Below, one piece after another: positions 1 through 64,000 of a stretch of DNA of 64,000 nucleotides (positions are counted from its first letter, which is position 1; each line of letters starts with the position of its first letter). Location: assembly GCA_958296125.1 (NCBI GenBank), contig OY282444.1, positions 3,381,623-3,445,622 on the forward strand, given 5' to 3'. Origin of the DNA: an uncultured Poribacteria bacterium. GTDB lineage: Bacteria; Poribacteria; WGA-4E; PCPOR2b. Made by a program: the position numbers and the translations under genes. Below the pieces are notes generated by a model that worked only from the letters and a program-made list of their open reading frames with translations, was not told where the DNA came from and searched no databases.

Positions 1-653
1 CGCTCCGTAACGCCCGCAACAACGGCGTTGAGAATTTGGCCACCCTTGGGGATGCTCGCCAATTTTGCGTTGTCGTAGTTGACCTCCTCCGTCCGAATGC
101 GCTCAGGAAAAATGACCATCGCAAATGAGGTCTCAAACTCGCCAGCATGGCCCGCACTCCGCTCCAACTCTAGATTCGCCTCATAAAAGGATTGCGGAGC
201 CGTCTCCCAATAGGTTACATACGTGACACCCATATCATCGAGCCGCTTCATCGGGTCGGGAGCGACGGGCTCAAGATTCTCTCGCTTGTTGCCGCCGTGC
301 CCGTTGAGCACCATGACTTTCGGAACGCCCAACCGTTTCAGGCTATGACACACATCGTGGACATATTCAAGATGGATCGCCGGCCGTATCGTCAGCGCGC
401 CCCCTCGATTCATGTGGTGCTCCGACACCGACATAGGGACGGTCGGCGTAACCAGCACATGGGGATAAAAGTTTGTCGCAGCCCGCTTGGCAATTTCTGT
501 AACACTGGCAGTATCGTGAATCATCGCCAGATGGTCTTGATGCTGTTCACAGGCACCTGTTGGAACAATCGCCCCTTTCACAGTGCCGCTGGAGATGGCT
601 TCCCCAAGTTCTTTCCGTGTCAGTTCACCTAAAAATACGTTGTTGTCTAGCAT
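1..653 (-). CDS. creatininase-family amidohydrolase (cut by window edge)
   Basis: The start is ATG at 653 with a GAGGGA ribosome site just upstream. The frame is open to the window edge, so 217 residues of a usual 240-260 are present and the C-terminus is missing. Hallmarks of the creatininase / creatinine amidohydrolase family are visible: E36-x-H38 and D47 in the N-terminal metal site, the NGHGGN signature at residues 117-122, and GHAGEFET with the metal-ligand-type E172. Family members are metal-dependent amidohydrolases acting on cyclic or formyl amides, for example creatinine, formamidopyrimidines in MftE-like or ArfB-like proteins, or 3-dehydro compounds. The substrate cannot be told from sequence alone. 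It is the same strand as the DUF1326-like gene upstream, but a hairpin at 749-771 separates them. Family assignment is secure; function is open. Confidence 0.85.
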   Translation of the reverse strand, partial: MLDNNVFLGELTRKELGEAISSGTVKGAIVPTGACEQHQDHLAMIHDTASVTEIAKRAATNFYPHVLVTPTVPMSVSEHHMNRGGALTIRPAIHLEYVHDVCHSLKRLGVPKVMVLNGHGGNKRENLEPVAPDPMKRLDDMGVTYVTYWETAPQSFYEANLELERSAGHAGEFETSFAMVIFPERIRTEEVNYDNAKLASIPKGGQILNAVVAGVTE

Positions 654-748
654 TGATATTCCCTCTGATTTGTTAAAGCAACCGTTATGTAAGGATAAAG
701 AAATAGTGCATATTGAGGATAGGAATTGGTTGGGCGGGAAGGCAGGGG

Positions 749-771
749 GAAGGTTGGCAGATGCCACCTTC
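749..771. terminator. intergenic hairpin, terminator-like
   Basis: GAAGGT and GGCA pair with TGCC and ACCTTC around a two-base centre, with one bulge. The hairpin lies between two minus-strand genes. There is no T-run, so it may be a transcript 3' end or an attenuating structure rather than a classical intrinsic terminator. Confidence 0.35.
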
Positions 772-783
772 CACCCCAATAAC

Positions 784-1440
784 CTACATTGCAAAATCTC
801 CAACGAAAACATTGTTGGTGTCCTCACCACAATTCCAAGTGACGGAGAGAATTTTGTCTTGATAGCAATAGGAGGTCGATTTACCGACGATAGGGGTATC
901 AAGCTGCTCCAGCGGCTTATACCAGATCTGGTGCGGCTGTGTGCAGTTTTGGCAAGGATAGCGCGAAACGGATAGAGATAGCACCTTCCCAACCCGCAAA
1001 TCATATTTCACACCTTCCTTCGTGAAGCTGATTGGCGCGCGCTCTGTGCTAACAACCTCGCCGAGGACCTCACCGCGTTTCGTGGTTATCAGATCGATTA
1101 AGGCGGTGCGCTGTTCCGATGTCACCTTTCCGTCAAGATACAGGACGCTGCGGCGTGTGCTAGTATCAAGCGCAAGGTTGTTTTGTGCCGTCACCACCGC
1201 GACAATAGTTAATCCCTCTAACGAAACACCCTTCCAAGTCCCTTGACGGATATTCCAAACGAGGGTCGCCTCCCGCCCCCCTTCAACGAACTCAGCCCCG
1301 TAGTGACATGCCCCGACATAGACACTGACGGAACGGGCTTCCAAATACTCACCCTGCACGGTTTCGGGGTGTGTAGCCAACGCACTGGCGGCGGTCAGTA
1401 AAAGCGCGATCGCCATTAAGGTGAAACTCTTGGGCATCAT
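784..1440 (-). CDS. secreted DUF1326-like protein
   Basis: 218 residues starting with ATG-ATG behind an AAGGAG site. Residues 1-22 form a clear signal peptide (short basic start, hydrophobic core, AxA-type cleavage region at SALA). The mature part starts with a GEYLEARS stretch followed by VYVGACHYG, then a pattern of W-x-G-V-x-L-x-G-L. It ends in a cysteine-bearing tail (CQNC, C-x-G). This order matches the DUF1326 family of periplasmic or secreted proteins of unknown function. The CQNC pair and two further cysteines near the C-terminus suggest metal or disulfide chemistry; that is inference. It has its own sigma70-like promoter (1511-1539) and is transcribed divergently from the Mo-hydroxylase operon. 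Confidence 0.7.
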   Translation of the reverse strand: MMPKSFTLMAIALLLTAASALATHPETVQGEYLEARSVSVYVGACHYGAEFVEGGREATLVWNIRQGTWKGVSLEGLTIVAVVTAQNNLALDTSTRRSVLYLDGKVTSEQRTALIDLITTKRGEVLGEVVSTERAPISFTKEGVKYDLRVGKVLSLSVSRYPCQNCTQPHQIWYKPLEQLDTPIVGKSTSYCYQDKILSVTWNCGEDTNNVFVGDFAM

Positions 1441-1510
1441 CTCTGGACTCCTTTCTAAATATCAAAAGTGAAAGTTGTTATTTCCAACAAGTATGTGCAA
1501 ATTGCAAGGC

Positions 1511-1539
1511 AGTTTATCACACCCAAGTTGTAGCGTCAA
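1511..1539 (-). promoter_or_regulatory. sigma70-like promoter for the DUF1326-like gene
   Basis: Read on the minus strand: TTGACG, 17 bp, TAAACT, about 70 bp upstream of the start codon at 1440. Confidence 0.55.
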
Positions 1540-1632
1540 GTGAAAAGAAAACCGCTGACCTTTAAGAAACCTCGGAGCAAGTATGCAGATAAGCAGATCT
1601 GCGTTCCCTTTGAGTTAAGATGGAATTTTTAC

Positions 1633-1661
1633 TTGACCGAACCCACGAAATATGATAGATT
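1633..1661 (+). promoter_or_regulatory. sigma70-like promoter for the Mo-hydroxylase operon
   Basis: TTGACC, 17 bp, TAGATT, about 130 bp upstream of the Fe-S subunit start. The leader between promoter and gene (1670-1790) shows no recognised riboswitch. In particular I could not make out a convincing Moco-element fold. Confidence 0.4.
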
Positions 1662-1790
1662 GTGTTAAGTATTTCCACCATCATTGAGCGATAATATCGG
1701 AAAATTTTTGGAGTGCCTCGGCGGTCATCAGTCGTTAGCAACCCATGTTTAGCTGGGTCTGACTCGTGACCGCTAAGATAGGAGGATGAC

Positions 1791-2432
1791 ATGTCAAAAG
1801 AGAAAGAACAAAATCAGGAAACCGCCATATCGCGGCGGAGTTTCCTGAAAGGCGTGGGCACCGGCGCGGTCGCCGCAAGCGTTGCGCCGACTGTTTTCAT
1901 CGATGCGGAGACAGCGGCAGCAGCCCAGACGGGCGAAGAAATCAACCGCGCCAAAATCAAACTCAATATCAACGCCCAAACGTATGAAGTTGAGGTTGAA
2001 CCACGCATGACATTGTTGAGCGTATTACGAGACGGTTTCGACACCAGCGGCAATCGCCTAGATCTGACCGGCGCAAAGCCCATCTGCGAGCGTGGGGAGT
2101 GTGGTGGGTGTACGGTGCAGGTTGACGGAAAGGCAGTTTACGCCTGTATGATGCTCGCCCTTGACGCGCAGGGGAAGCAGATTACCACCGTTGAAGGGCT
2201 CGCCAACGGCGATAATTTACATCCGGTCCAAGAGGCGTTTATCCAGCACGATGCCCTGATGTGTGGTTTCTGCACACCCGGTTTTGTCGTGGCTGCCAAA
2301 TCGTTTTTAGATCAGAATCCAAGTCCAAGCCATGAGGAGATTAAGGAAGGGTTGGCGGGCAATATCTGCCGATGTGGCACTTACCCCTTTATCTTTGAGG
2401 CGGTCAAAACCGCTTCGCGTAAGTTGCTTTGA
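1791..2432 (+). CDS. Mo-hydroxylase [2Fe-2S] subunit (PaoA/YagT-like), Tat-exported
   Basis: 213 residues, preceded by AGGAGG. R15-R16-S-F-L-K followed by a hydrophobic stretch is a twin-arginine signal, so the enzyme is probably exported folded with its cofactors to the periplasm. The body has the two 2Fe-2S cluster sets of xanthine-oxidase-family small subunits: the plant-ferredoxin-type set C-x4-C-x2-C (CERGECGGC) plus a later C, and the C-terminal set CGFC and CRC. The family passes electrons from the Mo centre to FAD. The operon order is Fe-S, Mo, FAD subunit, with short gaps. The Tat signal on this subunit and the cysteine insertion in the FAD subunit point to the periplasmic aldehyde oxidoreductase type (PaoABC) rather than CO dehydrogenase. 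Assignment to the family is firm; substrate is inferred. Confidence 0.9.
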   Translation: MSKEKEQNQETAISRRSFLKGVGTGAVAASVAPTVFIDAETAAAAQTGEEINRAKIKLNINAQTYEVEVEPRMTLLSVLRDGFDTSGNRLDLTGAKPICERGECGGCTVQVDGKAVYACMMLALDAQGKQITTVEGLANGDNLHPVQEAFIQHDALMCGFCTPGFVVAAKSFLDQNPSPSHEEIKEGLAGNICRCGTYPFIFEAVKTASRKLL

Positions 2433-2433
2433 A

Positions 2434-2455
2434 TCCCGATCTTATCGGGGATGGG
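2434..2455. repeat. short CCCGAT/ATCGGGG palindrome
   Basis: A small hairpin in the gap between the Fe-S and Mo subunits. The same palindromic core recurs near 15897, 34319 and 52405. Confidence 0.4.
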
Positions 2456-2465
2456 AGGCTAGAAA

Positions 2466-4586
2466 ATGGCATCATGGGGAGAAGCAAAGGATTCACGTTT
2501 GATAGGCAAACGCGTTTCGCGTTTGTCAGGGACTGATAAAGTTACTGGAAAGGCAAAGTATACGTTTGACATCAATCGGCCCGGGATGCTTTACGGTTAT
2601 ATCCTGCGGTCACCGGTGGCACATGCGACTATCACCGGCATTGACCTCAGCGAAGCCGAAGCACTACCCGGTGTCAAAGCCGCTATCCCGCTGATTGAGC
2701 CGGGCAAACGGGTGCGCTTTGAAGGGCAGGAGATCGCTGCAGTCGCCGCTATCACCCCTGACATTGCAGAGGATGCGGTTCGATTAATCCAATTTGACTA
2801 CGATGAATTGGACTATGTCGTTGATGTCGAGAGTGCAAAAGAGGAAGGTGCACCCCAAATTCGTGACGATTGGAAGAGCAATCAGAGTGAACCGCGAGTT
2901 GACGAACGCGGGGATATCGAGGCAGGGTTCGCCGAAGCTGCTGTTGAGGTTGAAGCGACCTACCACGCACCGGTTCAAACCCATGTCTGCTTGGAGACGC
3001 ATGGGCATGTCGCCGAATGGGACCAGGATAACCTGACCGTTTGGGCTTCGACACAGGCGGTTTTTGGCACACGCCAAAATCTTGCACGGCATTTTGAGCT
3101 GCCCGAAAACCAAGTCCGCGTCATCACCGAACACATGGGCGGCGGCTTTGGGAGTAAGTTCGGACCCGGGGTGGAAGGGGTCACCGCTGCGAAACTCGCT
3201 CGAAAAGCGGGGGCACCTGTCAAGTTGATGTTGACCCGTAAGGATGAGCACCTTGTTGCCGGCAATCGTCCGTCAATGACACAGCAGGTCCGTGCCGGTG
3301 CGACGCAAGATGGGCGTTTCATCGCTTACGATATGAGCGGCTACGGCACAGGGGGCATCGGTAGTGGAGCGGGTTTCACCGGTCCCTATGTCTATCATGT
3401 TCCGAATCACCGGACCAAAAAATCTGCCGTTGCCATTAACGCAGGCAGTGCTCGCGCCATGCGTGCGCCGGGGCATCCACAGGGTGCCTTCGCCATGGAT
3501 TCGTTAATGGACGAACTAGCCGAAAGACTGAATCTAGATCCATTAGAATTCCGCCGCCTGAACAGCGATAGCGACGCACGACGAAACAGAATTCGTCAAG
3601 CCGAATACACGCTCGGCGCGCAGGAAATCGGATGGCATCGACGTAACAGAGTCCCCGGCTCCGGCACAGGTGTTAAGAAACGGGGTATCGGTATGGGCTG
3701 CGGATTGTGGGGCGGCGGCGGCGGTGCAGGAACGCAAGCCCGCGTGACCATTCACGCCAGTGGTGCTGTCGAAGCGGTTACTGGTACGCAGGATATCGGC
3801 ACCGGGATCCGGACCGTTATCGCCATGATCGTTGCAGAGGAACTGGGACTGCGGCCCCAAGACATCACAGTCAAGATTGGTGACACTGAACCGGGGTTGG
3901 CCTCCCGCGGAAGTGGCGGTAGCCAGACAATCGGATCGGTAGCACCGGTGATAAAGACCGCAGCGATGGCAGCCAAGCGTAAGCTCTTTGGGCATATCGC
4001 ACCACTGGTGGAAGCGGATCCGGGAGATTTACGCGCTGCCGGTGACAAAATTTACGCCCAATCGGATCTAAGGTTGAGCATTCCGTGGAAAGAGGCGACC
4101 GGGTATCTCGGCATGGAGACCATCTCCGAAGGTGGGGAATGGGACGAAAATCTCCGTATCGGCGATGTCGCCGGCGTGCAGTTTGCCGAGGTCGAAATTG
4201 ACACAGAAACCGGGCTTGTTCAGGTCATCAAGATCGTCGCAGTCCAAGACTGCGGCTTGGTGGTCAACCGCTTGACGACCGAGAGCCAGATCAACGGTGC
4301 CGTCGTTATGGGATTGGGCTATGCGCTGCTTGAGGAGCGGATCATGGACGACCAGACCGGCAAAATGATTAACCCGAACCTTGAGGATTACAAAGTCCCC
4401 GGCACGATGGAGATTCCTGAGATTGTGTCCATCGCATACGATACCGACCGAAAAATAACGGGAATCGGTGAACCGCCGACAATTCCGACAGCAGGAGCAA
4501 TTGCAAACGCTGTTTACAACGCGATCGGTGTCCGCATCCGGGAACTCCCGATTACACCGGACAAAATCCTCAACGCCCTCGGTTAG
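2466..4586 (+). CDS. Mo-hydroxylase molybdopterin-binding catalytic subunit (PaoC/XdhA-like)
   Basis: 706 residues, with a GGGAGG ribosome site. This is the catalytic subunit that binds the molybdopterin cytosine dinucleotide (MCD) or related Mo cofactor. Visible signatures in order: the N-terminal RVSRLSGTDKVTGKAKY start of the aldehyde oxidase a/b hammerhead domain; GGGFGSKFG in the Moco-binding part; the ARAMRAPGHPQG loop with the xanthine-dehydrogenase-like arginine, not the CO-dehydrogenase AYRCSFR loop; TQDIGTGIRT; GSGGSQT; and a C-terminal GIGEPP whose Glu is the expected catalytic base. The length is typical of PaoC/YagR-like subunits (700-780). It lies 33 bp after the Fe-S subunit and 22 bp before the FAD subunit, so the operon is co-translated. 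The moaB gene at 58.9 kb would supply cofactor. Substrate is probably an aldehyde or N-heterocycle. Confidence 0.92.
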   Translation: MASWGEAKDSRLIGKRVSRLSGTDKVTGKAKYTFDINRPGMLYGYILRSPVAHATITGIDLSEAEALPGVKAAIPLIEPGKRVRFEGQEIAAVAAITPDIAEDAVRLIQFDYDELDYVVDVESAKEEGAPQIRDDWKSNQSEPRVDERGDIEAGFAEAAVEVEATYHAPVQTHVCLETHGHVAEWDQDNLTVWASTQAVFGTRQNLARHFELPENQVRVITEHMGGGFGSKFGPGVEGVTAAKLARKAGAPVKLMLTRKDEHLVAGNRPSMTQQVRAGATQDGRFIAYDMSGYGTGGIGSGAGFTGPYVYHVPNHRTKKSAVAINAGSARAMRAPGHPQGAFAMDSLMDELAERLNLDPLEFRRLNSDSDARRNRIRQAEYTLGAQEIGWHRRNRVPGSGTGVKKRGIGMGCGLWGGGGGAGTQARVTIHASGAVEAVTGTQDIGTGIRTVIAMIVAEELGLRPQDITVKIGDTEPGLASRGSGGSQTIGSVAPVIKTAAMAAKRKLFGHIAPLVEADPGDLRAAGDKIYAQSDLRLSIPWKEATGYLGMETISEGGEWDENLRIGDVAGVQFAEVEIDTETGLVQVIKIVAVQDCGLVVNRLTTESQINGAVVMGLGYALLEERIMDDQTGKMINPNLEDYKVPGTMEIPEIVSIAYDTDRKITGIGEPPTIPTAGAIANAVYNAIGVRIRELPITPDKILNALG

Positions 4587-4608
4587 CAAAAGAAGAGGAG
4601 ATGAAAAG

Positions 4609-5586
4609 ATGGAAAATTTTGCTTACATCAACGCAGCAAATGTCGAGCAGGTTCCTTCACTAATGAGCGACGACTGGAGCGAGACAAAAATGATTGCGGG
4701 AGGAACAGATCTCCTCGGCGAACTGAAGGAGTACATTGAAACGCCGAAGAAGGTGATCAACCTCAAATCCATCCCCGGTCTGGATGAGATAAAAGCGGAT
4801 GCATCGGGCTTAACCATCGGTGCGCTCGTGACACTCGCCGACATCGCTGCACACCCGACCATTCAGCGTCATTATACCGTTCTCGCAGAAGCTGCCGCCT
4901 CCGTTGCATCGCCACAGATTCGGAATGTTGGCACACTTGGCGGCAACTTGTGTCAGCGTCCCCGCTGCTGGTATTATCGCCATCCCGACATTATCTGCCT
5001 GAAAAAAGGCGGCGATACCTGCTATGCGGTTGAGGGGTTGAATAAGTATCACGCAATCTTTGGTGGAGGGCCCGTCTACATCGTTCATCCTTCCGATACG
5101 GCACCCGCGCTCATCGCCCTCGGTGCTACAGTAAAAATTGTTGGACCCAATGGAGATAGAACGATGCTGTTAGAGGATTTCTTTATCCTGCCCGATGTCA
5201 ACCCGCAACGTGAAAACGTCCTCGAACCAAATGAGGTTGTCACGGAAGTGCACCTCCCTCAACCGAAGGCGCACACAAAGAGCACCTATGTCAAGGTCCG
5301 TGAACGCGGTTCCTTCGACTTTGCGTTGGTGAGCGTTGCTGCTGCCTTCGAGATGAACGGCGGGACCTGCCATAAGGCAAATGTCGTTCTCGGTGGGGTC
5401 GCTCCTATCCCTTGGCGCTCCAAGGAAGCCGAAGCGGCGTTGAATGGCAAAGGTATCACAGCAGCGGTGGCAAAGCAGGCGGGCGAGGCAGCGGTGGCGA
5501 ATGCAGAGCCGATGACTGACAACGGCTATAAGGTTCCATTAACTCGGAACATTATCAACCGCGCTGCAATGACATTAGTTCACTAG
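4609..5586 (+). CDS. Mo-hydroxylase FAD-binding subunit with [4Fe-4S] insertion (PaoB/YagS-like)
   Basis: The chosen start is ATG at 4609, placed right after AGAAGAGGAG. A longer frame back to 4468 would overlap the Mo subunit. 325 residues. The FAD domain is shown by AGGTDLL and NVGTLGGNLCQ. Within the FAD domain is C-x3-RCWYYR, then a C after 8 residues (IICLKKGG) and another (DTCYAVEG). This is the four-cysteine segment that in E. coli PaoB and in 4-hydroxybenzoyl-CoA reductase beta holds an additional [4Fe-4S] cluster. CO dehydrogenase and ordinary xanthine dehydrogenase FAD subunits lack it. So the electron chain is Mo, two 2Fe-2S, 4Fe-4S, FAD. The last codon overlaps a perfect inverted repeat (5578-5607). 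Confidence 0.9.
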   Translation: MENFAYINAANVEQVPSLMSDDWSETKMIAGGTDLLGELKEYIETPKKVINLKSIPGLDEIKADASGLTIGALVTLADIAAHPTIQRHYTVLAEAAASVASPQIRNVGTLGGNLCQRPRCWYYRHPDIICLKKGGDTCYAVEGLNKYHAIFGGGPVYIVHPSDTAPALIALGATVKIVGPNGDRTMLLEDFFILPDVNPQRENVLEPNEVVTEVHLPQPKAHTKSTYVKVRERGSFDFALVSVAAAFEMNGGTCHKANVVLGGVAPIPWRSKEAEAALNGKGITAAVAKQAGEAAVANAEPMTDNGYKVPLTRNIINRAAMTLVH

Positions 5587-5607
5587 TTCATTAACGAACT
5601 AGTGAAC
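5578..5607. terminator. 12-bp perfect hairpin at operon end
   Basis: GTTCACTAGTTC and its exact complement around the 6-nt loop ATTAAC, overlapping the FAD-subunit stop codon. It lacks a T-run, so it could partly terminate or protect the 3' end of the three-gene mRNA. A second, 7-bp hairpin (GGCATAC/GTATGCC) follows at 5637-5653. Confidence 0.5.
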
Positions 5608-5677
5608 TGTCAAATAATTAGATACCCAATAGTAGTAGGCATACTCCGTATGCCGTAACCGCACAAGGAGAACGAAC

Positions 5678-5917
5678 ATGCTAGCAGAAAAAGGATCGTC
5701 CCTCTTGAACCGACCAATATGTCAAAACTTATGCACCAAGGCACTCTATACCCCCGGCGGGAACCTGCAAAATCTTGTCGAAACCAATCCATTCTCAAAC
5801 TACTGGTGCAACTGCACGATGACGGCAGTTGGACCGGATGATCGATTTGTTTCTCCAGAGAACTGCAATCGGTCTCGCGTTTGTTTTAAGCCGATTGGGG
5901 GCACTCCTATTGCGTAA
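5678..5917 (+). CDS. small six-cysteine protein, unknown
   Basis: 79 residues behind an excellent AAGGAGA site. Six cysteines are arranged as C15-x3-C19, C44-x-C46 and C63-x5-C69 in an otherwise polar protein, with aromatic residues near the middle pair (NYWCNC). No signal peptide or membrane segment is visible. The pattern suggests a small metal-binding or Fe-S protein, or a disulfide-rich peptide. I do not recognise the family. It follows the Mo-hydroxylase operon on the same strand with two hairpins between, so it may be read through at lower level. That link is inference. The ribosome site and the cysteine pattern are the reasons to believe it is real. Confidence 0.6.
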   Translation: MLAEKGSSLLNRPICQNLCTKALYTPGGNLQNLVETNPFSNYWCNCTMTAVGPDDRFVSPENCNRSRVCFKPIGGTPIA

Positions 5918-6031
5918 TTTGGTCAAGGGGGGCTGCTGCCCATGGGCCCGCTAGGCCCCGCCTAACAGGTGTTACGGCAAGAGATACATATCGATAGCAG
6001 TAGATACACATCAAAGAACTGGAGGCATAGT

Positions 6032-6859
6032 TTGAGCACAGTTGAAGCTATGATTGAGGAAGCGTTAGAAAGCAGCGTCGGAAAGGCACAAAAGTTGCCG
6101 AACATGGGGACACCGCACGTTGTATACAAAACGGTGGCAGTGGACGATTTTATTCTGACCCTGCAACCGTCCTGCCAGTCAAGGCGAACGGGTAAGCCGG
6201 TGCCAGGTATCAAAAACGGTCACACCCAAGGTCAGCCGAGTCTGTTGCGCTTACTGATAAATCCTACCGACTTAGAAGTGGAATCGGTCCAGGCAAAACA
6301 AGATATAGCAGCGTTGAAGGTCCGCATTCCAGAAACCGCCACGTTGACCGAAATCAAGCGGATTCTGCATACACGGACGCAAGACAAGGAATGGGTTGTC
6401 CGCACCGCAGATTTTGCCGGTTGGGATTTGCGGGTAAAATACCGGCGGCTTGTGTATCAGCGCAACCAGTGTGACCATTGCCGCGACTATTACGTTCACG
6501 GGTATAAAGGATATTGCCTCTTTTGCGATGTGAGAGACAATTGGCACCCGTGCGAACTTTGCAACACCGTGATTGAAGGTGAATACCGCTTTTGTTATTC
6601 CCACAGCAAGATGGCTTACAGTGAAGGGCTCCCCACCAAGCATTTAGGCAACTACGCCACGGTCGGCACACGCCGTGTGTGGCGCTACACGGTTGTTTCC
6701 CCAGAGATGCTACAGTGGTTTGAATGGCGGCGCAGGTTGAGGGAAGGCAGTAACACGGCCTCAGTCGAGAATCCGACGTTACCGCAGAAAGCAGACGGGG
6801 TGAACACGGCGGAGGTGGATGCACTGATAGCCGAAATGGAAAAAGTATTGAAAGAATAG
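6032..6859 (+). CDS. four-CxxC zinc-ribbon-like protein, unknown, next to helicase
   Basis: 275 residues. The start is TTG at 6032 because GGAGG lies at 6021-6025; a GTG at 5969 in the same frame has no ribosome site. In the middle is a compact cysteine cluster: CDHC, CLFC, CELC and a final C-x2-H (FCYSH), spaced 10-20 residues apart and embedded in Tyr-rich sequence. This suggests two interleaved zinc ribbons. The N-terminal part is a mixed alpha/beta stretch and the C-terminal end is acidic and helical. It ends 54 bp before the helicase-nuclease gene on the same strand and starts the defence-like cluster, so a nucleic-acid-binding accessory role is plausible. The family is not recognised. 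Confidence 0.65.
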   Translation: MSTVEAMIEEALESSVGKAQKLPNMGTPHVVYKTVAVDDFILTLQPSCQSRRTGKPVPGIKNGHTQGQPSLLRLLINPTDLEVESVQAKQDIAALKVRIPETATLTEIKRILHTRTQDKEWVVRTADFAGWDLRVKYRRLVYQRNQCDHCRDYYVHGYKGYCLFCDVRDNWHPCELCNTVIEGEYRFCYSHSKMAYSEGLPTKHLGNYATVGTRRVWRYTVVSPEMLQWFEWRRRLREGSNTASVENPTLPQKADGVNTAEVDALIAEMEKVLKE

Positions 6860-6913
6860 CGCGTGGCACAAAAGATACCGACTCACTTCTAGTCAGCTGC
6901 AAAGGAATCCTAA

Positions 6914-9900
6914 ATGCCCCGTATTTTCGATAACATTGATCAGCAACTGTTACCTGCACTTTGTGAGACTCTCCAAACCGCCGATCATGCTGATTTTTGT
7001 GTCGGCTATTTTAACCTAAGGGGATGGAGGGGGCTCAGTTCTTATATTGAGGAGTGGGAAGGTGGGGAAGGGGGATGTTGCCGCCTATTGGTCGGAATGC
7101 AACGCCTGCCTGAAGAAGAACTCCGGGGTGCCATGCGCCTTGATAAAAGGGACGATGGAATTGACAATCAAACGGCGTTGCGTTCAAAACAAGAATTGGC
7201 GGAGAAATTCCGTGAACAGTTGACCGTCGGTGTGCCGACCCATGCAGATGAAAAGGGGTTGCGCCAGTTGGCACAACAGCTCCGCGACGACAAGGTAAAG
7301 GTAAAGCTGTTTCTTCGACATCCTCTCCACGCAAAACTGTATCTACTTTACCGTCCTGATCTAATTGCGCCGATTGTAGGTTACCTCGGCAGTAGTAACC
7401 TGACCCTTGCCGGCCTTTCACGGCAGGGAGAACTTAACGTCGATGTGCTCGATTCAGATGCCTGTCAGAAGTTAGAAAACTGGTTTGAAGCCCGGTGGAA
7501 TGACCGCTGGTGTATCGATATCTCTAAAGAATTGGTTGAAATTATTGAGCAGAGTTGGGCGCGTGAAGAACAGATTCCACCGTATCACATCTACATCAAG
7601 ATGGCGTATCACCTGTCGCAAGAAGCGCGCGCGGGTTTGACTGAATTTCAGATTCCACGCGATTTTCAGGGCAAGCTGTTTGAATTTCAAACCGCAGCGG
7701 TTAAAATCGCAGCGCATCACCTCAATAAACGCGGCGGGGTGCTCATCGGGGATGTCGTCGGTCTCGGCAAAACGCTGATGGGGACGGCACTCGCGCGCAT
7801 ATTTGAAGACGATTACGACCTTGAAACCTTAATCATCTGTCCGAAGAATCTGGTGAAGATGTGGGAGGGCTACCGGGACGAGTATCGCCTGCGTGCAAGA
7901 GTGCTTTCAGCCAGCCGGGTCATCTCTGCGTTGCCAGACCTTCGACGCTATCGCCTGGTCCTGATTGATGAGAGCCACAACCTCAGAAACCGCGACGGAA
8001 AACGTTATGGTGCGATTCGGGAATATATCCAAAAAAATGATAGCAAGGTTATCCTCCTCTCTGCGACCCCCTACAACAAAACCTATCTCGACCTCTCCAA
8101 CCAGTTGCGCCTGTTTGTTGATGAAAACGGGGACTTGGGGATTCGACCGGAGCAGCTACTTAGGGCGTTAGGTGGTGAAACCGCATTTGCCCGCGAACAC
8201 CAAAGTGGGCCCCGAACACTTGCAGCGTTTGAAAAAAGCGAACACATCGACGATTGGCGTGAATTGATGCGCCTCTATCTGGTGCGTCGAACACGCAGCT
8301 TCATCATGGGGAACTATGCCGAGACAGATAGCGAGACGGGACGGAAATTTCTCTCCTTCCCCGATGGGACCCGTTCCTACTTTCCCACACGGATTCCCAA
8401 AACGGTGAAGTTCGCAATTGATGACGAAAACCCCGATGACCCCTATGCCCAGTTATACTCTCCGCGCGTTGTGGATACCATCAGCAATCTAAAACTGCCT
8501 CGATATGGGCTTGCAAATTACATTGACACGACATCATCGCAACCCCCTACCCCCGGTGAAAAACGACAGTTGGGGGACCTTTCACGTGGCGGCAAACGGT
8601 TGATCGGCTTCAGTCGGACCAATCTGTTTAAGCGGCTAGAAAGTAGCGGCCATGTGTTCATCCAATCTGTCGAGCGGCACATTTTGCGAAACTATATCTA
8701 CCTCTACGCAATTGAAAACGATAAACTGCTACCGATTGGAGCGCAGAACGCCGAGATGCTCGATTCGCGCCTCTACGATAAAGATGCCGATACCCTGAAT
8801 CTCATCTCCGACCCGTTTGATGATGACACGGAGGCACAAGTTGATGATATCAATTCACGGTTCGCTTCCTATACAACCGATGCGCTCAAAGAGGAAGTCG
8901 CTAAAATCTATCAGCTCTACACAACACAATACAAAAGCCGATTTAGGTGGATTCGTCCCGATCTCTTCAGTCCATCACTTCGCAAAGATCTCACCGACGA
9001 TGCACACGCTTTGCTTGAGGTTTTGCAACAATATGGCACATGGGATGCGGTAAAAGATGCAAAACTCAACGCACTTGAAGCCCTTTTAACCAAAAGCCAT
9101 CCGGAGGATAAAGTCCTAGTTTTTACGCAATTTGCCGATACGGTGCGCTATCTGCAAGAGGCTCTTTCGGAGCGTGGAATGACTCAACTAGCGGAGGTAA
9201 CGGGGGACTCACCGGATCCGACCGAGTTGGTGCGGCGATTCAGTCCTGTCAGCAATAACAGGCAAAATGTGCAAAACGAGTTACGGGTCCTCATTAGCAC
9301 AGACATACTGAGCGAAGGACAAAACCTACAAGATTGTTCGATCGTCGTCAACTATGACCTGCCTTGGGCGATTATCCGCCTGGTTCAACGTGCCGGACGT
9401 GTCGACCGGATTGGTCAAGCAGCCGAGAAGATTCTATGCTATTCGTTTCTGCCAGCGGAAGGGGTCGAGCGCATCATCACTTTGCGGGCACGCGTCCGGA
9501 CCCGCCTACATCAGAATGCCGAGGTCGTCGGCACGGACGAAGCGTTTTTTGAAGATGACCACGATGAGAAGGCGATGGTTGACCTCTACCATGAACGGGC
9601 GGGGTTGCTTGACGATGAATTAGATAATGATGTCGATCTCGCATCCTATGCGTATCAGATTTGGAAAAATGCAATCACCCAAGATCCACAGTTAGAAGGG
9701 ACCATTGCCAAACTGCCATCCGTCGTTTATTCAACACAACCGCACCTCCCAACAGAGACGGAACCGGAAGGGGTGCTTACTTATATGCGAACGGGTGATG
9801 GAAACGACGCGCTCGCATGGGTCAAGCGAAATGGGGACAGCGTGACGGAATCCCAGTTTGCAATTCTCCAGGCCGCAGCGTGTGAGCCGGGGGCCCCGGC

Positions 9901-10297
9901 ACTGCCACCGCTTGAAGAACACCATCAACTAGTGAAACGGGGGACTGAGTTGATAATAGCTGAAGAGCGGTCTGTCGGTGGAGGATTGGGACGACCATCG
10001 GGGGCGCGGTTCCGTGCCTACGAACGTCTGAGACGGTGCGCCGAAGAGGTAAAAGGAACGCTATTTGATACGCCAGAATTGGGACGAGCCATTGAAGATA
10101 TCTATCGATACCCGTTGCGTCAGGAGGCAACCGATACCCTCAATCGCCAACTTCGCAGCGGTATCTCCGATCAAGCCCTTGCGGAACTGGTAATCGAGCT
10201 GCGGAACGCGGATCGGCTCTGTATTATTCAAGAAGAGAGACAAACGCGCGAACCACAGATTATCTGCTCACTCGGGCTTAAATCCGGCTCCCCATAG
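6914..10297 (+). CDS. PLD-nuclease / SNF2-family helicase fusion
   Basis: 1127 residues. N-terminal phospholipase-D-type nuclease domain: H-x-K at residues 139-141 (HAKLYLL) followed by GSSN about 20 residues later, a single HKD-like motif as in NgoFVII-type nucleases. Then an SF2 SNF2-like motor: GLGKT Walker A around residues 278-290, DESH Walker B near 350, LLSATPYN motif III, DKVLVFTQF motif IV, and the VQRAGRVDRIGQ arginine-finger motif VI near 824-835. The C-terminal 280 residues are unassigned. Such proteins translocate on DNA and are found beside COG1002-type methylases as parts of restriction-like systems; the methylase here starts 146 bp downstream. The last codons are formed by a dispersed GC-rich repeat (10285-10307). 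Domain calls are firm; the defence role is inference from partners. Confidence 0.9.
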   Translation: MPRIFDNIDQQLLPALCETLQTADHADFCVGYFNLRGWRGLSSYIEEWEGGEGGCCRLLVGMQRLPEEELRGAMRLDKRDDGIDNQTALRSKQELAEKFREQLTVGVPTHADEKGLRQLAQQLRDDKVKVKLFLRHPLHAKLYLLYRPDLIAPIVGYLGSSNLTLAGLSRQGELNVDVLDSDACQKLENWFEARWNDRWCIDISKELVEIIEQSWAREEQIPPYHIYIKMAYHLSQEARAGLTEFQIPRDFQGKLFEFQTAAVKIAAHHLNKRGGVLIGDVVGLGKTLMGTALARIFEDDYDLETLIICPKNLVKMWEGYRDEYRLRARVLSASRVISALPDLRRYRLVLIDESHNLRNRDGKRYGAIREYIQKNDSKVILLSATPYNKTYLDLSNQLRLFVDENGDLGIRPEQLLRALGGETAFAREHQSGPRTLAAFEKSEHIDDWRELMRLYLVRRTRSFIMGNYAETDSETGRKFLSFPDGTRSYFPTRIPKTVKFAIDDENPDDPYAQLYSPRVVDTISNLKLPRYGLANYIDTTSSQPPTPGEKRQLGDLSRGGKRLIGFSRTNLFKRLESSGHVFIQSVERHILRNYIYLYAIENDKLLPIGAQNAEMLDSRLYDKDADTLNLISDPFDDDTEAQVDDINSRFASYTTDALKEEVAKIYQLYTTQYKSRFRWIRPDLFSPSLRKDLTDDAHALLEVLQQYGTWDAVKDAKLNALEALLTKSHPEDKVLVFTQFADTVRYLQEALSERGMTQLAEVTGDSPDPTELVRRFSPVSNNRQNVQNELRVLISTDILSEGQNLQDCSIVVNYDLPWAIIRLVQRAGRVDRIGQAAEKILCYSFLPAEGVERIITLRARVRTRLHQNAEVVGTDEAFFEDDHDEKAMVDLYHERAGLLDDELDNDVDLASYAYQIWKNAITQDPQLEGTIAKLPSVVYSTQPHLPTETEPEGVLTYMRTGDGNDALAWVKRNGDSVTESQFAILQAAACEPGAPALPPLEEHHQLVKRGTELIIAEERSVGGGLGRPSGARFRAYERLRRCAEEVKGTLFDTPELGRAIEDIYRYPLRQEATDTLNRQLRSGISDQALAELVIELRNADRLCIIQEERQTREPQIICSLGLKSGSP

Positions 10298-10388
10298 GCG
10301 GGGCATCTATCCTCGATAACCGATAGCAACTGTTGGTAACAACTTAGAGCTGGTTCCCCGTGGGCGGGGCATCTTGCCCCGCTACGAT
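10285..10388. repeat. two copies of a GC-rich repeat with hairpin
   Basis: A segment with core GGCGGGGCATC occurs at 10285-10307 and again at 10352-10373. The second copy runs into a perfect 8-bp palindrome (GCGGGGCA/TGCCCCGC). The first copy supplies the stop codon of the helicase gene. The rest of the gap to the methylase holds nothing else recognised. Confidence 0.55.
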
Positions 10389-10443
10389 ACATTATGATGA
10401 CTTTTTAAATAGGATCTCACCGTAGGCAGAAAGGAAAGCCCCA

Positions 10444-13400
10444 ATGCAACTTAATCGCCACCAGACCCGCCAACTCCTAAAAAACTTTGAATTTGAAACC
10501 CTCCTGACTGAAGAACTCGGTTGGGACCATCACAAAGGAGAAGTCAAAGCTGAAATCCGAGAAGGGGAGGGTGATGAAAGCGAATACCTATTGATCGCAA
10601 TCGCCCAAAAACGCGGGATGGGTGTCTTTCTGTGCCCCGCAGGGCCCGATGGAAATGTTCCAGATTATGCGATCCGGCGTAAAATCCAACGAGAGGTTGC
10701 CAAATCTGTCTACGAACACATCATCATCTACGCCGCCCCCCTTTGCCCCCCAGTTCACGGGGGGGAGAAAGGGGGGGCCACACAAATCTGGCAGTGGGTC
10801 AAACGAGAGCAAGGGAAACCAGCCGCATGTCGTGAACATCGTTATCATTCAGAACAGTCCGGCGAATCCCTAATTCAAAAACTCGAAACAATTGCTTTTA
10901 GCTTAGACGAGGAAGAAGATCTCACCCTGCCGGACGTAACCGGGCGCGTTCAGGCTGCCTTCGATGTGGAACGTATAACCAAACGATTTTATGACCGTTT
11001 CAAAACGGAACACGCTCGATTTCTCAAATTTCTCAACGGGATTCCCGACCAAGAGATGGAACGCTGGTATGCCTCGGTGATGCTGAATCGTCTGATGTTC
11101 ATCTACTTTATCCAAAAAAAGGGCTTCCTGAACGACGACACGGACTATTTGCGGACCCAGCTCAAAGAGACCCAAGTCAAGGGTACTGATCGATACTACA
11201 CCGATTTTCTCTGTCCACTCTTCTTTGAGGGATTCGCGAAACCGGAGCCCGAACGGAGCGGAACGGCGAAGCGGCTGCTCGGAAAGGTGCCTTACCTGAA
11301 CGGCGGCATCTTTCAGCGACACCAACTTGAGGAAATGGAGTACCCCCCTGGCCCCCCGCAAGCGGGGGGAAAGGAAGGGCGAGCCTCCGCAAGTGGGGGA
11401 GGGGAAGGGCGAGCCCCCGCAAGTGGGGAGGAGGGAAGGTCGATTCAAATTGCTGACGCTGCATTTGAGGGGCTTTTTGACTTCTTTGATGCTTACGAAT
11501 GGCACCTTGATGAACGTCCGCTGCGGAGCGATAACGAAATTAACCCGGATGTCCTCGGCTACATCTTTGAAAAATACATCAACCAGAAGCAGATGGGCGC
11601 GTATTACACCAAAGAGGATATCACAGAGTATATCAGCAAAAATACGGTGATTCCCTTTCTCTTTGATGCCGCACGAAAGGCGTGTAAAATCGCCTTTGAA
11701 CCAGTAGGAGGGATCTCCGATCCCGATGCTTCAGGGGGAGGGATTTCTGCTTCAGGAGGAGGGATTTCTAATCCCGATTCAGTCGGAGGGAGCGTCTGGC
11801 AACTGCTACGAGCCGACCCAAACCGTTACATCTACGATGCCGTCAAAAGGGGTGTCGAATTAGATTTACCAGAACATATTGCGGCAGGGATTGACGATGT
11901 ATCTAAACGCACGATGTGGAACGAGCCCGCGCCCAATAAATACGCTCTGCCCACCGAGATATGGCGAGAGACCGTCGCGCGGCGGAACCGATACGAAAAA
12001 ATTCACGCCAAGCTGTCAAACGGAGAAATAGACGATATTAATGCCCTCATTACCTATAACCTCAACATCCGTCAATTCGCACACGACGTAATTGAAAATT
12101 GTGAGGGGCCCGAACTGCTCCGCGCCTTCTGGAAAGCTATCACTGAGGTAACAATCCTTGATCCAACCTGCGGTTCCGGGGCGTTCCTATTTGCCGCCCT
12201 CAATATCCTTGAACCGCTCTATGAAGTGTGTCTGAATCGGATGCAAACCTTTCTTGACGAGTTAGAACATTTCCCCCGTGGGAGTGATCTCCGATCACGA
12301 ATCCCCGAAAAATTTAGCGATTTCCGCAAAATCCTTGAAAACATCGAACAGCACCCCAACCGCCGTTATTTCATCCTCAAATCCATCATCATCAACAACC
12401 TCTACGGCGTAGACATTATGGAGGAGGCGATAGAGATTTGCAAGTTGCGGCTCTTCCTCAAAATGGTGGCGCAGATTGAGGAGGTAAAGCAGATTGAACC
12501 GCTGCCCGACATCGACTTTAACATACAAGCGGGGAATACGCTCGTCGGATATGCGACATACGACGAGGTAGAAAAAGCGGTCACCGGTAAACTAGACTTC
12601 GACAACACCATCAACCGTATTAAAGAAAGCGCGGAGGATATCGAGCAGTTGTTTAATCTGTTTCGTCAACAGCAAACGGACTTGGGCGGTGCCGTGAGGT
12701 CTGATGATAAACAAGTGCTCCGCGATAAACTCAAGGCGTTAGAAGATGAACTCAACCGATTCCTCGCTGATGAATACAAGGTAGATCTGAACAAGCAAGC
12801 TGCTTATCAGAGCTGGCTATCTTCGCACAAGCCGTTCCACTGGTTCATTGAATTTTACGGAATTCTCAAGAACGGTGGATTTGATGTGATTATTGGAAAT
12901 CCACCGTATGTTTCTATTCGGAAAATAGACTATACATCTAGTCTTGAAGAAAGACTAAAGTTACCTGACTTATACGGTTATGTCTTAATTCGGTCCCTTG
13001 ATCTGAGCTCCGATAATGGAAGAAATGGTATGATAATACCATTGTCTATTACTTTCAGTCGTGATTTTTCACTATTACGCGAGAGTTTATATGTTGAAGG
13101 AATCTCTTGGTTTTCGTCTTTTGACAAGAGCCCGGCCTCAATATTTGCAGGGGTTAACCAAAGGTGTTCTATTTGGATAGGCTGCAAGTGTAAGTCTATA
13201 GAACGCGCCTGCTTTTCAAGCCCTATGTATCGTTGGCGTTCGATCACGAGATCCTGCTTAATAGATAGAATAAATTATGTAAAAATCGCCTGGAAAAATA
13301 ACAAGGTATTGGGGATCCCCAAAATCCATGATACTGTTCTTTCCAAAGTTCTTGATATAATAGATGTTAGAACACACAAACCGTCTCAACGCGTTTTCGC

Positions 13401-14106
13401 ATTACCAAAAGAAACTTTATTACCTCTCTATTTTTCGTCCTTGGCCTGCAACTTTATCTCAGTTTTTAAATCTGAACCTCCTTGTTTAGATGCCCATACG
13501 CTTGAAATAGTATCTTCTTCCTCAATCCAAAAAGTCAACTTACACAGAAAAACAAACATCAGCTCTGCATTAGCGGTTCTTTCAGGAGAGATATTTTTTT
13601 GGTATTGGTTAGTCCGAGGAGATGGATTCCATTTAACAATCGGGAATGTTTCAAATTTTCTTAAAATCCTTGAAAAACTTTCGCCTGAATATCAAGAATA
13701 TTTGGGCATGTTAGGTGCATGTTTGCACAATAGACGATATGAAGCTTTAGTATTCAAAAAGAATGCTGGAAAATATGTTGGAAATTTTAATTATCAAGGT
13801 CAATTTCCTATTACGCGAAGATCCGATTTGCTGCTGTTAGCCGGTTTAGATTTGGATAAAAATACAGCACTGACGATTTTTGATAATGTGCAGCGTATTT
13901 TATCTATCAATGAATTTGCAGGTGAAAAATCTATACCACAGGCGGTTAAACAAAAATTCCCTCCATCAAATATTGATTCTAATCTGGAATCTGATATTTT
14001 TGCTCAGTTAGATCGTCTGATTGTTGACCACTACGGCTTTACCGACGAAGAATTAGACTTCATCATCAACTACGACATCAAATACCGAATGGGGTTGGGA
14101 AATTGA
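10444..14106 (+). CDS. Eco57I-like adenine-N6 DNA methylase (restriction-modification, COG1002 type)
   Basis: 1220 residues. SAM-binding motif I (DPTCGSGAFLF) begins near residue 574 and the amino-methylase motif NPPY near residue 819, so it is an N6-adenine enzyme of gamma-like order. Upstream are a long N-terminal domain and the QMGAYYTKEDITEY segment typical of Eco57I/YeeA-like methylases. After NPPY comes a region that should hold the target-recognition domain; it is conspicuously richer in A+T than the rest of the gene. The N-terminal half carries three in-frame GC-rich repeat insertions (10735-10781, 11340-11445, 11700-11797). No PD-(D/E)XK nuclease motif is evident to me, so cleavage would come from the upstream PLD-helicase. 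The 3' end is repeated three more times downstream with the small coiled-coil genes. Confidence 0.88.
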   Translation: MQLNRHQTRQLLKNFEFETLLTEELGWDHHKGEVKAEIREGEGDESEYLLIAIAQKRGMGVFLCPAGPDGNVPDYAIRRKIQREVAKSVYEHIIIYAAPLCPPVHGGEKGGATQIWQWVKREQGKPAACREHRYHSEQSGESLIQKLETIAFSLDEEEDLTLPDVTGRVQAAFDVERITKRFYDRFKTEHARFLKFLNGIPDQEMERWYASVMLNRLMFIYFIQKKGFLNDDTDYLRTQLKETQVKGTDRYYTDFLCPLFFEGFAKPEPERSGTAKRLLGKVPYLNGGIFQRHQLEEMEYPPGPPQAGGKEGRASASGGGEGRAPASGEEGRSIQIADAAFEGLFDFFDAYEWHLDERPLRSDNEINPDVLGYIFEKYINQKQMGAYYTKEDITEYISKNTVIPFLFDAARKACKIAFEPVGGISDPDASGGGISASGGGISNPDSVGGSVWQLLRADPNRYIYDAVKRGVELDLPEHIAAGIDDVSKRTMWNEPAPNKYALPTEIWRETVARRNRYEKIHAKLSNGEIDDINALITYNLNIRQFAHDVIENCEGPELLRAFWKAITEVTILDPTCGSGAFLFAALNILEPLYEVCLNRMQTFLDELEHFPRGSDLRSRIPEKFSDFRKILENIEQHPNRRYFILKSIIINNLYGVDIMEEAIEICKLRLFLKMVAQIEEVKQIEPLPDIDFNIQAGNTLVGYATYDEVEKAVTGKLDFDNTINRIKESAEDIEQLFNLFRQQQTDLGGAVRSDDKQVLRDKLKALEDELNRFLADEYKVDLNKQAAYQSWLSSHKPFHWFIEFYGILKNGGFDVIIGNPPYVSIRKIDYTSSLEERLKLPDLYGYVLIRSLDLSSDNGRNGMIIPLSITFSRDFSLLRESLYVEGISWFSSFDKSPASIFAGVNQRCSIWIGCKCKSIERACFSSPMYRWRSITRSCLIDRINYVKIAWKNNKVLGIPKIHDTVLSKVLDIIDVRTHKPSQRVFALPKETLLPLYFSSLACNFISVFKSEPPCLDAHTLEIVSSSSIQKVNLHRKTNISSALAVLSGEIFFWYWLVRGDGFHLTIGNVSNFLKILEKLSPEYQEYLGMLGACLHNRRYEALVFKKNAGKYVGNFNYQGQFPITRRSDLLLLAGLDLDKNTALTIFDNVQRILSINEFAGEKSIPQAVKQKFPPSNIDSNLESDIFAQLDRLIVDHYGFTDEELDFIINYDIKYRMGLGN
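10735..10781. repeat. in-frame GC-rich palindrome in methylase gene
   Basis: A run of C-rich and then G-rich sequence that can fold on itself. It translates to a low-complexity Pro/Gly stretch (PPLCPPVHGGEKGG). It belongs to the same class as the copies at 11340 and 15983. Confidence 0.6.
11340..11445. repeat. in-frame palindrome plus about 30-bp tandem repeats in methylase gene
   Basis: A palindromic start (CCCCCCGC/GCGGGGGG around AA) is followed by three near-copies of a 30-bp unit translating to roughly SASGGGEGRA. The insertion keeps frame and lies between two conserved helical segments. Confidence 0.65.
11700..11797. repeat. third in-frame repeat insertion in methylase gene
   Basis: GGAGGGAT-type units recur three times with CCCGAT inserts, giving a Gly/Ser/Asp-rich linker (for example ASGGGISASGGGIS). 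This is low complexity between conserved parts of the protein. Confidence 0.6.
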
Positions 14107-14126
14107 CTCAACCCAAGGAGAGTAAA

Positions 14127-14588
14127 ATGAAGTTCATCCTGATTTTAAGCGCAATGCTTTTGCTCTTTACCGTCCCTGCGTTCAGCGCACTGACCGTAGA
14201 GGACATTGAGAAGATTCGCTCAATTATCAAAGAGGAAATCACCGCATCCGAAACGCGAGTCAAAGAATACGTCTCCCAAGAAATTGCAAAAGTCAACATC
14301 AAAATTGAAGAGATGGATAGACGCTTGACCGGCGAAATCAGAGCCTTAGACTCACGCCTGACCGGCGAAATCAGATCATTGGACAAACAGTTGGATCAGC
14401 TCTTTGCGCTCGTGCTGGTTTTGGTAGCTTTCGTTGCCGTGGTCATCGGGATACCCCAGATTATCGTCGCCATGCAGCGAAAAGACATCCGTGCACAAGA
14501 CGCAAAAATTGAAACGCAGCAAAAACAGATTGAAGCCTTGCAGCAGGAGATCGAAACACGCAAACAAGAACGCATTGTTAGACCTTAG
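14127..14588 (+). CDS. coiled-coil membrane protein, copy 1 of 3
   Basis: 153 residues from ATG at 14127 (AAGGAG 8 nt upstream); an in-frame start at 14103 would overlap the methylase and has no ribosome site. Order: signal-peptide-like N-terminus (hydrophobic, ending FSALT), a charged amphipathic helix, two copies of an 11-residue unit RLTGEIRALDS, a strongly hydrophobic membrane span (VLVLVAFVAVVIGIP), then a second coiled coil rich in Q/E/K at the C-terminus. It thus looks like a secreted or inner-membrane protein with coiled coils on both sides. The family is unknown to me by function. It is 20 bp after the methylase stop, so it is probably co-transcribed with it. This copy has no VVKEEIT unit. 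Confidence 0.8.
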   Translation: MKFILILSAMLLLFTVPAFSALTVEDIEKIRSIIKEEITASETRVKEYVSQEIAKVNIKIEEMDRRLTGEIRALDSRLTGEIRSLDKQLDQLFALVLVLVAFVAVVIGIPQIIVAMQRKDIRAQDAKIETQQKQIEALQQEIETRKQERIVRP

Positions 14589-14653
14589 GATTTAGACACC
14601 ATCATCAACTACCGGAGGGGGTTGGGAAACTGACCCGACCCAAGGAGAGTAAA

Positions 14654-15190
14654 ATGAAGTTCATCCTGATTTTAAGCGCAGTGCATTTGCTCTTTACCGT
14701 CCCTGCGTTCAGCGCACTGACCGTAGAGGACATTGAGAAGATTCGCTCAATTATCAAAGAGGAAATCACCGTTGTCAAAGAGGAAATCACCGTTGTCAAA
14801 GAGGAAATCATCACATCCGAAACGCGAGTCAAAGAATACGTCTCCCAAGAAATTGCAAAAGTCAACATCAAAATTGAGGAGATGGATAGACGCTTGACCG
14901 GTGAAATCAGAGCATTAGATTCACGCCTGACCGGTGAAATTAAAGCATTAGACTCACGCTTGACCGGCGAAATCGAAACATTAGGTGAACGATTAGACCA
15001 CATTTTTCTGCTGGTGATGGGTTTGGTAGCTTTCATAGCCGTGGTCATCGGAATCCCCCAGATTATCGTCGCCATGCAGCGAAAAGACATACGTGCACAA
15101 GACGAAAAAATTGAAACGCAGCAAAAACAGATTGAAGCCTTGCAGCAGGAGATCGAAACCCGCAGGCAAGAGCACATTGTTAGACCTTAG
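14654..15190 (+). CDS. coiled-coil membrane protein, copy 2 of 3
   Basis: 178 residues, same architecture and near-identical DNA to the copy upstream, with an identical AAGGAG start region. It differs mainly by internal unit number: two extra copies of a 7-residue VVKEEIT unit (21-bp DNA repeat) in the first helix, and three copies of the 11-residue RLTGEIxALDS unit (33-bp DNA repeat). The membrane span reads LLVMGLVAFIAVVIGIP. The length differences preserve heptad-like or 11-residue coiled-coil phase, which suggests selection for helix length change. Confidence 0.8.
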   Translation: MKFILILSAVHLLFTVPAFSALTVEDIEKIRSIIKEEITVVKEEITVVKEEIITSETRVKEYVSQEIAKVNIKIEEMDRRLTGEIRALDSRLTGEIKALDSRLTGEIETLGERLDHIFLLVMGLVAFIAVVIGIPQIIVAMQRKDIRAQDEKIETQQKQIEALQQEIETRRQEHIVRP

Positions 15191-15255
15191 GACTTAAACT
15201 ACAATATCAACTACCGGATGGGATTGGGAAACTGACCCGACCCAAGGAGAGTAAA

Positions 15256-15804
15256 ATGAAGTTCATCCTGATTTTAAGTGCAGTGCTTTTGCTCTTTAGC
15301 GTTCCTGCGTTCAGCGCACTGACCGTAGAGGACATTGAGAAGATTCGCTCAATTATCAAAGAGGAAATCACCGTTGTCAAAGAGGAAATCATCACATCCG
15401 AGACGCGAGTCAAAGAATACGTCTCCCAAGAAATTGCAAAAGTCAACATCAAAATTGAGGAGATGGATAAACGCTTGACCGGTGAAATCAGAGCCTTAGA
15501 TTCACGCCTGACCGGTGAAATCAAAGCCTTAGACTCACGTCTGACTGGTGAAATCAAAGCCTTAGACTCACGCCTGACCGGTGGAATCGAAATATTAGGT
15601 GAACGATTAGACCACATTTTTCTGCTGGTGATGGGTTTGGTAGCTTTCATAGCCGTGGTCATCGGAATCCCCCAGATTATCGTCGCCATGCAGCGAAAAG
15701 ACATACGTGCACAAGACGAAAAAATCGAATCGCAGCAAAAACAGATTGAAGCCTTGCAGCAGGAGATCGAAACCCGCAGGCAAGAGCACATTGTTAGACC
15801 TTAG
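15256..15804 (+). CDS. coiled-coil membrane protein, copy 3 of 3
   Basis: 182 residues, most similar to copy 2. It carries one extra VVKEEIT unit and four RLTGEIxALDS units, the highest number in the array. The final unit has mutated to RLTGGIEILGE. The C-terminal half is almost identical to copy 2, which indicates recent duplication or gene conversion. Downstream the ribosome site of the next unit has decayed and no fourth gene follows. Confidence 0.8.
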   Translation: MKFILILSAVLLLFSVPAFSALTVEDIEKIRSIIKEEITVVKEEIITSETRVKEYVSQEIAKVNIKIEEMDKRLTGEIRALDSRLTGEIKALDSRLTGEIKALDSRLTGGIEILGERLDHIFLLVMGLVAFIAVVIGIPQIIVAMQRKDIRAQDEKIESQQKQIEALQQEIETRRQEHIVRP

Positions 15805-15870
15805 GATTTAAACGACAACATCAAATACCGAATGGGGTTGGGAAACTGACCCGACCCAAGTAGAGTAAAC

Positions 15871-16016
15871 CGATTTTGGCGGGTCGTCCGTTCCAGCCCC
15901 GATGCAATCGGGGAGTCCGTGCCGAGACCGGGCAGGCAGGCGGAACGGGAGACGATCTATCCGGGAGACCAGGGAACGCTCCTCCTCCCCCCGCTTGCGG
16001 GGGGATTAAGGGGGGT
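15871..16016. repeat. palindromic repeats around the DprA-like start
   Basis: CCGTTCC...GGAACGG arms flank a CCCCGAT/ATCGGGG core (15897-15913). A second palindrome, CCCCCCGC/GCGGGGGG, at 15985-16003 is of the same class as those in the methylase. The second one is translated in frame inside the DprA-like ORF. Confidence 0.55.
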
Positions 16017-16668
16017 ATGCGGAGAGATTCGAGTTGAACAATTGGAACACATCACACAAAGGGATCTCAACTACCCAGCGCAGTTGAAAGGGTATTTGCA
16101 AGCAGAAGCCCCAGAAATAATCTGGGCGCGGGGGAATATCGCCCTGTTGACAGATCGGGACACCAGCTTAAACGGAGACCTCTGGGCACTTTTCTGTTCT
16201 AGCAGATGTCCCGCCCAGATTATCTTGAAAGCGCATGAATTGGCTCAACAATTCCGGGAATCAGGGATGCCCACCATCGGCGGGTATCACTCCCCGGTTG
16301 AAAAGGAATGCCTTCGCGTCCTGCTGCGCGGTTCACAACCGATTATCCTATGTCCCGCCCGGAGTATCGAAAATATGCGACTGAGTCCAGCGTGGAAAGG
16401 GGCGTTAGCAGAGGGACGTTTGTTACTCCTGTCTATCTTTAGTAGCAAACATCGACGATCGACCGCAGCATTGGCGAGTCAGCGCAACGTATTTGTTGCG
16501 GCACTGGCGGACAAGATATGTATCGCCCACGCCTCGGAGGGTAGCAGGACGCTGCAATTCGCACATCAGGTATCGAAATGGGGCAAACCCCTTTTCACCT
16601 TTGACACACCGGCAAACAGATCGCTTTTTCAATGTGGGGCGCAGCGGATAGAGGCCGCTTGTATCTGA
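15919..16668 (+). CDS. DprA/Smf-like Rossmann protein
   Basis: 249 residues from a GTG at 15919; no good ribosome site is seen, so the true start is uncertain and could be later. The core resembles DprA (DNA-processing protein): YPAQLKGYL, WARGN, a GGYHSPVEKECLRVLLRG nucleotide-binding-type loop, ILCPARSI, and a later NVFVAAL...SEGSRTLQFA segment. It is shorter than true competence DprA (about 360) and has no winged-helix C-terminus. Variants like this occur beside restriction or other defence genes. The N-terminus includes a translated palindromic repeat (LPPLAGGLRG), which obscures the start. It closes the defence-like cluster; a role in binding or sensing foreign single-stranded DNA is inference. 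Confidence 0.65.
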   Translation: MPRPGRQAERETIYPGDQGTLLLPPLAGGLRGVCGEIRVEQLEHITQRDLNYPAQLKGYLQAEAPEIIWARGNIALLTDRDTSLNGDLWALFCSSRCPAQIILKAHELAQQFRESGMPTIGGYHSPVEKECLRVLLRGSQPIILCPARSIENMRLSPAWKGALAEGRLLLLSIFSSKHRRSTAALASQRNVFVAALADKICIAHASEGSRTLQFAHQVSKWGKPLFTFDTPANRSLFQCGAQRIEAACI

Positions 16669-16722
16669 TTGCCTGGTTCATATAAAGGGACAAAAGGGTA
16701 AATGGAATCGGAAAGGTCTTAG

Positions 16723-17811
16723 ATGAAAGCGTGGCGTTTTTATGGATTTAACGATATGCGGTTGGACGAGGTCCCTGATCCGGTTCGTCGTGAGGGGCAT
16801 GTGATTGCGGAGATTCTCTGTGTGCAACCCTCCGTCACCGAAGCACAACTGGCTTACGGGGTTCCGACCCTCGCTTACGAGCAGATTAAACACCGATTGG
16901 AAACCGAGGCACCGATACGGCTATTCGGACACGAGTTCTGCGCCCGAATCGTCGAAGCCGATGGAGATTCACGATTCCGCCCGGGAGACCGAGTGGCAGC
17001 CCGCGCCAAGCTGCCCTGTGGCGAATGCTCGCTGTGTCTATCGGAGCGCGGAAACGACTGCCGACGCGGCCCGATTATCGGCTTTCAGTTGCCCGGCTGC
17101 TTCTCCGAGCTCGCTGTCCTGCCCGAAATCGCTTTGACGAAAGTGGACGACCGAATTTCTGACAGCGAGGCGGCATGTTTGCAGTCGCTTTCCGATAGCC
17201 TCGCAGCGGTGGATACGGCGGAAATACATATTGGGGATACGGTTGCTATCTTTGGCCAGGGCAGCATGGGGCTTGAGTGTATGCAGGTCGCTCGTGCGAG
17301 TGGCGCGGGGCGGCTGATCACCGTAGATGTCCGAGAGGAAGTGTGCCACGTCTCTAAGGAGTTGGGCGCAGATCACAGCATTGATGCGACCCGAGACAAT
17401 CCTGTTGAGGTCATTCAGGAGTTGACGGACGGAAACGGCGCGGATGTCGTTTTTGAATGCGCGGGCGGAAGCCCGAAGCAAGGCTTGTCCGGGACCAAAA
17501 CCCTTACACAAGCCATCACGGCTGTCCGATCGGGAGGGAAGTTAGCTATCGTTTCATGGTTCGGTCATCCGATGGAACTTGATGTTGATTCGCTACGGGA
17601 GCGCAGTCTCAGATGTTTGTTCCCAGATATCAGTACACTGGCGCACCTAGAACACACAGTTCGGTTGGTCGCCTCCGGCCGGATTCAGCTGAAACCGACC
17701 ATCAAGCACGTTTTATCGGGCATTGAGTCTGTCCCCAAAGCCTTCGAGATTACCGCAAACAAGGGGAAATATGGGGCTATCAACCCGGCACAAGTGATGA
17801 TGCACGAGTGA
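16723..17811 (+). CDS. zinc-dependent medium-chain alcohol/polyol dehydrogenase
   Basis: 362 residues, with a GGAAAGG ribosome site. Hallmarks of the MDR superfamily are present: GHE (catalytic zinc region, residues 66-68), the structural zinc loop C-x2-C-x2-C-x7-C (CGECSLCLSERGNDC), and a Rossmann NAD(P) site GQGSMG. Members oxidise alcohols, sorbitol or threonine. The substrate is not determined here. It is the first gene of a probable operon with a PhyH dioxygenase and a TIM-barrel protein, with gaps of 52 and 34 bp. Confidence 0.88.
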   Translation: MKAWRFYGFNDMRLDEVPDPVRREGHVIAEILCVQPSVTEAQLAYGVPTLAYEQIKHRLETEAPIRLFGHEFCARIVEADGDSRFRPGDRVAARAKLPCGECSLCLSERGNDCRRGPIIGFQLPGCFSELAVLPEIALTKVDDRISDSEAACLQSLSDSLAAVDTAEIHIGDTVAIFGQGSMGLECMQVARASGAGRLITVDVREEVCHVSKELGADHSIDATRDNPVEVIQELTDGNGADVVFECAGGSPKQGLSGTKTLTQAITAVRSGGKLAIVSWFGHPMELDVDSLRERSLRCLFPDISTLAHLEHTVRLVASGRIQLKPTIKHVLSGIESVPKAFEITANKGKYGAINPAQVMMHE

Positions 17812-17863
17812 TTCGCTTCGCAAAAGGTGGCTCTTCGCACACCAGTTCAGAAAGGAAGAACGA

Positions 17864-18637
17864 ATGACCGATCCCCAAATGATTGCCAGTCAAGCACTGC
17901 TCCCACATTTTCGCAAGCACGGTTATGTCATTCTCAAGGATGTCCTCACGCCCGATGAAGTGGCTTACTACCTTGAAATCTACGATCGAGACCGTGAGAG
18001 GTTTGGCAGCCCAAATTGCTGGCACCCTTTCGCCAATCAAATGCGAAACTGCAATGCGTTAGTTACCTCCCCGGAATTCGATCAACTTCTTCGCCATCCC
18101 AAGATTCTGCCGCCGATTGAATTTCTCATGGGAGGGGCCGTCTGTTTCTCCGAAATCTGCCTGCGCCACATGTCACCTTATGATGGCGAACCTCACCAAG
18201 CCTTCCATCGTGACCGCCCGCATTGGGAGGCGCATCCGCTTCGCATGGATTACATACAACTGATGGCCTACCTCACCGATGTCGATGAGGGAACACACTG
18301 CTTCTCCATTTCCCCTGAGTCTGTCGATGAGCCAATCTTAGACGTAGCAGCGAACCTTGAACACAACGGCAGTGTGGACATCCACGGACCCGCAGGCACC
18401 GTCGTGCTTTTCAATATTGCCGTTCCGCATACAGCAACCCTTCGTGTTACACAACGAGAGCGAAAAACGGTCCAAGCGTATTACGGTCACCGTGCCCGCC
18501 CTTTCCTGAGCGACTGCTCTGTGATACCCCCGCGATTTTCGCGTCACCATCCAGATCCGGAGGTACGAGCGTTTTACGGCAACCTTAACAATACAACCCG
18601 AACTTTCTTGGCAGCCTTTGATCCCGTATCTACGTGA
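17864..18637 (+). CDS. phytanoyl-CoA dioxygenase (PhyH) family protein
   Basis: 257 residues, with a GAAAGGAAG ribosome site. Fe(II)/2-oxoglutarate dioxygenase of the PhyH family: HGYVILKDVLTPDEV at the N-terminus, the iron-binding H-x-D (HRD within FHRDRPHWE), and the distal His in VPHTATLR followed by an Arg suited to bind 2-oxoglutarate. It hydroxylates a small-molecule substrate that cannot be deduced. Its position between a dehydrogenase and a carbohydrate-type TIM-barrel protein suggests a shared catabolic route. Confidence 0.88.
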   Translation: MTDPQMIASQALLPHFRKHGYVILKDVLTPDEVAYYLEIYDRDRERFGSPNCWHPFANQMRNCNALVTSPEFDQLLRHPKILPPIEFLMGGAVCFSEICLRHMSPYDGEPHQAFHRDRPHWEAHPLRMDYIQLMAYLTDVDEGTHCFSISPESVDEPILDVAANLEHNGSVDIHGPAGTVVLFNIAVPHTATLRVTQRERKTVQAYYGHRARPFLSDCSVIPPRFSRHHPDPEVRAFYGNLNNTTRTFLAAFDPVST

Positions 18638-18671
18638 ATCTTGAAACTTCCTAACGGAAAGGCAAACCGCT

Positions 18672-20288
18672 ATGAAGCGCAAACATTCCTTGGATGAGCC
18701 CCGTGTTTTCATGTTCGATGACGGACGGCACGCCGCCAGCCTTTATCAATTTGAGCCGCCCCTCGAACCTTCGGACTTCACCTTCAACGTAGAGCAACTG
18801 GCAGACAGCGGCGTAGATACCCTCATATACTTCGCAGTGCTTGAGGGAGGCGTGGTGATGTATGACAGCCGTGTAGCACCGAAGTGGGGGGATAACGTCG
18901 TCAAATGGACACATACCGTCTGGTATCGTGCCGGGCGAAACATCCATCAACTGATCGCCGATGGTCATGACCCGCTGAAGCTGCTCTGTGATCGCTGCCA
19001 TGAAAAGGGAATCTGGTTCATTCCCAGCAATCCGGTCACCCTCTCCGGCGGCGATAGAGCAATCGACGGTGGGTTGGGTCGCAAGTCCGACTTTGTGTAT
19101 GAGCACCCGGGGTTTCAGGTGGGAGCGGAAGAGGATCCACGGGCATCAGACGCATCGCCAACGCGGTTCAGCTTTTTGCATCCGGAGGTTCGAGAGGAAC
19201 GCTTTCAGGTCTCCGAGGAACTACTCGCCCGCTACGAAACCGATGGCATTGAACTGAACATGACCGATTTCGTTCCGTTTTGTAAGTTCGACGAGGTTGA
19301 GGAGCTTGCACCGATTATGACCCAATGGATGCGCGACCTGCGCGAAGTCGCTCAGAACGCCGAGGAAAGGGGTGGGTGTCGTAAACGTATCTATGTTCGC
19401 ATCCCGGCGCATCCAGATGCTTGGCGAGCCCTCGGGTACGACGTTCCACTTTGGGTTTCGGAGGGATTGGTGGATGGCTTAATCTGTCAACCCGGACTCA
19501 CGCAGGGACCCGTCGATCAGGACCCCGACCTCTCAGGCGCGATAGCGTTGACTAATGGGACTCAATGTCGGGTACTTGCGTCCTTCCAAAACGTGCTCGG
19601 CAGGCAACTGAAACAGTATGCCACCCCGCCGATGATCTGGGCTGCCGCTGCGAATGCATACGCCCAAGGCGCGGATGGTTTCGGGATAGGAGATGCCCAT
19701 TGGACACCCAACGGTTGGCCCTGGACACACGACGAATACCAGACCCTGCGGTTGCTGGGACACCCTGAAATGTTGGCGACAGCTGATAAGCTTTACCGCG
19801 TCCGCTCCGAAACACGGGGGGTGACCAAAGGTGTGGGTTGGGCACCCGGTGTGGCCTCTTCCCTCCCGCAGACATTGGTTGAGGGAGAACCGGTCGAGGT
19901 TCAACTGCGGATAAGCGACGAGCTGGAAAAATGGGACGCGCTAGGAAGGGTCGAATCGGTTCAACTACGGATACGCCTGACGGGGATTGAGCCTTCGCTG
20001 AACGAGGTCCGAATTGAACTTAATGGTCAACCGCTGCCAGATTCCATTCTGGATATAGAGGATCTGAACTACCGCCTGATAAGTGCCGGGGCTGTAGGAC
20101 CCTACGGGCAGGTGTATAAATACCAACTGCCCCCTGCGTATTATCCGAAACAAGGACATAACACGGTGTGTATCACGCTAATGAAGCGAGACCAGAATAT
20201 TGAGAATCCTTTTGAGGTTTACGATGTCGATTGCAACATCCGATACCGTCTCCACCGTCACTTTGGGCGAGAACCGATTGACTATTAG
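18672..20288 (+). CDS. TIM-barrel glycoside-hydrolase-like protein
   Basis: 538 residues, with a GAAAGG ribosome site and no signal peptide. The first 370 residues have the texture of a (beta/alpha)8 barrel: DTLIYFAVLEGG, an HEKGIWFIPSNP strand, DGIELNMTDFVPF with acidic residues at a strand end, a distinct RIYVRIPAHPDAW, and a GADGFGIGDAHW strand. The remaining 160 residues look like a beta-sandwich (VESVQLRIRLTGI, NEVRIELNGQPL). This layout is common in uncharacterised glycosidase-like families. Catalytic residues cannot be named with confidence. Last gene of the three-gene operon. Confidence 0.6.
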   Translation: MKRKHSLDEPRVFMFDDGRHAASLYQFEPPLEPSDFTFNVEQLADSGVDTLIYFAVLEGGVVMYDSRVAPKWGDNVVKWTHTVWYRAGRNIHQLIADGHDPLKLLCDRCHEKGIWFIPSNPVTLSGGDRAIDGGLGRKSDFVYEHPGFQVGAEEDPRASDASPTRFSFLHPEVREERFQVSEELLARYETDGIELNMTDFVPFCKFDEVEELAPIMTQWMRDLREVAQNAEERGGCRKRIYVRIPAHPDAWRALGYDVPLWVSEGLVDGLICQPGLTQGPVDQDPDLSGAIALTNGTQCRVLASFQNVLGRQLKQYATPPMIWAAAANAYAQGADGFGIGDAHWTPNGWPWTHDEYQTLRLLGHPEMLATADKLYRVRSETRGVTKGVGWAPGVASSLPQTLVEGEPVEVQLRISDELEKWDALGRVESVQLRIRLTGIEPSLNEVRIELNGQPLPDSILDIEDLNYRLISAGAVGPYGQVYKYQLPPAYYPKQGHNTVCITLMKRDQNIENPFEVYDVDCNIRYRLHRHFGREPIDY

Positions 20289-20295
20289 TGCTTTA

Positions 20296-20423
20296 TAGGA
20301 CCTACGCCCTTCAGTTTGTAGTCGCACAATTCAACCCGCGTTCGGACGGGCAATAAATCGCCGAATAAGAGAAAGCCCCCTGATAAGGGGGGTGGCTTTG
20401 AGCGTTCAACTGCGTAGGTCCTA
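20296..20423. mobile_element. MITE-like element with 12-bp terminal inverted repeats
   Basis: TAGGACCTACGC at the left end and GCGTAGGTCCTA at the right, exact inverted repeats, 128 bp, no ORF. The left 60 bp are about 85% identical to the inverse of 28861-28922, and the right 30 bp to 28679-28708. An inner CCCCCTTATCAGGGGG-type hairpin lies at 20377-20392. No target duplication is obvious. Confidence 0.65.
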
Positions 20424-20465
20424 AGAAGTAAAGTGAGGAAAGCGATGAAGATTGGGGCCTTTCTT

Positions 20466-21515
20466 TCAGAATGAACGTGACATTGTGATCGAAACAGTGG
20501 GTCCAAGTTCAAAAGCGTCGCCTGCATCGGACAATGTTCGCCGATGAAATGGAAGCATTATGGAAAAGCGCACTGGGACTCCGTATCCAGCGTTGAGCTT
20601 TGCACCAAACAATCCAGCGTTGAGAACCAGACCTGAGTTAATATCTTGCTCACCGTCCCAATGAGCATAGGATTGATAAAACCCTAGGTAGGCGGCGTGA
20701 AATGCAAGCCAATCTAATAGGTGATATTTCACTTCTGCGTTCAAAGTCAGTTCTACAGGCCCGCGATAGGTTTGGTTGTTTTCATAGAACGGAAATTGCC
20801 CCCTGACAGAAGCATCTAGTGAAAAGTCACCCAGGAGTGGGGTTCCGTAATGCAATTCAGCCAATGGGTTGAATGTTCCGGTTCCAAATTGGATATGCAG
20901 ATGTTCCAGTCCAGCATCACCCAACGCGAAGGGGTTTTCTTCTGTTTTCCCTATTGGAATGCTGCTGCCGAGTAATGCAACCAAATGGTCACTGTCACGC
21001 CAGATGCCAAGCCTTCTGTGAGAAAGCAGAAAACTGAAATCAGAAAATCCGCGATAGGTTTCGTCGCGGTGGTGGATATTCTGGTTTGCAAGTATCGCCC
21101 CGCGGTCGCGAGGAGACGTGGGTTCGATTTCCTCAATGCTTGCATCTTGATTCTTAATTGCATAAGGGATACTAAGCATGACCTTCCAGTTGTTAGCTAT
21201 GCTATACTGGAGACCCAAATCCAGACGAAGAAAATCAAGAGAGACCAGATGTCGGTGCAACGGTGATTTGACGACTTGTCGAGTTGGGGAAAGTCCCTTC
21301 GTCTCCAAATGGCCACCGTCAGAATCAAATCCTCTCAACACATTAAGGGAGAATCGAAATTTACCTGTGTCTTCTGAAGTCGAACCGACTTCACCTATCC
21401 CGCTACGCGGAATTGCGGGATTGCTTCAAGCACCTCACGACTCTTGACCGAATGCAAACAGCGAGAGATGGAAAAAACCGAGTAAGAGTGTGGTTAAAAG
21501 GACTATCGTTTTCAT
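20466..21515 (-). pseudogene. outer-membrane beta-barrel gene with two in-frame TGA codons
   Basis: From ATG-ATG at 21515-21518 (GAGGTGA site) a good signal peptide is encoded (MKTIVLLTTLLLGFFHLSLF), then the frame meets TGA, two codons, TGA, and continues open for about 300 codons to 20466. The downstream part alternates hydrophobic and polar residues, with many aromatic girdle residues and a final aromatic F, as in Gram-negative outer-membrane barrels (MetA-pathway or transporter type). The stops fall in a short stretch with two palindromes (TCCCGC/GCGGGA and AAGTCG/CGACTT), which looks like an insertion. An internal GTG at 21341 gives a 291-codon ORF but would lack export. It is best read as disrupted, though intact remains possible if sequencing erred. 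Confidence 0.6.
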
Positions 21516-21608
21516 CATTCACCTCAAATCTAAAACGAATAGAAATAGAGCGATAGACTGAGACCACCGCCTTAGAGCTATATGTCCCGATGCAACTTGT
21601 TTCATATC

Positions 21609-21789
21609 TCAATGAAATTCGGTCGGAAGTGTCTCTTTATGGCAGTGCTGTGAACCCCCTTTAGGTGCCTTTAGGCGGCATCGAATCCGAAAGAGAAAGT
21701 TCACAATTTCCCTGCGTTAGGGCTGGACAGAGGATATAAATTGAAAAGCAACTGAGGAAAAGGACAGATACGATTGGCTTAATTTTCAT
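21609..21789 (-). pseudogene. small secreted protein with frameshift
   Basis: ATG at 21789 opens a 42-residue frame to 21661 with a clear signal peptide (ending CPALTQG). Skipping one base at the stop restores a frame to 21609 that adds KGGSQHCHKETLPTEFH, which resembles haem-c-type CHKET tails without the first cysteine. It lies directly upstream of the damaged beta-barrel gene on the same strand, so both members of this small operon seem decayed. Confidence 0.4.
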
Positions 21790-22037
21790 TTTTGATGTGG
21801 CTCTGCGAGGGTATTAAAAAAAACGAGTAAGATCATACCAAATCGCTTTCTCTAAAATCAGACGCATTTTATACCGCGATGGTTGAATGATTTGGAAGGA
21901 ACGGTTGAAATTCAAGCTGTTTGTATGAGGTTTGACCGCGCCCTACCGGCAGCTATCAAAGAAAAAATCAAAAGAGTCGGTTTCTCCACGCTGCAGCCAT
22001 TGGCTTGATTACATATTTCTCTCATGGAGGCAACTTG

Positions 22038-23348
22038 ATGCAATCAACCACTGTCCCACATCGTGCTGGTTTGCGCGTTGGTGCGGGAAGCGTGAATCTT
22101 CCTGCCGATGATTCAATGGTCGTCGCCGGCAGTATCTTGCCGAGGCATGTCAAGGGGCAAGAAGGCGAGTTAAGAGCGGTTGCCATCGTGATTGAAAAGC
22201 CGCCGACTCCCAAACTTGCCATTGTCGTTTGCGATGTTATCGTCGTGACCCGCGATGACGTTGATGCCGCGGTTGCCGAGATTGGAAGGACAACCGGCAT
22301 TTCACCCACCAACATTCTGATCAGTGCCACACACACGCATCACGCACCGAGTACCATCGTTGTGCACGGCTATGGCCGCGACGATGAGTTTGGCCGACGG
22401 TTACGCGAAGGAATCATCCGGGCTGTCCAGCAGGCAGATGCGAACTTAAGCGACGGCGAATCCCATTTCTACTTCCATCAAGGCGAAGAAAATACCATTG
22501 GTGGTAACAGTCGGCTATTGCTCGCTGATGGCACAATCTGGTGGGTCGGCCCCTGCACAGACGCGGTGCGACCTACCGGCCCCTTCGACCCCCAACTACC
22601 GGTTTTTGCCTTCCGCGACGCTGACGGTCAACTTCAGGCACTGATGTACAACCACTCCACCCATACGATTGGCACGTGCAGCGGGGATGTCCGCTCTCCC
22701 AGCTTCTATGGCTTGGCGGCACAGGAATTGGAAGTCGAGTTGGGCGGCAGCGTGTGCTTTCTGCCGGGCGCGTTTGGATCGACACACAACGTCACCGAGG
22801 TGCCACCTCCCGAAGCGGTTAAGCGGCTCAAGGGGGCAATCACCGAAGCCGTCGAGCAGGCAAAGCCGATGCCCGTCGAGAAATTGGCATCCATTCAATG
22901 CCCCTTTACGTTCAAGGTTCGGACATTTAATGAGGCTGTAGAGGACGAAAAAGTGTCCTCTTACTGCCGTAAGCGCGTGCCGGATGGCGCAGATAGTACC
23001 ATCAACGTCTTCCGAAACATGCGCCAAGTGCTTGCACCTCAACAAGGGCAAGTACGTGAAACTACCCTCCAAGCGATGGTTATCGGTGAAGTTGCTATTG
23101 TCGGTGTACCGGGTGAACTGTTTACAGGCTTAGGGGTTGACCTCAAGGAACGTTCCCCTTTTCAGCACACTTATGTCGTCTCGATCGCCAATGATTGGAT
23201 GGGCTACCTACCTGACCGGGAGGCTCACACACTCGGCGGCTATCAAACTTGGATGGGACTACACAGCTACGCGGAGGAAGGCACCGGCGAGCGGATGGTC
23301 AATGAATTGCTCAACATGCTTGAGCCGCTGGCAAATCAACAGCAGTGA
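22038..23348 (+). CDS. neutral ceramidase-like hydrolase (alkaline ceramidase superfamily)
   Basis: 436 residues; ATG 22038 is chosen for GGAGG at 22026-22030. The N-terminal half has the family layout: GAGSVNLP start, PKLAIVVCDVI, SATHTHHAPST with the clustered zinc-binding histidines, and a later NHSTHTIG. The C-terminal half has the GVPGELFTGLG motif and SIANDWMGYLPDREAH, both typical of neutral/alkaline non-lysosomal ceramidases and related proteins in bacteria. No signal peptide is seen, unlike secreted ceramidases, and the length is well under the 650-700 of true enzymes, so the substrate is probably a different amide. Standing alone on the plus strand after a 250-bp gap with nothing recognised. 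Confidence 0.8.
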   Translation: MQSTTVPHRAGLRVGAGSVNLPADDSMVVAGSILPRHVKGQEGELRAVAIVIEKPPTPKLAIVVCDVIVVTRDDVDAAVAEIGRTTGISPTNILISATHTHHAPSTIVVHGYGRDDEFGRRLREGIIRAVQQADANLSDGESHFYFHQGEENTIGGNSRLLLADGTIWWVGPCTDAVRPTGPFDPQLPVFAFRDADGQLQALMYNHSTHTIGTCSGDVRSPSFYGLAAQELEVELGGSVCFLPGAFGSTHNVTEVPPPEAVKRLKGAITEAVEQAKPMPVEKLASIQCPFTFKVRTFNEAVEDEKVSSYCRKRVPDGADSTINVFRNMRQVLAPQQGQVRETTLQAMVIGEVAIVGVPGELFTGLGVDLKERSPFQHTYVVSIANDWMGYLPDREAHTLGGYQTWMGLHSYAEEGTGERMVNELLNMLEPLANQQQ

Positions 23349-23511
23349 GCAAACGGTGAAGCAAATTCGATTATACTTTTAACACACTTACCGGGGATAA
23401 TTCGGGACGTGCGAGATGTTGAGAGAATCCTTGAAGTCCACGGCTTCAGAGTGAAGTTGAAAACTGATTTGACATCTTTGCTTATATGGTATGAAAGGAA
23501 AAATTAAAAAA

Positions 23512-24501
23512 ATGGAAGAAAAGTCAAATGAGCAGCAGCCCTCGCATTTGGTGCGTTTCGGACAGACCGATTTGTACGTCTCCCGCCTCTGTCAGGGAAC
23601 CGCATTTCGGAATATGCCACGGGCGGCGGATAACCCAATGGGGCTGCGTGTGCTGCAACACTGCCTTGAGGTAGGCGTGAACTTCTTCGATTCATCAAAT
23701 GCCTACGGTTGGGGAGGCGCAGAAGAAACCTTGGGCAAAGCTATTGCGGGGCGGCGCGATCAGGTGGTCATTTGCACCAAAGTCGCTGCATCATACGCTC
23801 CAGAAAAAGAGGGGAAGGCGGGGAAACCGGCGCGTTTCACCCGAGATTTTCTTTTTCAACAGGCAGAAGGCAGCCTCAGACGCTTACAAACCGACTATAT
23901 CGATCTCTACCTGCTCCATCAACCGGACAAGGTCTCCCCAGCGGCAGAGGTCGTCGATTCGATGGATGCGCTGGTGCGGTCAGGGATGATCCGATATTGG
24001 GGTGTCTCCAACCATAGCACCGCACAGGTGAGCGAGTACGTCGAGCTTGGGCAAAGAACCGGCAAAGCATCCATTGTAGGCACTGAAGATTACTATAACG
24101 TCGCTGGAGAATCCTTGACCGATACAGGCGATTCCCGTGTGCACCAACTGGAGCAGGAGATGTTTCCCATGTTGCGAAAATCGGGGTTGGGGCTTCTTGC
24201 TTTTAGTCCCTTGGACACCGGATACCTTGTGCCGGGGCGTAATATTGACCCGGATACACCGTTGGGAACACTGATAGACGTGCTGGATCAGGTAGCTCAA
24301 AATCTGCGCGTGAGCCGGGCCGCAGTTTGCGTCGCTTGGGTGCTGACCCACCCAGAGGTGACGAGCGTACTGGCTGGTGCTGAACGTCCTGAACATGTTG
24401 AGGACAATTTCGCCGGTACACAGCTGATATTGCCCGACGCAGCAATTGAAACTCTGAACACTGCTAGCGCAGCCTACAGAGAGCACAGAGAAACGCATTA
24501 A
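23512..24501 (+). CDS. aldo/keto reductase
   Basis: 329 residues from ATG 23512, which sits behind a GAAAGGAAAAA stretch like other genes here; an in-frame ATG at 23491 has no ribosome site. The AKR catalytic tetrad is in place: D and Y in FFDSSNAYGWG, K in TKVA, H in LLHQPD. NADP-binding features appear near the C-terminus (AGAERPEHVEDNF). NADPH-dependent reduction of aldehydes or sugars is the family activity. A second AKR is cut off at the window end. Confidence 0.88.
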   Translation: MEEKSNEQQPSHLVRFGQTDLYVSRLCQGTAFRNMPRAADNPMGLRVLQHCLEVGVNFFDSSNAYGWGGAEETLGKAIAGRRDQVVICTKVAASYAPEKEGKAGKPARFTRDFLFQQAEGSLRRLQTDYIDLYLLHQPDKVSPAAEVVDSMDALVRSGMIRYWGVSNHSTAQVSEYVELGQRTGKASIVGTEDYYNVAGESLTDTGDSRVHQLEQEMFPMLRKSGLGLLAFSPLDTGYLVPGRNIDPDTPLGTLIDVLDQVAQNLRVSRAAVCVAWVLTHPEVTSVLAGAERPEHVEDNFAGTQLILPDAAIETLNTASAAYREHRETH

Positions 24502-24512
24502 AAGGTTGACTC

Positions 24513-24580
24513 ATGTTAAGAAATCGTGCAACAGAAATCGCCCCCCGCCCCTACGATTTCTCTTCGGGTTTTGCATTTTT
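24513..24580. repeat. dispersed repeat, copy 1 (AAGAAATCGTGCAA type)
   Basis: Starts ATGTTAAGAAATCGTGCAA and ends CGATTTCTCTTCGGGTTTTGCA with imperfect inverted ends. A second copy at 62394-62490 shares both ends but has a different middle. Confidence 0.5.
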
Positions 24581-24637
24581 TTTATGAGCTCCGTAGGTCG
24601 GGGAGCCCTACCTACCCAAAAGTAACGGAGGAAAAAA

Positions 24638-25312
24638 ATGAGACTCATTCTGATCGGTTGTGAATACAGCGGCACAACGACATTAGCCAACGCAATTAAC
24701 GAATGGACCAAAGAGACGATGGGCAAGGAGTTTACTCTCATCCATGACCACTTCAAACTGCCGGATACCAAGCCCCATGGACCAGAACTCACTGAGACGG
24801 AAATCGCACAGTTCGCCGCGCTCAGTCCGCGAATGACAGAGGTTATACAACGGCACAACCTATACTATCACACGCCTGCTGAGTCCTCGTCGGGAGAGGA
24901 CTTTCTTGGAATCGGTATCCATATCGACGAGGCAATATACGGACCACTATACTATGGCTACGGTGGACCCGGTGATATGGGGGACCGGCAAATGATTGCA
25001 AAAAACCTCGAGCACCGTATCCTCAAATTTGCACCCGAAACTGTGCTAATTTTGGTGAAGGCTTCCCCCGAAGTCATTGCCAAGCGGATGAAAGAAAATC
25101 CCCATAAATACCCGCTTGTGCCAGAAAAGGATATTGCAGATGTGCTGCAAAGATTTGAGGAAGCACACCAAAATTCGCTGATTAGAGTCAAGATAACGCT
25201 AGACACCTCCACTGCGACAGGCGATGAGACAGTCGCTGACTTTGCGGAAAAAATTCAGCCGTACTTAACCGAGTCCGAACTCATGCGACTTTTGCTTTCG
25301 CAAGGAAAGTAG
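24638..25312 (+). CDS. P-loop-like nucleotide-binding protein with altered Walker A
   Basis: 224 residues, with a GGAGGA ribosome site. N-terminus LILIGCEYSGTTTLANAI resembles a kinase or NTPase P-loop but has Thr where GxxxxGK[ST] needs Lys. Later VLILVKASPEVIAKRM fits the LID region of P-loop kinases, and GIHIDEAIYGPLYYGYG supplies acidic residues. The enzyme may be inactive, or a divergent sulfotransferase- or kinase-like fold. It is 30 bp upstream of the PhyH-HEAT gene, so they are probably co-transcribed. Confidence 0.6.
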   Translation: MRLILIGCEYSGTTTLANAINEWTKETMGKEFTLIHDHFKLPDTKPHGPELTETEIAQFAALSPRMTEVIQRHNLYYHTPAESSSGEDFLGIGIHIDEAIYGPLYYGYGGPGDMGDRQMIAKNLEHRILKFAPETVLILVKASPEVIAKRMKENPHKYPLVPEKDIADVLQRFEEAHQNSLIRVKITLDTSTATGDETVADFAEKIQPYLTESELMRLLLSQGK

Positions 25313-25342
25313 GAAGGCCCCGTACCGAAAGGAAAAAGGGAA

Positions 25343-26797
25343 ATGGTGAACCAAGCTTATCTCCTTAATGACGAAGAAATCCGGGATTTTATAGTCAACG
25401 GGTATATCCAAATTCAAGCTGATTTTCCGACCAACCTTCACAAGCACATCTATCAGCAAATTGAAGAGGTATTTGCGAAGGAAGGCAATCCGGGAAACAA
25501 TCTGCTTCCCCGTATCCCTGAAATTCAGCGGGTTTTTGAGCATCCGAAGGTTTGCGGCGCACTGACGAGCTTGCTGGGTCCAGATTACCTTATGCACCCG
25601 CATCGTTACTGCCATCTCAACTCACCGGGGAGTGACGGACAAACTTGGCATAAGGATGACTATGTGTTTGATCAAAAGGTGCGTCATCACCGCTTCCGAT
25701 GGGTGATGGCTTTCTACTATCCGCAAGATGTCACCGAAGCCATGGGACCGACGGGGGTTCTACCCGGAAGGCAGTATTACAATACGATTTCCGACACGAA
25801 TCCGGCGCAAAGCAGTGAGCAGGCAACGGCACTTTGTGGAAAGGCGGGCACGGTGACAATCGTCAACTTCGATACGTGGCATCGGGCGACAGCGAATCGT
25901 AGCGACAAAAAGCGGTACATGCTGAAATTTCAGTTTACACGCATGCACGAACCCTCTCAATCCTTATGGGGTAACGGACACACACATTGGCAACCCGCGG
26001 ATAACGATAAACATCAGGGGTTATCGAGGCACGTCTGGAACTGGCTCTCTCAAAGCCATGGCGCAGCCCCAAGGCACGTCGCGCCTGACGAAAATGGCTC
26101 TGTGGCACAACTGATAACGGCACTCCGAGATGCCGATGAGAGCGTTCGCCTGAATTCGGCTTATGCGCTGGGCCAGATGGGGGAATCTGTTGTGCCGATG
26201 CTAATGCGAGCATTACGAGATGAGGCTGAAGCTTGGGCGGAGAAAAACGTCGCAAAAACTCCAGCGAATCCACAAGGTGGTAATCCAGCAGATCTCTATT
26301 CCGCCCAAGCACTGACCGAAATAGGATCGTCCAGCGTCCCGGCATTGATTTCGGCACTAGGTGACGCGCGTTGGCCCACCCGTGCAGCGGCCGCGGATAC
26401 GTTGGGCAATCTGGGCTCGCTTGCAACAGAAGCCGTGCCAGCATTGATTCAGGGGCTGCGGGATGAGAATCCGTGGGTTCGCCGAAATGCAGCGGAGGCA
26501 TTGGGAACAATTGCGGCACCTGCCGAGGACATTGGACCGGCATTAATCCAAGTCTCAAGCGACTCGGAGATGCTTGTTCGCCTCAATGCAGTGATGGCAC
26601 TGGCAAAGATTGGTCAATTCGCAGACAGTCTCGTACCGGCATTGACGGGAAGGTTAAATGATGAGGACCGGTATGTGCGTTACTATGCGGCTGCGGTGCT
26701 ACGGCAGATCGGAACGCCCGAAGCGCAAGACGCTTTATGGAATAACCTGTTGACCTCCCGCTGGTGTTCCATAACGACAGCGGAGAATCCTTATTGA
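25343..26797 (+). CDS. PhyH-family dioxygenase fused to HEAT repeats
   Basis: 484 residues, with a GAAAGGAAAAAG ribosome site. Residues 1-235 are a PhyH-type Fe(II)/2-oxoglutarate oxygenase: WHKDDYVFD has the H-x-D iron ligands, and the FDTWHRATANRS segment gives the distal His and the oxoglutarate Arg. Residues 250-480 hold about six HEAT/PBS-lyase-like repeats (VRLNSAYALGQMG, VRRNAAEALGTIA and similar). HEAT repeats bind proteins or other partners, so the fusion could target the oxygenase to a large substrate; that is inference. The gene ends 3 bp from the convergent ABC gene. Confidence 0.85.
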   Translation: MVNQAYLLNDEEIRDFIVNGYIQIQADFPTNLHKHIYQQIEEVFAKEGNPGNNLLPRIPEIQRVFEHPKVCGALTSLLGPDYLMHPHRYCHLNSPGSDGQTWHKDDYVFDQKVRHHRFRWVMAFYYPQDVTEAMGPTGVLPGRQYYNTISDTNPAQSSEQATALCGKAGTVTIVNFDTWHRATANRSDKKRYMLKFQFTRMHEPSQSLWGNGHTHWQPADNDKHQGLSRHVWNWLSQSHGAAPRHVAPDENGSVAQLITALRDADESVRLNSAYALGQMGESVVPMLMRALRDEAEAWAEKNVAKTPANPQGGNPADLYSAQALTEIGSSSVPALISALGDARWPTRAAAADTLGNLGSLATEAVPALIQGLRDENPWVRRNAAEALGTIAAPAEDIGPALIQVSSDSEMLVRLNAVMALAKIGQFADSLVPALTGRLNDEDRYVRYYAAAVLRQIGTPEAQDALWNNLLTSRWCSITTAENPY

Positions 26798-26800
26798 CAA

Positions 26801-28561
26801 CTACGCGCCTACGTCTCCCTTCCACAACCGTTGCATCTCTTCACAGGAAGCCAAGAGGGCATCCAGGGTACCTACCCCCTCAACCCGCCCGTCTTTCAGG
26901 ACGATAATCCGATCCGCACGGCGGAGTGCTGGGCGGCGATGGGAAACAACAAGACAGGTTGAACGTTGTGTTTCAAAGACGCGATCCCACAGCGCTCGTT
27001 CTGTCTCTACGTCCAGTGCAGAAGATAGATCGTCAAAAACAAAGAGCTCAGCGGGGCGAATAAACATCCGTGCCGCAGCGGCGCGTTGTATCTGTCCTCC
27101 CGATAGCTTGACACCTCGTGGGCCCACCACCGTATCCAGTCCGTTTTCGAGCGTCGGGAGGTCCTCCTCCATCACACCCAACTGAATCGCTCGATTAAGA
27201 GCCTCCGGGTCATCTGGCAATCCCATGAGGATATTGTCCTTGAGCGGTTCGCTGAAAAGTTGCGGGACTTGTGGGGTATAGGCGCAGCGGGGCGGCACAA
27301 AGAACGATTTGGGATCAGCCACCACCTCGCCATTCCAGCGAATCTCCCCGGACTCCTTCGGCAGCACCCCTAGGAGAGCTCGCAGAAGGGTTGTTTTGCC
27401 AGAACTAATCCGCCCAGTAATCACGGTGAATGAGCCTGCGGGTATTTGTAAGTCAATTCCATGAATCCCATTCTCCGAATCTTCATAGCGGTAGGTCAGG
27501 CTTTTGATCGTTAGTTCGTGGAGTTGATCGGCATCCGTCTTAACGGGAACCGGAATGGTGGGCAGATCGCCCCGGAGGTAGACCGGACTATGTTGGGCGA
27601 GTGCGCTTGGTGATGTTTCATCAATGATTCGCTCCATTCGACCAAAGGAAATTTGTGCGCGTGCATGGTGTGTCATCACCGTACCCAATAGCGAGCCACT
27701 TCTAGCAACTTCACCCACGTAGGTCATGAAGAGGGCAATATCTCCGACCGTAAAGTCGCCGGATTTCATCCTTTCTGCAACGAGTATGAGAATCACCCCT
27801 GTTGCCACAGTCCCCAGATTTTGATTAATCGAGCGTAGGAGTTGTTCAAATAGGTTATCTATCAGAGTGGACTTCCGCCGTGCATCGTTAAGCCGGCGAA
27901 AGTGTGAGATAACATTTGACTCCATCGTTGCAACCTTGATTGCCAATACCGCTTGGAACATTTCGTTGATGAAATTTGTCGCTTGTGCCGTAGCGACCCG
28001 TTGCGCCGTTCGATATTTATAGATATATTTCCTTGCTGCATCAATAATAATTACAACGAGAATGGACGGAATGACCGTAACGAATGTAATCATCACGTTT
28101 ATCCGCGCCATCCAGATGATAGCGAGAACGGCAAAGATGAGGTTGCCCCACAGATGGATGTATCGCTCCAAATATCTGACGACCGTTCCCACATCGTCGC
28201 GGAAACGATTGGTTACTTCGCCGGAGGCACTTGAAATACGGCGCGGGGTCCGCACGTTAAACAGGGCGGCCATCAGGTTTTTACGGAGAAGCGATTCTAT
28301 CGCGTACCACCAGCGAGGCCATACGACCGCAGAGCCAAACAACGTGATCCGATCGCCAACCTCAACAGCGATAAACAGTGCCACAAGCGTCCATGGGGTG
28401 AATCCTGCTTGCATATCGCCTGTGAGGGCATCGAAGAACGCTTTCATGACCAGTCCGGTCAGAAATGGCACAAGGTCATCCACTCCCCGAAACAGTATTG
28501 TGAGCAGAAAAAGCCCCGGACGGTAACGAAGGAGTTTTATGGCGGCTTGCCCTGTGCTCAT
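26801..28561 (-). CDS. ABC exporter, fused membrane and ATPase domains
   Basis: 586 residues. The N-terminal 310 residues form a six-helix ABC transmembrane domain (for example LWGNLIFAVLAIIWMA, FVTVIPSILVVIIIDA). The ATPase has Walker A GRISSGKTT, signature LSGGQIQRAAAARM, Walker B LFVFDDLSSALD and the H-loop in VVSHR. Half-transporters like this work as dimers that export lipids, peptides or drugs. The start ATG overlaps the stop of a 24-codon ORF by the tetranucleotide ATGA, so its translation is probably coupled to it. Confidence 0.9.
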   Translation of the reverse strand: MSTGQAAIKLLRYRPGLFLLTILFRGVDDLVPFLTGLVMKAFFDALTGDMQAGFTPWTLVALFIAVEVGDRITLFGSAVVWPRWWYAIESLLRKNLMAALFNVRTPRRISSASGEVTNRFRDDVGTVVRYLERYIHLWGNLIFAVLAIIWMARINVMITFVTVIPSILVVIIIDAARKYIYKYRTAQRVATAQATNFINEMFQAVLAIKVATMESNVISHFRRLNDARRKSTLIDNLFEQLLRSINQNLGTVATGVILILVAERMKSGDFTVGDIALFMTYVGEVARSGSLLGTVMTHHARAQISFGRMERIIDETSPSALAQHSPVYLRGDLPTIPVPVKTDADQLHELTIKSLTYRYEDSENGIHGIDLQIPAGSFTVITGRISSGKTTLLRALLGVLPKESGEIRWNGEVVADPKSFFVPPRCAYTPQVPQLFSEPLKDNILMGLPDDPEALNRAIQLGVMEEDLPTLENGLDTVVGPRGVKLSGGQIQRAAAARMFIRPAELFVFDDLSSALDVETERALWDRVFETQRSTCLVVSHRRPALRRADRIIVLKDGRVEGVGTLDALLASCEEMQRLWKGDVGA

Positions 28562-28632
28562 AAGGTCTCCCTGTATACTTCACACCACAAGTCAGGGATA
28601 CGTTCAGCAGACTCAAGATTTTCGTTCATCAT
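28558..28632 (-). CDS. 24-residue ORF coupled to the ABC exporter
   Basis: ATG-ATG at 28627-28632 stands 7 nt after a perfect AGGAGG. The peptide starts MMNENLESAERIPDLW and ends at a TGA that overlaps the exporter start as ATGA. The perfect ribosome site and the overlap argue for real translation and coupling. The peptide has no membrane segment. It could be a leader or just a means to deliver ribosomes. Confidence 0.55.
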   Translation of the reverse strand: MMNENLESAERIPDLWCEVYRETL

Positions 28633-28678
28633 ATTGTTGCCTCCTGGGATCACAACGTTTTTGGGGTTGCCCCTACGA

Positions 28679-28708
28679 GGCTTTGAGCGTTCAACGGCGT
28701 AAGTCCTA
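28679..28708. repeat. partial MITE end (right-end type)
   Basis: GGCTTTGAGCGTTCAAC followed by GGCGTAAGTCCTA matches the right end of the element at 20296-20423 with two differences. No left end was found. Confidence 0.5.
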
Positions 28709-28860
28709 TACAGTATAGAAATCTCGACGGAGGACAGAGATGCCCATCGGTTAAATAACCCTTGCATCAGGGCAATGACACTGATAAGCTCTAAAGTAGC
28801 ATATACAGTGATAAAAAAGCAAGGTTTTTCCCATCGTAGTTAAGGTTTGGAGTCGGGTGC

Positions 28861-28922
28861 TTTATCGCCCGTCCGCACGCGGGTTGAATTGCGCGACTAT
28901 AAACTGAAGTGTGTAAGTCCTA
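28861..28922. repeat. partial MITE end (left-end type, inverted)
   Basis: In reverse orientation it matches 20296-20357 closely, ending GTAAGTCCTA. Together with 28679-28708 it suggests a broken or nested element. The rest of the gene-free stretch 28633-29233 holds no ORF or RNA that I recognise. Confidence 0.5.
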
Positions 28923-29233
28923 AATGTGAGGTATCCCTTCATTTAACCATTGGCTTGACACCCCGCTGGGGCTTTGGGTTGTGGTGATTCACTCTTGGTA
29001 GAGTAAGGTAAGGACCGAGTTGTCCATAAATGAAACATACAAATCTAACTCGACTTTGCATTTTATCTCCCTTGACTAAGTCAACATTTGTATGATAGCA
29101 TAGCGTCACTCACGAATCATACCCCCACAAAACACCTAACCTTGAACGATGAGAAAGAAACGGAAAGCCCGGATCATCTGCGTTTCAAGCACTGCCCCGA
29201 AGAAGAGGGGACTGAAAGGAAGGGAGGCTTATC

Positions 29234-30187
29234 TTGAAAATTCTCATCACCGGTGCTGCGGGCTTCATCGGTTCACATCTCTGTGAAAGGCTGCTGGACC
29301 GTGGCGATACGGTGATCGCTTTAGATAACTTCAACGATTATTACGATACAGCGCGCAAACAAGAGAATGTCCATCAGTTACGCAATCACCCCCGCTGTAT
29401 CTTGTGCGAGGTTGACATCTGCGATCAGGAAACTATCAATCGTATCTTCACGGAACACAGACCGGAAGCGGTTGTTCATTTAGCGGCCTACGGTGCCGTG
29501 CGCTACTCTATCGGACGCGCCAGACTCTACACCGATGTTAACGTTGGTGGCTCTATCAACCTACTAGAAGCTGCCCTTGAGATCGGTGTCGAAAACTTTG
29601 TCTTTGCATCCACCTCATCTGTGTACGGAAATACAAAGCACCTGCCTTTTGTTGAGACAGATCCCTGTAATCATCCCCTCGCGCCCTACCCCGCGAGCAA
29701 AAAAGCGGTCGAGTTGATGGGATATACTTATCACCATTTGCACGGGCTTAATTTCACGGCGTTACGTTTTTTCACTGTCTATGGGCCCCGTGGACGCCCT
29801 GATATGATGCCATTCATTGTTACAGACAGCATCGTTCATCGACGGGAAATTGTCTTGTTCGATGGGGGTCAAATGAAGCGTGATTGGGCTTATATTGATG
29901 ACATCATTGATGGCGTAATGGCTGCGCTTGATAAGCCGCTGGGCTATGAACTGATCAACCTCGGACGAGGTGAGCCTGTTCTCATGACAGATTTCGTAGA
30001 GATTATCGAAGGGTTGGTAGGTCGCAGAGCGATTTTATCGACACCGCCTGCCCCACTCAGCGAGCCAAAAATCACCTTTGCGGATATTGACAAAGCTGGC
30101 CGCTTGTTGGACTATAACCCGCAAACTTCCCTTGCAGCGGGATTGTGCAAGTTTTGGAAGTGGTATCAGCAAGCGGTTATGGATTGA
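29234..30187 (+). CDS. NAD-dependent epimerase, UDP-glucuronate 4-epimerase-like
   Basis: 317 residues from TTG 29234 with GGGAGG 6-7 nt upstream. An extended SDR: Rossmann loop GAAGFIGSH (residues 7-15), catalytic S/T in STSSVYG, Y-x3-K as YPASK, and the LRFFTVYGPRGRPDMMPF loop characteristic of UDP-glucuronate or UDP-galacturonate 4-epimerases. The NFNDYYD loop after the first alpha-beta unit is also typical. It probably interconverts UDP-uronic acids for cell-surface polysaccharides. There is no neighbouring glycosyltransferase, so it stands alone. Confidence 0.88.
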   Translation: MKILITGAAGFIGSHLCERLLDRGDTVIALDNFNDYYDTARKQENVHQLRNHPRCILCEVDICDQETINRIFTEHRPEAVVHLAAYGAVRYSIGRARLYTDVNVGGSINLLEAALEIGVENFVFASTSSVYGNTKHLPFVETDPCNHPLAPYPASKKAVELMGYTYHHLHGLNFTALRFFTVYGPRGRPDMMPFIVTDSIVHRREIVLFDGGQMKRDWAYIDDIIDGVMAALDKPLGYELINLGRGEPVLMTDFVEIIEGLVGRRAILSTPPAPLSEPKITFADIDKAGRLLDYNPQTSLAAGLCKFWKWYQQAVMD

Positions 30188-30252
30188 CGCTTAGGGAATT
30201 TCCCAGAAGCGGAAATGGAAACGTAATCTGACAGATTTGCACTCAAAACTGG

Positions 30253-31311
30253 CTATGTTAACGAATCAGGAATTGGAAGCTGATACTTTCGCATAACCCC
30301 TTGAATCTGTTTCCATGTGCTTTCTTCGACAAAGATTCCCTCCCGTCTGCGTCTCTCTTGTTCACCCCTACCACGCTCGCCCGGTAGGCGGATCGCCTCG
30401 ACACCGGGTGAACACTTGGCAGACTTGATGTAGCCGATGAAGCGATTGACCTCTGCGTTGAAATCCGACAGATCCACAAAACTAGCAATGTTAATGACTG
30501 TGATGAACACGCCATTACCCACCCTTGACCCCTCTTGACAGGTGCAGCCCGCACCGCTCAACGCTCCAGAGAGAATATCGACAACAACGCTGAGTCCGAA
30601 TCCTTTTTGCGCGGCGATCCCTCCAAAAGGGAGCAGTGCCCCAGGGGGAGCCCCATAAAAATCCTCGACATTGGTTGTTGGATTTCCTGCAGCATCAATA
30701 AGCCATCCCTCTGGGGTAGGCTCCTTCCGATGCCGTTGTACCCGGACTTTCCCTGCTGCGACAACGCTCGTGGACATATCCAATAGAATAGGCTCACGTC
30801 CTTCGACCGGAATGGCACAAGCAAGCGGATTGGTTGATAGCCGTCCTTCGATCCCTCCATAAGGCGCGACATTTTGACCGCCGCCATGATCATTCACCGT
30901 CAAAATTCCGATCATATTCTCCGCCGCCGCAATCAGCGCATATCCCCCCAACCTGCCGGTTTCGTTACAACGGGAGATGGTGACCGAACTAACATCGGTC
31001 TGCTTCGCCTTTTCAACTGCTAATTTCATTGCGTGTGTCGCGATCACGGGCCCAAATCCCCAATTTCCATCGAGTGCTGCCATTGAAGGGGATTCCCGTC
31101 TAGCTTCGATCGTCGCCCCCGGCTGGATCAGGGACTCCTCGATTTCGCGAACATACTTTGGTAAGTGGATGATGCCGTGTGAGTCATGGCCGACCAGATT
31201 AGCGTCAACCATGGAGCGTGTCACAACTTTAGATTCTGCATCAGAGATGCCCATAGCACGGAAAACCTTCAGGCATGTTTGTGCCAAGACCTCCGCTGTG
31301 AAAACTGGCAT
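30253..31311 (-). CDS. Ldh2/malate-lactate-type dehydrogenase
   Basis: 352 residues; ATG 31311 is chosen because AGGAG stands 7 nt upstream; TTG 31317 is too close to it. The Ldh2 family (NAD(P)-dependent dehydrogenases such as malate, ureidoglycolate, delta1-piperidine-2-carboxylate and 2,3-diketogulonate enzymes) is marked by GHDSHGIIHLPKY near the N-terminus, VNDHGGGQNVAPYGG and the TNPLACAIP motif. The exact substrate is unknown. It faces the Gfo/Idh/MocA gene divergently across 178 bp. Confidence 0.88.
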   Translation of the reverse strand: MPVFTAEVLAQTCLKVFRAMGISDAESKVVTRSMVDANLVGHDSHGIIHLPKYVREIEESLIQPGATIEARRESPSMAALDGNWGFGPVIATHAMKLAVEKAKQTDVSSVTISRCNETGRLGGYALIAAAENMIGILTVNDHGGGQNVAPYGGIEGRLSTNPLACAIPVEGREPILLDMSTSVVAAGKVRVQRHRKEPTPEGWLIDAAGNPTTNVEDFYGAPPGALLPFGGIAAQKGFGLSVVVDILSGALSGAGCTCQEGSRVGNGVFITVINIASFVDLSDFNAEVNRFIGYIKSAKCSPGVEAIRLPGERGRGEQERRRREGIFVEESTWKQIQGVMRKYQLPIPDSLT

Positions 31312-31437
31312 TATCAATCTCCTCTGGCTATTATTGATTGTGGATTAACGGTTTTCAGATGATTCCATGTGTCTATTTCGTCGGGTAGGTATTCATTATA
31401 AGGGTACTGAGAAGCTTTGTCAATATCAGCTTTGGGA

Positions 31438-31466
31438 TTGACCGTGTCCGGGAAATTTGATAAGAT
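31438..31466 (+). promoter_or_regulatory. sigma70-like promoter
   Basis: TTGACC, 17 bp, TAAGAT, ending 23 bp before the ATG of the Gfo/Idh/MocA gene. Confidence 0.5.
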
Positions 31467-31489
31467 ATGCTTTAGAAAGGAATCATAGT

Positions 31490-32548
31490 ATGCCGAAGCA
31501 GAAAGTTAGAATTGGATTCGTCGGCGTTGGCAACATGGGGCAATGCGCCCACCTGAAGAACTATGCGAATTTGGATATTTGTCAGGTAGCTGCGATTGCT
31601 GAGATACGTGAACCGCTGCGCCGAAAGGTTGCTGCCCGCTACGGTATCCCAAATACCTATCCCACGCACGAAGAGATGTTGCAAAACGAAACACTGGATG
31701 GTATTGTGGCTGCCCAACCTTTTGGGCGATATGGGATACTTGTGCCTGAACTTCTCAAGGCGGGGGTTCCAGTGTTCACTGAGAAACCGCTTGCTGCTTC
31801 CATCGAAGCGGGCGAAAAAATTGTGGCTGCCATGAGGGCGAGTGGGACTTGGCACATGATCGGCTATCACAAACGCAGTGACCTAGCAACGATGTACGCA
31901 AAGACGGAAATCGAGCGTCTCAAAGCGTCGGGTGAACTTGGAAAAATGACGTATGTTCGCATTCTAATATCCTCCGGGGATTGGGTGGCAGGCGGTTTTA
32001 ATGACCTGATTCGAGATGATTCCCCACCCCCTTCACTGGAGTGGGACGCACCTGCCGCCGACATGACTGATGAAGTTCGCAACCAATATAACGGCTTCGT
32101 CAACTATTACATCCATCAGATCAATCTCATGCGCTACCTGCTTGGAGAATCCTACACGGTCACGTATGCCGATCCTTCTGGTATACTATTGGCAGGTCAG
32201 AGTGAGAACGGTATCGCCTGTACCATTGAAATGTCCCCCTACAGCACAACGATTGATTGGCAGGAATCTGCGCTCGTGTGTTTTGAGCGGGGTTATCTAA
32301 AAATTGAATTGCCAGCACCGCTAGCGACCAACCGTCCCGGTCGCGTTGAGATTCTGCGAGATCCCGGCGAAGGCATTACCCCGGAGACCGTGGTGCCACA
32401 ACTCCCTTCAGTACACGCCATGCGGCAACAGGCTATCAACTTTGTGACTGCCATCACGGGAGAGGCTGATCCGCCTTGCACTTCGGAGGAAGCGTTGGAG
32501 GATTTGAGAGTCGCTCGGACGTACATTAGACTACTTACAGGCGTTTAA
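31490..32548 (+). CDS. Gfo/Idh/MocA-family oxidoreductase
   Basis: 352 residues from ATG 31490 behind GAAAGGAATC. N-terminal Rossmann GFVGVGNMGQ, the family EKP motif in FTEKPLA, and a C-terminal alpha/beta domain with FVNYYIHQINLMRYLLG where the catalytic His is expected. These enzymes oxidise or reduce sugars and inositols with NAD(P). Substrate is not assignable. The 2-hydroxyacid dehydrogenase follows after a strong hairpin. Confidence 0.88.
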   Translation: MPKQKVRIGFVGVGNMGQCAHLKNYANLDICQVAAIAEIREPLRRKVAARYGIPNTYPTHEEMLQNETLDGIVAAQPFGRYGILVPELLKAGVPVFTEKPLAASIEAGEKIVAAMRASGTWHMIGYHKRSDLATMYAKTEIERLKASGELGKMTYVRILISSGDWVAGGFNDLIRDDSPPPSLEWDAPAADMTDEVRNQYNGFVNYYIHQINLMRYLLGESYTVTYADPSGILLAGQSENGIACTIEMSPYSTTIDWQESALVCFERGYLKIELPAPLATNRPGRVEILRDPGEGITPETVVPQLPSVHAMRQQAINFVTAITGEADPPCTSEEALEDLRVARTYIRLLTGV

Positions 32549-32617
32549 TTTGCAACGTGTGGCCCATATCAGATCCAGACCGACAGGCTTGTTTTTTCGT
32601 TACGACAAAGTCACTAA

Positions 32618-32658
32618 CTCTCCTCGCAAGAACGTATAGCTAACTAGCGTGAGGAGAG
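32618..32658. terminator. hairpin after Gfo/Idh/MocA gene
   Basis: CTCTCCTC pairs exactly with GAGGAGAG across 25 nt; a T-run lies before it rather than after it on the plus strand. Terminator or processing structure. Confidence 0.4.
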
Positions 32659-32696
32659 GATTGATCGAAAATTAGTATCAGAAAGGAACATGAATA

Positions 32697-33722
32697 ATGA
32701 GCAGCTTAATTGTCGTCCATCCTTATTTTGACGGCGTTTGGCCCTTTGCAGCCGATCACTTCCATACACTGTGGCAGGCACAGGGGACCGTCGAATTCAT
32801 ACGCCTCGAACCCGCCGGTGACCAGCCAAGCCTCGGCGAGATTGCCCCAGACCCCGCCAAAGTCAAACGACTCGCATGTCTTGGTGTGCCTGTGACGTTG
32901 GAGTGTCTTCAGCTTTTTACGGGGCTAGAGGAGGCGACCTTCCAAGGCAGCTATGGTAGTCATATATCAGAGGGACCGATTCAGGAACATCTCCAACAGG
33001 CGGGAATCACGGTTTATAACCAACCGACCGAAGGATTTTGGGGACAAACTGTGGCGGAGTATGGTCTAGCGTTGACGCTGTGCGGACTGCGCCGCATCCC
33101 ACAACTACACCATGCGATCCTCAGCAGCCGAGTACCCTGGGACTACGAAGCACCCAATGGCATGGGACAGCCCGGGGCGCGTGGACATCAATTTGGCGAT
33201 GACCCAAACTTTACTAGTGGCACGATTGCTGGGAAACGGGTGCGTATTGTCGGTGCCGGGAACATTGGTAGCCGCTACGCCAGCTTTGTGAACATGCTGG
33301 GCGCAGATGTGGCGACTTGGGATCCGTATGCCAGCGAGCCCTGTTTTCATCGCGCGGGTGCTCGGAAGGAATGGCACCTTTCTGAACTAGTTAAAGATGC
33401 TGAAATCTTCGCACCGATGGTGCCTTTGATAGAATCAACGCAGGGCATTGTCACCGCAGAGCATATCAACGCCCTGCCAACAGGTTGTCTAGTGGTTCTG
33501 GCGACACGGGCGCGGATTTGCGATATGGAAGCATTGCGAAAGCGAGTCCTTGCTGACGAACTGAGCCTTACCGCCGATGTCTGGGATGTCGAGCCGCTTC
33601 CGTTAGACGATCCACTCTTGGGACGGCATAACGTTGTCCACACACCACATAACGCCGGACGGACCATTGACGCTAACCGGACATGGGCGGAGAAATTGGT
33701 GGTGCAATTTAAGCCGCAGTAA
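32697..33722 (+). CDS. D-isomer-specific 2-hydroxyacid dehydrogenase
   Basis: 341 residues, with a GAAAGGAAC ribosome site. NAD site GAGNIGSRYA in the second domain; the catalytic triad is seen as Arg in TRARICD, Glu in DVEPLPLDD, and His in HTPHNAG. It reduces 2-keto acids or oxidises D-2-hydroxyacids. An unusual HHAILSSRVPWDYE segment precedes the NAD domain. It lies 22 bp upstream of the HAD gene, so they are probably co-transcribed. Confidence 0.9.
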   Translation: MSSLIVVHPYFDGVWPFAADHFHTLWQAQGTVEFIRLEPAGDQPSLGEIAPDPAKVKRLACLGVPVTLECLQLFTGLEEATFQGSYGSHISEGPIQEHLQQAGITVYNQPTEGFWGQTVAEYGLALTLCGLRRIPQLHHAILSSRVPWDYEAPNGMGQPGARGHQFGDDPNFTSGTIAGKRVRIVGAGNIGSRYASFVNMLGADVATWDPYASEPCFHRAGARKEWHLSELVKDAEIFAPMVPLIESTQGIVTAEHINALPTGCLVVLATRARICDMEALRKRVLADELSLTADVWDVEPLPLDDPLLGRHNVVHTPHNAGRTIDANRTWAEKLVVQFKPQ

Positions 33723-33744
33723 TGCAATCTACGAGCAACACCGT

Positions 33745-34581
33745 ATGCCAAAATATTCAATCGATAAACTCATCACCGATTTTGACGAAACGATATCGGA
33801 ACGAGATACCATCAGCATCCTCGTGCATACAGCGGCTGATAACCGTGAGCATGAGAAAGCACAACTTCTCGCGGCTTGGCAGGAGATGGTGCAATGGTAT
33901 TTGACGCGGTATCATCGGGTATGTGATGCGTGGCTGAACCCTCGGCACTCAATTGTCGATTTCCTGAAAGCCTTTGAGGAACTAGAAGCCGTATCTATAC
34001 AAAGGGTAATAGCGAAAGGCTTTCTAGAAGGATTAACAAGGGAAGGGTTAAAAGCGGTTGGACGGAATGTCGTCAAGAAATCGGGGGTTGACCGGGTGTT
34101 GTCTGCCATGCGAGCGGATGGCGTTGAGGTTGAGATTTTATCAGCCAATTGGTCAGAGACCTTAATCCAAGGGGCAACGGAGGGGCTATGCGATCGGGTG
34201 ATCTCTAACAGTTTGATGTATGATGCGGCGGGATGTTCAACCGGGAACATCCACCTGCATGTCGTTTCGGCACAGGATAAATTGAGAAAATTCAGGGAAC
34301 GAACAAAAAAGCCCCCGAACCCCGATGAAATCGGGGACGGGGGAATAAGAACGCTGTATATTGGAGATTCGATCTCAGATTTTCTGGTTATTCTCGACGC
34401 AGATTTAGGGGTACTAATTGGGCAGAACCGCACGGCGATACAAACGATTGAACGATTTCGTCTCCCAACCCTGCAGCTCCAAGAGGAAACGCGATTCGAT
34501 GCTTCACAGCGTTATCAAGGAACCATTCTGCTCGTCGACTCGTGGAACGTATTGGATAACTTTCTCTCAACCGCCGAGTAG
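33745..34581 (+). CDS. HAD-superfamily phosphatase with palindrome insertion
   Basis: 278 residues from ATG 33745; the ribosome site is weak. HAD motif I reads TDFDETIS (D-x-D-x-T), motif II region EILSANWSE, and motif IV IGDSISDFLVI. An alpha-helical cap of about 100 residues lies between, in the style of C1-cap HAD phosphatases linked to thiaminase/TenA or phosphoserine phosphatase types. Between the cap and motif IV is a ten-residue stretch (KPPNPDEIGDGG) encoded by a perfect-like palindrome at 34312-34343. It ends at a bidirectional hairpin facing rpoC. Confidence 0.78.
   Translation: MPKYSIDKLITDFDETISERDTISILVHTAADNREHEKAQLLAAWQEMVQWYLTRYHRVCDAWLNPRHSIVDFLKAFEELEAVSIQRVIAKGFLEGLTREGLKAVGRNVVKKSGVDRVLSAMRADGVEVEILSANWSETLIQGATEGLCDRVISNSLMYDAAGCSTGNIHLHVVSAQDKLRKFRERTKKPPNPDEIGDGGIRTLYIGDSISDFLVILDADLGVLIGQNRTAIQTIERFRLPTLQLQEETRFDASQRYQGTILLVDSWNVLDNFLSTAE
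34312..34343. repeat. in-frame palindrome in HAD gene
   Basis: CCCCCG-AA-CCCCGAT, loop GAA, ATCGGGG-AC-GGGGG. It keeps the reading frame and adds a Pro/Asp/Gly linker. The same CCCCGAT core occurs in intergenic copies. Confidence 0.65.
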
Positions 34582-34601
34582 GTATTGGGCGCGTTGAGGG
34601 A

Positions 34602-34632
34602 GGCTGATGAAACATTTTGCGTTTCATCAGCC
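34602..34632. terminator. 12-bp perfect hairpin between HAD gene and rpoC
   Basis: GGCTGATGAAAC and its exact complement around a 7-nt loop, sitting between two convergent genes; it would act on both transcripts. No strong T-run. Confidence 0.7.
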
Positions 34633-34640
34633 GCTCAAGC

Positions 34641-37600
34641 TTAATCCGCTGCCGGTTCATCAACCAAGAACTCAGGTTGATTTGAATCCGGATCAGATTG
34701 GAGATGTGCTTCCGTTTTGGGGAAAGAGCGAATCTTCCGGAATTTAGACACCCCTGTTCCTGCGGGGATAAGATGTCCCATAATGACATTTTCCTTCAGG
34801 CCAACGAGCCGATCTTGTTTACCGCTAACCGAAGCTTTCGTTAGCACATTGGTTGTCTGCTGGAACGAAGCAGCAGAGATGAAGCTTTCTGTGGACAGGG
34901 ATGCCTTCGTGATCCCCTGTAAGATTGATTCGGCTGTCGCAGGCTGCCCGCCATTTTCAATAACGCGGTCATTCTCTCGATTGAAAGTTACACGGTCTCT
35001 TTCTTCCTCTTCGAGAAATTCCGTATCCCCTGGATTCTCGATTCTTACCTTACCCAGCATCTGTCGCACAATGACTTCAATGTGCTTGTCGTTGATGCGC
35101 TCGCCCTGTGTTCTGTACACATCTTGGACTTCATTGACTAGGTAGTTTTGGACTGCGTCCTCTCCTTTCACTTCGAGGATATCGTGTGGGTTAATTGGTC
35201 CATCAGTCAACCGTTCCCCTGCCTCTACTATGTCATTATTCTGCACAATTAGGTGCTTGCCTTGTGGAATGCGATGGCTCTCCTCTACGTCTCCAGCCAC
35301 CACGCGCAGGATGCGTACACCACGGCTAGCCCTCTCTAATTCGACATATCCTTCAATCTTGGAGATGACAGCGGTGTCCTTCGGGCGCCGTGCCTCAAAA
35401 AGCTCCGTGACCCGTGGCAACCCTGTCACAATGTCTCGACTTTGCCCTTTTTCACGCGGCAGCCTCGCCAAAACCGCTCCCTGTTTCACCTGCTCCTCAT
35501 CCGTCACCGAAAGGTGTGCCCCTGTCGGCATCTGATAGCTAATCAGGACTTCCCCGGCCTCATCATGGATCTCAATTTGTGGTTGATCTTCGCCTCTGTG
35601 TTCGATAATGACCCGCTCTGCTAAACCGGTGGCTTTGTCCTCACGCATCGTTTTGCCTTCAACAATATTCCTGAACACAACGTGTCCGGCATGTTCCGTC
35701 AGAATCGGTACTTGATACGGATCCCACTCAAGCAGCAGCGTTGATTGTTCGCCATTTTGGGAATCCTCTTTAGTCACAGCTTGCTCATCTTCGACGTATA
35801 ACCGTGCGCCGACATCAGCAGTATGCCGCTCCACCGTATATCCATTCTCATCAACAATCCGGATTTGTGCATTTCGGGAAACGACAACCTTTTCCATTTC
35901 TGTATTCGGTTGTCGATTCTCTGCCACCGAATCCGTTTCAACCGGGCGTTCAATAAATCTGACATTGTGATATTGAACCGTCCCATTATGCCGCGCCTTA
36001 ATCTGCGATTGGGACCTACCACCACTGGCGGTGCCGCCCGTGTGGAACGTCCGCATCGTCAACTGTGTCCCCGGCTCCCCAATCGATTGCGCTGCGATAA
36101 TACCGATTGCCTCACCAACATCTACCAGATGGCCACTTGTCAAATCGGTGCCGTAACATTTTGCACACGCACCGTCCCGTACTTCGCACGTTAACACAGA
36201 CCGCACGCGGACTTCAGGGATACCCACTGCCTCGATTTTCTCTGCGACTTGATGTGTAATCAACGCATCCTTTGGTACCAGCACCTCACCTGTGCTCGAG
36301 TCGATGATGTCGTCCGCCGCTGTGCGTCCGAAAATCCGCTCCGAGAGCGAAGTCTCCTCTTCTTCGTCTGTCGTCTTGGTAATACCACCGAGTGTTCCGC
36401 AGTCTACCCTTCTTACGATTACATCTTGTGCAACATCGACCAACTTCCGCGTCAGGTAACCGCTACTAGCGGTCTTAATCGCGGTATCGGCAAGCCCCTT
36501 GCGCGCACCGTGCGTCGAAATGAAGTATTCAAGCACTGACAACCCTTCGTGGAAGCAAGATTCAATTGGCCGCTCAATAATCTCTCCAGAAGGCTTTGCC
36601 ATCAACCCACGCAAGCCCGCCAGTTGGCGAATTGAATCCCGTTTGCTTCGAGAAATCGCGCCTGAGTCCACCATGATATGAACGGGATTGAATCCTTCAA
36701 CCTCATCATCACGTCCTTGTTCTAGCCCATCAAACAAGGCGTTTTCGATTTGTTCGATCCGTTGATGCCAAACATCAATCACTTTGTTGTAGCGCTCACC
36801 CTCGCTCATACCCATATCGCCTCGCCTGTAATCGGCTTCAATCTGTTCGACCTGCTTCCACGCTTCCCTAATCAATTCGGCCTTCTGGTGCGGGATGATC
36901 ATGTCCTGCATGGCAATAGAGAGCCCGCCTAGCGTTGCGTAATGAAAGCCAAGTCGCTTCAAGTCATCTATAAACTCTACAGTTTGGCGATTGCCCAATT
37001 CCTCAAAAGCGCGAGACACCAAGTTTGACAGATCGCGAGAACCTATTTCTTGGTTGAAAAATGGCAGCGTTTGTTGCGTCTTGGCATCGATGAACAACAA
37101 CTCATTAGGGACAGCTTGGTCAAAGATGACCCGCCCCACTGTTGTTTCAATCGGTTGGGCTGCTCCATCAAAGTAGAGCTTTACCGGATCATGGAGTCCG
37201 AGGGCACCGCACTCGTGTGCAAGGATAATCTCTTGCTTATCTCGATAGACTCGCGGGGTTGGTACCTGACAGACTTCCTCCCACTTCTCCTCCGGGACCG
37301 CCTTTGTGAGGAAGCTGCAGCCCATTGCGACATCTCGGTTCGGCACCGCAATGGCTCCACCATGTGCAGGTTTGAGAAGGTTGCGCGTTGCCATCATCAG
37401 GAGTTTTGCCTCAACCTGTGCCTCAACGCTTAATGGAACATGGACTGCCATCTGATCGCCATCGAAATCCGCATTGAATGCCTCACACACAAGCGGATTG
37501 ACTCGAATTGCTTTTCCCTCCACAAGCACGGGTTGGAATGCTTGAATCCCGAGTCGATGTAGGGTTGGAGCACGATTCAGGAGCACCGGATGCTCGTCAA

Positions 37601-38912
37601 TCACCTCTTCCAACACCTCCCAGACCTCCGGCGAGACCTGCTCTGCCATATTTTTCGCCCGCTTGATAGTATAGGCATAGCCTTTCGCCTGCAGCTTATG
37701 AATGATGAACGGCTTAAACAACTCTAATGCCATCTTCTTTGGCAAACCACACTGGTGCAACTGGAGTTCTGGCCCAACCACGATGACCGTCCGCCCCGAA
37801 TAGTCCACACGCTTGCCGAGCAGGTTTTGACGAAAACGCCCCGGTTTTCCTTTGAGCATATCGGAAAGGGATTTCAGGGGACGATTGCCCGGACCTCGCA
37901 CTATGCGGCCATGACGACCATTGTCCAGCAAGGCATCTACCGCTTCTTGGAGCATCCGTTTCTCATTACGGATAATCACCTCTGGGGCCCGGAGTTCCAT
38001 CAGGCGTTTCAGACGATTATTCCGATTAATCACGCGTCGATACAAATCATTCAAATCGCTAGTGGCAAACCGCCCCCCGTCGAGAGCAACGAGCGGACGT
38101 AGGTCCGGCGGAATTACCGGAATCACCGTAAGAATCAACCAATCTGGCTGATTTCCAGACTGCTTAAAATCCATCATCAATTTCAGCCGCTTGGACAACT
38201 TCCGAGTTTTTTGCTTGCTTTTAGTCGCCTCAAGTTCTTCCTGCAGGGTTTCGATTTCTTGATCTAAATCAATCCGCTTCAACAGTTCTTGAATCGCATC
38301 GGCACCCATACCTGCACGGAAGCTGTCGGGAAACTCGGTTCGGTAGCGTGTGTACTCCTCTTCTGTCAAGAGTTGCTTTTCTTCAAGGTCACATGGAGCG
38401 TTGACCTCTAGCACAATAAACGATTCAAAATAGATAATGCGCTCAATGTCACGGAATGAGAGGTCTAAACACAACCCAATTCGTGAGGGCAGGCCCTTGA
38501 AAAACCAGATATGGGACACCGGTGCGGCTAAATCAATATACCCCATCCGATCACGGCGTACCTTTTGCTGAGTGACTTCAACACCGCATCGGTCACATAT
38601 TACTCCTTTATGTTTAATCCGTTTGTACTTACCGCATCCACACTCCCAGTCTTTTTGTGGCCCAAAAATCGCCTCACAGAACAAGCCATCTCGTTCGGGA
38701 CGAAATGTGCGATAGTTAATCGTTTCAGGTTTCCGGACTTCGCCGCATGTGCAGTTACCTGTTGAGCACCCACTGGTCCGATTCTGATCGCGGCACGCTG
38801 TCCTTTTTGACCATTCCTTAATGTCTTCTGACGAAGCAATCCGGATTGAGATCGCATCAAAATTGTTCGGAGTTCCCGACTGTGTTGTTCGTTCTTGGAT
38901 TGGATTTGACAT
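34641..38912 (-). CDS. rpoC: RNA polymerase beta' subunit
   Basis: 1423 residues from ATG 38912 (GGGAGA upstream); an extended frame to 38933 would overlap the rpoB stop. It forms the clamp and active site of RNA polymerase. N-terminal zinc site [20 protein letters not shown]; the Mg-binding [12 protein letters not shown] near residue 478; the second zinc cluster around [16 protein letters not shown]; the [22 protein letters not shown] trigger-loop region. The C-terminal 200 residues are acidic and variable. It is 17 bp after rpoB, one transcription unit with promoter at 43458-43486. Confidence 0.97.
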
Positions 38913-38929
38913 GGCTGTTCTCCCTTTTA

Positions 38930-41900
38930 TCATACTTCAGGTTCTGACTCCCAATTCTCAGGGGCAAGGTCAAAAGTATCTGTGCTGTCAGTGTCAGGTG
39001 TTTGCTCTAGCTTTACATCCAGACAAAGGCTTTGTAATTCCTTCACAAGGACGTTAAATGATTCTGGAGTGCCCGGCGCGGGGGCATTGTCTCCTTTGAC
39101 AATTGCTTCGTAGATCTTGCTCCTTCCAACAACATCATCCGACTTAATTGTGAGCAATTCTTGAAGGGTATACGCAGCACCGTAGGCTTCCAGAGCCCAG
39201 ACCTCCATTTCACCGAGGCGTTGACCCCCTTGTTGTGCCTTGCCACCGAGTGGCTGCTGAGTCACCAATGAATAGGGCCCCGTGCTACGGGCGTGAATTT
39301 TATCATCCACCAAGTGATTAAGCTTGAGAATGTAAGTATATCCAACAGTAACTTCTTGGGCAAAGGGCTCCCCGGTTCGGCCATCGTACAACTTCGCTTT
39401 CCCGTGTTCTGGCAGACCAGACTTTCGTAAGAGTTCCCGAATCTCCGGCTCCTTTGCACCATCGAAGACCGGCGTGACAATGTATAAGCCAAGTTCCTTT
39501 GCCGCCCTACCCAAATGCGTCTCTAGAATCTGGCCCGCATTCATGCGGCCGGGAACTCCCAACGGATTCATGATGATCTGGACCGGCGTACCGTCTTCCA
39601 GATAGGGCATATCCTCTTGTGGGAGAATCTTGGAAACGACACCCTTGTTGCCGTGTCTGCCGGACATTTTGTCGCCAACAGAGATATTTCGGCGGGTCCC
39701 CACATAGACCTTCACCAGTTTGAGAACGCCTGGCTTCAACTCATCTCCTTTGCGAATTTTATCAATCTGTGCTTCCTTTTCCTCCGTCAGGGCATCAATA
39801 CGCCCTTGTGCCAGTTGTCGAATGCGTTGGATGAGCTCCATCGCATCAGCATCCGTAACATGGAACTGTTCCAACGGAACGTCGGCATCCAGCAACTCTT
39901 CCGTGACAATATCTCCCCGCCGGGCAAGGAGATTCATGCCGTCAGAGATACTGCTAGCGAGTGTTTTATCGGTCAGTGCCTTGCGAATCTCGGCGTTCTT
40001 GCGCTGGTTGATCAACGTACATTTCGCCAGCCACTCCTTGTCCACCTCTTTCATTTTGGCAGTCTCCCGTAGTTCCGTTTGACGGTCGCGTTCGCGCTCT
40101 TTCCGAGAGAAGACCTTGACATCAACCACAACACCTTCCGTGCCCGGCTTGACATACTTGGAAGCATCCCGCACTTCGCCAACCTTCTCACCAAAGATTG
40201 CGCGCAGCAGTTTTTCTTCGGGCCCGAGGTCACTCTCTCCCTTCGGTGTCACCTTGCCGACCAGAATGCTACCCGGGCGGACAATCGAACCGACGCGAAT
40301 AATACCCTCTTCATCCAATTGCGCTAAAGCCTCCTCAGAAACATTCGGAATGTCTCGAGTAATCTCTTCGCGGCCCATCTTTGTATCACGCGCTTCCACT
40401 TCAAACTCGTCAATGTGGATGGAGGTGTAAGTATCGTCAGTGATGAGCGACTCGCTGAGGAGGATGGCATCCTCGTAATTATATCCTTCCCAAGACATGA
40501 ATGCGATTAAGACATTGCTGCCAAGGGCAAGTTCTCCATTTTCGGTTGACGTTCCATCGGCAATCACCTGACCCGTTTTTATCTCTTCTCCGACATTTAC
40601 ACATGGACGTTGGTGGAGACTGGTGCCGCTGTTCGAGCGCGTGAAGGTCGTCAAGCGGTAAACATCGTAGCCCATTTCGCTGAACGACTGCTCCCCACCA
40701 GCAATCCGGAAGGCATCATCTGTGCGAATAATGATTTCAGAGGCAGAAATGCTCTCCACAACGCCATCTCGCTTTGCCAGCACAACCGCCCCGGAATCGC
40801 GAGCGGCTTTATATTCCATGCCAGTCCCAATCAGTGGGGCTTCCGGACGGATGAGCGGCACCGCTTGTCTCTGCATGTTGCTCCCCATCAACGCACGGTT
40901 CGCATCGTTGTGCTCAAGAAAGGGAATGAGTGCGGCAGAAACACCAACGATTTGCTTCGGGGAAACATCAATATAATCGATTTCTGGCGCAGACTTCTGG
41001 GGAAAATCGTCCTTGTGCCGCGTCACCATCTGATCGGGTGCCATCGTTCCGTCTTCATCAAGGACCGCATGGGCCTGCGCGATCGTGAACGTATCTTCCT
41101 TATCCGCAGCCAAGTAATCAATCTGATCGGTTGCTTTGCCATTAGACACTTTGCGATAAGGTGTTTCCATAAAGCCATAGGCGTTGACCCGTGCGTAGGT
41201 GCTTAAGGAAACAATTAATCCCACCGAGGGACCTTCAGGTGTCTCAATGGGACAGACCCGTCCATAGTGGGTGCGATGCACATCTCGGACATCAAAGGTC
41301 GCACGTTCCCGATGCAGTCCGCCAGGTCCCAACGCACTCAAGCGGCGTTTATGGGTTAACTCGTCTAGCGGATTGGCTTGCTGCATGAATTGGGAGAGCT
41401 GGCTCGAACCGAAGAAGTCTTTAATCGCAGCGGTCAACGGTTTAGGGTTAATCAGGTCGGCAGGGGTTATATTCTCCAAGTCTTGAACCGTCAACCGTTC
41501 TCGAGTTACACGAGTTACCCGCAGCATCCCCATCCGCACCTGGTTCTCCAACAGTTCCCCGACCGCTCGAACTCGACGATTGCCAAGGTGGTCGATATCG
41601 TCCCTCTCCCCTTTTCCATTCTGCACCTGTATCAGGTATTGAAGGACCGCGGCGATGTCCGCCCCACGTAGCACCCGAACCTGCTCATCGACTACCTCGC
41701 CTCCGTTCCGATACAGGGAGAGATTGCCCAGTTTTCTATTGAGCTTGTACCGCCCTACCGCTGCGAGATCGTAACGCACTGGATCGAAAAATAGCTTCTC
41801 AAATCGGTTGTATGCACTCTCGATTGTAGGCGGGTCGCCCGGTTGCAGCTTACGAAAAATATCCACCACTGCAAGGTCTTGGATACTACCGCGATAGACG

Positions 41901-43378
41901 TTGAAGGTATCCCCTACTTTCTCGATGGTGAAGTTATCTCTACTGTTCTTGTTGGCTAGACACCAGCGGCGACCTTCTATTTTTACCTGCACAGTTGCGG
42001 AAGGGGACAGAGAGGTGCCATTTTCCTTAAACTTTCGGAGCCATGTGCCTGACACTGGCGCATCATCCGTCAAATCGCCTTCGAGGGTTGACGGTACTTG
42101 AAAAATTAGCCGCAGCTTGTACTCCGATTGGAAGTCACGCTTGAGCGTATTCCGCAGGAAACGGATATCTTCTGCATCATCTGCGTCTAAAACCTCAACT
42201 TCGCCGACACCTGCCTCAAGCAAATCCGCAATATGTTCTTCTGTCAATTCTGTATTTGCTTCAAGCACATCTTTAGTAACAAGACGTTTGTATTCGATAG
42301 GAGCAGCCGTCGCCTGACCAATTGGAGAGTCACTCAGACTGACCCGATCCACCCCCAAAACTTCAACTTCGCTGATATTTGCCTCAAGCAAATCCGAAAT
42401 CTGTTCCGCTGTCAATTTCGTATTCGCTTCAAGCGAGACATCTCCAGTAACAGGGTGCTTGTATTCGATAGGAGCAGCCGTCGCCTGACCAATTGGAGAG
42501 TCACTCAGACTGACCCGATCCACCTCCAAAACTTCAACTTCGCTGATATTTGCCTCAAGCAAATCCCCAATCTGTTCTTCTGTCAATTCTGTATTTGCTT
42601 CAAGCGAGATATCTTCAGTGACAGAATGTTCAACAGGAGCAGCTATCACCCGGTCAATAAGGGAGTCATCGAGCTTGACCCGCTCCGTTTTAGCGTACAG
42701 CTTGAGGATGGTTTCATCTGTTTCCCAACCGAGTGCCCGGAGCAAAACGGTTACGAGCATTTTTTTTCGCCGATCGAGCCGGACGTAAATCAGGTCTTTG
42801 ATGTCGTACTCAAACTCAATCCACGCCCCTCGATACGGAATAATTTGTGCAGCGTTGAGCTTCTGCCCACTAGTGTGGGTCGTTTCCTTAAATATTGCGC
42901 CGGGCGATCGCTGTAATTGGCTGACAATTACCCGTTCAGATCCATTGATAATGAAAGTGCCGTTTTCCGTCATGAGCGGGATTTCGCCCATATAGACTTC
43001 GTTTTCTTTTATGTCAATCAGCTGATTTTCACCGGTGTCCTCATCTTTGCTTCTGAGAACCAATCGGACGCAAACCTTCACCGGCAGGGCATAACTGAAT
43101 CCGCGGGATTGGCATTCGTTAATATCGTACTTCGGGACACCGAGCGAATAACTAACGAACTGAAGTTCGGAAGTTTCGCTGAAGTCAGGGATCGGAAAGA
43201 TTTCGTTGAAAACGGACTGTAGACCTTTATCTTTACGCTCTTCCGGGGGGATACTTCGTTGAAGAAATTCTTCGTAGGATGATTTTTGAACCTCAATGAG
43301 ATCCGGGAGATCCATAATCTCCGGAATTTTTGCAAAAGACAATCGTTCACGTTTGCCATATTTGACGGGGTAGGGCAT
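38930..43378 (-). CDS. rpoB: RNA polymerase beta subunit with triplicated module
   Basis: 1482 residues from ATG 43378 (AGGTGA site). Catalytic and conserved regions include [27 protein letters not shown] (rifampicin region), [12 protein letters not shown], and the C-terminal [21 protein letters not shown]. It is about 140 residues longer than the E. coli protein. The extra length lies mainly in residues 234-401, where one module of about 56 residues occurs three times in tandem (42176-42679). Unlike in most bacteria, no ribosomal protein genes rplKAJL stand upstream; the neighbour is the divergent queG. Confidence 0.97.
42176..42679 (-). repeat. threefold tandem module inside rpoB
   Basis: Residues 234-288, 289-345 and 346-401. 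Shared pattern: D-S-x-I...A-A-P-x-E...V-T-x-D...L-E-A-N-T-x-L-T-x-E-x-I-x-D-L-L-E-A...E-V-E-V-L. DNA periods are 171 bp and 168 bp. Units 2 and 3 share long identical DNA stretches, so duplication is fairly recent or homogenised. E. coli RpoB has a single related ANMELSLDLLAKL segment here. Confidence 0.9.
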
Positions 43379-43457
43379 ACTTTCACCTGACCTTGAGATT
43401 GGGGGTAGGGGATAAGGGCATTTCTGAATCCTGTTTCTGAAACAAGCCTAACGCACT

Positions 43458-43486
43458 ATTATATAATAATAATTATTTCGTGTCAA
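43458..43486 (-). promoter_or_regulatory. consensus sigma70 promoter of rpoBC
   Basis: Read on the minus strand: TTGACA, exactly 17 bp, TATAAT, a perfect match to both consensus boxes; predicted start near 43451, about 73 nt before the rpoB ATG. Confidence 0.85.
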
Positions 43487-43527
43487 GGAAAATTTTACAC
43501 ATATTTCATTTTTACCGAACAATTCCT

Positions 43528-43556
43528 TTGACTTCAGAAAGAATGGCTGCTACGAT
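43528..43556 (+). promoter_or_regulatory. promoter of queG
   Basis: TTGACT, 17 bp, TACGAT on the plus strand, divergent from the rpoBC promoter, 91 bp before queG. Confidence 0.5.
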
Positions 43557-43647
43557 AACAGCAAGCTTTTCATGAAACCCTCTTTTATGTTAAATGTTAA
43601 ATTATGTTGTTGCGCTGATAGCGGCTTGCTAACCCCTTGACAAAAGT

Positions 43648-44784
43648 ATGAATCTGACAGCACAGATTAAGGTTCAGGCACAAAAACTTGGTTTTGAATT
43701 AGTTGGCATCATCCCCGTTGAACCGAGCCAGACGATTGGTCGTTACGAACAGTGGTTGAAAGATGGTTATGCAGGGGGGATGGGTTACCTCGAAAGACAT
43801 TTGTCGCTGAAGCGCGATCCGCGCCAGATCCTCCCCGAAGCTCAATCGATCATCGCGTTGGCAATCAATTATTATACACTTGACCCACCTAAGTCACTTG
43901 CGGCGGATCCATCGCGCGGGCAGATTTCTCGATATGCGTGGGGGACGGATTACCACAGTCTTATCCGATCGAAATTAGATCAGTTGGCGACATTTATCCA
44001 AAAGACTGCTGAAGAAAAGATCAAAACCAGAGTTTATGTGGATACCGCCCCGGTCCTTGAACGTGAGTACGCTGAACGTGCGGGAATCGGGTGGAGTGCT
44101 AAAAACACAAATGTAATTAACTGGCGTGCAGGTTCTTGGTTTTTTCTGGGAGGTATCTTAGTCAGTATCAAGTTGGAGACAGATGCCTTGCCGCTCCGTG
44201 GAAGCTGCGGCACTTGCACCCGCTGCATTGAGGCATGTCCTACAGACGCAATTCTAGCACCAAATATCCTCGATTCCCGGCTGTGTATTTCCTACCTGAC
44301 TATTGAGTTGAAAGGGAGCATCCCACGCGAGCTCCGTCCGCAGATAGATAACCTAATCTTCGGTTGCGACATCTGTCAGGAAGTCTGTCCTTGGAATAGC
44401 AAGGCCACGCCGACAAAGGAACGTGGCTTTTATCCACGTGAGGGGAATTTCGCTCCCAAGTTGCTCTCACTGATTAACATGACGCAGGAGCAGTTCAGCA
44501 AACGCTTTAGAAACAGTCCAATCAAGCGAGCGAAACGAAGCGGTTTCCTCCGAAATGTTGCAGTTGCGCTCGGCAATTGGAAAGATCGCGCTGCGGTGCC
44601 CGCCCTCAAAAAGGCGTTGAATGATGACCAACCCTTAGTCCGCGGACACGCTGCATGGGCGTTGGGGCAGATTGGCGGTAGAGCCGCAGGAAAAGCATTA
44701 CAGGCGCGTTTAGACGTGGAAGAGCACACAGAAGTCATTACAGAGATTAAAAACGCACTGAATCAGAATCTTTCCAAGGATTGA
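43648..44784 (+). CDS. queG: epoxyqueuosine reductase
   Basis: 378 residues; ATG 43648 has no clear ribosome site. Last step of queuosine synthesis in tRNA: cobalamin- and Fe-S-dependent reduction of epoxyqueuosine. Two ferredoxin-type clusters, CGTCTRCIEACP and CDICQEVCPWN, are complete. The catalytic acid region YVDTAPVLEREYAERAG is intact. The C-terminus holds two HEAT-like repeats (AVPALKKALNDD, RGHAAWALGQIGG), as in full-length QueG. A terminator-like hairpin at 44834-44871 separates it from smc. It adds to nrdJ as a B12-dependent enzyme in this window. Confidence 0.95.
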   Translation: MNLTAQIKVQAQKLGFELVGIIPVEPSQTIGRYEQWLKDGYAGGMGYLERHLSLKRDPRQILPEAQSIIALAINYYTLDPPKSLAADPSRGQISRYAWGTDYHSLIRSKLDQLATFIQKTAEEKIKTRVYVDTAPVLEREYAERAGIGWSAKNTNVINWRAGSWFFLGGILVSIKLETDALPLRGSCGTCTRCIEACPTDAILAPNILDSRLCISYLTIELKGSIPRELRPQIDNLIFGCDICQEVCPWNSKATPTKERGFYPREGNFAPKLLSLINMTQEQFSKRFRNSPIKRAKRSGFLRNVAVALGNWKDRAAVPALKKALNDDQPLVRGHAAWALGQIGGRAAGKALQARLDVEEHTEVITEIKNALNQNLSKD

Positions 44785-44833
44785 GGAAGATAGTTGACAG
44801 GGGTGTACTCGATTGACCTGCAACGGATTTTTC

Positions 44834-44871
44834 TAACGTAAGACCGAAACCGTATCGGTTAACTTACGTTA
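44834..44871. terminator. two-part hairpin between queG and smc
   Basis: Outer 9-bp stem TAACGTAAG/CTTACGTTA and inner 5-bp stem ACCGA/TCGGT. No T-run follows; might end queG mRNA or modulate smc. Confidence 0.5.
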
Positions 44872-44916
44872 ATGAAAATGTAACTTGTGAGCTGCCCATC
44901 GAAGGAGGAATATCCG

Positions 44917-47900
44917 TTGCATATCAATGAAATTAAAATCAGTGGTTTCAAGAGCTTCGCCGAAGATGTGGAGTTAATGCTGGAGCCCGGGGTTACAACT
45001 ATTGTGGGACCAAACGGATGTGGTAAGAGCAATGTGTCAGACGCAATTCGTTGGGTCTTGGGCCAACAGAGTCCCCGCGCCCTGCGTTGTGCCAATATGC
45101 AAGATCTCCTTTTCAACGGCGGATCCAACTTTAAGCCAGCACAGCGGGCACAGGCTGCTCTCCATTTTACCAACATTGAGGGAAAACTTGCGATCGAATC
45201 TCCGGAGATTGCAGTTCGCCGTCAACTGACACGTAGCGGTGAAAGCGCATATTTCATCAACGATACCCCATGTTTGCTACGAGATATTACAGAGCTCTTT
45301 ATGGACACAGGGATTGGTGTCGATGCGTACTCTGTCATGGAACAGAGTAAGATTGATCTCATCCTCAATACTCGTCCCGAAGAGCGCCGCTTCCTTTTTG
45401 ATGAGGTTGCGGGCATCACTAAATACAAGCACCGCAAAAAAGCCGCAATTAAAAAGCTAGAAGAAACTGAGCAGAACCTTGTGCGGATTAACGACATCAT
45501 CCACGAATTGCAGCGTGAAACTGAATCGCTCAAGCGGCAAGCCGAACAAGCCGAACGTTATCAACAACTTCACGGTCAACTGAGAACCCTTGAACTAGAC
45601 CTCAATCGCCGGGAACATGACCGCTTTGCCAAAGAGTTAACTCAAACGCAACTCAGCTTGGATGAACTGATGCTTGCGGTGACAGCAGCCAATGAGCAGA
45701 TCGACTCCACTGAGCAGCAGATTGAGGATGCGACAGCGCGCCGATTCGAGTTAGATAACTTAATTCGTAATGGGCAAGGGGTTGTGAGCCAATTCGCACG
45801 CGAAATCGAACAGACAGAACGGCAAATCGCACTTTACAAGGAACGACAGTTAAATATTCAGCAGCAACGTCAACGGGCAATTCAGGCAATTGAATCATTG
45901 GAAAAACAGGGGGCGGAACTCGAAGCACAAAAGCAGGAACGGGAGCAGGAGCACAGACACGTTGACGTTTCGCTTCAGTTGGAGGAAAGCCGGCTGACCG
46001 CGCGGCGGCGAGTTTTGACCGAACTTACTACGCGGGTGACGGAAAGCGAAGATTCCGTAGAGACAACACAGGAAAAATTGCTTGAAACCACGAATCAAGT
46101 CTCACGACTAGAAACGCAACTCGCGTCGCTCAACAACAAACTGGAGTATTCAGCTGCCAACTTGGATCGAATTACCGAACGCTCAAACGCCTTAGGCACT
46201 GAACTGGAAGCGGAAAAAGCGAGTTATACAAAGGCACAACAACGTGAACAGCAGCTTAACGCTGACCTGATTCGCCTTGAAATGGACCGGCAGAAAGCTG
46301 AAGAAGAAATCCAACGCCACCAAGCGGAACTCCGCAAGCTAGAGTCTGAAATGCGCGGGATGCAGGATTCACTCGGTACCAGTGTGTCACGGTTTAAGTC
46401 ATTACGGGATTTGCAAGCCGCCCATGAAGGTTACTACACAGGTGTACGCGCGATTCTGAAAGTCCGCGAAACAGAGCCAAAACGCTTCAGTGGAATTTGT
46501 GGTGTCATCGCCGAACTCATCCGAACCGAACCGGACTACGAGTTAGCAGTTGAGATGGCATTGGGGAGCGCGATTCAAAACATCGTTACGGAAACCGCTG
46601 AAGACGCTCAATCCGGTATCGAGTTTCTCAAGCGGACAAAAGCCGGTCGAGTGACATTCTTGCCCTTGGATATTCTGCGGACTCGCCCATTCCGTGGTAA
46701 AGGCTTGCTGGATGAGACTGGTGTAATCGGCCTGGCATCCGAACTGCTATATTACGATCCGAAATATGAGGTAGCAGTTCAGCAACTCGTGGGGAGTACA
46801 GTCGTCGTCAAAGACCTTGATACAGCGATAAAACTGACACGGCGTTTCCGGCACAGTGCGCGCCTCGTTACGCTAGATGGAGAGTTAATCAACACTTCTG
46901 GCGCAGTTACGGGCGGACATAATAACCGTTCAACCAGTGGACTCCTAAGCCGCTCAAGGGAGCTAGAAGACCTACAAGAACGCATTAACCAACTGACAAG
47001 CCAACTTAACGAAAAGAATGCCAGAACCAAAAAACTCGCCGGCAAGTTAGCACAACTCCAGCAGACCCGTCAAACCCTCATTATAGAGGAACAAGCGCAC
47101 CAGATTGAGTATGCGAGTTTATCAAAGGTTTTGGAACAGGGACAGCGGCAAATCAGTCAGCTGGAAGGGCAGCTGAACGACGTAGAGAGGGAAGAGGTAA
47201 GTCTGCATCAGGAAACAGAAATAGCGAAAGCCGATCAGGACGCGCTCCAGTCCGAATTGGCGGACGCGGTCAAGACGCGCCGCACATTACAACGACGCAT
47301 CGAGCGGTTGTTAGAGCAGATTCGGAGCGAAAAGAATAAACGGGATGAAATCGCTGGCTCCTGCCAAGCACTTGAAATCGCCCTGGCAAGGAAACGGGAA
47401 AAATTGCAGAGCTTGAGCTCCGAGCTCCTGAACCTGCAAAAAAATCAGGCACAAATTCGCGACAGTATCGCGGAGCATCAGGCGGTTATCGATTCTGACG
47501 ACCGGACCCGCCAAGAACTCACTGCACAAATCAACGAAGCGCAACGTAAATTTCTCCAGATAGAGCAGGAAAAGTTCGAGGCTGAGGAAAATGTCAGACA
47601 GCTAGAGGCGGAACATACAGATTTAATCGAACAGATGGCAGCAGCGCAGAAGTTGATGCGAAAAGCCAGAAGGGAATTTGATAAGTATAATCGCCTACGA
47701 CACCACCTAGAGGTCACGACAACCCAGTTGCAGATGCAATTGAAGACAATCTCTGCCCGAATCCTAGATAAGTACCAAATTACAATCGATCAGATCGAGG
47801 TCGAGGATAATCCGGTTGATGACCTTAAGTTGATGGGACAGATTGACACGCTGAAAGTCGAGATTGAAGGGATGGGCTCTGTTAACCTTGTGGCGATTGA

Positions 47901-48471
47901 GGAGTATGAGGAGCACAAGAAACGCGAAGATTTCCTTGTCATCCAACGTGAGGACCTTGAGAAGTCGATCGAATCGGTCAACCAAGCCATTCAAAAGATT
48001 AATCAGACCTCACGTGAAGCGTTCCTCGGTGCATTTGAACAGATACGAGCCAACTTTCAAGAGGTCTTTGAGGAACTTTTCGGCGGTGGGGAAACGGAGT
48101 TACGTTTGGCAAAAGCATCTGATGTGTTAGAATCGGGAATTGATATCATCGCCTGCCCGCCGGGGAAGCGGCCACAGAGCATCACGCAACTCTCCGGCGG
48201 TGAGCGGTCCCTTGTTGCTATTGCCCTGCTTTTCGCCGTGTTCAAGATTAAGCCGAGCCCCTTCTGTGTTCTAGATGAAGTTGATGCCGCGCTCGACGAA
48301 GCGAATGTGCTCCGCTTCACCAACCTCATTCGGAAATACGCCCAGCAGACACAGTTTATTATTATTACCCACAATAAGCGGACGATGGAAACCGCTGATG
48401 TCATGTACGGTGTGACGATGGAGCAAGTAGGCTTATCAAAGGTTGTCTCGGCACGGTTTGGCAATGAGTGA
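44917..48471 (+). CDS. smc: chromosome segregation SMC ATPase
   Basis: 1184 residues. The start is TTG 44917, as AAGGAGG stands 8 nt upstream and the protein then begins at the conserved HINEIKISGFKSF; GTG 44887 has no such site. N-terminal Walker A GPNGCGKSNV; long coiled coils to about residue 500; a hinge (residues about 500-650, GYYTGVRAILK ... GGHNN); coiled coils back; C-terminal signature LSGGERSLVAIALL and Walker B FCVLDEVDAALDEAN. It condenses chromosomes together with ScpA and ScpB, which are not in the window. Typical length. Confidence 0.96.
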   Translation: MHINEIKISGFKSFAEDVELMLEPGVTTIVGPNGCGKSNVSDAIRWVLGQQSPRALRCANMQDLLFNGGSNFKPAQRAQAALHFTNIEGKLAIESPEIAVRRQLTRSGESAYFINDTPCLLRDITELFMDTGIGVDAYSVMEQSKIDLILNTRPEERRFLFDEVAGITKYKHRKKAAIKKLEETEQNLVRINDIIHELQRETESLKRQAEQAERYQQLHGQLRTLELDLNRREHDRFAKELTQTQLSLDELMLAVTAANEQIDSTEQQIEDATARRFELDNLIRNGQGVVSQFAREIEQTERQIALYKERQLNIQQQRQRAIQAIESLEKQGAELEAQKQEREQEHRHVDVSLQLEESRLTARRRVLTELTTRVTESEDSVETTQEKLLETTNQVSRLETQLASLNNKLEYSAANLDRITERSNALGTELEAEKASYTKAQQREQQLNADLIRLEMDRQKAEEEIQRHQAELRKLESEMRGMQDSLGTSVSRFKSLRDLQAAHEGYYTGVRAILKVRETEPKRFSGICGVIAELIRTEPDYELAVEMALGSAIQNIVTETAEDAQSGIEFLKRTKAGRVTFLPLDILRTRPFRGKGLLDETGVIGLASELLYYDPKYEVAVQQLVGSTVVVKDLDTAIKLTRRFRHSARLVTLDGELINTSGAVTGGHNNRSTSGLLSRSRELEDLQERINQLTSQLNEKNARTKKLAGKLAQLQQTRQTLIIEEQAHQIEYASLSKVLEQGQRQISQLEGQLNDVEREEVSLHQETEIAKADQDALQSELADAVKTRRTLQRRIERLLEQIRSEKNKRDEIAGSCQALEIALARKREKLQSLSSELLNLQKNQAQIRDSIAEHQAVIDSDDRTRQELTAQINEAQRKFLQIEQEKFEAEENVRQLEAEHTDLIEQMAAAQKLMRKARREFDKYNRLRHHLEVTTTQLQMQLKTISARILDKYQITIDQIEVEDNPVDDLKLMGQIDTLKVEIEGMGSVNLVAIEEYEEHKKREDFLVIQREDLEKSIESVNQAIQKINQTSREAFLGAFEQIRANFQEVFEELFGGGETELRLAKASDVLESGIDIIACPPGKRPQSITQLSGGERSLVAIALLFAVFKIKPSPFCVLDEVDAALDEANVLRFTNLIRKYAQQTQFIIITHNKRTMETADVMYGVTMEQVGLSKVVSARFGNE

Positions 48472-48508
48472 AACGTAAAACGTGATTGTGGGGGATTTTC
48501 ACGTTTCA
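48469..48508. terminator. hairpin after smc
   Basis: TGAAACGT/ACGTTTCA, overlapping the smc stop codon; similar in sequence to the GATGAAAC hairpin near rpoC. Confidence 0.4.
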
Positions 48509-48635
48509 TCCTTCATTCCGTTGTAATAGTAGGCATAATTACCCATAAAAGCTTCCTCCAACTTTTCCATCTGCTTCTAAAGTGGACATCGGAGTCGTGG
48601 AATGCTTTGTAGAGCACCTATTGACTTACGAGATT

Positions 48636-50705
48636 TTACTCCTCCGCTTCCGATTTCACTTCAGCAATCACTTTTTGGGCGAGTTCATCGGGCATCGCCT
48701 CATAATGTGAAAACTCCATTGTGAAGCTGCCTCGCGCACTTGTAATCGATTTAAGATCTATCGAATATCGGAACATCTCTGCCAACGGCGCGGTCGCTTG
48801 GATCACCTGACGTTTGCCCGCTTGTTCAACCCCCATGATTCTGCCGCGTTTGCTATTGAGGTCACCGATAATATCCCCCATGAATTGTTCCGGAACAGAG
48901 ATTGTGACGTTCATAATCGGCTCAAGCATCACCGGATTGGATTGGTTTGCCGCCTCTCGAAACGCAAAAGATCCAGCAATCTGGAAAGCCATATCTGAGG
49001 AATCGACAGGGTGATGCTTGCCATCGTAAAGCTCAACTTGAGCGTCAACGAAGGGATAACCAGCAATCAGACCTTGAGCCATTGTCTCACGGATTCCTTT
49101 CTCAACCGCGGGGATGTAATTACGCGGAATCGAACCCCCCACAACCTGATTGACAAACTCAAAGCCGGCACCACGCTCAAGCGGAGAAAGATTAATCCAA
49201 ACCTCACCAAACTGCCCACGTCCACCAGATTGGCGTTTATACCGACCTTGGATACGACTCGCCCTGCCGCGAATTGTCTCCTGATAGGAGACTTTTGGCA
49301 TTTCGACCTCAGTTTCAATGCCAAACTTGTCTCGCATCCGATTGCGTATGACGGTGAGATGTATCTCGCCAAGGCCGGAGACCAGCAACTGTTTCGTTGT
49401 GCTATTTCGTTCAACTTGGAATGATGGGTCCTCTTCCATCATCCGGGAGAGGGTCGAGCTCAGTTTCTCGTCATCTCCTTCTCGTGCAGGCTTGATGGCG
49501 ACCGAGATAACAGGCTTAGGGAATTCACAGCCAGGAAGTTGGAATGAACTGCCCACGTCGCAGAGTGTGTCATCCGTTTGTGCAAGCGTCAATTTAGAGA
49601 CAACCCCGATATCGCCCGCGGAGACTTGGGGCGCGTTAATGGAGGTTTTCCCGTTCATGAATGCGAGCTTGCCGATTCGTTCATTCTCATCTTTCGTTGC
49701 GTTGTAGACCTGAGAATCGCTATTTAACACGCCGCAATAAACACGGAAGAAACTCAGGCGACCCGCGAACGGGTCCGCCAATGTCTTAAAAACCAACGCC
49801 GACAATGGTGAATCCGGGGAGGCCTCATAGGTTGTTTCACCATCAATTCCTGTAACCGGTCTAGCATCTACCGGGGATGGGCAGCAGTTGGTAATCACGT
49901 CCATCAGAGGTTGGACACCAATATTCCGCAGGGCATCACCACAGAGCACGGGGACGAACTGATTGGCACATAATCCTGTACGAAGGCCAGCCCCAATCTC
50001 TTCGTCGGTGAGTTCACCTTCAAAGAACTTTTCAATCAGTTCATCATCGCTTTCTGCTGCAACCTCAACAAGCTGCTCTCGTATTTCTTCCGCCTGCGCT
50101 TCAAGCTCGGAAGGAACATCTGATTTTGCTGAAGGTTTATTATCCGGCGGTTCTGTGAACGCTCCCATCTGGATGAGATCGACGGCCCCTTTAAAGTCAG
50201 TTTCTTTACCAATTGGCACTTGTGTCGCAGTCGTTCGGGCTTCAAGAATCTCATCAACGCTCGCAAGTGCATTTTCAAAACTAGCATTCTCTTTATCCAT
50301 TTTGTTGATAAAAATCAGCCGTGGGAGTCCATATCTATCAGCCGCTTCCCATACTTTCTCCGTACCCCCTTCAACGCCGGTTGTTGCATCAATGACCACA
50401 ATAACGGCATCTACCACTCGCAGTACGCTCTCGAGATCTCCATAAAAATCCTCAGCACCGGGCGTATCGATAACATTAAACTTGTGCCCTTTCCACTCGG
50501 CGACACACACAGAACAGTTAATTGTCATCTTGCGTTCAATTTCATCGGGGGCATAATCTGAAACTGAATTTCCATCATCGACTTGTCCCATCCGCTCAAT
50601 TGCGCCCCCATTATAGAGTATCGCTTCGATGAGTGAAGTCTTCCCTGTGCCCAAATGCCCAATAACACCGATATTCCGAATCTGTTCCGTCTGATATTCC
50701 TTCAT
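48636..50705 (-). CDS. EF-G-like translation GTPase (EF-G2 type)
   Basis: 689 residues from ATG 50705 with AAGGAG 8 nt upstream. G1 GHLGTGKTS, G3 DTPG, G4 NKMD are present, followed by EF-G domains II-V (SGLGEIHL, FEFVNQVVGGSIPRNYIPAVEKGI, GEFMGDIIGDL-type region). Switch I reads ERKMTI where classical EF-G has ERGITI, which points to the EF-G2/EF-G-like paralog group rather than the main translocase. It lies outside any rpsL-rpsG-tuf operon. It could act in ribosome recycling or rescue; that is inference. Confidence 0.88.
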   Translation of the reverse strand: MKEYQTEQIRNIGVIGHLGTGKTSLIEAILYNGGAIERMGQVDDGNSVSDYAPDEIERKMTINCSVCVAEWKGHKFNVIDTPGAEDFYGDLESVLRVVDAVIVVIDATTGVEGGTEKVWEAADRYGLPRLIFINKMDKENASFENALASVDEILEARTTATQVPIGKETDFKGAVDLIQMGAFTEPPDNKPSAKSDVPSELEAQAEEIREQLVEVAAESDDELIEKFFEGELTDEEIGAGLRTGLCANQFVPVLCGDALRNIGVQPLMDVITNCCPSPVDARPVTGIDGETTYEASPDSPLSALVFKTLADPFAGRLSFFRVYCGVLNSDSQVYNATKDENERIGKLAFMNGKTSINAPQVSAGDIGVVSKLTLAQTDDTLCDVGSSFQLPGCEFPKPVISVAIKPAREGDDEKLSSTLSRMMEEDPSFQVERNSTTKQLLVSGLGEIHLTVIRNRMRDKFGIETEVEMPKVSYQETIRGRASRIQGRYKRQSGGRGQFGEVWINLSPLERGAGFEFVNQVVGGSIPRNYIPAVEKGIRETMAQGLIAGYPFVDAQVELYDGKHHPVDSSDMAFQIAGSFAFREAANQSNPVMLEPIMNVTISVPEQFMGDIIGDLNSKRGRIMGVEQAGKRQVIQATAPLAEMFRYSIDLKSITSARGSFTMEFSHYEAMPDELAQKVIAEVKSEAEE

Positions 50706-51022
50706 CAAAAAACTCCTTACGGTATCAGTTTAACCAAAAACATCGCAGAAATATGCAATTAAGCAAGTTTGTAAATTTTTGTCTGTTTGAATTGGATCTA
50801 ATGTCACTTTTACCCGGTTCCTCTGTAGGCCCCCTATGTGCTGTTTACCCTCGAACCCTTCCGACGAACATCTTACACAACCCAATCAAGCAAAGGGATT
50901 GGCAGTTACTGTTAATCAACCTTCAAACTTTTCAGAATCTCCTCAATTGAGAAAGAGAGAGCACATTAAGGTGCCATCTACTAAATCTCGACCTACTTTG
51001 GAAATTGCTAAAAACGTTGGTG

Positions 51023-51051
51023 ATTGTAGCACACCCCTATAGGAAATGCAA
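51023..51051 (-). promoter_or_regulatory. possible promoter with long leader to the EF-G-like gene
   Basis: Minus strand TTGCAT, 17 bp, TACAAT. The predicted leader to the ATG at 50705 is about 310 nt, without an ORF or riboswitch that I recognise. Confidence 0.4.
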
Positions 51052-51060
51052 GTAAAAAGA

Positions 51061-51149
51061 ATTCGATCAATAGGGCTATTTAGTTTTCCGTTTTTTGACC
51101 GATTTTGGCAGGGACGGCCCGAAGAATTAAATGACCCTAATTCGATCAA
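51061..51149. mobile_element. MITE with 10-bp target duplication
   Basis: The element 51071-51139 (69 bp) begins TAGGGCTATTTAGTT and ends AATTAAATGACCCTA, imperfect inverted ends. It is flanked on both sides by the exact direct repeat ATTCGATCAA (51061-51070 and 51140-51149). The same ends occur at 59517-59604. No coding capacity. Confidence 0.7.
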
Positions 51150-51158
51150 TTTTTCCCT

Positions 51159-51187
51159 TTGACAATATCACAATTTTAGTCTATACT
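51159..51187 (+). promoter_or_regulatory. sigma70 promoter of the small membrane ORF and TauE/SafE gene
   Basis: TTGACA, 17 bp, TATACT, ten bases after the MITE target duplication. Predicted start near 51194. Confidence 0.65.
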
Positions 51188-51292
51188 TGCAATGTATGAG
51201 TACACGATGGCGTGAGGCCCTAATACCCCTAACCTCTACTTCTGCCGCGCGGTACGAGAGGATTTTGATGTTCCACCGAATTGGAGTTCCAC

Positions 51293-51433
51293 ATGAAAGG
51301 CATTTTCAACGTTCTAATCTGTTTACTCTTTCCTATAGCTTGGGGGGCACTTATCAACTGGATCTTTATCTTTCTCGAACGCCGTACCGGCCGTTCAACT
51401 CCCCCCGACCCGAGAATCGATTATCACATTTGA
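51293..51433 (+). CDS. 46-residue single-span membrane protein
   Basis: ATG 51293 behind TTGGAG. The sequence begins MKGIFNVLICLLFPIAWG, continues hydrophobic to about residue 28, then ends in a basic and polar tail (ERRTGRSTPPDPRIDY). It starts about 100 nt after a strong promoter and stops 14 bp before the TauE/SafE start, so it is probably the first gene of that operon and could be a small partner of the permease. Family not recognised. Confidence 0.55.
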   Translation: MKGIFNVLICLLFPIAWGALINWIFIFLERRTGRSTPPDPRIDYHI

Positions 51434-51447
51434 ATCCATAACGCTAG

Positions 51448-52350
51448 ATGAACGTCGATATCAGTGGTATACCTGTTAATATCTTGGGATTGGTTAGTTT
51501 AGGGTGTATCAGCGGCTTTCTGTCAGGTTTCTTCGGAATCGGCGGTGGACCGCTAATCACGCCAGTCCTTAATATCTTATTTGGCATTCCCTTCCCAATT
51601 TGCGTCGGGAGTACGCTTTCTCGGACGGCTGGCACCTCTTTCTCTACCGCATTGCGGTATTGGAAGTTCGGTGATATTGATGCAAAACTGGCATTGATGA
51701 TGGTTGGGGGTAATTTTGTCGGCATTGAGCTCGGGGTCTATTTGCTCGACTGGTTGGATAAACTGGGAGCGATTAATGTCGGAAAGCAATCAATTCCAGC
51801 ACTTCAGTTTTACCTGCAATGGCTCTTCTTCGGGGTGCTTATCACCGTTTCAGGGTTGATTTTCATAGAATCACTGATTCGCAGAGGGAGAAGAAGTCGC
51901 AAACAGCCCCTCGGCTTACTTCAAAGCCTCCCCATCCCACCTTATGTTTCCTTTCCTAGCAGCGGCGTTCGTCAGATCTCACTCCTAGCAGTTGTTTACT
52001 CAGCAGTTGTCATTTGTGTTTTCACAGGGTTGCTCGGGATTGGAGGCGGCGTACTCTTTGTACCGCTGTTGATCTACGGATATGGCGTTGAAACGCATGC
52101 GGCAGTTGGCACGGTTTCGCTTATCGTGTTTTTTTCCGCTGTTTATGGGACTGCTACCCATGCAATGCGAGGCAATGTCGATTTAGGGTTGGTTGTGCTT
52201 TTGCTGATCGGATCCACAATCTGTGCACAGGTTGGGGCAATCGCCAATCAAAGAATACATGGCGATTCAATCCGCTTCTGTTTTGCGTTTATTGTTTTGA
52301 TTGTAGCGGGGATGATCTGCTTCAATCTGCTACGCACAATCTATGGGTAA
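51448..52350 (+). CDS. TauE/SafE-family anion permease
   Basis: 300 residues, about eight membrane spans. The two repeated half motifs of the family are clear: FFGIGGGPLITPVL near residue 30 and LLGIGGGVLFVPLL near residue 195. Members carry sulfite, sulfoacetate or other organosulfonates outward or inward. No sulfur-metabolism gene is adjacent, so the substrate is open. Confidence 0.88.
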   Translation: MNVDISGIPVNILGLVSLGCISGFLSGFFGIGGGPLITPVLNILFGIPFPICVGSTLSRTAGTSFSTALRYWKFGDIDAKLALMMVGGNFVGIELGVYLLDWLDKLGAINVGKQSIPALQFYLQWLFFGVLITVSGLIFIESLIRRGRRSRKQPLGLLQSLPIPPYVSFPSSGVRQISLLAVVYSAVVICVFTGLLGIGGGVLFVPLLIYGYGVETHAAVGTVSLIVFFSAVYGTATHAMRGNVDLGLVVLLLIGSTICAQVGAIANQRIHGDSIRFCFAFIVLIVAGMICFNLLRTIYG

Positions 52351-52400
52351 TTAGATCAGGGAAGGGTTGGATGTTATTTCCCGCAACGATGCTTCTGACC

Positions 52401-52419
52401 GTCCCCGATTTATCGGGAC
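52401..52419. terminator. CCCCGAT palindrome between convergent tauE and nrdJ
   Basis: GTCC-CCGAT/ATCGG-GAC with a two-base loop; a further copy of the palindrome core found at 2434, 15897 and 34319. May serve as terminator for both genes. Confidence 0.4.
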
Positions 52420-52449
52420 AGGCGGGTTCATCTGCCTCATGTTTCGGTT

Positions 52450-55400
52450 CTACGAACATCCACTTGTTGCGCCACAATTCAGACAGCGATAACAAGTGCC
52501 GTTTCGCACCATGATTGTCCCGCAATCATGACAAGGGGGGGCATCCGATTGCATCGCTGCGACGCGTTTTTCGCGTGCTTCTAGCTTCTGAGCGTTCTCT
52601 TCCTGATTGATGTCATCTCCATAAGGGTGCAGCTGCTGTGGGTGGACAAGCTGATCACCGAGGCTTTCGTCTCCCTCAACAAGCACTTCGGCTTGGGGCA
52701 GGAATTTCAGTCCCAGCCAGCGGAATACATAGTCGATGATTGACTTCGCTATCGGGATATCCTTATTGTTGGTGAATCCCTCAGGCTCAAATCGGACATG
52801 GCAGAACTTGCTAACCAGCGACTCCAGCGGAACACCGTATTGTAACGAGATAGAGGTCATTGTCGCGATGGTATCCATCAATCCAGAGATGGCCGAGCCT
52901 TCCTTCGACATTTTGAGAAACACCTCGCCCGGGGTGCCATCTTCGTAAAACCCAACGGTGATGTAGCCTTCATGGCCCGCAATGCTGAATTTGTGGGTAA
53001 TTGAATGACGTTCGTTGGGCAGACGACGGCGGATGGGTCGCGCTTCCTGTTCTTCCGCTTCCGTCTCTACTCTCGTCGTGCTAAGCGGTTGGGATAACTT
53101 CGATCCGTCCCGATAGAGTGCCACCGCCTTCAATCCCAGTTTCCATGCCTCAACGTAAAGGTTCTCGACCTCTTCGACCGTTGTTTCGTGGGGCATGTTA
53201 ATGGTTTTGGATATCGACCCACTCAGAAATGGCTGTGTCGCGGCGACCATGCGGACATGGGCCATCGGCTCAATGTAGCGCCGACCATAATTCCCACATT
53301 TGTTGGCGCAATCAAAGACAGGTAGGTGTGCAGCTTTCAGATGCGGCGCGCCTTCAATGGTCATCATACCGCAGATTATGTTGCTTGCGCCTTCAATTTG
53401 CTGGTTCGTAAATCCCAATTCGCTTAAGAGATCAAAATCCGGCGCGCTATATTGCTTTGGACGAAATCCGAGACGCGCCATTCCTTCCTCTCCAACGGTG
53501 TAGGCGTTAAACGCATGCGCTAACTCAAAGACCGAGGGTAAGGTTGCTTCAATTTGACCGATCTCCTCGTCAGTTAAACCCTTCTGTTTAAGTGAGACAT
53601 TATTGATATGCGACGAACCGATCAGCGAGGAAGTACCTTGCACATAAGTTACAATGTCGTCAATCTCTTCGTCCGTATAACCGAGCTTTTTCAACGCGCG
53701 GGGCACGGATTGGTTAATAATCTTAAAGTAACCGCCGCCTGCCAGTTTCTTGAATTTCACCAGCGCAAATTCCGGTTCAACGCCGGTCGTGTCGCACTCC
53801 ATCAGCAGCCCTATGGTGCCGGTAGGTGCTAGCACTGTCGTTTGTGCATTCCGATAGCCGTACCGCTCGCCCATCTCAACAGCATCATCCCACGTTTGTT
53901 GTGCCGCCCTTAAAAGGTACGGCGGGCAGACATCGGGACTAATGCGATAGGCCGCGGTCCGATGTTTATTCATCACCTGCAGCATCGGCTCGCTGTTCTT
54001 ATCAAATCCGGGGAAGGGCCCTTTGACCGCAGCCATCTCAGCGGATGTCTGATACGCCTCACCACAAAGAATCGCGGTGAGCGCACCGGCGATGGCATAT
54101 CCTTCTTCGCTAGCGTAGGGGATGCCCTTGACCATCAGCAAAGTTCCCAGATTCGCATATCCCAATCCGATCGGTCGATAGTCGTGGCTGTTTTGAGCGA
54201 TTGGACGGGTCGGATAGGAGGAGAAATCCACAAGGATTTCCTGACCGATGCAGAAGATTCGGCAGGCATGCTTGAACCCTTCGACATCAAAATTTCCATC
54301 TTCATCAAGGAATTTGAGCAGATTGATAGAAGCGAGATTACATGCGGTGCCATCAAGGAACATATATTCTGAACATGGATTACTACTATAAATTCGATCG
54401 GTATTTGCACAGGTATGCCAGTCATTGATTGTCGTGTCAAACTGCACACCCGGATCCGCGCAAGCCCAAGCGGCTTCGGAGATTTGACGCATGAGATCTT
54501 TGGCTTCAAGTGTTTCGCAGATTTCCCCCGTTGTACGCAACGTTGTATACCATTTTTCGCCACGCAGATAGGCATTCATGAATTCGTCCGTGAGTCGGAC
54601 GGAGTTATTTGAGTTTTGCCCTGAGACCGTCTTATACGCCTCTCCGTTGAAGTCAGAGGGATAACCAGCGGCGACAAGTGCCGCTACCTTCTTTTCCTCA
54701 TTTACCTTCCAGTTGATGAAATTAACGATTTCCGGATGATCCATATCGAGACATACCATCTTGGCCGCACGTCTGGTAGTCCCTCCAGATTTGGTCGCTC
54801 CGGCCCCACGGTCAAAAACCTCAAGAAAAGACATCAGTCCACTACTCGTGCCGCCGCCGGAGAGTTTTTCTTGCTGCCCACGAATCTTGGAAAAATTTGT
54901 TCCAGTCCCCGAACCGTACTTAAAGACACGCGCTTCATTTTTGACCAACTCGAAAATTGACATCAGGTCATCTTCAACGGATTGTATGAAGCACGCACTG
55001 CATTGTGGATGGTCGTAGTTATTTTCCGTCTGGACTGCACTATTTTTATTAAAATCCCAATACCAGTTGCCTGTCCCCCCTGTAATTCCATACTGATGAT
55101 ATAGCCCACAATTAAACCACACCGGCGAATTAAATGCCCCGCGTTGCGTGACGAGCAAATCTGTCAGTTCCATTTCAAACACATCAGCATCGCTCGATGT
55201 GGCGAAGTAGTCGCCGAGTGTTTCACCGGCATAGCGGATGGTATGAGCAACTCGTCCGATGAGTTGACGCACGCTTGTTTCGCTCTCCGTTTCAGGCAAC
55301 CCCGCTTTACGGAAATATTTGGACACCGCAATATCCGCTGCCAACTGCGACCAGTTTGATGGCACCTCGACTGCTTTTTGCTCGAAGATAACCTCGCCTT

Positions 55401-55605
55401 TTTCATTATAGATTACTGAATTTCGAGGTTCCCATTCAATTGTGTCAAATGGATGCACATTGGGCGTGGTATATCGTCGATCGATTTTCAAGCCCCGTGT
55501 CTGTGTGGTTTCTTTAAGAGAAGAGGGGTTGATGTCAGTAATCTGATCCGAGGGTGCGGCGGCCGCCGAATCTGGATTAACACCAAAATCGTTGGTTTGG
55601 GACAT
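52450..55605 (-). CDS. nrdJ: B12-dependent (class II) ribonucleotide reductase
   Basis: 1051 residues, with a GAAAGGAATC ribosome site. It makes deoxyribonucleotides with adenosylcobalamin. Catalytic features: the first redox cysteine in HPQCSACF; the radical-site N-x-C-x-E in SNPCSEY; GGGTSSGLMSFL and APTGTIGLLM loops of the alpha/beta barrel; a C-terminal zinc-ribbon-like tail (CHDCG ... CYRCLNCG ... C) containing cysteines that shuttle electrons. Length and the C-terminal ribbon fit the long NrdJ group. No class I genes are seen. Its regulator nrdR lies 189 bp upstream on the same strand. Confidence 0.95.
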   Translation of the reverse strand: MSQTNDFGVNPDSAAAAPSDQITDINPSSLKETTQTRGLKIDRRYTTPNVHPFDTIEWEPRNSVIYNEKGEVIFEQKAVEVPSNWSQLAADIAVSKYFRKAGLPETESETSVRQLIGRVAHTIRYAGETLGDYFATSSDADVFEMELTDLLVTQRGAFNSPVWFNCGLYHQYGITGGTGNWYWDFNKNSAVQTENNYDHPQCSACFIQSVEDDLMSIFELVKNEARVFKYGSGTGTNFSKIRGQQEKLSGGGTSSGLMSFLEVFDRGAGATKSGGTTRRAAKMVCLDMDHPEIVNFINWKVNEEKKVAALVAAGYPSDFNGEAYKTVSGQNSNNSVRLTDEFMNAYLRGEKWYTTLRTTGEICETLEAKDLMRQISEAAWACADPGVQFDTTINDWHTCANTDRIYSSNPCSEYMFLDGTACNLASINLLKFLDEDGNFDVEGFKHACRIFCIGQEILVDFSSYPTRPIAQNSHDYRPIGLGYANLGTLLMVKGIPYASEEGYAIAGALTAILCGEAYQTSAEMAAVKGPFPGFDKNSEPMLQVMNKHRTAAYRISPDVCPPYLLRAAQQTWDDAVEMGERYGYRNAQTTVLAPTGTIGLLMECDTTGVEPEFALVKFKKLAGGGYFKIINQSVPRALKKLGYTDEEIDDIVTYVQGTSSLIGSSHINNVSLKQKGLTDEEIGQIEATLPSVFELAHAFNAYTVGEEGMARLGFRPKQYSAPDFDLLSELGFTNQQIEGASNIICGMMTIEGAPHLKAAHLPVFDCANKCGNYGRRYIEPMAHVRMVAATQPFLSGSISKTINMPHETTVEEVENLYVEAWKLGLKAVALYRDGSKLSQPLSTTRVETEAEEQEARPIRRRLPNERHSITHKFSIAGHEGYITVGFYEDGTPGEVFLKMSKEGSAISGLMDTIATMTSISLQYGVPLESLVSKFCHVRFEPEGFTNNKDIPIAKSIIDYVFRWLGLKFLPQAEVLVEGDESLGDQLVHPQQLHPYGDDINQEENAQKLEAREKRVAAMQSDAPPCHDCGTIMVRNGTCYRCLNCGATSGCS

Positions 55606-55639
55606 TTTGATTCCTTTCTATGATTGCTATAAAAACACC

Positions 55640-55752
55640 TGTGGATTTAGCAACCTGTTTGTAGTTTGTTTATAGTACTTTGCCAAATGGGATCAAGCCC
55701 CCAATATTTATTTTGTGGATTTAGCGACCTGCTTGTAGTTTGTTTATAGTAC
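55640..55752. promoter_or_regulatory. two 39-bp direct repeats upstream of nrdJ
   Basis: 55640-55678 and 55714-55752 differ at two positions only; core read on the minus strand GTACTATAAACAAACTACAA. Spacing is 74 bp, seven helical turns. They lie in the nrdJ leader or promoter region. Not a convincing NrdR box by itself, but a duplicated site this close to a regulated gene is probably functional. Confidence 0.5.
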
Positions 55753-55794
55753 CCCTTAGCTCAATGCTCTCTTTGAACCCTCGGTTTTATTAAT

Positions 55795-56250
55795 CTAATC
55801 ATCAGGTGCCAATTGGCGGAGCTCGTTTTCAAAATCTGCTGCATCCTTGAAGTCACGGTAGACAGAAGCAAACCGAATATATGCGACACTATCCAAACTT
55901 TTGAGTGCCTCCATAACAATTTCGCCAATGGCATGACTGTCAATCTCGGATTTGTGCATACCGATGAGTTGTTGTTCAACATCTCCGATTAATCGATCAA
56001 TGGTCTCCTGACTAATCGAGCGTTTCTCACACGCCTTCATGATATTGCGCTTTAGCTTTTGCCGGTCAAAGGCTTCGCGGCGTTGGTCCTTCTTAATAAT
56101 AAAAAGATCTAACACTTCAGCCCGCTCGTACGTTGTAAACCGTTTTGAGCAATGGAGACACGCTCGTCGTCTACGGATGGCAGTTCCTGCCTCAGTATCC
56201 CGTTTGTCAATGACTCTTATGCTTGAACCGTTGCAGTATGGACATTTCAT
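55795..56250 (-). CDS. nrdR: transcriptional regulator of ribonucleotide reductases
   Basis: 151 residues of usual length (150-160). N-terminal zinc ribbon with CPYC and CLHC, then the R-R-R motif RRRRACLHC, and an ATP-cone from residue 49 on (IIKKDQRREAFDRQKL ...). It senses ATP/dATP and represses reductase genes. It sits directly upstream of nrdJ, its expected target. A palindrome that fits its own box overlaps its leader at 56256-56265. Confidence 0.96.
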   Translation of the reverse strand: MKCPYCNGSSIRVIDKRDTEAGTAIRRRRACLHCSKRFTTYERAEVLDLFIIKKDQRREAFDRQKLKRNIMKACEKRSISQETIDRLIGDVEQQLIGMHKSEIDSHAIGEIVMEALKSLDSVAYIRFASVYRDFKDAADFENELRQLAPDD

Positions 56251-56255
56251 AGAAC

Positions 56256-56265
56256 ACCAATATAT
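56256..56265. promoter_or_regulatory. candidate NrdR box in front of nrdR
   Basis: CAATATATTG, a perfect palindrome within ACACCAATATATTGTTT, matching the known NrdR-box core; it lies between the predicted promoter and the start codon, suggesting autoregulation. A clear second box was not found. Confidence 0.5.
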
Positions 56266-56275
56266 TGTTTATAAT

Positions 56276-56304
56276 TCATTTTACCATACAATTTGAAAAT
56301 TAGC
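56276..56304 (-). promoter_or_regulatory. sigma70-like promoter of nrdR
   Basis: Minus strand TTGCTA, 17 bp, TAAAAT, directly upstream of the NrdR-box-like palindrome. The rest of the gap to the MATE gene (56305-56580) shows nothing else that I can identify. Confidence 0.5.
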
Positions 56305-56580
56305 AATCCAGATCAAACGAATAATTCTTGCCGAACTTCGTGAAACTATGCCACAATAAGACAATTTATAAAATTCCTGAGGAATTGGCAAATCCATCCC
56401 TGGTCTCGGCAACGGACGGTTTTAGTTTGAATCTGTCAATCTAAGTCGTGCGGGTGCAATCGCTATAGCAACAAAGGAAATGAGGAACGGGTATTTTCGT
56501 GTATTCGATGAAAATTGCTAAACAAAGGGAAGTTTGAGCCGTCGAAAGCGCATCAACACATACCGGAGAGAAAGCCACCT

Positions 56581-57939
56581 ATGAAGAAATCGAAGCATGA
56601 CCTGACCCAAGGGAGCATTTTCAAGAACCTTATACACCTTGCCTGGCCGATTGCTCTCAGTAATATTTTGCAGGATTCTTTCAGTGTGGTTGATATGATT
56701 TTCGTCGGAAAATTGGGAGCCGAAGCGATTTCCGCCGTTGATATGAGCTCGAATCTTCAGAGACTGGTTAGCGTGCTTTCACTTGGCATCTCAATGGGAA
56801 CGGTCGTTCTGGTTTCTCAATCGATCGGTGCAAAACAGAGAGAACAGGGGGAGAACATCGCGATGCAGGCACTCATTTTAAGCATTGTATGCCCCCTTGC
56901 AATTGCGTGTATAGGCTATCCGCTCGCTGAAATTGGATTGAGGTTACTCGGAGCCGAGGAAGAAGTGGTACGACTGGGTGTCCCTTATTTGCGAATCACA
57001 CTGCTTGGTGGTATCATGATGTTCGTATCAATGACATTAGGTTCCATTTTCAGAGCGGGTGGGGATTCGATGACACCGATGGTTGTCATGATCTTCTCAA
57101 CAGTCTTAAACATCATTCTGGATCCCTTGCTGATATTTGGCATTTGGAAATTCCCGCGTCTGGGGGTTGCGGGGTCCGCGTATGCAAGCGTGATTGGAAG
57201 GAGCGGTGGGGTTGTGATTTTCCTTTACCTCTGTTTCATCGGACGCAGCGTCATCTCGCTGAAGCACGTTAAACGCCGTGTCGACCTATCAGCGATGGGC
57301 CAAATTCTGCGGCTTGGAATTTTTAGTTCGATGCAAGGATTTCTGAGACACGCTGCCCGGCTGGGATTTATTCGAGTTGTGGCGATTTACGGAACGAATG
57401 CCGTAGCTGCCTACGCCATCTGTATGCGACTCCGCATCCTCGTAATGCACTTGGGTTTCGGATTCGCAAACGCTGTCGCGCCAATGGTGGGGCAGAATAT
57501 CGGAGCAGGTCAGATTGACAGAGCAGAAAAATCTGCCAACCTTGCAGGTGGATTGGCAACGGTGCTTATGGCTGTACTTGGAAGCCTATTATTTCTGTTT
57601 CCCCATTTTTGTATTAGGATATTTACCAGCCAAACGGAAGTGCTCACTATCGGGAGTGTTTACCTCCGTTTCCTATCAGCCACTTTTGCATTTATCGCAA
57701 TTTCCATCGTATTTGGTCGTGCCCTCAACGGTGCCGGGGACACCGTTTCCCCGATGGTGATGACATTCATCTGTCAACTCGGTATTGGGCTGCTTCTGGT
57801 GCTTTCACTTTCTTATTTAGTGGGAATCAAGGGGGTCTGGATTGGCATTGCCCTATCAAACGTTGTACAAGGCTTATTGGTGTGGTTGTGGTTTAGGCGA
57901 GGGACATGGAAGACCAAAAGACTGGTAGGCAAGAAATGA
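56581..57939 (+). CDS. MATE-family efflux transporter
   Basis: 452 residues from ATG 56581 (GGAGAG upstream), twelve membrane spans; a longer frame to 56515 is hydrophilic and lacks a ribosome site. MATE repeats: PIALSNILQDSFSVVDMIFVGKLG in the first half, and the matched ARLGFIRVVAIYGTNAVAAYAICMR in the second half. NorM/DinF-type cation-driven drug or metabolite exporters have this shape. Confidence 0.9.
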   Translation: MKKSKHDLTQGSIFKNLIHLAWPIALSNILQDSFSVVDMIFVGKLGAEAISAVDMSSNLQRLVSVLSLGISMGTVVLVSQSIGAKQREQGENIAMQALILSIVCPLAIACIGYPLAEIGLRLLGAEEEVVRLGVPYLRITLLGGIMMFVSMTLGSIFRAGGDSMTPMVVMIFSTVLNIILDPLLIFGIWKFPRLGVAGSAYASVIGRSGGVVIFLYLCFIGRSVISLKHVKRRVDLSAMGQILRLGIFSSMQGFLRHAARLGFIRVVAIYGTNAVAAYAICMRLRILVMHLGFGFANAVAPMVGQNIGAGQIDRAEKSANLAGGLATVLMAVLGSLLFLFPHFCIRIFTSQTEVLTIGSVYLRFLSATFAFIAISIVFGRALNGAGDTVSPMVMTFICQLGIGLLLVLSLSYLVGIKGVWIGIALSNVVQGLLVWLWFRRGTWKTKRLVGKK

Positions 57940-58083
57940 TGTTAAGAGTTTCGATGGACCAGGATGTAAACACCTATCCGATTCTCTCCCGATCGCTGCT
58001 AACCGGTTTATATTCGATAGTAACGATCGAAAGGACTAATAGGCCTACTTTACCCCCGGAGAGCGCACTTTATCTGGCACGCA

Positions 58084-58560
58084 CTAACCCTGCCAGATCT
58101 CAAATATTTGTATAACTTCGTTCGCAAGGAGCTGCTGTGCAATCATTTCAAGTTTGGCTTGATTTAAGCAGCCGTGTATCTGGTACTTCTGCCCTGTCTG
58201 TGCGGCTTGGACATCTGGAATCCCCATATCACGCACCCCCTTGAGAACACTATCACCAACGGTATCCGTTACACCCGGTTTCAGCTGCACCTCGATGGTC
58301 CACACGGAGCCCTCGCTTTGCCTTGGGGGATGATTGTCGGAACGGCTATAGACGTAATTCTGCGTCACCGGATCCGCAAGAAATTCCGCACAAATGCGCT
58401 CGATTGCATCTGAGTTAATGTTGCCTTCAATCCAGTAGATTTGAACGGTGTGCACGGATTCCATACCGACAAGCCCGAGATCGGTGACATCCTGAAGGAT
58501 ACCTTGTCCGATAGCATCCGGTGTTTCGGGTGTGTAACTAACTTCAATCTTCCATTTCAA
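58084..58560 (-). CDS. double-PurS-domain protein, orphan
   Basis: 158 residues made of two PurS-like repeats: residues 2-70 (KIEVSYTPETPDAIGQGIL ... FLADPVTQNYVY) and 84-156 (TIEVQLKPGVTDTVGDSVL ... LLANEVIQIFEIW). PurS is the small subunit of FGAM synthase in purine synthesis and is normally 80 residues and next to purQ and purL. Neither is in the window. A tandem form is unusual; it could mimic the PurS dimer in one chain. The ribosome site is weak. Confidence 0.75.
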   Translation of the reverse strand: MKWKIEVSYTPETPDAIGQGILQDVTDLGLVGMESVHTVQIYWIEGNINSDAIERICAEFLADPVTQNYVYSRSDNHPPRQSEGSVWTIEVQLKPGVTDTVGDSVLKGVRDMGIPDVQAAQTGQKYQIHGCLNQAKLEMIAQQLLANEVIQIFEIWQG

Positions 58561-58607
58561 TTTTCGATTTTCCTATCTTGATTTTAATAAACTAAAAGGA
58601 CTGAAAC

Positions 58608-58871
58608 GTGCCAACCGAAGAAGCCAGTGCCCGAACGCTGTTGATTATTGTCAGCGTCATCGGAGTTATTTTTACAGTTGTGATGATCGTTCTTTTCTTC
58701 AACGCAGCCCCTGCTCGTTCCGACATTCCGGACCACCGGACTTACACAGATCCAGCCGCTTGTCTGAAGTGTCACCTTCGCGGAACAGAGCAATCACCAA
58801 CCATGCCGCATCTCAACGTCGGTAACTGCAATATCTGCCATCGGTTGGCAAAAGGAAAAAAGCCTAAATAA
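58608..58871 (+). CDS. small membrane-anchored diheme cytochrome-like protein
   Basis: 87 residues with a weak ribosome site. One membrane span at residues 9-30 (TLLIIVSVIGVIFTVVMIVL), then a periplasmic tail with two heme-c motifs, CLKCH and CNICH, separated by about 25 residues with two extra histidines. It is likely a membrane-tethered electron carrier or a partner of a larger cytochrome complex. Divergent from the double-PurS gene (47 bp). Such small cytochromes can be missed in annotation. Confidence 0.75.
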   Translation: MPTEEASARTLLIIVSVIGVIFTVVMIVLFFNAAPARSDIPDHRTYTDPAACLKCHLRGTEQSPTMPHLNVGNCNICHRLAKGKKPK

Positions 58872-58889
58872 CAAAACCTCTCCGTTCTC

Positions 58890-59414
58890 CTATCGTCCGA
58901 CCTCCCACGCGAGGTGCTGCAACTCCGGTCCGATCAGTTTTTCCCATGCTAATTGTACCGCAGCCGTTGAGCCGGGCGTGGAGATAACCACTTTCCCTCG
59001 ATATACGCCGGCGGTAGCCCGCGATAATATCGCCGCTGCTCCGACTTGGTCATAGCTGAACATCCGAAAGAGTTCGCCAAAACCGGGTAGGGTTTTCTCT
59101 AGGGCTTGATCTAACACATCAAAGGTTGTATCGCGCGGGGCGATGCCTGTCCCTCCGTTGAACAGAATTATGCGCGCGTCCCCCGCTGCAAAGTCGTCCA
59201 GCACCGCTTTAACCTGATCTGGTTCGTCTTTGATGATGCGATAGCCCACGACTTCATTTCCGCCTGCCGCTAATTGTTCGCGGAGGTAAGCCGCGTTCTT
59301 ATCTGTTTCCGGTGTGCGTGTATCACTGACGGTAATGATTGCCACGAGCACAGGACCGTGTTCCGCAGCCATCTCCCGGTGCTGCTCGGTGCTCGCTGAA
59401 GTTCTTTCTGCCAT
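58890..59414 (-). CDS. moaB: molybdenum cofactor biosynthesis protein MoaB/MogA family
   Basis: 174 residues, GAGGAGA ribosome site. It adenylates molybdopterin before Mo insertion. Family motifs: [14 protein letters not shown] near the start, [13 protein letters not shown], and [16 protein letters not shown]. It serves Mo enzymes such as the hydroxylase at 1.8-5.6 kb; no other moa/moe gene is in the window. Promoter at 59472-59500. Confidence 0.92.
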
Positions 59415-59471
59415 CTCTGTTCTCCTCAGAATTGGACGCTATAAAATTTATTTCAAAAATCCGATTGATAT

Positions 59472-59500
59472 AGAATATGCCAAACCTGACGTATTGTCAA
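59472..59500 (-). promoter_or_regulatory. promoter of moaB
   Basis: Minus strand TTGACA, 17 bp, TATTCT, about 60 bp upstream of the start. Confidence 0.55.
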
Positions 59501-59516
59501 GATTAAATAGAAATGC

Positions 59517-59604
59517 TAGGGCTATTTAGTTTTCGAGTTTCTTCCTGTCTGAGTAGGAGGTCGGGATTCGGAGATCCTTCCTACAGGAGAACTAAATGAC
59601 CCTA
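59517..59604. mobile_element. MITE, second copy
   Basis: Begins TAGGGCTATTTAGTTTTC and ends GAACTAAATGACCCTA; same ends as at 51071-51139, middle different. No target duplication is visible. It lies in the divergent gap between moaB and the DUF5069 gene, and its right end supplies an ATG (59596) that could be mistaken for a start codon. Confidence 0.6.
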
Positions 59605-59679
59605 AATCTGGGGTTGATGCAGCGGCGTGATTATGATACAATGCACAAAACAATTCTTAAAATCGAAAAGGAGCATGAT

Positions 59680-60582
59680 ATGGTTCCCCTTATCAGCAAC
59701 ATCGGCTATGGCCCCTTAGGTGCCTGTCAACTCCCACGCTTCTGGTGGAAAGTCATCCTCAGAAAAGCCGGGCTGCTCGACGCAGAATATCCTGATTGTA
59801 GCGGCGGGCTTGACACATCGGTCCTCAAAGTTTTAGATTTAGATAAAGAAACAACCCTCTCCTATCTGCGAGATAATATGCCCAACTATCTCGAATTTGA
59901 GAGTTGGATTCTTCAGCAAAAGGGCGGGGGGATCGACCAAGAGGTGGTGGCGGATTGGAACAAACGGATCCGGGCCCGTGATCACCGTCCAGCGAAAATC
60001 GAAGAGACGTATAATGACATCGGGCTTCCTGATGACACCGGCATTACGTCCGCTGTAGTCCTGAACAACCTACAGGATTGGCAGTTCTTCTATGAGCGTG
60101 ACTTGGACGGTGATTTCGCCGCGCTCACCGGGCGCGTTGTACCACTGATCGCGAATATCGATTATGGTGCTTTGGAGGTCTGCCAGTTGCCTCGGACGTG
60201 GCTCAAAATTCTTCTGAGAGCGAAAGGACGACTCCATCCTGACTATCCGGATATGACCGAAAGCGGGCTGGATCCTCAAGTCTTACGCGTGCTCCAAATC
60301 GAACCCGCTGGTGCCATCGCCTACATCCGTGAAAACCTTCCTAGCTACCCTCAGTTTGAGGCATGGGTACTGGAACAAAATGACGGTGAAATTGATCGGG
60401 GGAAAGCGGATGAATGGAACGCGTTTATCCGCAATCGTATTCATAGGGACGAGAAACGGATAGAGATTCACGCAACGGTCGGCCGCGAAGATGACGGCAC
60501 CCTTAACTCTGCGGTGCTCCTCAACCATATCGAGGATTGGCACCTCGCCCACGCCGATCTCATGCAGGCATCAGCAGCGTGA
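59680..60582 (+). CDS. double-DUF5069-domain protein
   Basis: 300 residues from ATG 59680 behind AAAAGGAG; the frame is also open to an ATG at 59596, but that one belongs to the MITE end. The protein is two similar halves: VPLISNIGYGPLGACQLPR ... YLEFESWILQQKGG and VPLIANIDYGALEVCQLPR ... YPQFEAWVLEQNDG. Each half matches the DUF5069 pattern (a start with L-P-R, a D-x-x-V-L-x-x-L core and a helical W-V-L end). DUF5069 has no known function. Duplication within one chain is the notable point. Confidence 0.75.
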   Translation: MVPLISNIGYGPLGACQLPRFWWKVILRKAGLLDAEYPDCSGGLDTSVLKVLDLDKETTLSYLRDNMPNYLEFESWILQQKGGGIDQEVVADWNKRIRARDHRPAKIEETYNDIGLPDDTGITSAVVLNNLQDWQFFYERDLDGDFAALTGRVVPLIANIDYGALEVCQLPRTWLKILLRAKGRLHPDYPDMTESGLDPQVLRVLQIEPAGAIAYIRENLPSYPQFEAWVLEQNDGEIDRGKADEWNAFIRNRIHRDEKRIEIHATVGREDDGTLNSAVLLNHIEDWHLAHADLMQASAA

Positions 60583-60633
60583 TTCAAAAGTTCGCATCTA
60601 ACTGTGATGCACGTTTTAGATCTCTGGATGCAT

Positions 60634-61434
60634 CTATCTCTCACGTGCCTTAATCAGGGCGCGCACACGGTCTGCGTCAACTTCATTTGTCGTCACACCG
60701 TCGCGTTTAATCGAGGTGCCAACAATAACGCCGTCCGCATACTGAAAAATTTGGGCGAGGTTATCGACTGTCACGCCACTTCCAGCGAAGACACTGGCTT
60801 GGGGAACCGCCGATTTCACAGTTTGCAATTGACCGAGATCGATGCTTTTGCCCGTTGCCGTTCCCGTAACAATCAGCGCATCCGCAAGTCCGCGATGATA
60901 CGTATCCTCCGCACTCGTGAGGATATTGGTGGACGCAAGTGGCACGGCATGTTTCACGGCAATATCGGCGAAAATTTTAACCTCGCTTTTGAGGATGGAT
61001 CGGTAGCGTAAGGTTTCGTGCGCCCTTCCTTGGATAATACCTTGGTCGGTGAGCATTGCGCCGGTGTGCACGTTCACACGGATAAAATTTGCGTCCGTGA
61101 CCGTCGCGATTGCCATCGCCGATTTCGCGTCGTTGCGCAGGACGTTGAGCCCGATCGGTGTCTGCGGATGGCGTTCCCGAATTCCGTTCGCAACAAGTGT
61201 TAGTGCCGCAACGGTATGAGGTTCAACGCTATCCGGATAGAAGGGCGCATCCCCATAATTCTCAATGATAACTCCATCAATTCCATTATCAATCAACGTT
61301 CTTGCATCTAAAAGTGCACGGGTACGAATTTCGCGGAAAGGCTGTCTCGATTGAGGGCTGCCGATCAGTGAGAGCAGATGGATTACGCCAATAATCGGTT
61401 GGGGATGATCAAAAAGCTGATCGGTTTCTTGCAT
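60634..61434 (-). CDS. BtpA/SgcQ-family TIM-barrel protein
   Basis: 266 residues; weak ribosome site. Family landmarks: GVIHLLSLIGSP at the N-terminus, DGVIIENYGDAPF, GLNVLRNDAKSAMAIA, FIRVNVHTGAMLTDQG, and AGSGVTVDNLAQIF. BtpA proteins have been linked with photosystem I stability in cyanobacteria and with sugar operons (SgcQ); the enzymatic role is unsettled. It precedes the SDR gene on the same strand. Confidence 0.85.
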   Translation of the reverse strand: MQETDQLFDHPQPIIGVIHLLSLIGSPQSRQPFREIRTRALLDARTLIDNGIDGVIIENYGDAPFYPDSVEPHTVAALTLVANGIRERHPQTPIGLNVLRNDAKSAMAIATVTDANFIRVNVHTGAMLTDQGIIQGRAHETLRYRSILKSEVKIFADIAVKHAVPLASTNILTSAEDTYHRGLADALIVTGTATGKSIDLGQLQTVKSAVPQASVFAGSGVTVDNLAQIFQYADGVIVGTSIKRDGVTTNEVDADRVRALIKARER

Positions 61435-61551
61435 ATTGCTAAAATCTTTCGCTTCAGGAGAATTCTACCAAGTAGGCACTGATGAAGCACTAGGCAGCTT
61501 CGGCTAATTTCATAGTAGCCGCGCGTGCCACTTGATGACAACGAGAGACCG

Positions 61552-62358
61552 TCATTGCAAATGGGACAACATTGCCAGCGGCGTTGTTGCTAGCAGACCG
61601 GCATCAATGGGAAGCAGCACGCCAGAAATCCAACGCGACTCATCGCTGGCGAGGAATAATCCTGCCCACGCAATGTCCCAAGCGGTCCCTTCTGTCCCCA
61701 AAGGACCAGATCGACGGCGGAGATCGCGCAGCTCATCGGAAATGCCGGTCGTCATTGGGGCGTAAATGTGTCCCGGCGCGATGCAGTTGACCCGAATGTT
61801 ATCCCGTCCATGATGTACCGCCATATTACGTGTCAAGGCGACCGCACCACCTTTTGATACAGCATAGGGGATGTTGTGCCAAATATTCGCCCGCAGACCA
61901 TCAATCGAGGCGATATTGATAATCGAGCCCCCGCCTGCCTCTGCCATCTTGGGGATGGCGTGCTTAGATGCCAGCATCATACCCTTAAGATTAACTGCCA
62001 TCACGTCATCCCAGACCTCTGGGTCCACATCAACGACCGTCCCTGCGCCCCCGATGGCAGCACTATTAAATAGGATGTTCAACCCACCGTATCGCTCAAC
62101 GGCCGCTTCAACCATCCCTTGACAGTCGTCGTTTTGGGAAACGTCAGCGACGAAAATTGAAGCCTCCCCGCCTTCCTCCTCAATGATAGCAAGGGTTTTC
62201 TCCGCATTTGAGGCATCCCGGTCTACCAGCAAAACCTTGGCACCCTGCCTAGTAAAAAGAATTGATGTCGCTCGTCCAACGCCAGCCACCGGGGTACGGC
62301 TCCCCGCTCCGGTGACAATGGCAACTTTGCCTGTTAACCGTGTCCCACTGTTTTCCAT
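61552..62358 (-). CDS. short-chain dehydrogenase/reductase
   Basis: 268 residues, AAAGGA ribosome site. Classical SDR: T-G-x3-G-x-G region TGAGSRTPVAGVG (slightly extended loop), NSAAIGG, catalytic Ser in NIASIDG and Y-x3-K as YAVSK. The INGVLLPIDAGLL-like tail is seen as ISGVLLPIDAGLL. Oxidises or reduces hydroxyl groups on sugars or steroids. A dispersed repeat directly precedes it. Confidence 0.9.
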   Translation of the reverse strand: MENSGTRLTGKVAIVTGAGSRTPVAGVGRATSILFTRQGAKVLLVDRDASNAEKTLAIIEEEGGEASIFVADVSQNDDCQGMVEAAVERYGGLNILFNSAAIGGAGTVVDVDPEVWDDVMAVNLKGMMLASKHAIPKMAEAGGGSIINIASIDGLRANIWHNIPYAVSKGGAVALTRNMAVHHGRDNIRVNCIAPGHIYAPMTTGISDELRDLRRRSGPLGTEGTAWDIAWAGLFLASDESRWISGVLLPIDAGLLATTPLAMLSHLQ

Positions 62359-62393
62359 TATTGCTTGGCTTCCTTTGGTTTTATTTTTTACCT

Positions 62394-62490
62394 ATGTTAA
62401 GAAATCGTGCAATAGAATCCGGGTTTTTGACAAGTGGGGCCGAGGGGACCCCGCCCTCACGGTTTCTCTTCGTAATTTGCACTTTCTTTT
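62394..62490. repeat. dispersed repeat, copy 2 (AAGAAATCGTGCAA type)
   Basis: Begins TATGTTAAGAAATCGTGCAA and ends CGGTTTCTCTTCGTAATTTGCA; inner hairpin GGGGCC/GGACCCC. Matches 24513-24580 at both ends. Confidence 0.5.
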
Positions 62491-62546
62491 TAAATTGCGT
62501 TCCTCTGTGCTATAGAAGGGCGAGGTTTTCACCTCAAGGGGCTTTG

Positions 62547-62715
62547 ACATACTCCCACACCCTAAAGGTAAAGGGTGGGGATTCTCGCCCCTGGGCTCGG
62601 CACGGATTGAACTTGTAGGTTTTCATTGGGATTGTCTTTCTGTCTTTCATGCCCGTCTAACTGGATTGTGGGAGACCCTATCGTGCGATAGGGGTTAGAC
62701 TCTCCCACGAAAGAC
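62547..62715 (-). ncRNA. candidate omega-RNA-like pseudoknotted RNA
   Basis: On the minus strand, right after a promoter, the sequence folds as: outer stem GTGGGAG/CTCCCAC (62702-62708 with 62668-62674), inner stem CCCTATC/GATAGGG with loop GCAC (62676-62693), and GTCTAAC (62694-62700) that pairs exactly with GTTAGAC downstream (62655-62661), crossing the outer stem. This makes a 7-bp pseudoknot. Transcription would run into the right-end hairpin of the element, as omega-RNAs of TnpB do. No mRNA or TnpB is nearby. Fold derived by eye. Confidence 0.55.
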
Positions 62716-62721
62716 AAAAAG

Positions 62722-62750
62722 ATTATACCCTATTTCACCTACAAAGTCAA
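62722..62750 (-). promoter_or_regulatory. sigma70 promoter inside the IS605-like element
   Basis: Minus strand TTGACT, 17 bp, TATAAT, a near-perfect match; predicted start near 62715, immediately before the stem-loop. Confidence 0.65.
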
Positions 62751-62818
62751 ACATTTTTGACTCACTACCGTTTGCCAATCTGTATCCCCACCCTAAAGGA
62801 TGGGGGCTTAGATCGGAA

Positions 62819-62908
62819 GATTACGATAACGCTGTTCAAGGGGATGTAGCACGGACAGAAGAGCTGCTAGATTGGGAGCCAGTTTATCGATTTGACGCAA
62901 ATCTCTAA
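62819..62908 (+). pseudogene. 3' remnant of an epimerase/dehydratase gene
   Basis: 29 codons then TAA: DYDNAVQGDVARTEELLDW followed by EPVYRFDANL. The pattern D-x-x-R-x-x-x-L-L-x-W-x-P is the C-terminal end of extended-SDR nucleotide-sugar epimerases. The rest of the gene is absent; its upstream side is the IS605-like element. The stretch 62909-63030 shows nothing more. Confidence 0.5.
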
Positions 62909-63048
62909 CCTCGGTCCCGCAAGGAGTCGCTTAAATCAAAAAATCCTTGAAATCTGGCGCAGGTTGTGAGAAAATCATTGGTATCCAAGGCACGAATTTA
63001 GAGTTGTTTTACCAACAACAAATACCAACTTAGTTTGGAGGGATGTAA

Positions 63049-64000
63049 ATGGGTAACATAGCAACAAACAACTTAGGAAGTACAGGGGTTCCTTTAACCC
63101 AATTAGGCTTCGGCGGGGCACCGCTAGGAGATCTCTTTGAGATCCTCAGCGAAACGCAAGCACAGACCACATTGCAAGCAGCATGGGATGCCGGCTTACG
63201 CTACTTTGACACAGCACCGTTCTACGGTTATGGGAAAAGTGAGCATCGTTTCGGACATTTTCTCCGCCAACAGCCACGTAAGGACTTTGTGCTTTCTACT
63301 AAAATCGGACGCGTGCTGCGGGCGACGCGTGACCCTGATAATTTCGACAAAGGGATGTGGGCGGGAGGGCTGCCCTTCGATATTGTGTTTGACTATAGCT
63401 ACGACGGAGTCATGCGTTCCTATGAAGACAGCCTCCAGCGGCTTGGTCTGCATTCTGTCGATCTCCTGCTCATCCACGATCTTGACCACCTATTTCACGT
63501 GAACGATACACGGATTAACGCTCACATGGTGCAACTCGGCACCAGCGGTTGGCGCGCACTTGAAGAACTTCGTTCCAGCGGACAGATAAAAGGGGTGGGG
63601 GCCGGCGTGAACCAGATGGGCACTATCCCGCGCTTTTTGGAAATGGTAGACCTTGATTTCTTTATCGTTGCGATGCCGTATACGCTGTTAGATCAGGATG
63701 TCTTGGACGCTGAATTTCCACAGTGCGAGGAACGCGGTATCGGCGTGGTGATTGGCGCGGTGTTTGCCTCCGGCATTCTGGCAACAGGTGCGACGGAGAA
63801 TGCTTATTACGCCTATGCCCCGGCACCTCCTGAAGTATTGGAAAGAACGCGGCGCCTCCAAGCTGTCTGTGATCGACATAACGTGCCGCTACGGGCAGCA
63901 GCATTACAGTTCCCCTTGGCGCATCCAATCGTCGCCGCAGCTATTCCGGGTGGCCTTATGCCAGAGCACGTGCAATCGAATGTCGAAATATTTGAACACC
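63049..64000 (+). CDS. aldo/keto reductase, L-fucose/D-threo-aldose dehydrogenase-like (cut by window edge)
   Basis: ATG 63049 behind GGAGGG; 317 residues to the window edge, nearly complete (family about 330). AKR motifs: LGFGGAPLGDLF, YFDTAPFYGYG (Asp and Tyr of the tetrad), TKIGR (Lys), LLIHDLDH (His). The FDYSYDGVMRSYEDSLQRLG segment is typical of the D-threo-aldose / pyridoxal / fucose dehydrogenase branch. It oxidises sugars with NAD(P). Downstream is not visible. Confidence 0.88.
   Translation, partial: MGNIATNNLGSTGVPLTQLGFGGAPLGDLFEILSETQAQTTLQAAWDAGLRYFDTAPFYGYGKSEHRFGHFLRQQPRKDFVLSTKIGRVLRATRDPDNFDKGMWAGGLPFDIVFDYSYDGVMRSYEDSLQRLGLHSVDLLLIHDLDHLFHVNDTRINAHMVQLGTSGWRALEELRSSGQIKGVGAGVNQMGTIPRFLEMVDLDFFIVAMPYTLLDQDVLDAEFPQCEERGIGVVIGAVFASGILATGATENAYYAYAPAPPEVLERTRRLQAVCDRHNVPLRAAALQFPLAHPIVAAAIPGGLMPEHVQSNVEIFEH

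Follow-up and report, generated by a model that had tools for sequence, protein, structure and literature searches.

The 69 bp element at 51071–51139 of the window, by which we mean the whole 64,000-nucleotide stretch of poribacterial DNA that was analysed, is very probably (a probability of about 0.92, judged from its sequence) a non-autonomous miniature element (MITE) of the ISAs1 insertion-sequence family. As far as our searches show, the ISAs1-derived MITE family to which it belongs is orphaned in the host genome (G000). The parent family was putatively assigned from the ends of the element, the length of its target duplication, an ISAs1 element ending in TAGGG in another Poribacterial genome, and a transposase relic in the host.

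A 69 bp element with an intact target duplication

The element and the repeats that border it are as follows.

51061–51070, no strand: left copy of the 10 bp target duplication ATTCGATCAA (direct reading, repeat finder)
51071–51139, plus strand: MITE of 69 bp, sub-type A, with left end TAGGGCTATTTAGTTTTCCGTTTTTTGACCGATTTTGGC and right end (inverse) TAGGGTCATTTAATTCTTCGGGCC (direct reading; absent in five of five congeners)
51140–51149, no strand: right copy of the 10 bp target duplication ATTCGATCAA (direct reading, repeat finder, congener alignment)

On direct reading the element starts with TAGGG, ends with CCCTA and has an exact ATTCGATCAA on either side; the coordinates and repeats of a 69 bp MITE with an intact 10 bp duplication, as described in the first-pass annotation, are thereby upheld. 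The repeat finder reported AATTCGATCAAT twice at a spacing of 79, one base longer on each side than ATTCGATCAA because the element's own last A and first T match the flank. The element is short and without coding capacity, has inverted ends of the TAGGGCTATTTAGTTTTC / TAGGGTCATTTAATTCTTC type and, being the second shortest among the 40 two-ended copies described below, contains little beyond these two ends. A search of the window for its 18-base left end, allowing up to three mismatches, gave three places where 0.04 were expected: exact matches at 51071 and 59517, and an inverted one at 59587–59604 with three mismatches. A 24-letter form of this end was found in named genomes in 21 stretches, all 21 of them from Poribacteria (the window's own record possibly being left out), which makes a Candidatus Poribacterium the very probable host. 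The window includes further family members, one of them probably decayed.

59517–59604, plus strand: 88 bp copy, the second in the window, lacking a target duplication and having an interior of sub-type B; none of the 4 aligned congeners has an insertion here (sequence and congener alignment)
15868–16018, plus strand: probable decayed member without terminal TAGGG ends, with a sub-type A interior and palindromic modules (interior 14-mer clusters)

The copy at 59517–59604 has its ends in common with the 69 bp copy and an interior of another type, in keeping with the earlier observation that the two share only their ends. No target duplication was found around it: flanks of 8 to 11 bp differ, at each length, in 6–8 positions.

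Empty sites in related genomes

Five congeners (G001–G005) were compared with the host genome, and each of the five has the orthologous intergenic region. The site at 51071 first became visible as overlapping split matches and then by alignment: in each congener AAAAG is followed by one target copy, AATTCGATCAA, and then by promoter-proximal sequence, with the element absent. This single target is unchanged in two congeners, carries one change in two others and three changes in the fifth. A single uninterrupted target in five of five congeners means that the 69 bp element inserted in the G000 lineage, and the insertion is specific to that lineage among the six genomes compared. The proposal that the inverted ends and direct repeat record an insertion is confirmed in this way, the empty site to be looked for in relatives having been found in every congener. 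Identity of the flanks to the congeners, over the longer matched blocks, is about 78–91%, so the insertion at 51071 need not be very recent.

The alignment at 59517 comprised G001, G002, G004 (which appears twice) and G005, with G003 left out. The copy at this position is also an insertion, though one without a duplication.

The family in the host genome

The host genome is a single contig of 5.16 Mb (completeness 98.85, contamination 3.93). The 15-base end TAGGGYYATTTARTT occurs in it 90 times exactly (51 + 39 by strand; reversed control 0), and between 10 and 43 times in each of the five congeners (controls 0–1). Allowing up to two mismatches gave 192 ends in G000 against 77 for the control; this looser count is noisy and only near-exact ends were therefore used. 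Weaker copies lie outside the sample, and two-ended copies were assembled around the listed places only, with pairs of more than 400 bp entering the assembly only when carrying a duplication. From 44 assembled rows four were dropped (1194252–1196802, 2074196–2074468, 2087448–2087827 and 3911112–3911292), leaving 40 two-ended copies of 59–321 bp among the places fetched; an incomplete copy at 622695 was counted only in the interior comparison and the open-frame test (n = 41). By eye, the two ends of the family are unlike each other, the left being mostly TAGGGCTATTTAGTTTTC and the right mostly TAGGGTCATTTAATTCTTC.

An exact duplication of 8–11 bp borders 12 of the 40 copies (shuffled partners: mean 0.31, maximum 3 in 2000), and one of 9–10 bp with at most one mismatch borders 19 (shuffled partners: mean 0.5, maximum 4). 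These 19 duplications are 64% A+T compared with 50% for the fetched DNA. In 13 of the 40, the 59517 copy included, there is no 9–10 bp duplication even at two mismatches, and three of these 13 have one of 7–8 bp. The first-pass annotation had looked to other copies for a duplication of similar length; the family supplies it in 19 cases, but the 59517 copy does not. Recombination between MITEs was considered as the origin of the copies without duplications. No swapped 9–10 bp flanks occur among the 40 copies, so this origin is without support here, though it fits two ISAs1 copies in another genome (see below).

Single ends were also examined, 45 of them in G000 under the rules of the flank test. 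For five, a sequence close to that of the flank recurs no more than 430 bases away (shuffled mean 1.29, maximum 5 in 300), and one of these, 4434176, is a 47 bp copy with a recognisable right end. At 2782178 a 33 bp copy with a left end only is followed by an exact copy of its 10 bp flank, and at 4057435 a 38 bp copy, again with a left end only, is followed by a copy of its 10 bp flank with one mismatch. These two cases, in which the right end is missing and the duplication kept, look real, though the overall count of one-ended copies is marginal.

The insertion site and its neighbouring genes

The element lies between two divergent transcription units, with these features.

51159–51187, plus strand: sigma-70-type promoter TTGACA-17-TATACT, predating the insertion (promoter scan; hexamers in congeners)
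51293–51433, plus strand: small open reading frame of 46 aa, first of the downstream unit (direct reading)
51448–52350, plus strand: TauE/SafE-type permease (PF01925) of 300 aa (Pfam)
51023–51051, minus strand: possible divergent promoter TTGCAT-17-TACAAT towards the EF-G gene (reading by eye; hexamers kept in six of six genomes)
48636–50708, minus strand: elongation factor G-like protein of 690 aa, divergent neighbour (Pfam, NCBIfam)

The promoter of the downstream unit has its -35 box TTGACA at 51159–51164 and, after 17 bp, its -10 box TATACT at 51182–51187, agreeing with the consensus at 11 of 12 positions. Nine bases separate the duplication from the -35 box, so the earlier placing of the promoter ten bases after the duplication was accurate; together with the right copy of the duplication, nineteen native bases are left upstream of the box. 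Shuffles of the region yielded 1.9 promoter sites this good on average, which means that the scan by itself is no evidence for a promoter and that conservation among the congeners is: the hexamers are identical in G001, G002 and G003, with TTTACA in G004 and G005. Since the promoter is present in uninterrupted relatives, the insertion did not create it, and the scan reported no promoter inside the 69 bp element. The 46 aa frame has no match in Pfam or NCBIfam up to E 0.001.

A short way to the left of the element, the block GGTGATTGTAGCACACCCCTATRGGAAATGCAAG is nearly unchanged in the six genomes. By eye, the intergenic block at 51019–51059, between the EF-G gene and the insertion site, is conserved above its surroundings in the same six genomes. 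If the divergent promoter has been read correctly, the gap between the two -35 boxes was widened from 28 to 107 bp.

The insertion would place 79 further bases between the upstream conserved block and the permease unit's core promoter, leaving the -35 and -10 boxes intact. As both boxes are untouched, the likeliest effect on expression would be small, or limited to factors binding upstream of about -55. It is unlikely that the insertion was selected for changed expression of the permease or of the divergent EF-G gene through the widening of their back-to-back gap. Both promoter readings are kept in the uninterrupted congeners and the insertion falls between them, as such selection would have it, but the minus-strand promoter is absent from the promoter-scan list and the copies of the family generally keep to intergenic DNA, one of 41 lying inside an open frame of at least 150 aa and five overlapping one in a rough open-frame test. 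Given that the copies are mostly intergenic, neutral survival explains the location at 51071.

ISAs1 as the probable parent family

ISAs1 elements make target duplications of 8–10 bp and have the E. coli H-repeat and IS1358 among their relatives. Their inverted ends of 14–22 bp start with CAGGG and are accompanied by a 10 bp direct repeat, according to an excerpt of one report (PMC11946415). The MITE end, TAGGG, is one base off this, and the remaining end bases agree.

Of 84 genomes from the phylum, 37 have matches to PF13808, the Pfam marker of ISAs1 transposases; the six of the host genus (G000 and the five congeners) have none. Two Poribacterial transposases are ISAs1 by their matches to NF033564, at 224.9 and 216.3 bits with a cut-off of 70, the first also matching PF13808. 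For a survey of ends, 36 loci were taken (16 of the 30 from one search, having a long open frame, and all 20 from another), and six of these were without a long transposase frame, so that 30 were analysed. Ends within 2 mismatches of YAGGGYYATTYARTT are present on both sides at 23 of the 30 Poribacterial loci, and 11 of the 30 have a 9–10 bp duplication with at most one mismatch; the two-ended loci measure 1,316–1,347 bp in 20 of 23 cases. The left end of an ISAs1 element in G081 agrees with the MITE consensus, which was assembled by eye, at 23 of 25 positions and with the variant in the window copy at 22, and the likeness of the MITE to any single ISAs1 element covers about 25 bases only.

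ISAs1 ends nearly always start with C; among 49 of them, T comes first in 3, of which two belong to one G083 element. G083 harbours two ISAs1 copies (L157 and L197) that are identical over 1335 bp and have a TAGGG right end, so a T in first position is probably no bar to ISAs1 parentage. The flanks of L157 and L197 differ within each copy, the left flank of one being the right flank of the other (ATCTATTCTG, AAGACACCA); such an exchange would be expected if two copies in inverted orientation, both with duplications of their own, had recombined. The swapped duplications would fit an inversion between 2.99 and 3.74 Mb in G083.

A transposase relic with the MITE's kind of end

When a G083 transposase was run in a translated search against the nine genomes of the family, two matches came up, one in G007 and one in G000. 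That in G007 is a fragment with a stop. That in G000, at 2010332–2010517, is 49% identical to transposase residues 320–392 in the translated search and 37.5% identical over residues 322–393 in a local search of the same stretch; read in three frames it shifts frame, and it covers the C-terminal part only. Twelve bases past the match, AACTAAATGACCCTA at 2010530–2010544 is the inverse of TAGGGTCATTTAGTT, and the end of the relic, TAGGGTCATTTAGTTTTC, with its outer base at 2010544, is of the TAGGG type. This position had already been classed as a single MITE end before the transposase match there was known. A stretch of palindromic modules adjoins the relic, and congener sequence to the right of its end resumes its match 6–10 bases after it. 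In G001, G002 and G003 the two flanks of the relic (2010332–2010544), left and right, have their matches on separate contigs, as could result from a rearrangement at the insertion sequence or from mere contig breaks.

Open frames were sought beside twelve single ends and beside the two-ended copy at 3774605 (frames of at least 100 aa, up to 2.6 kb inward, the best three per place); one of the twelve, 2010544, only later turned out to be the site of the ISAs1 relic. By eye, none of these 13 places in G000 has a full-length ISAs1-like transposase beside it. No intact ISAs1 gene was found in G000 or the five congeners with PF13808 or by translated search, and a PF01609 search of G000 also gave no match. 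A gene near 1998136 in G000 has what we take to be a TnpB-like look.

To judge by its sequence, then, the sole ISAs1 trace found in G000 is a defunct element whose end is of the type seen in the MITE. A transposon with the same ends, which the first-pass annotation had suggested looking for in the genome, is represented by this frameshifted relic with its TAGGG end and by no intact element. The accompanying suggestion of mobilisation in trans by one transposase fares similarly: the ends do point to one family, ISAs1, but G000 has only a relic of it. With no intact gene found in G000, such mobilisation would lie in the past, and with none found in the congeners either it is from the ends and the relic that we infer movement by ISAs1.

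A driver of another kind, namely an unrelated DDE transposase now lost or outside the models searched, whose ends came to resemble those of ISAs1 by convergence, is distinctly improbable. It would suit the lack of any intact ISAs1 found in the genome or genus, as well as a first base of T instead of C, but leaves to coincidence an agreement of about 25 bases with an ISAs1 left end, an agreement in duplication length, the two identical TAGGG-ended ISAs1 copies of G083 and the presence of such an end on the G000 relic. Hardly any weight can be given to the notion that no transposon is involved and that these are functional repeats or hairpins (a terminator, attenuator or protein-binding site) with a direct repeat by chance: many interiors do contain palindromic modules and the 88 bp copy folds better than its shuffles (z -2.60), but the 69 bp copy folds no better than its own (z -0.39 and 0.35 on the two strands), a search of 50700–51500 against Rfam gave no match up to E 0.1, the sites at 51071 and 59517 are empty in congeners, and duplications in the family are far above shuffles.

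On the preferred reading of an ISAs1-derived MITE, an ISAs1 transposase (DDE type) once present in the lineage would have recognised the 15–25-base ends and moved the short element, joining it between genes, where the DNA is rather rich in A+T, to cuts staggered by 9–10 bp. Later decay of the transposase gene would have left the family unable to move unless an ISAs1 element were to enter the genome again.

Interiors and palindromic modules

Between their conserved ends the copies vary. By eye, we distinguished sub-type A (GTTTTTTGACCGATTTTGGCGGGTAGTCC...), sub-type B (CTCTCTGTCTGAG...TCGGGATTCGGAGATCC), a third type in the copies at 303748 and 719353, and hybrids such as that at 2517684. Many interiors are built of GC-rich palindromic modules, which are found elsewhere in the genome too. 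Beyond its two copies the window has nine clusters of interior 14-mers, counted without a shuffle control so that a cluster of a single 14-mer could be due to chance; one of the nine is the probable decayed member at 15868–16018. The module CCCCCGCAAGCGGGGG has 54 matches in G000 at up to one mismatch, 38 of them exact, against 0 for the reversed control. By hand count, 10 of the 38 exact matches are within the 41 MITE copies and 28 are outside, a few of the latter near single ends. Examples of this module in the window are at 11353 and 15988. The modular interiors are the family's oddest feature.

One possible account of them, which we offer tentatively and consider rather doubtful, is that ISAs1-type ends act as a chassis that collects and spreads unrelated GC-rich palindromic modules, in a family stranded without its driver after the split from the congeners. 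The outer 20–40 bases would then be constant and the middle rebuilt copy by copy from self-multiplying modules; the family would still have been moving after the split, and the transposase would have been lost later. If this account is true, parallel orphan families, with many YAGGG ends and no ISAs1 gene found, would occur in other Poribacteria.

CAGGG ends number 52 in G018, 59 in G022, 44 in G033 and 37 in G024, and G026 has 36 TAGGG ends, with no PF13808 match in any of these genomes. In G018 and G033 some of the listed ends face each other, 130–400 bp apart. The five genomes perhaps hold sister orphan MITE families; absence of PF13808 is weak evidence in G018, G022, G033 and G024, as only G026 is a single contig.

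Relation to known elements and significance

The MITE shares with ISAs1 (NF033564, PF13808) inverted ends of the YAGGGYYATTYARTT form, 15–25 bases long, and duplications of 9–10 bp, and the transposase relic in G000 has the same kind of end. It differs in having no transposase gene, in its size (59–321 bp versus mostly 1,316–1,347 bp) and in its first base (T versus C). Among prokaryotic MITEs, excerpts of two reports describe BrickBuilt of Porphyromonas gingivalis, with IS5-type ends (PMC4596501), and the Tn3-derived TIMEs (PMC4133298). As far as these excerpts go, both resemble the present family in being short, with the inverted ends of a known element and a gene-free core, and BrickBuilt further in being multicopy and intergenic with internal repeats; by comparison, the ends described here are of ISAs1 type and the interiors are mosaics of several GC-rich palindromic modules with further copies elsewhere in the genome. 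The modules themselves are short, GC-rich, palindromic and present in dozens of copies, like repetitive extragenic palindromes (REP), whereas the MITE has terminal inverted repeats and target duplications.

In a literature search, mostly at listing level, neither ISAs1-derived MITEs nor any MITEs of Poribacteria were found described, which is weak evidence that an ISAs1-derived family in Poribacteria is new. MITEs as such are already known, and the Poribacterial ISAs1-type family is an added member. It provides a clean case of a bacterial MITE: the site is empty in every congener compared, the duplication has the parent's length, the parent family occurs elsewhere in the phylum, and the host still contains a dead remnant of it. 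Modular interiors of this kind could be useful for asking how short palindromes multiply in bacterial genomes.
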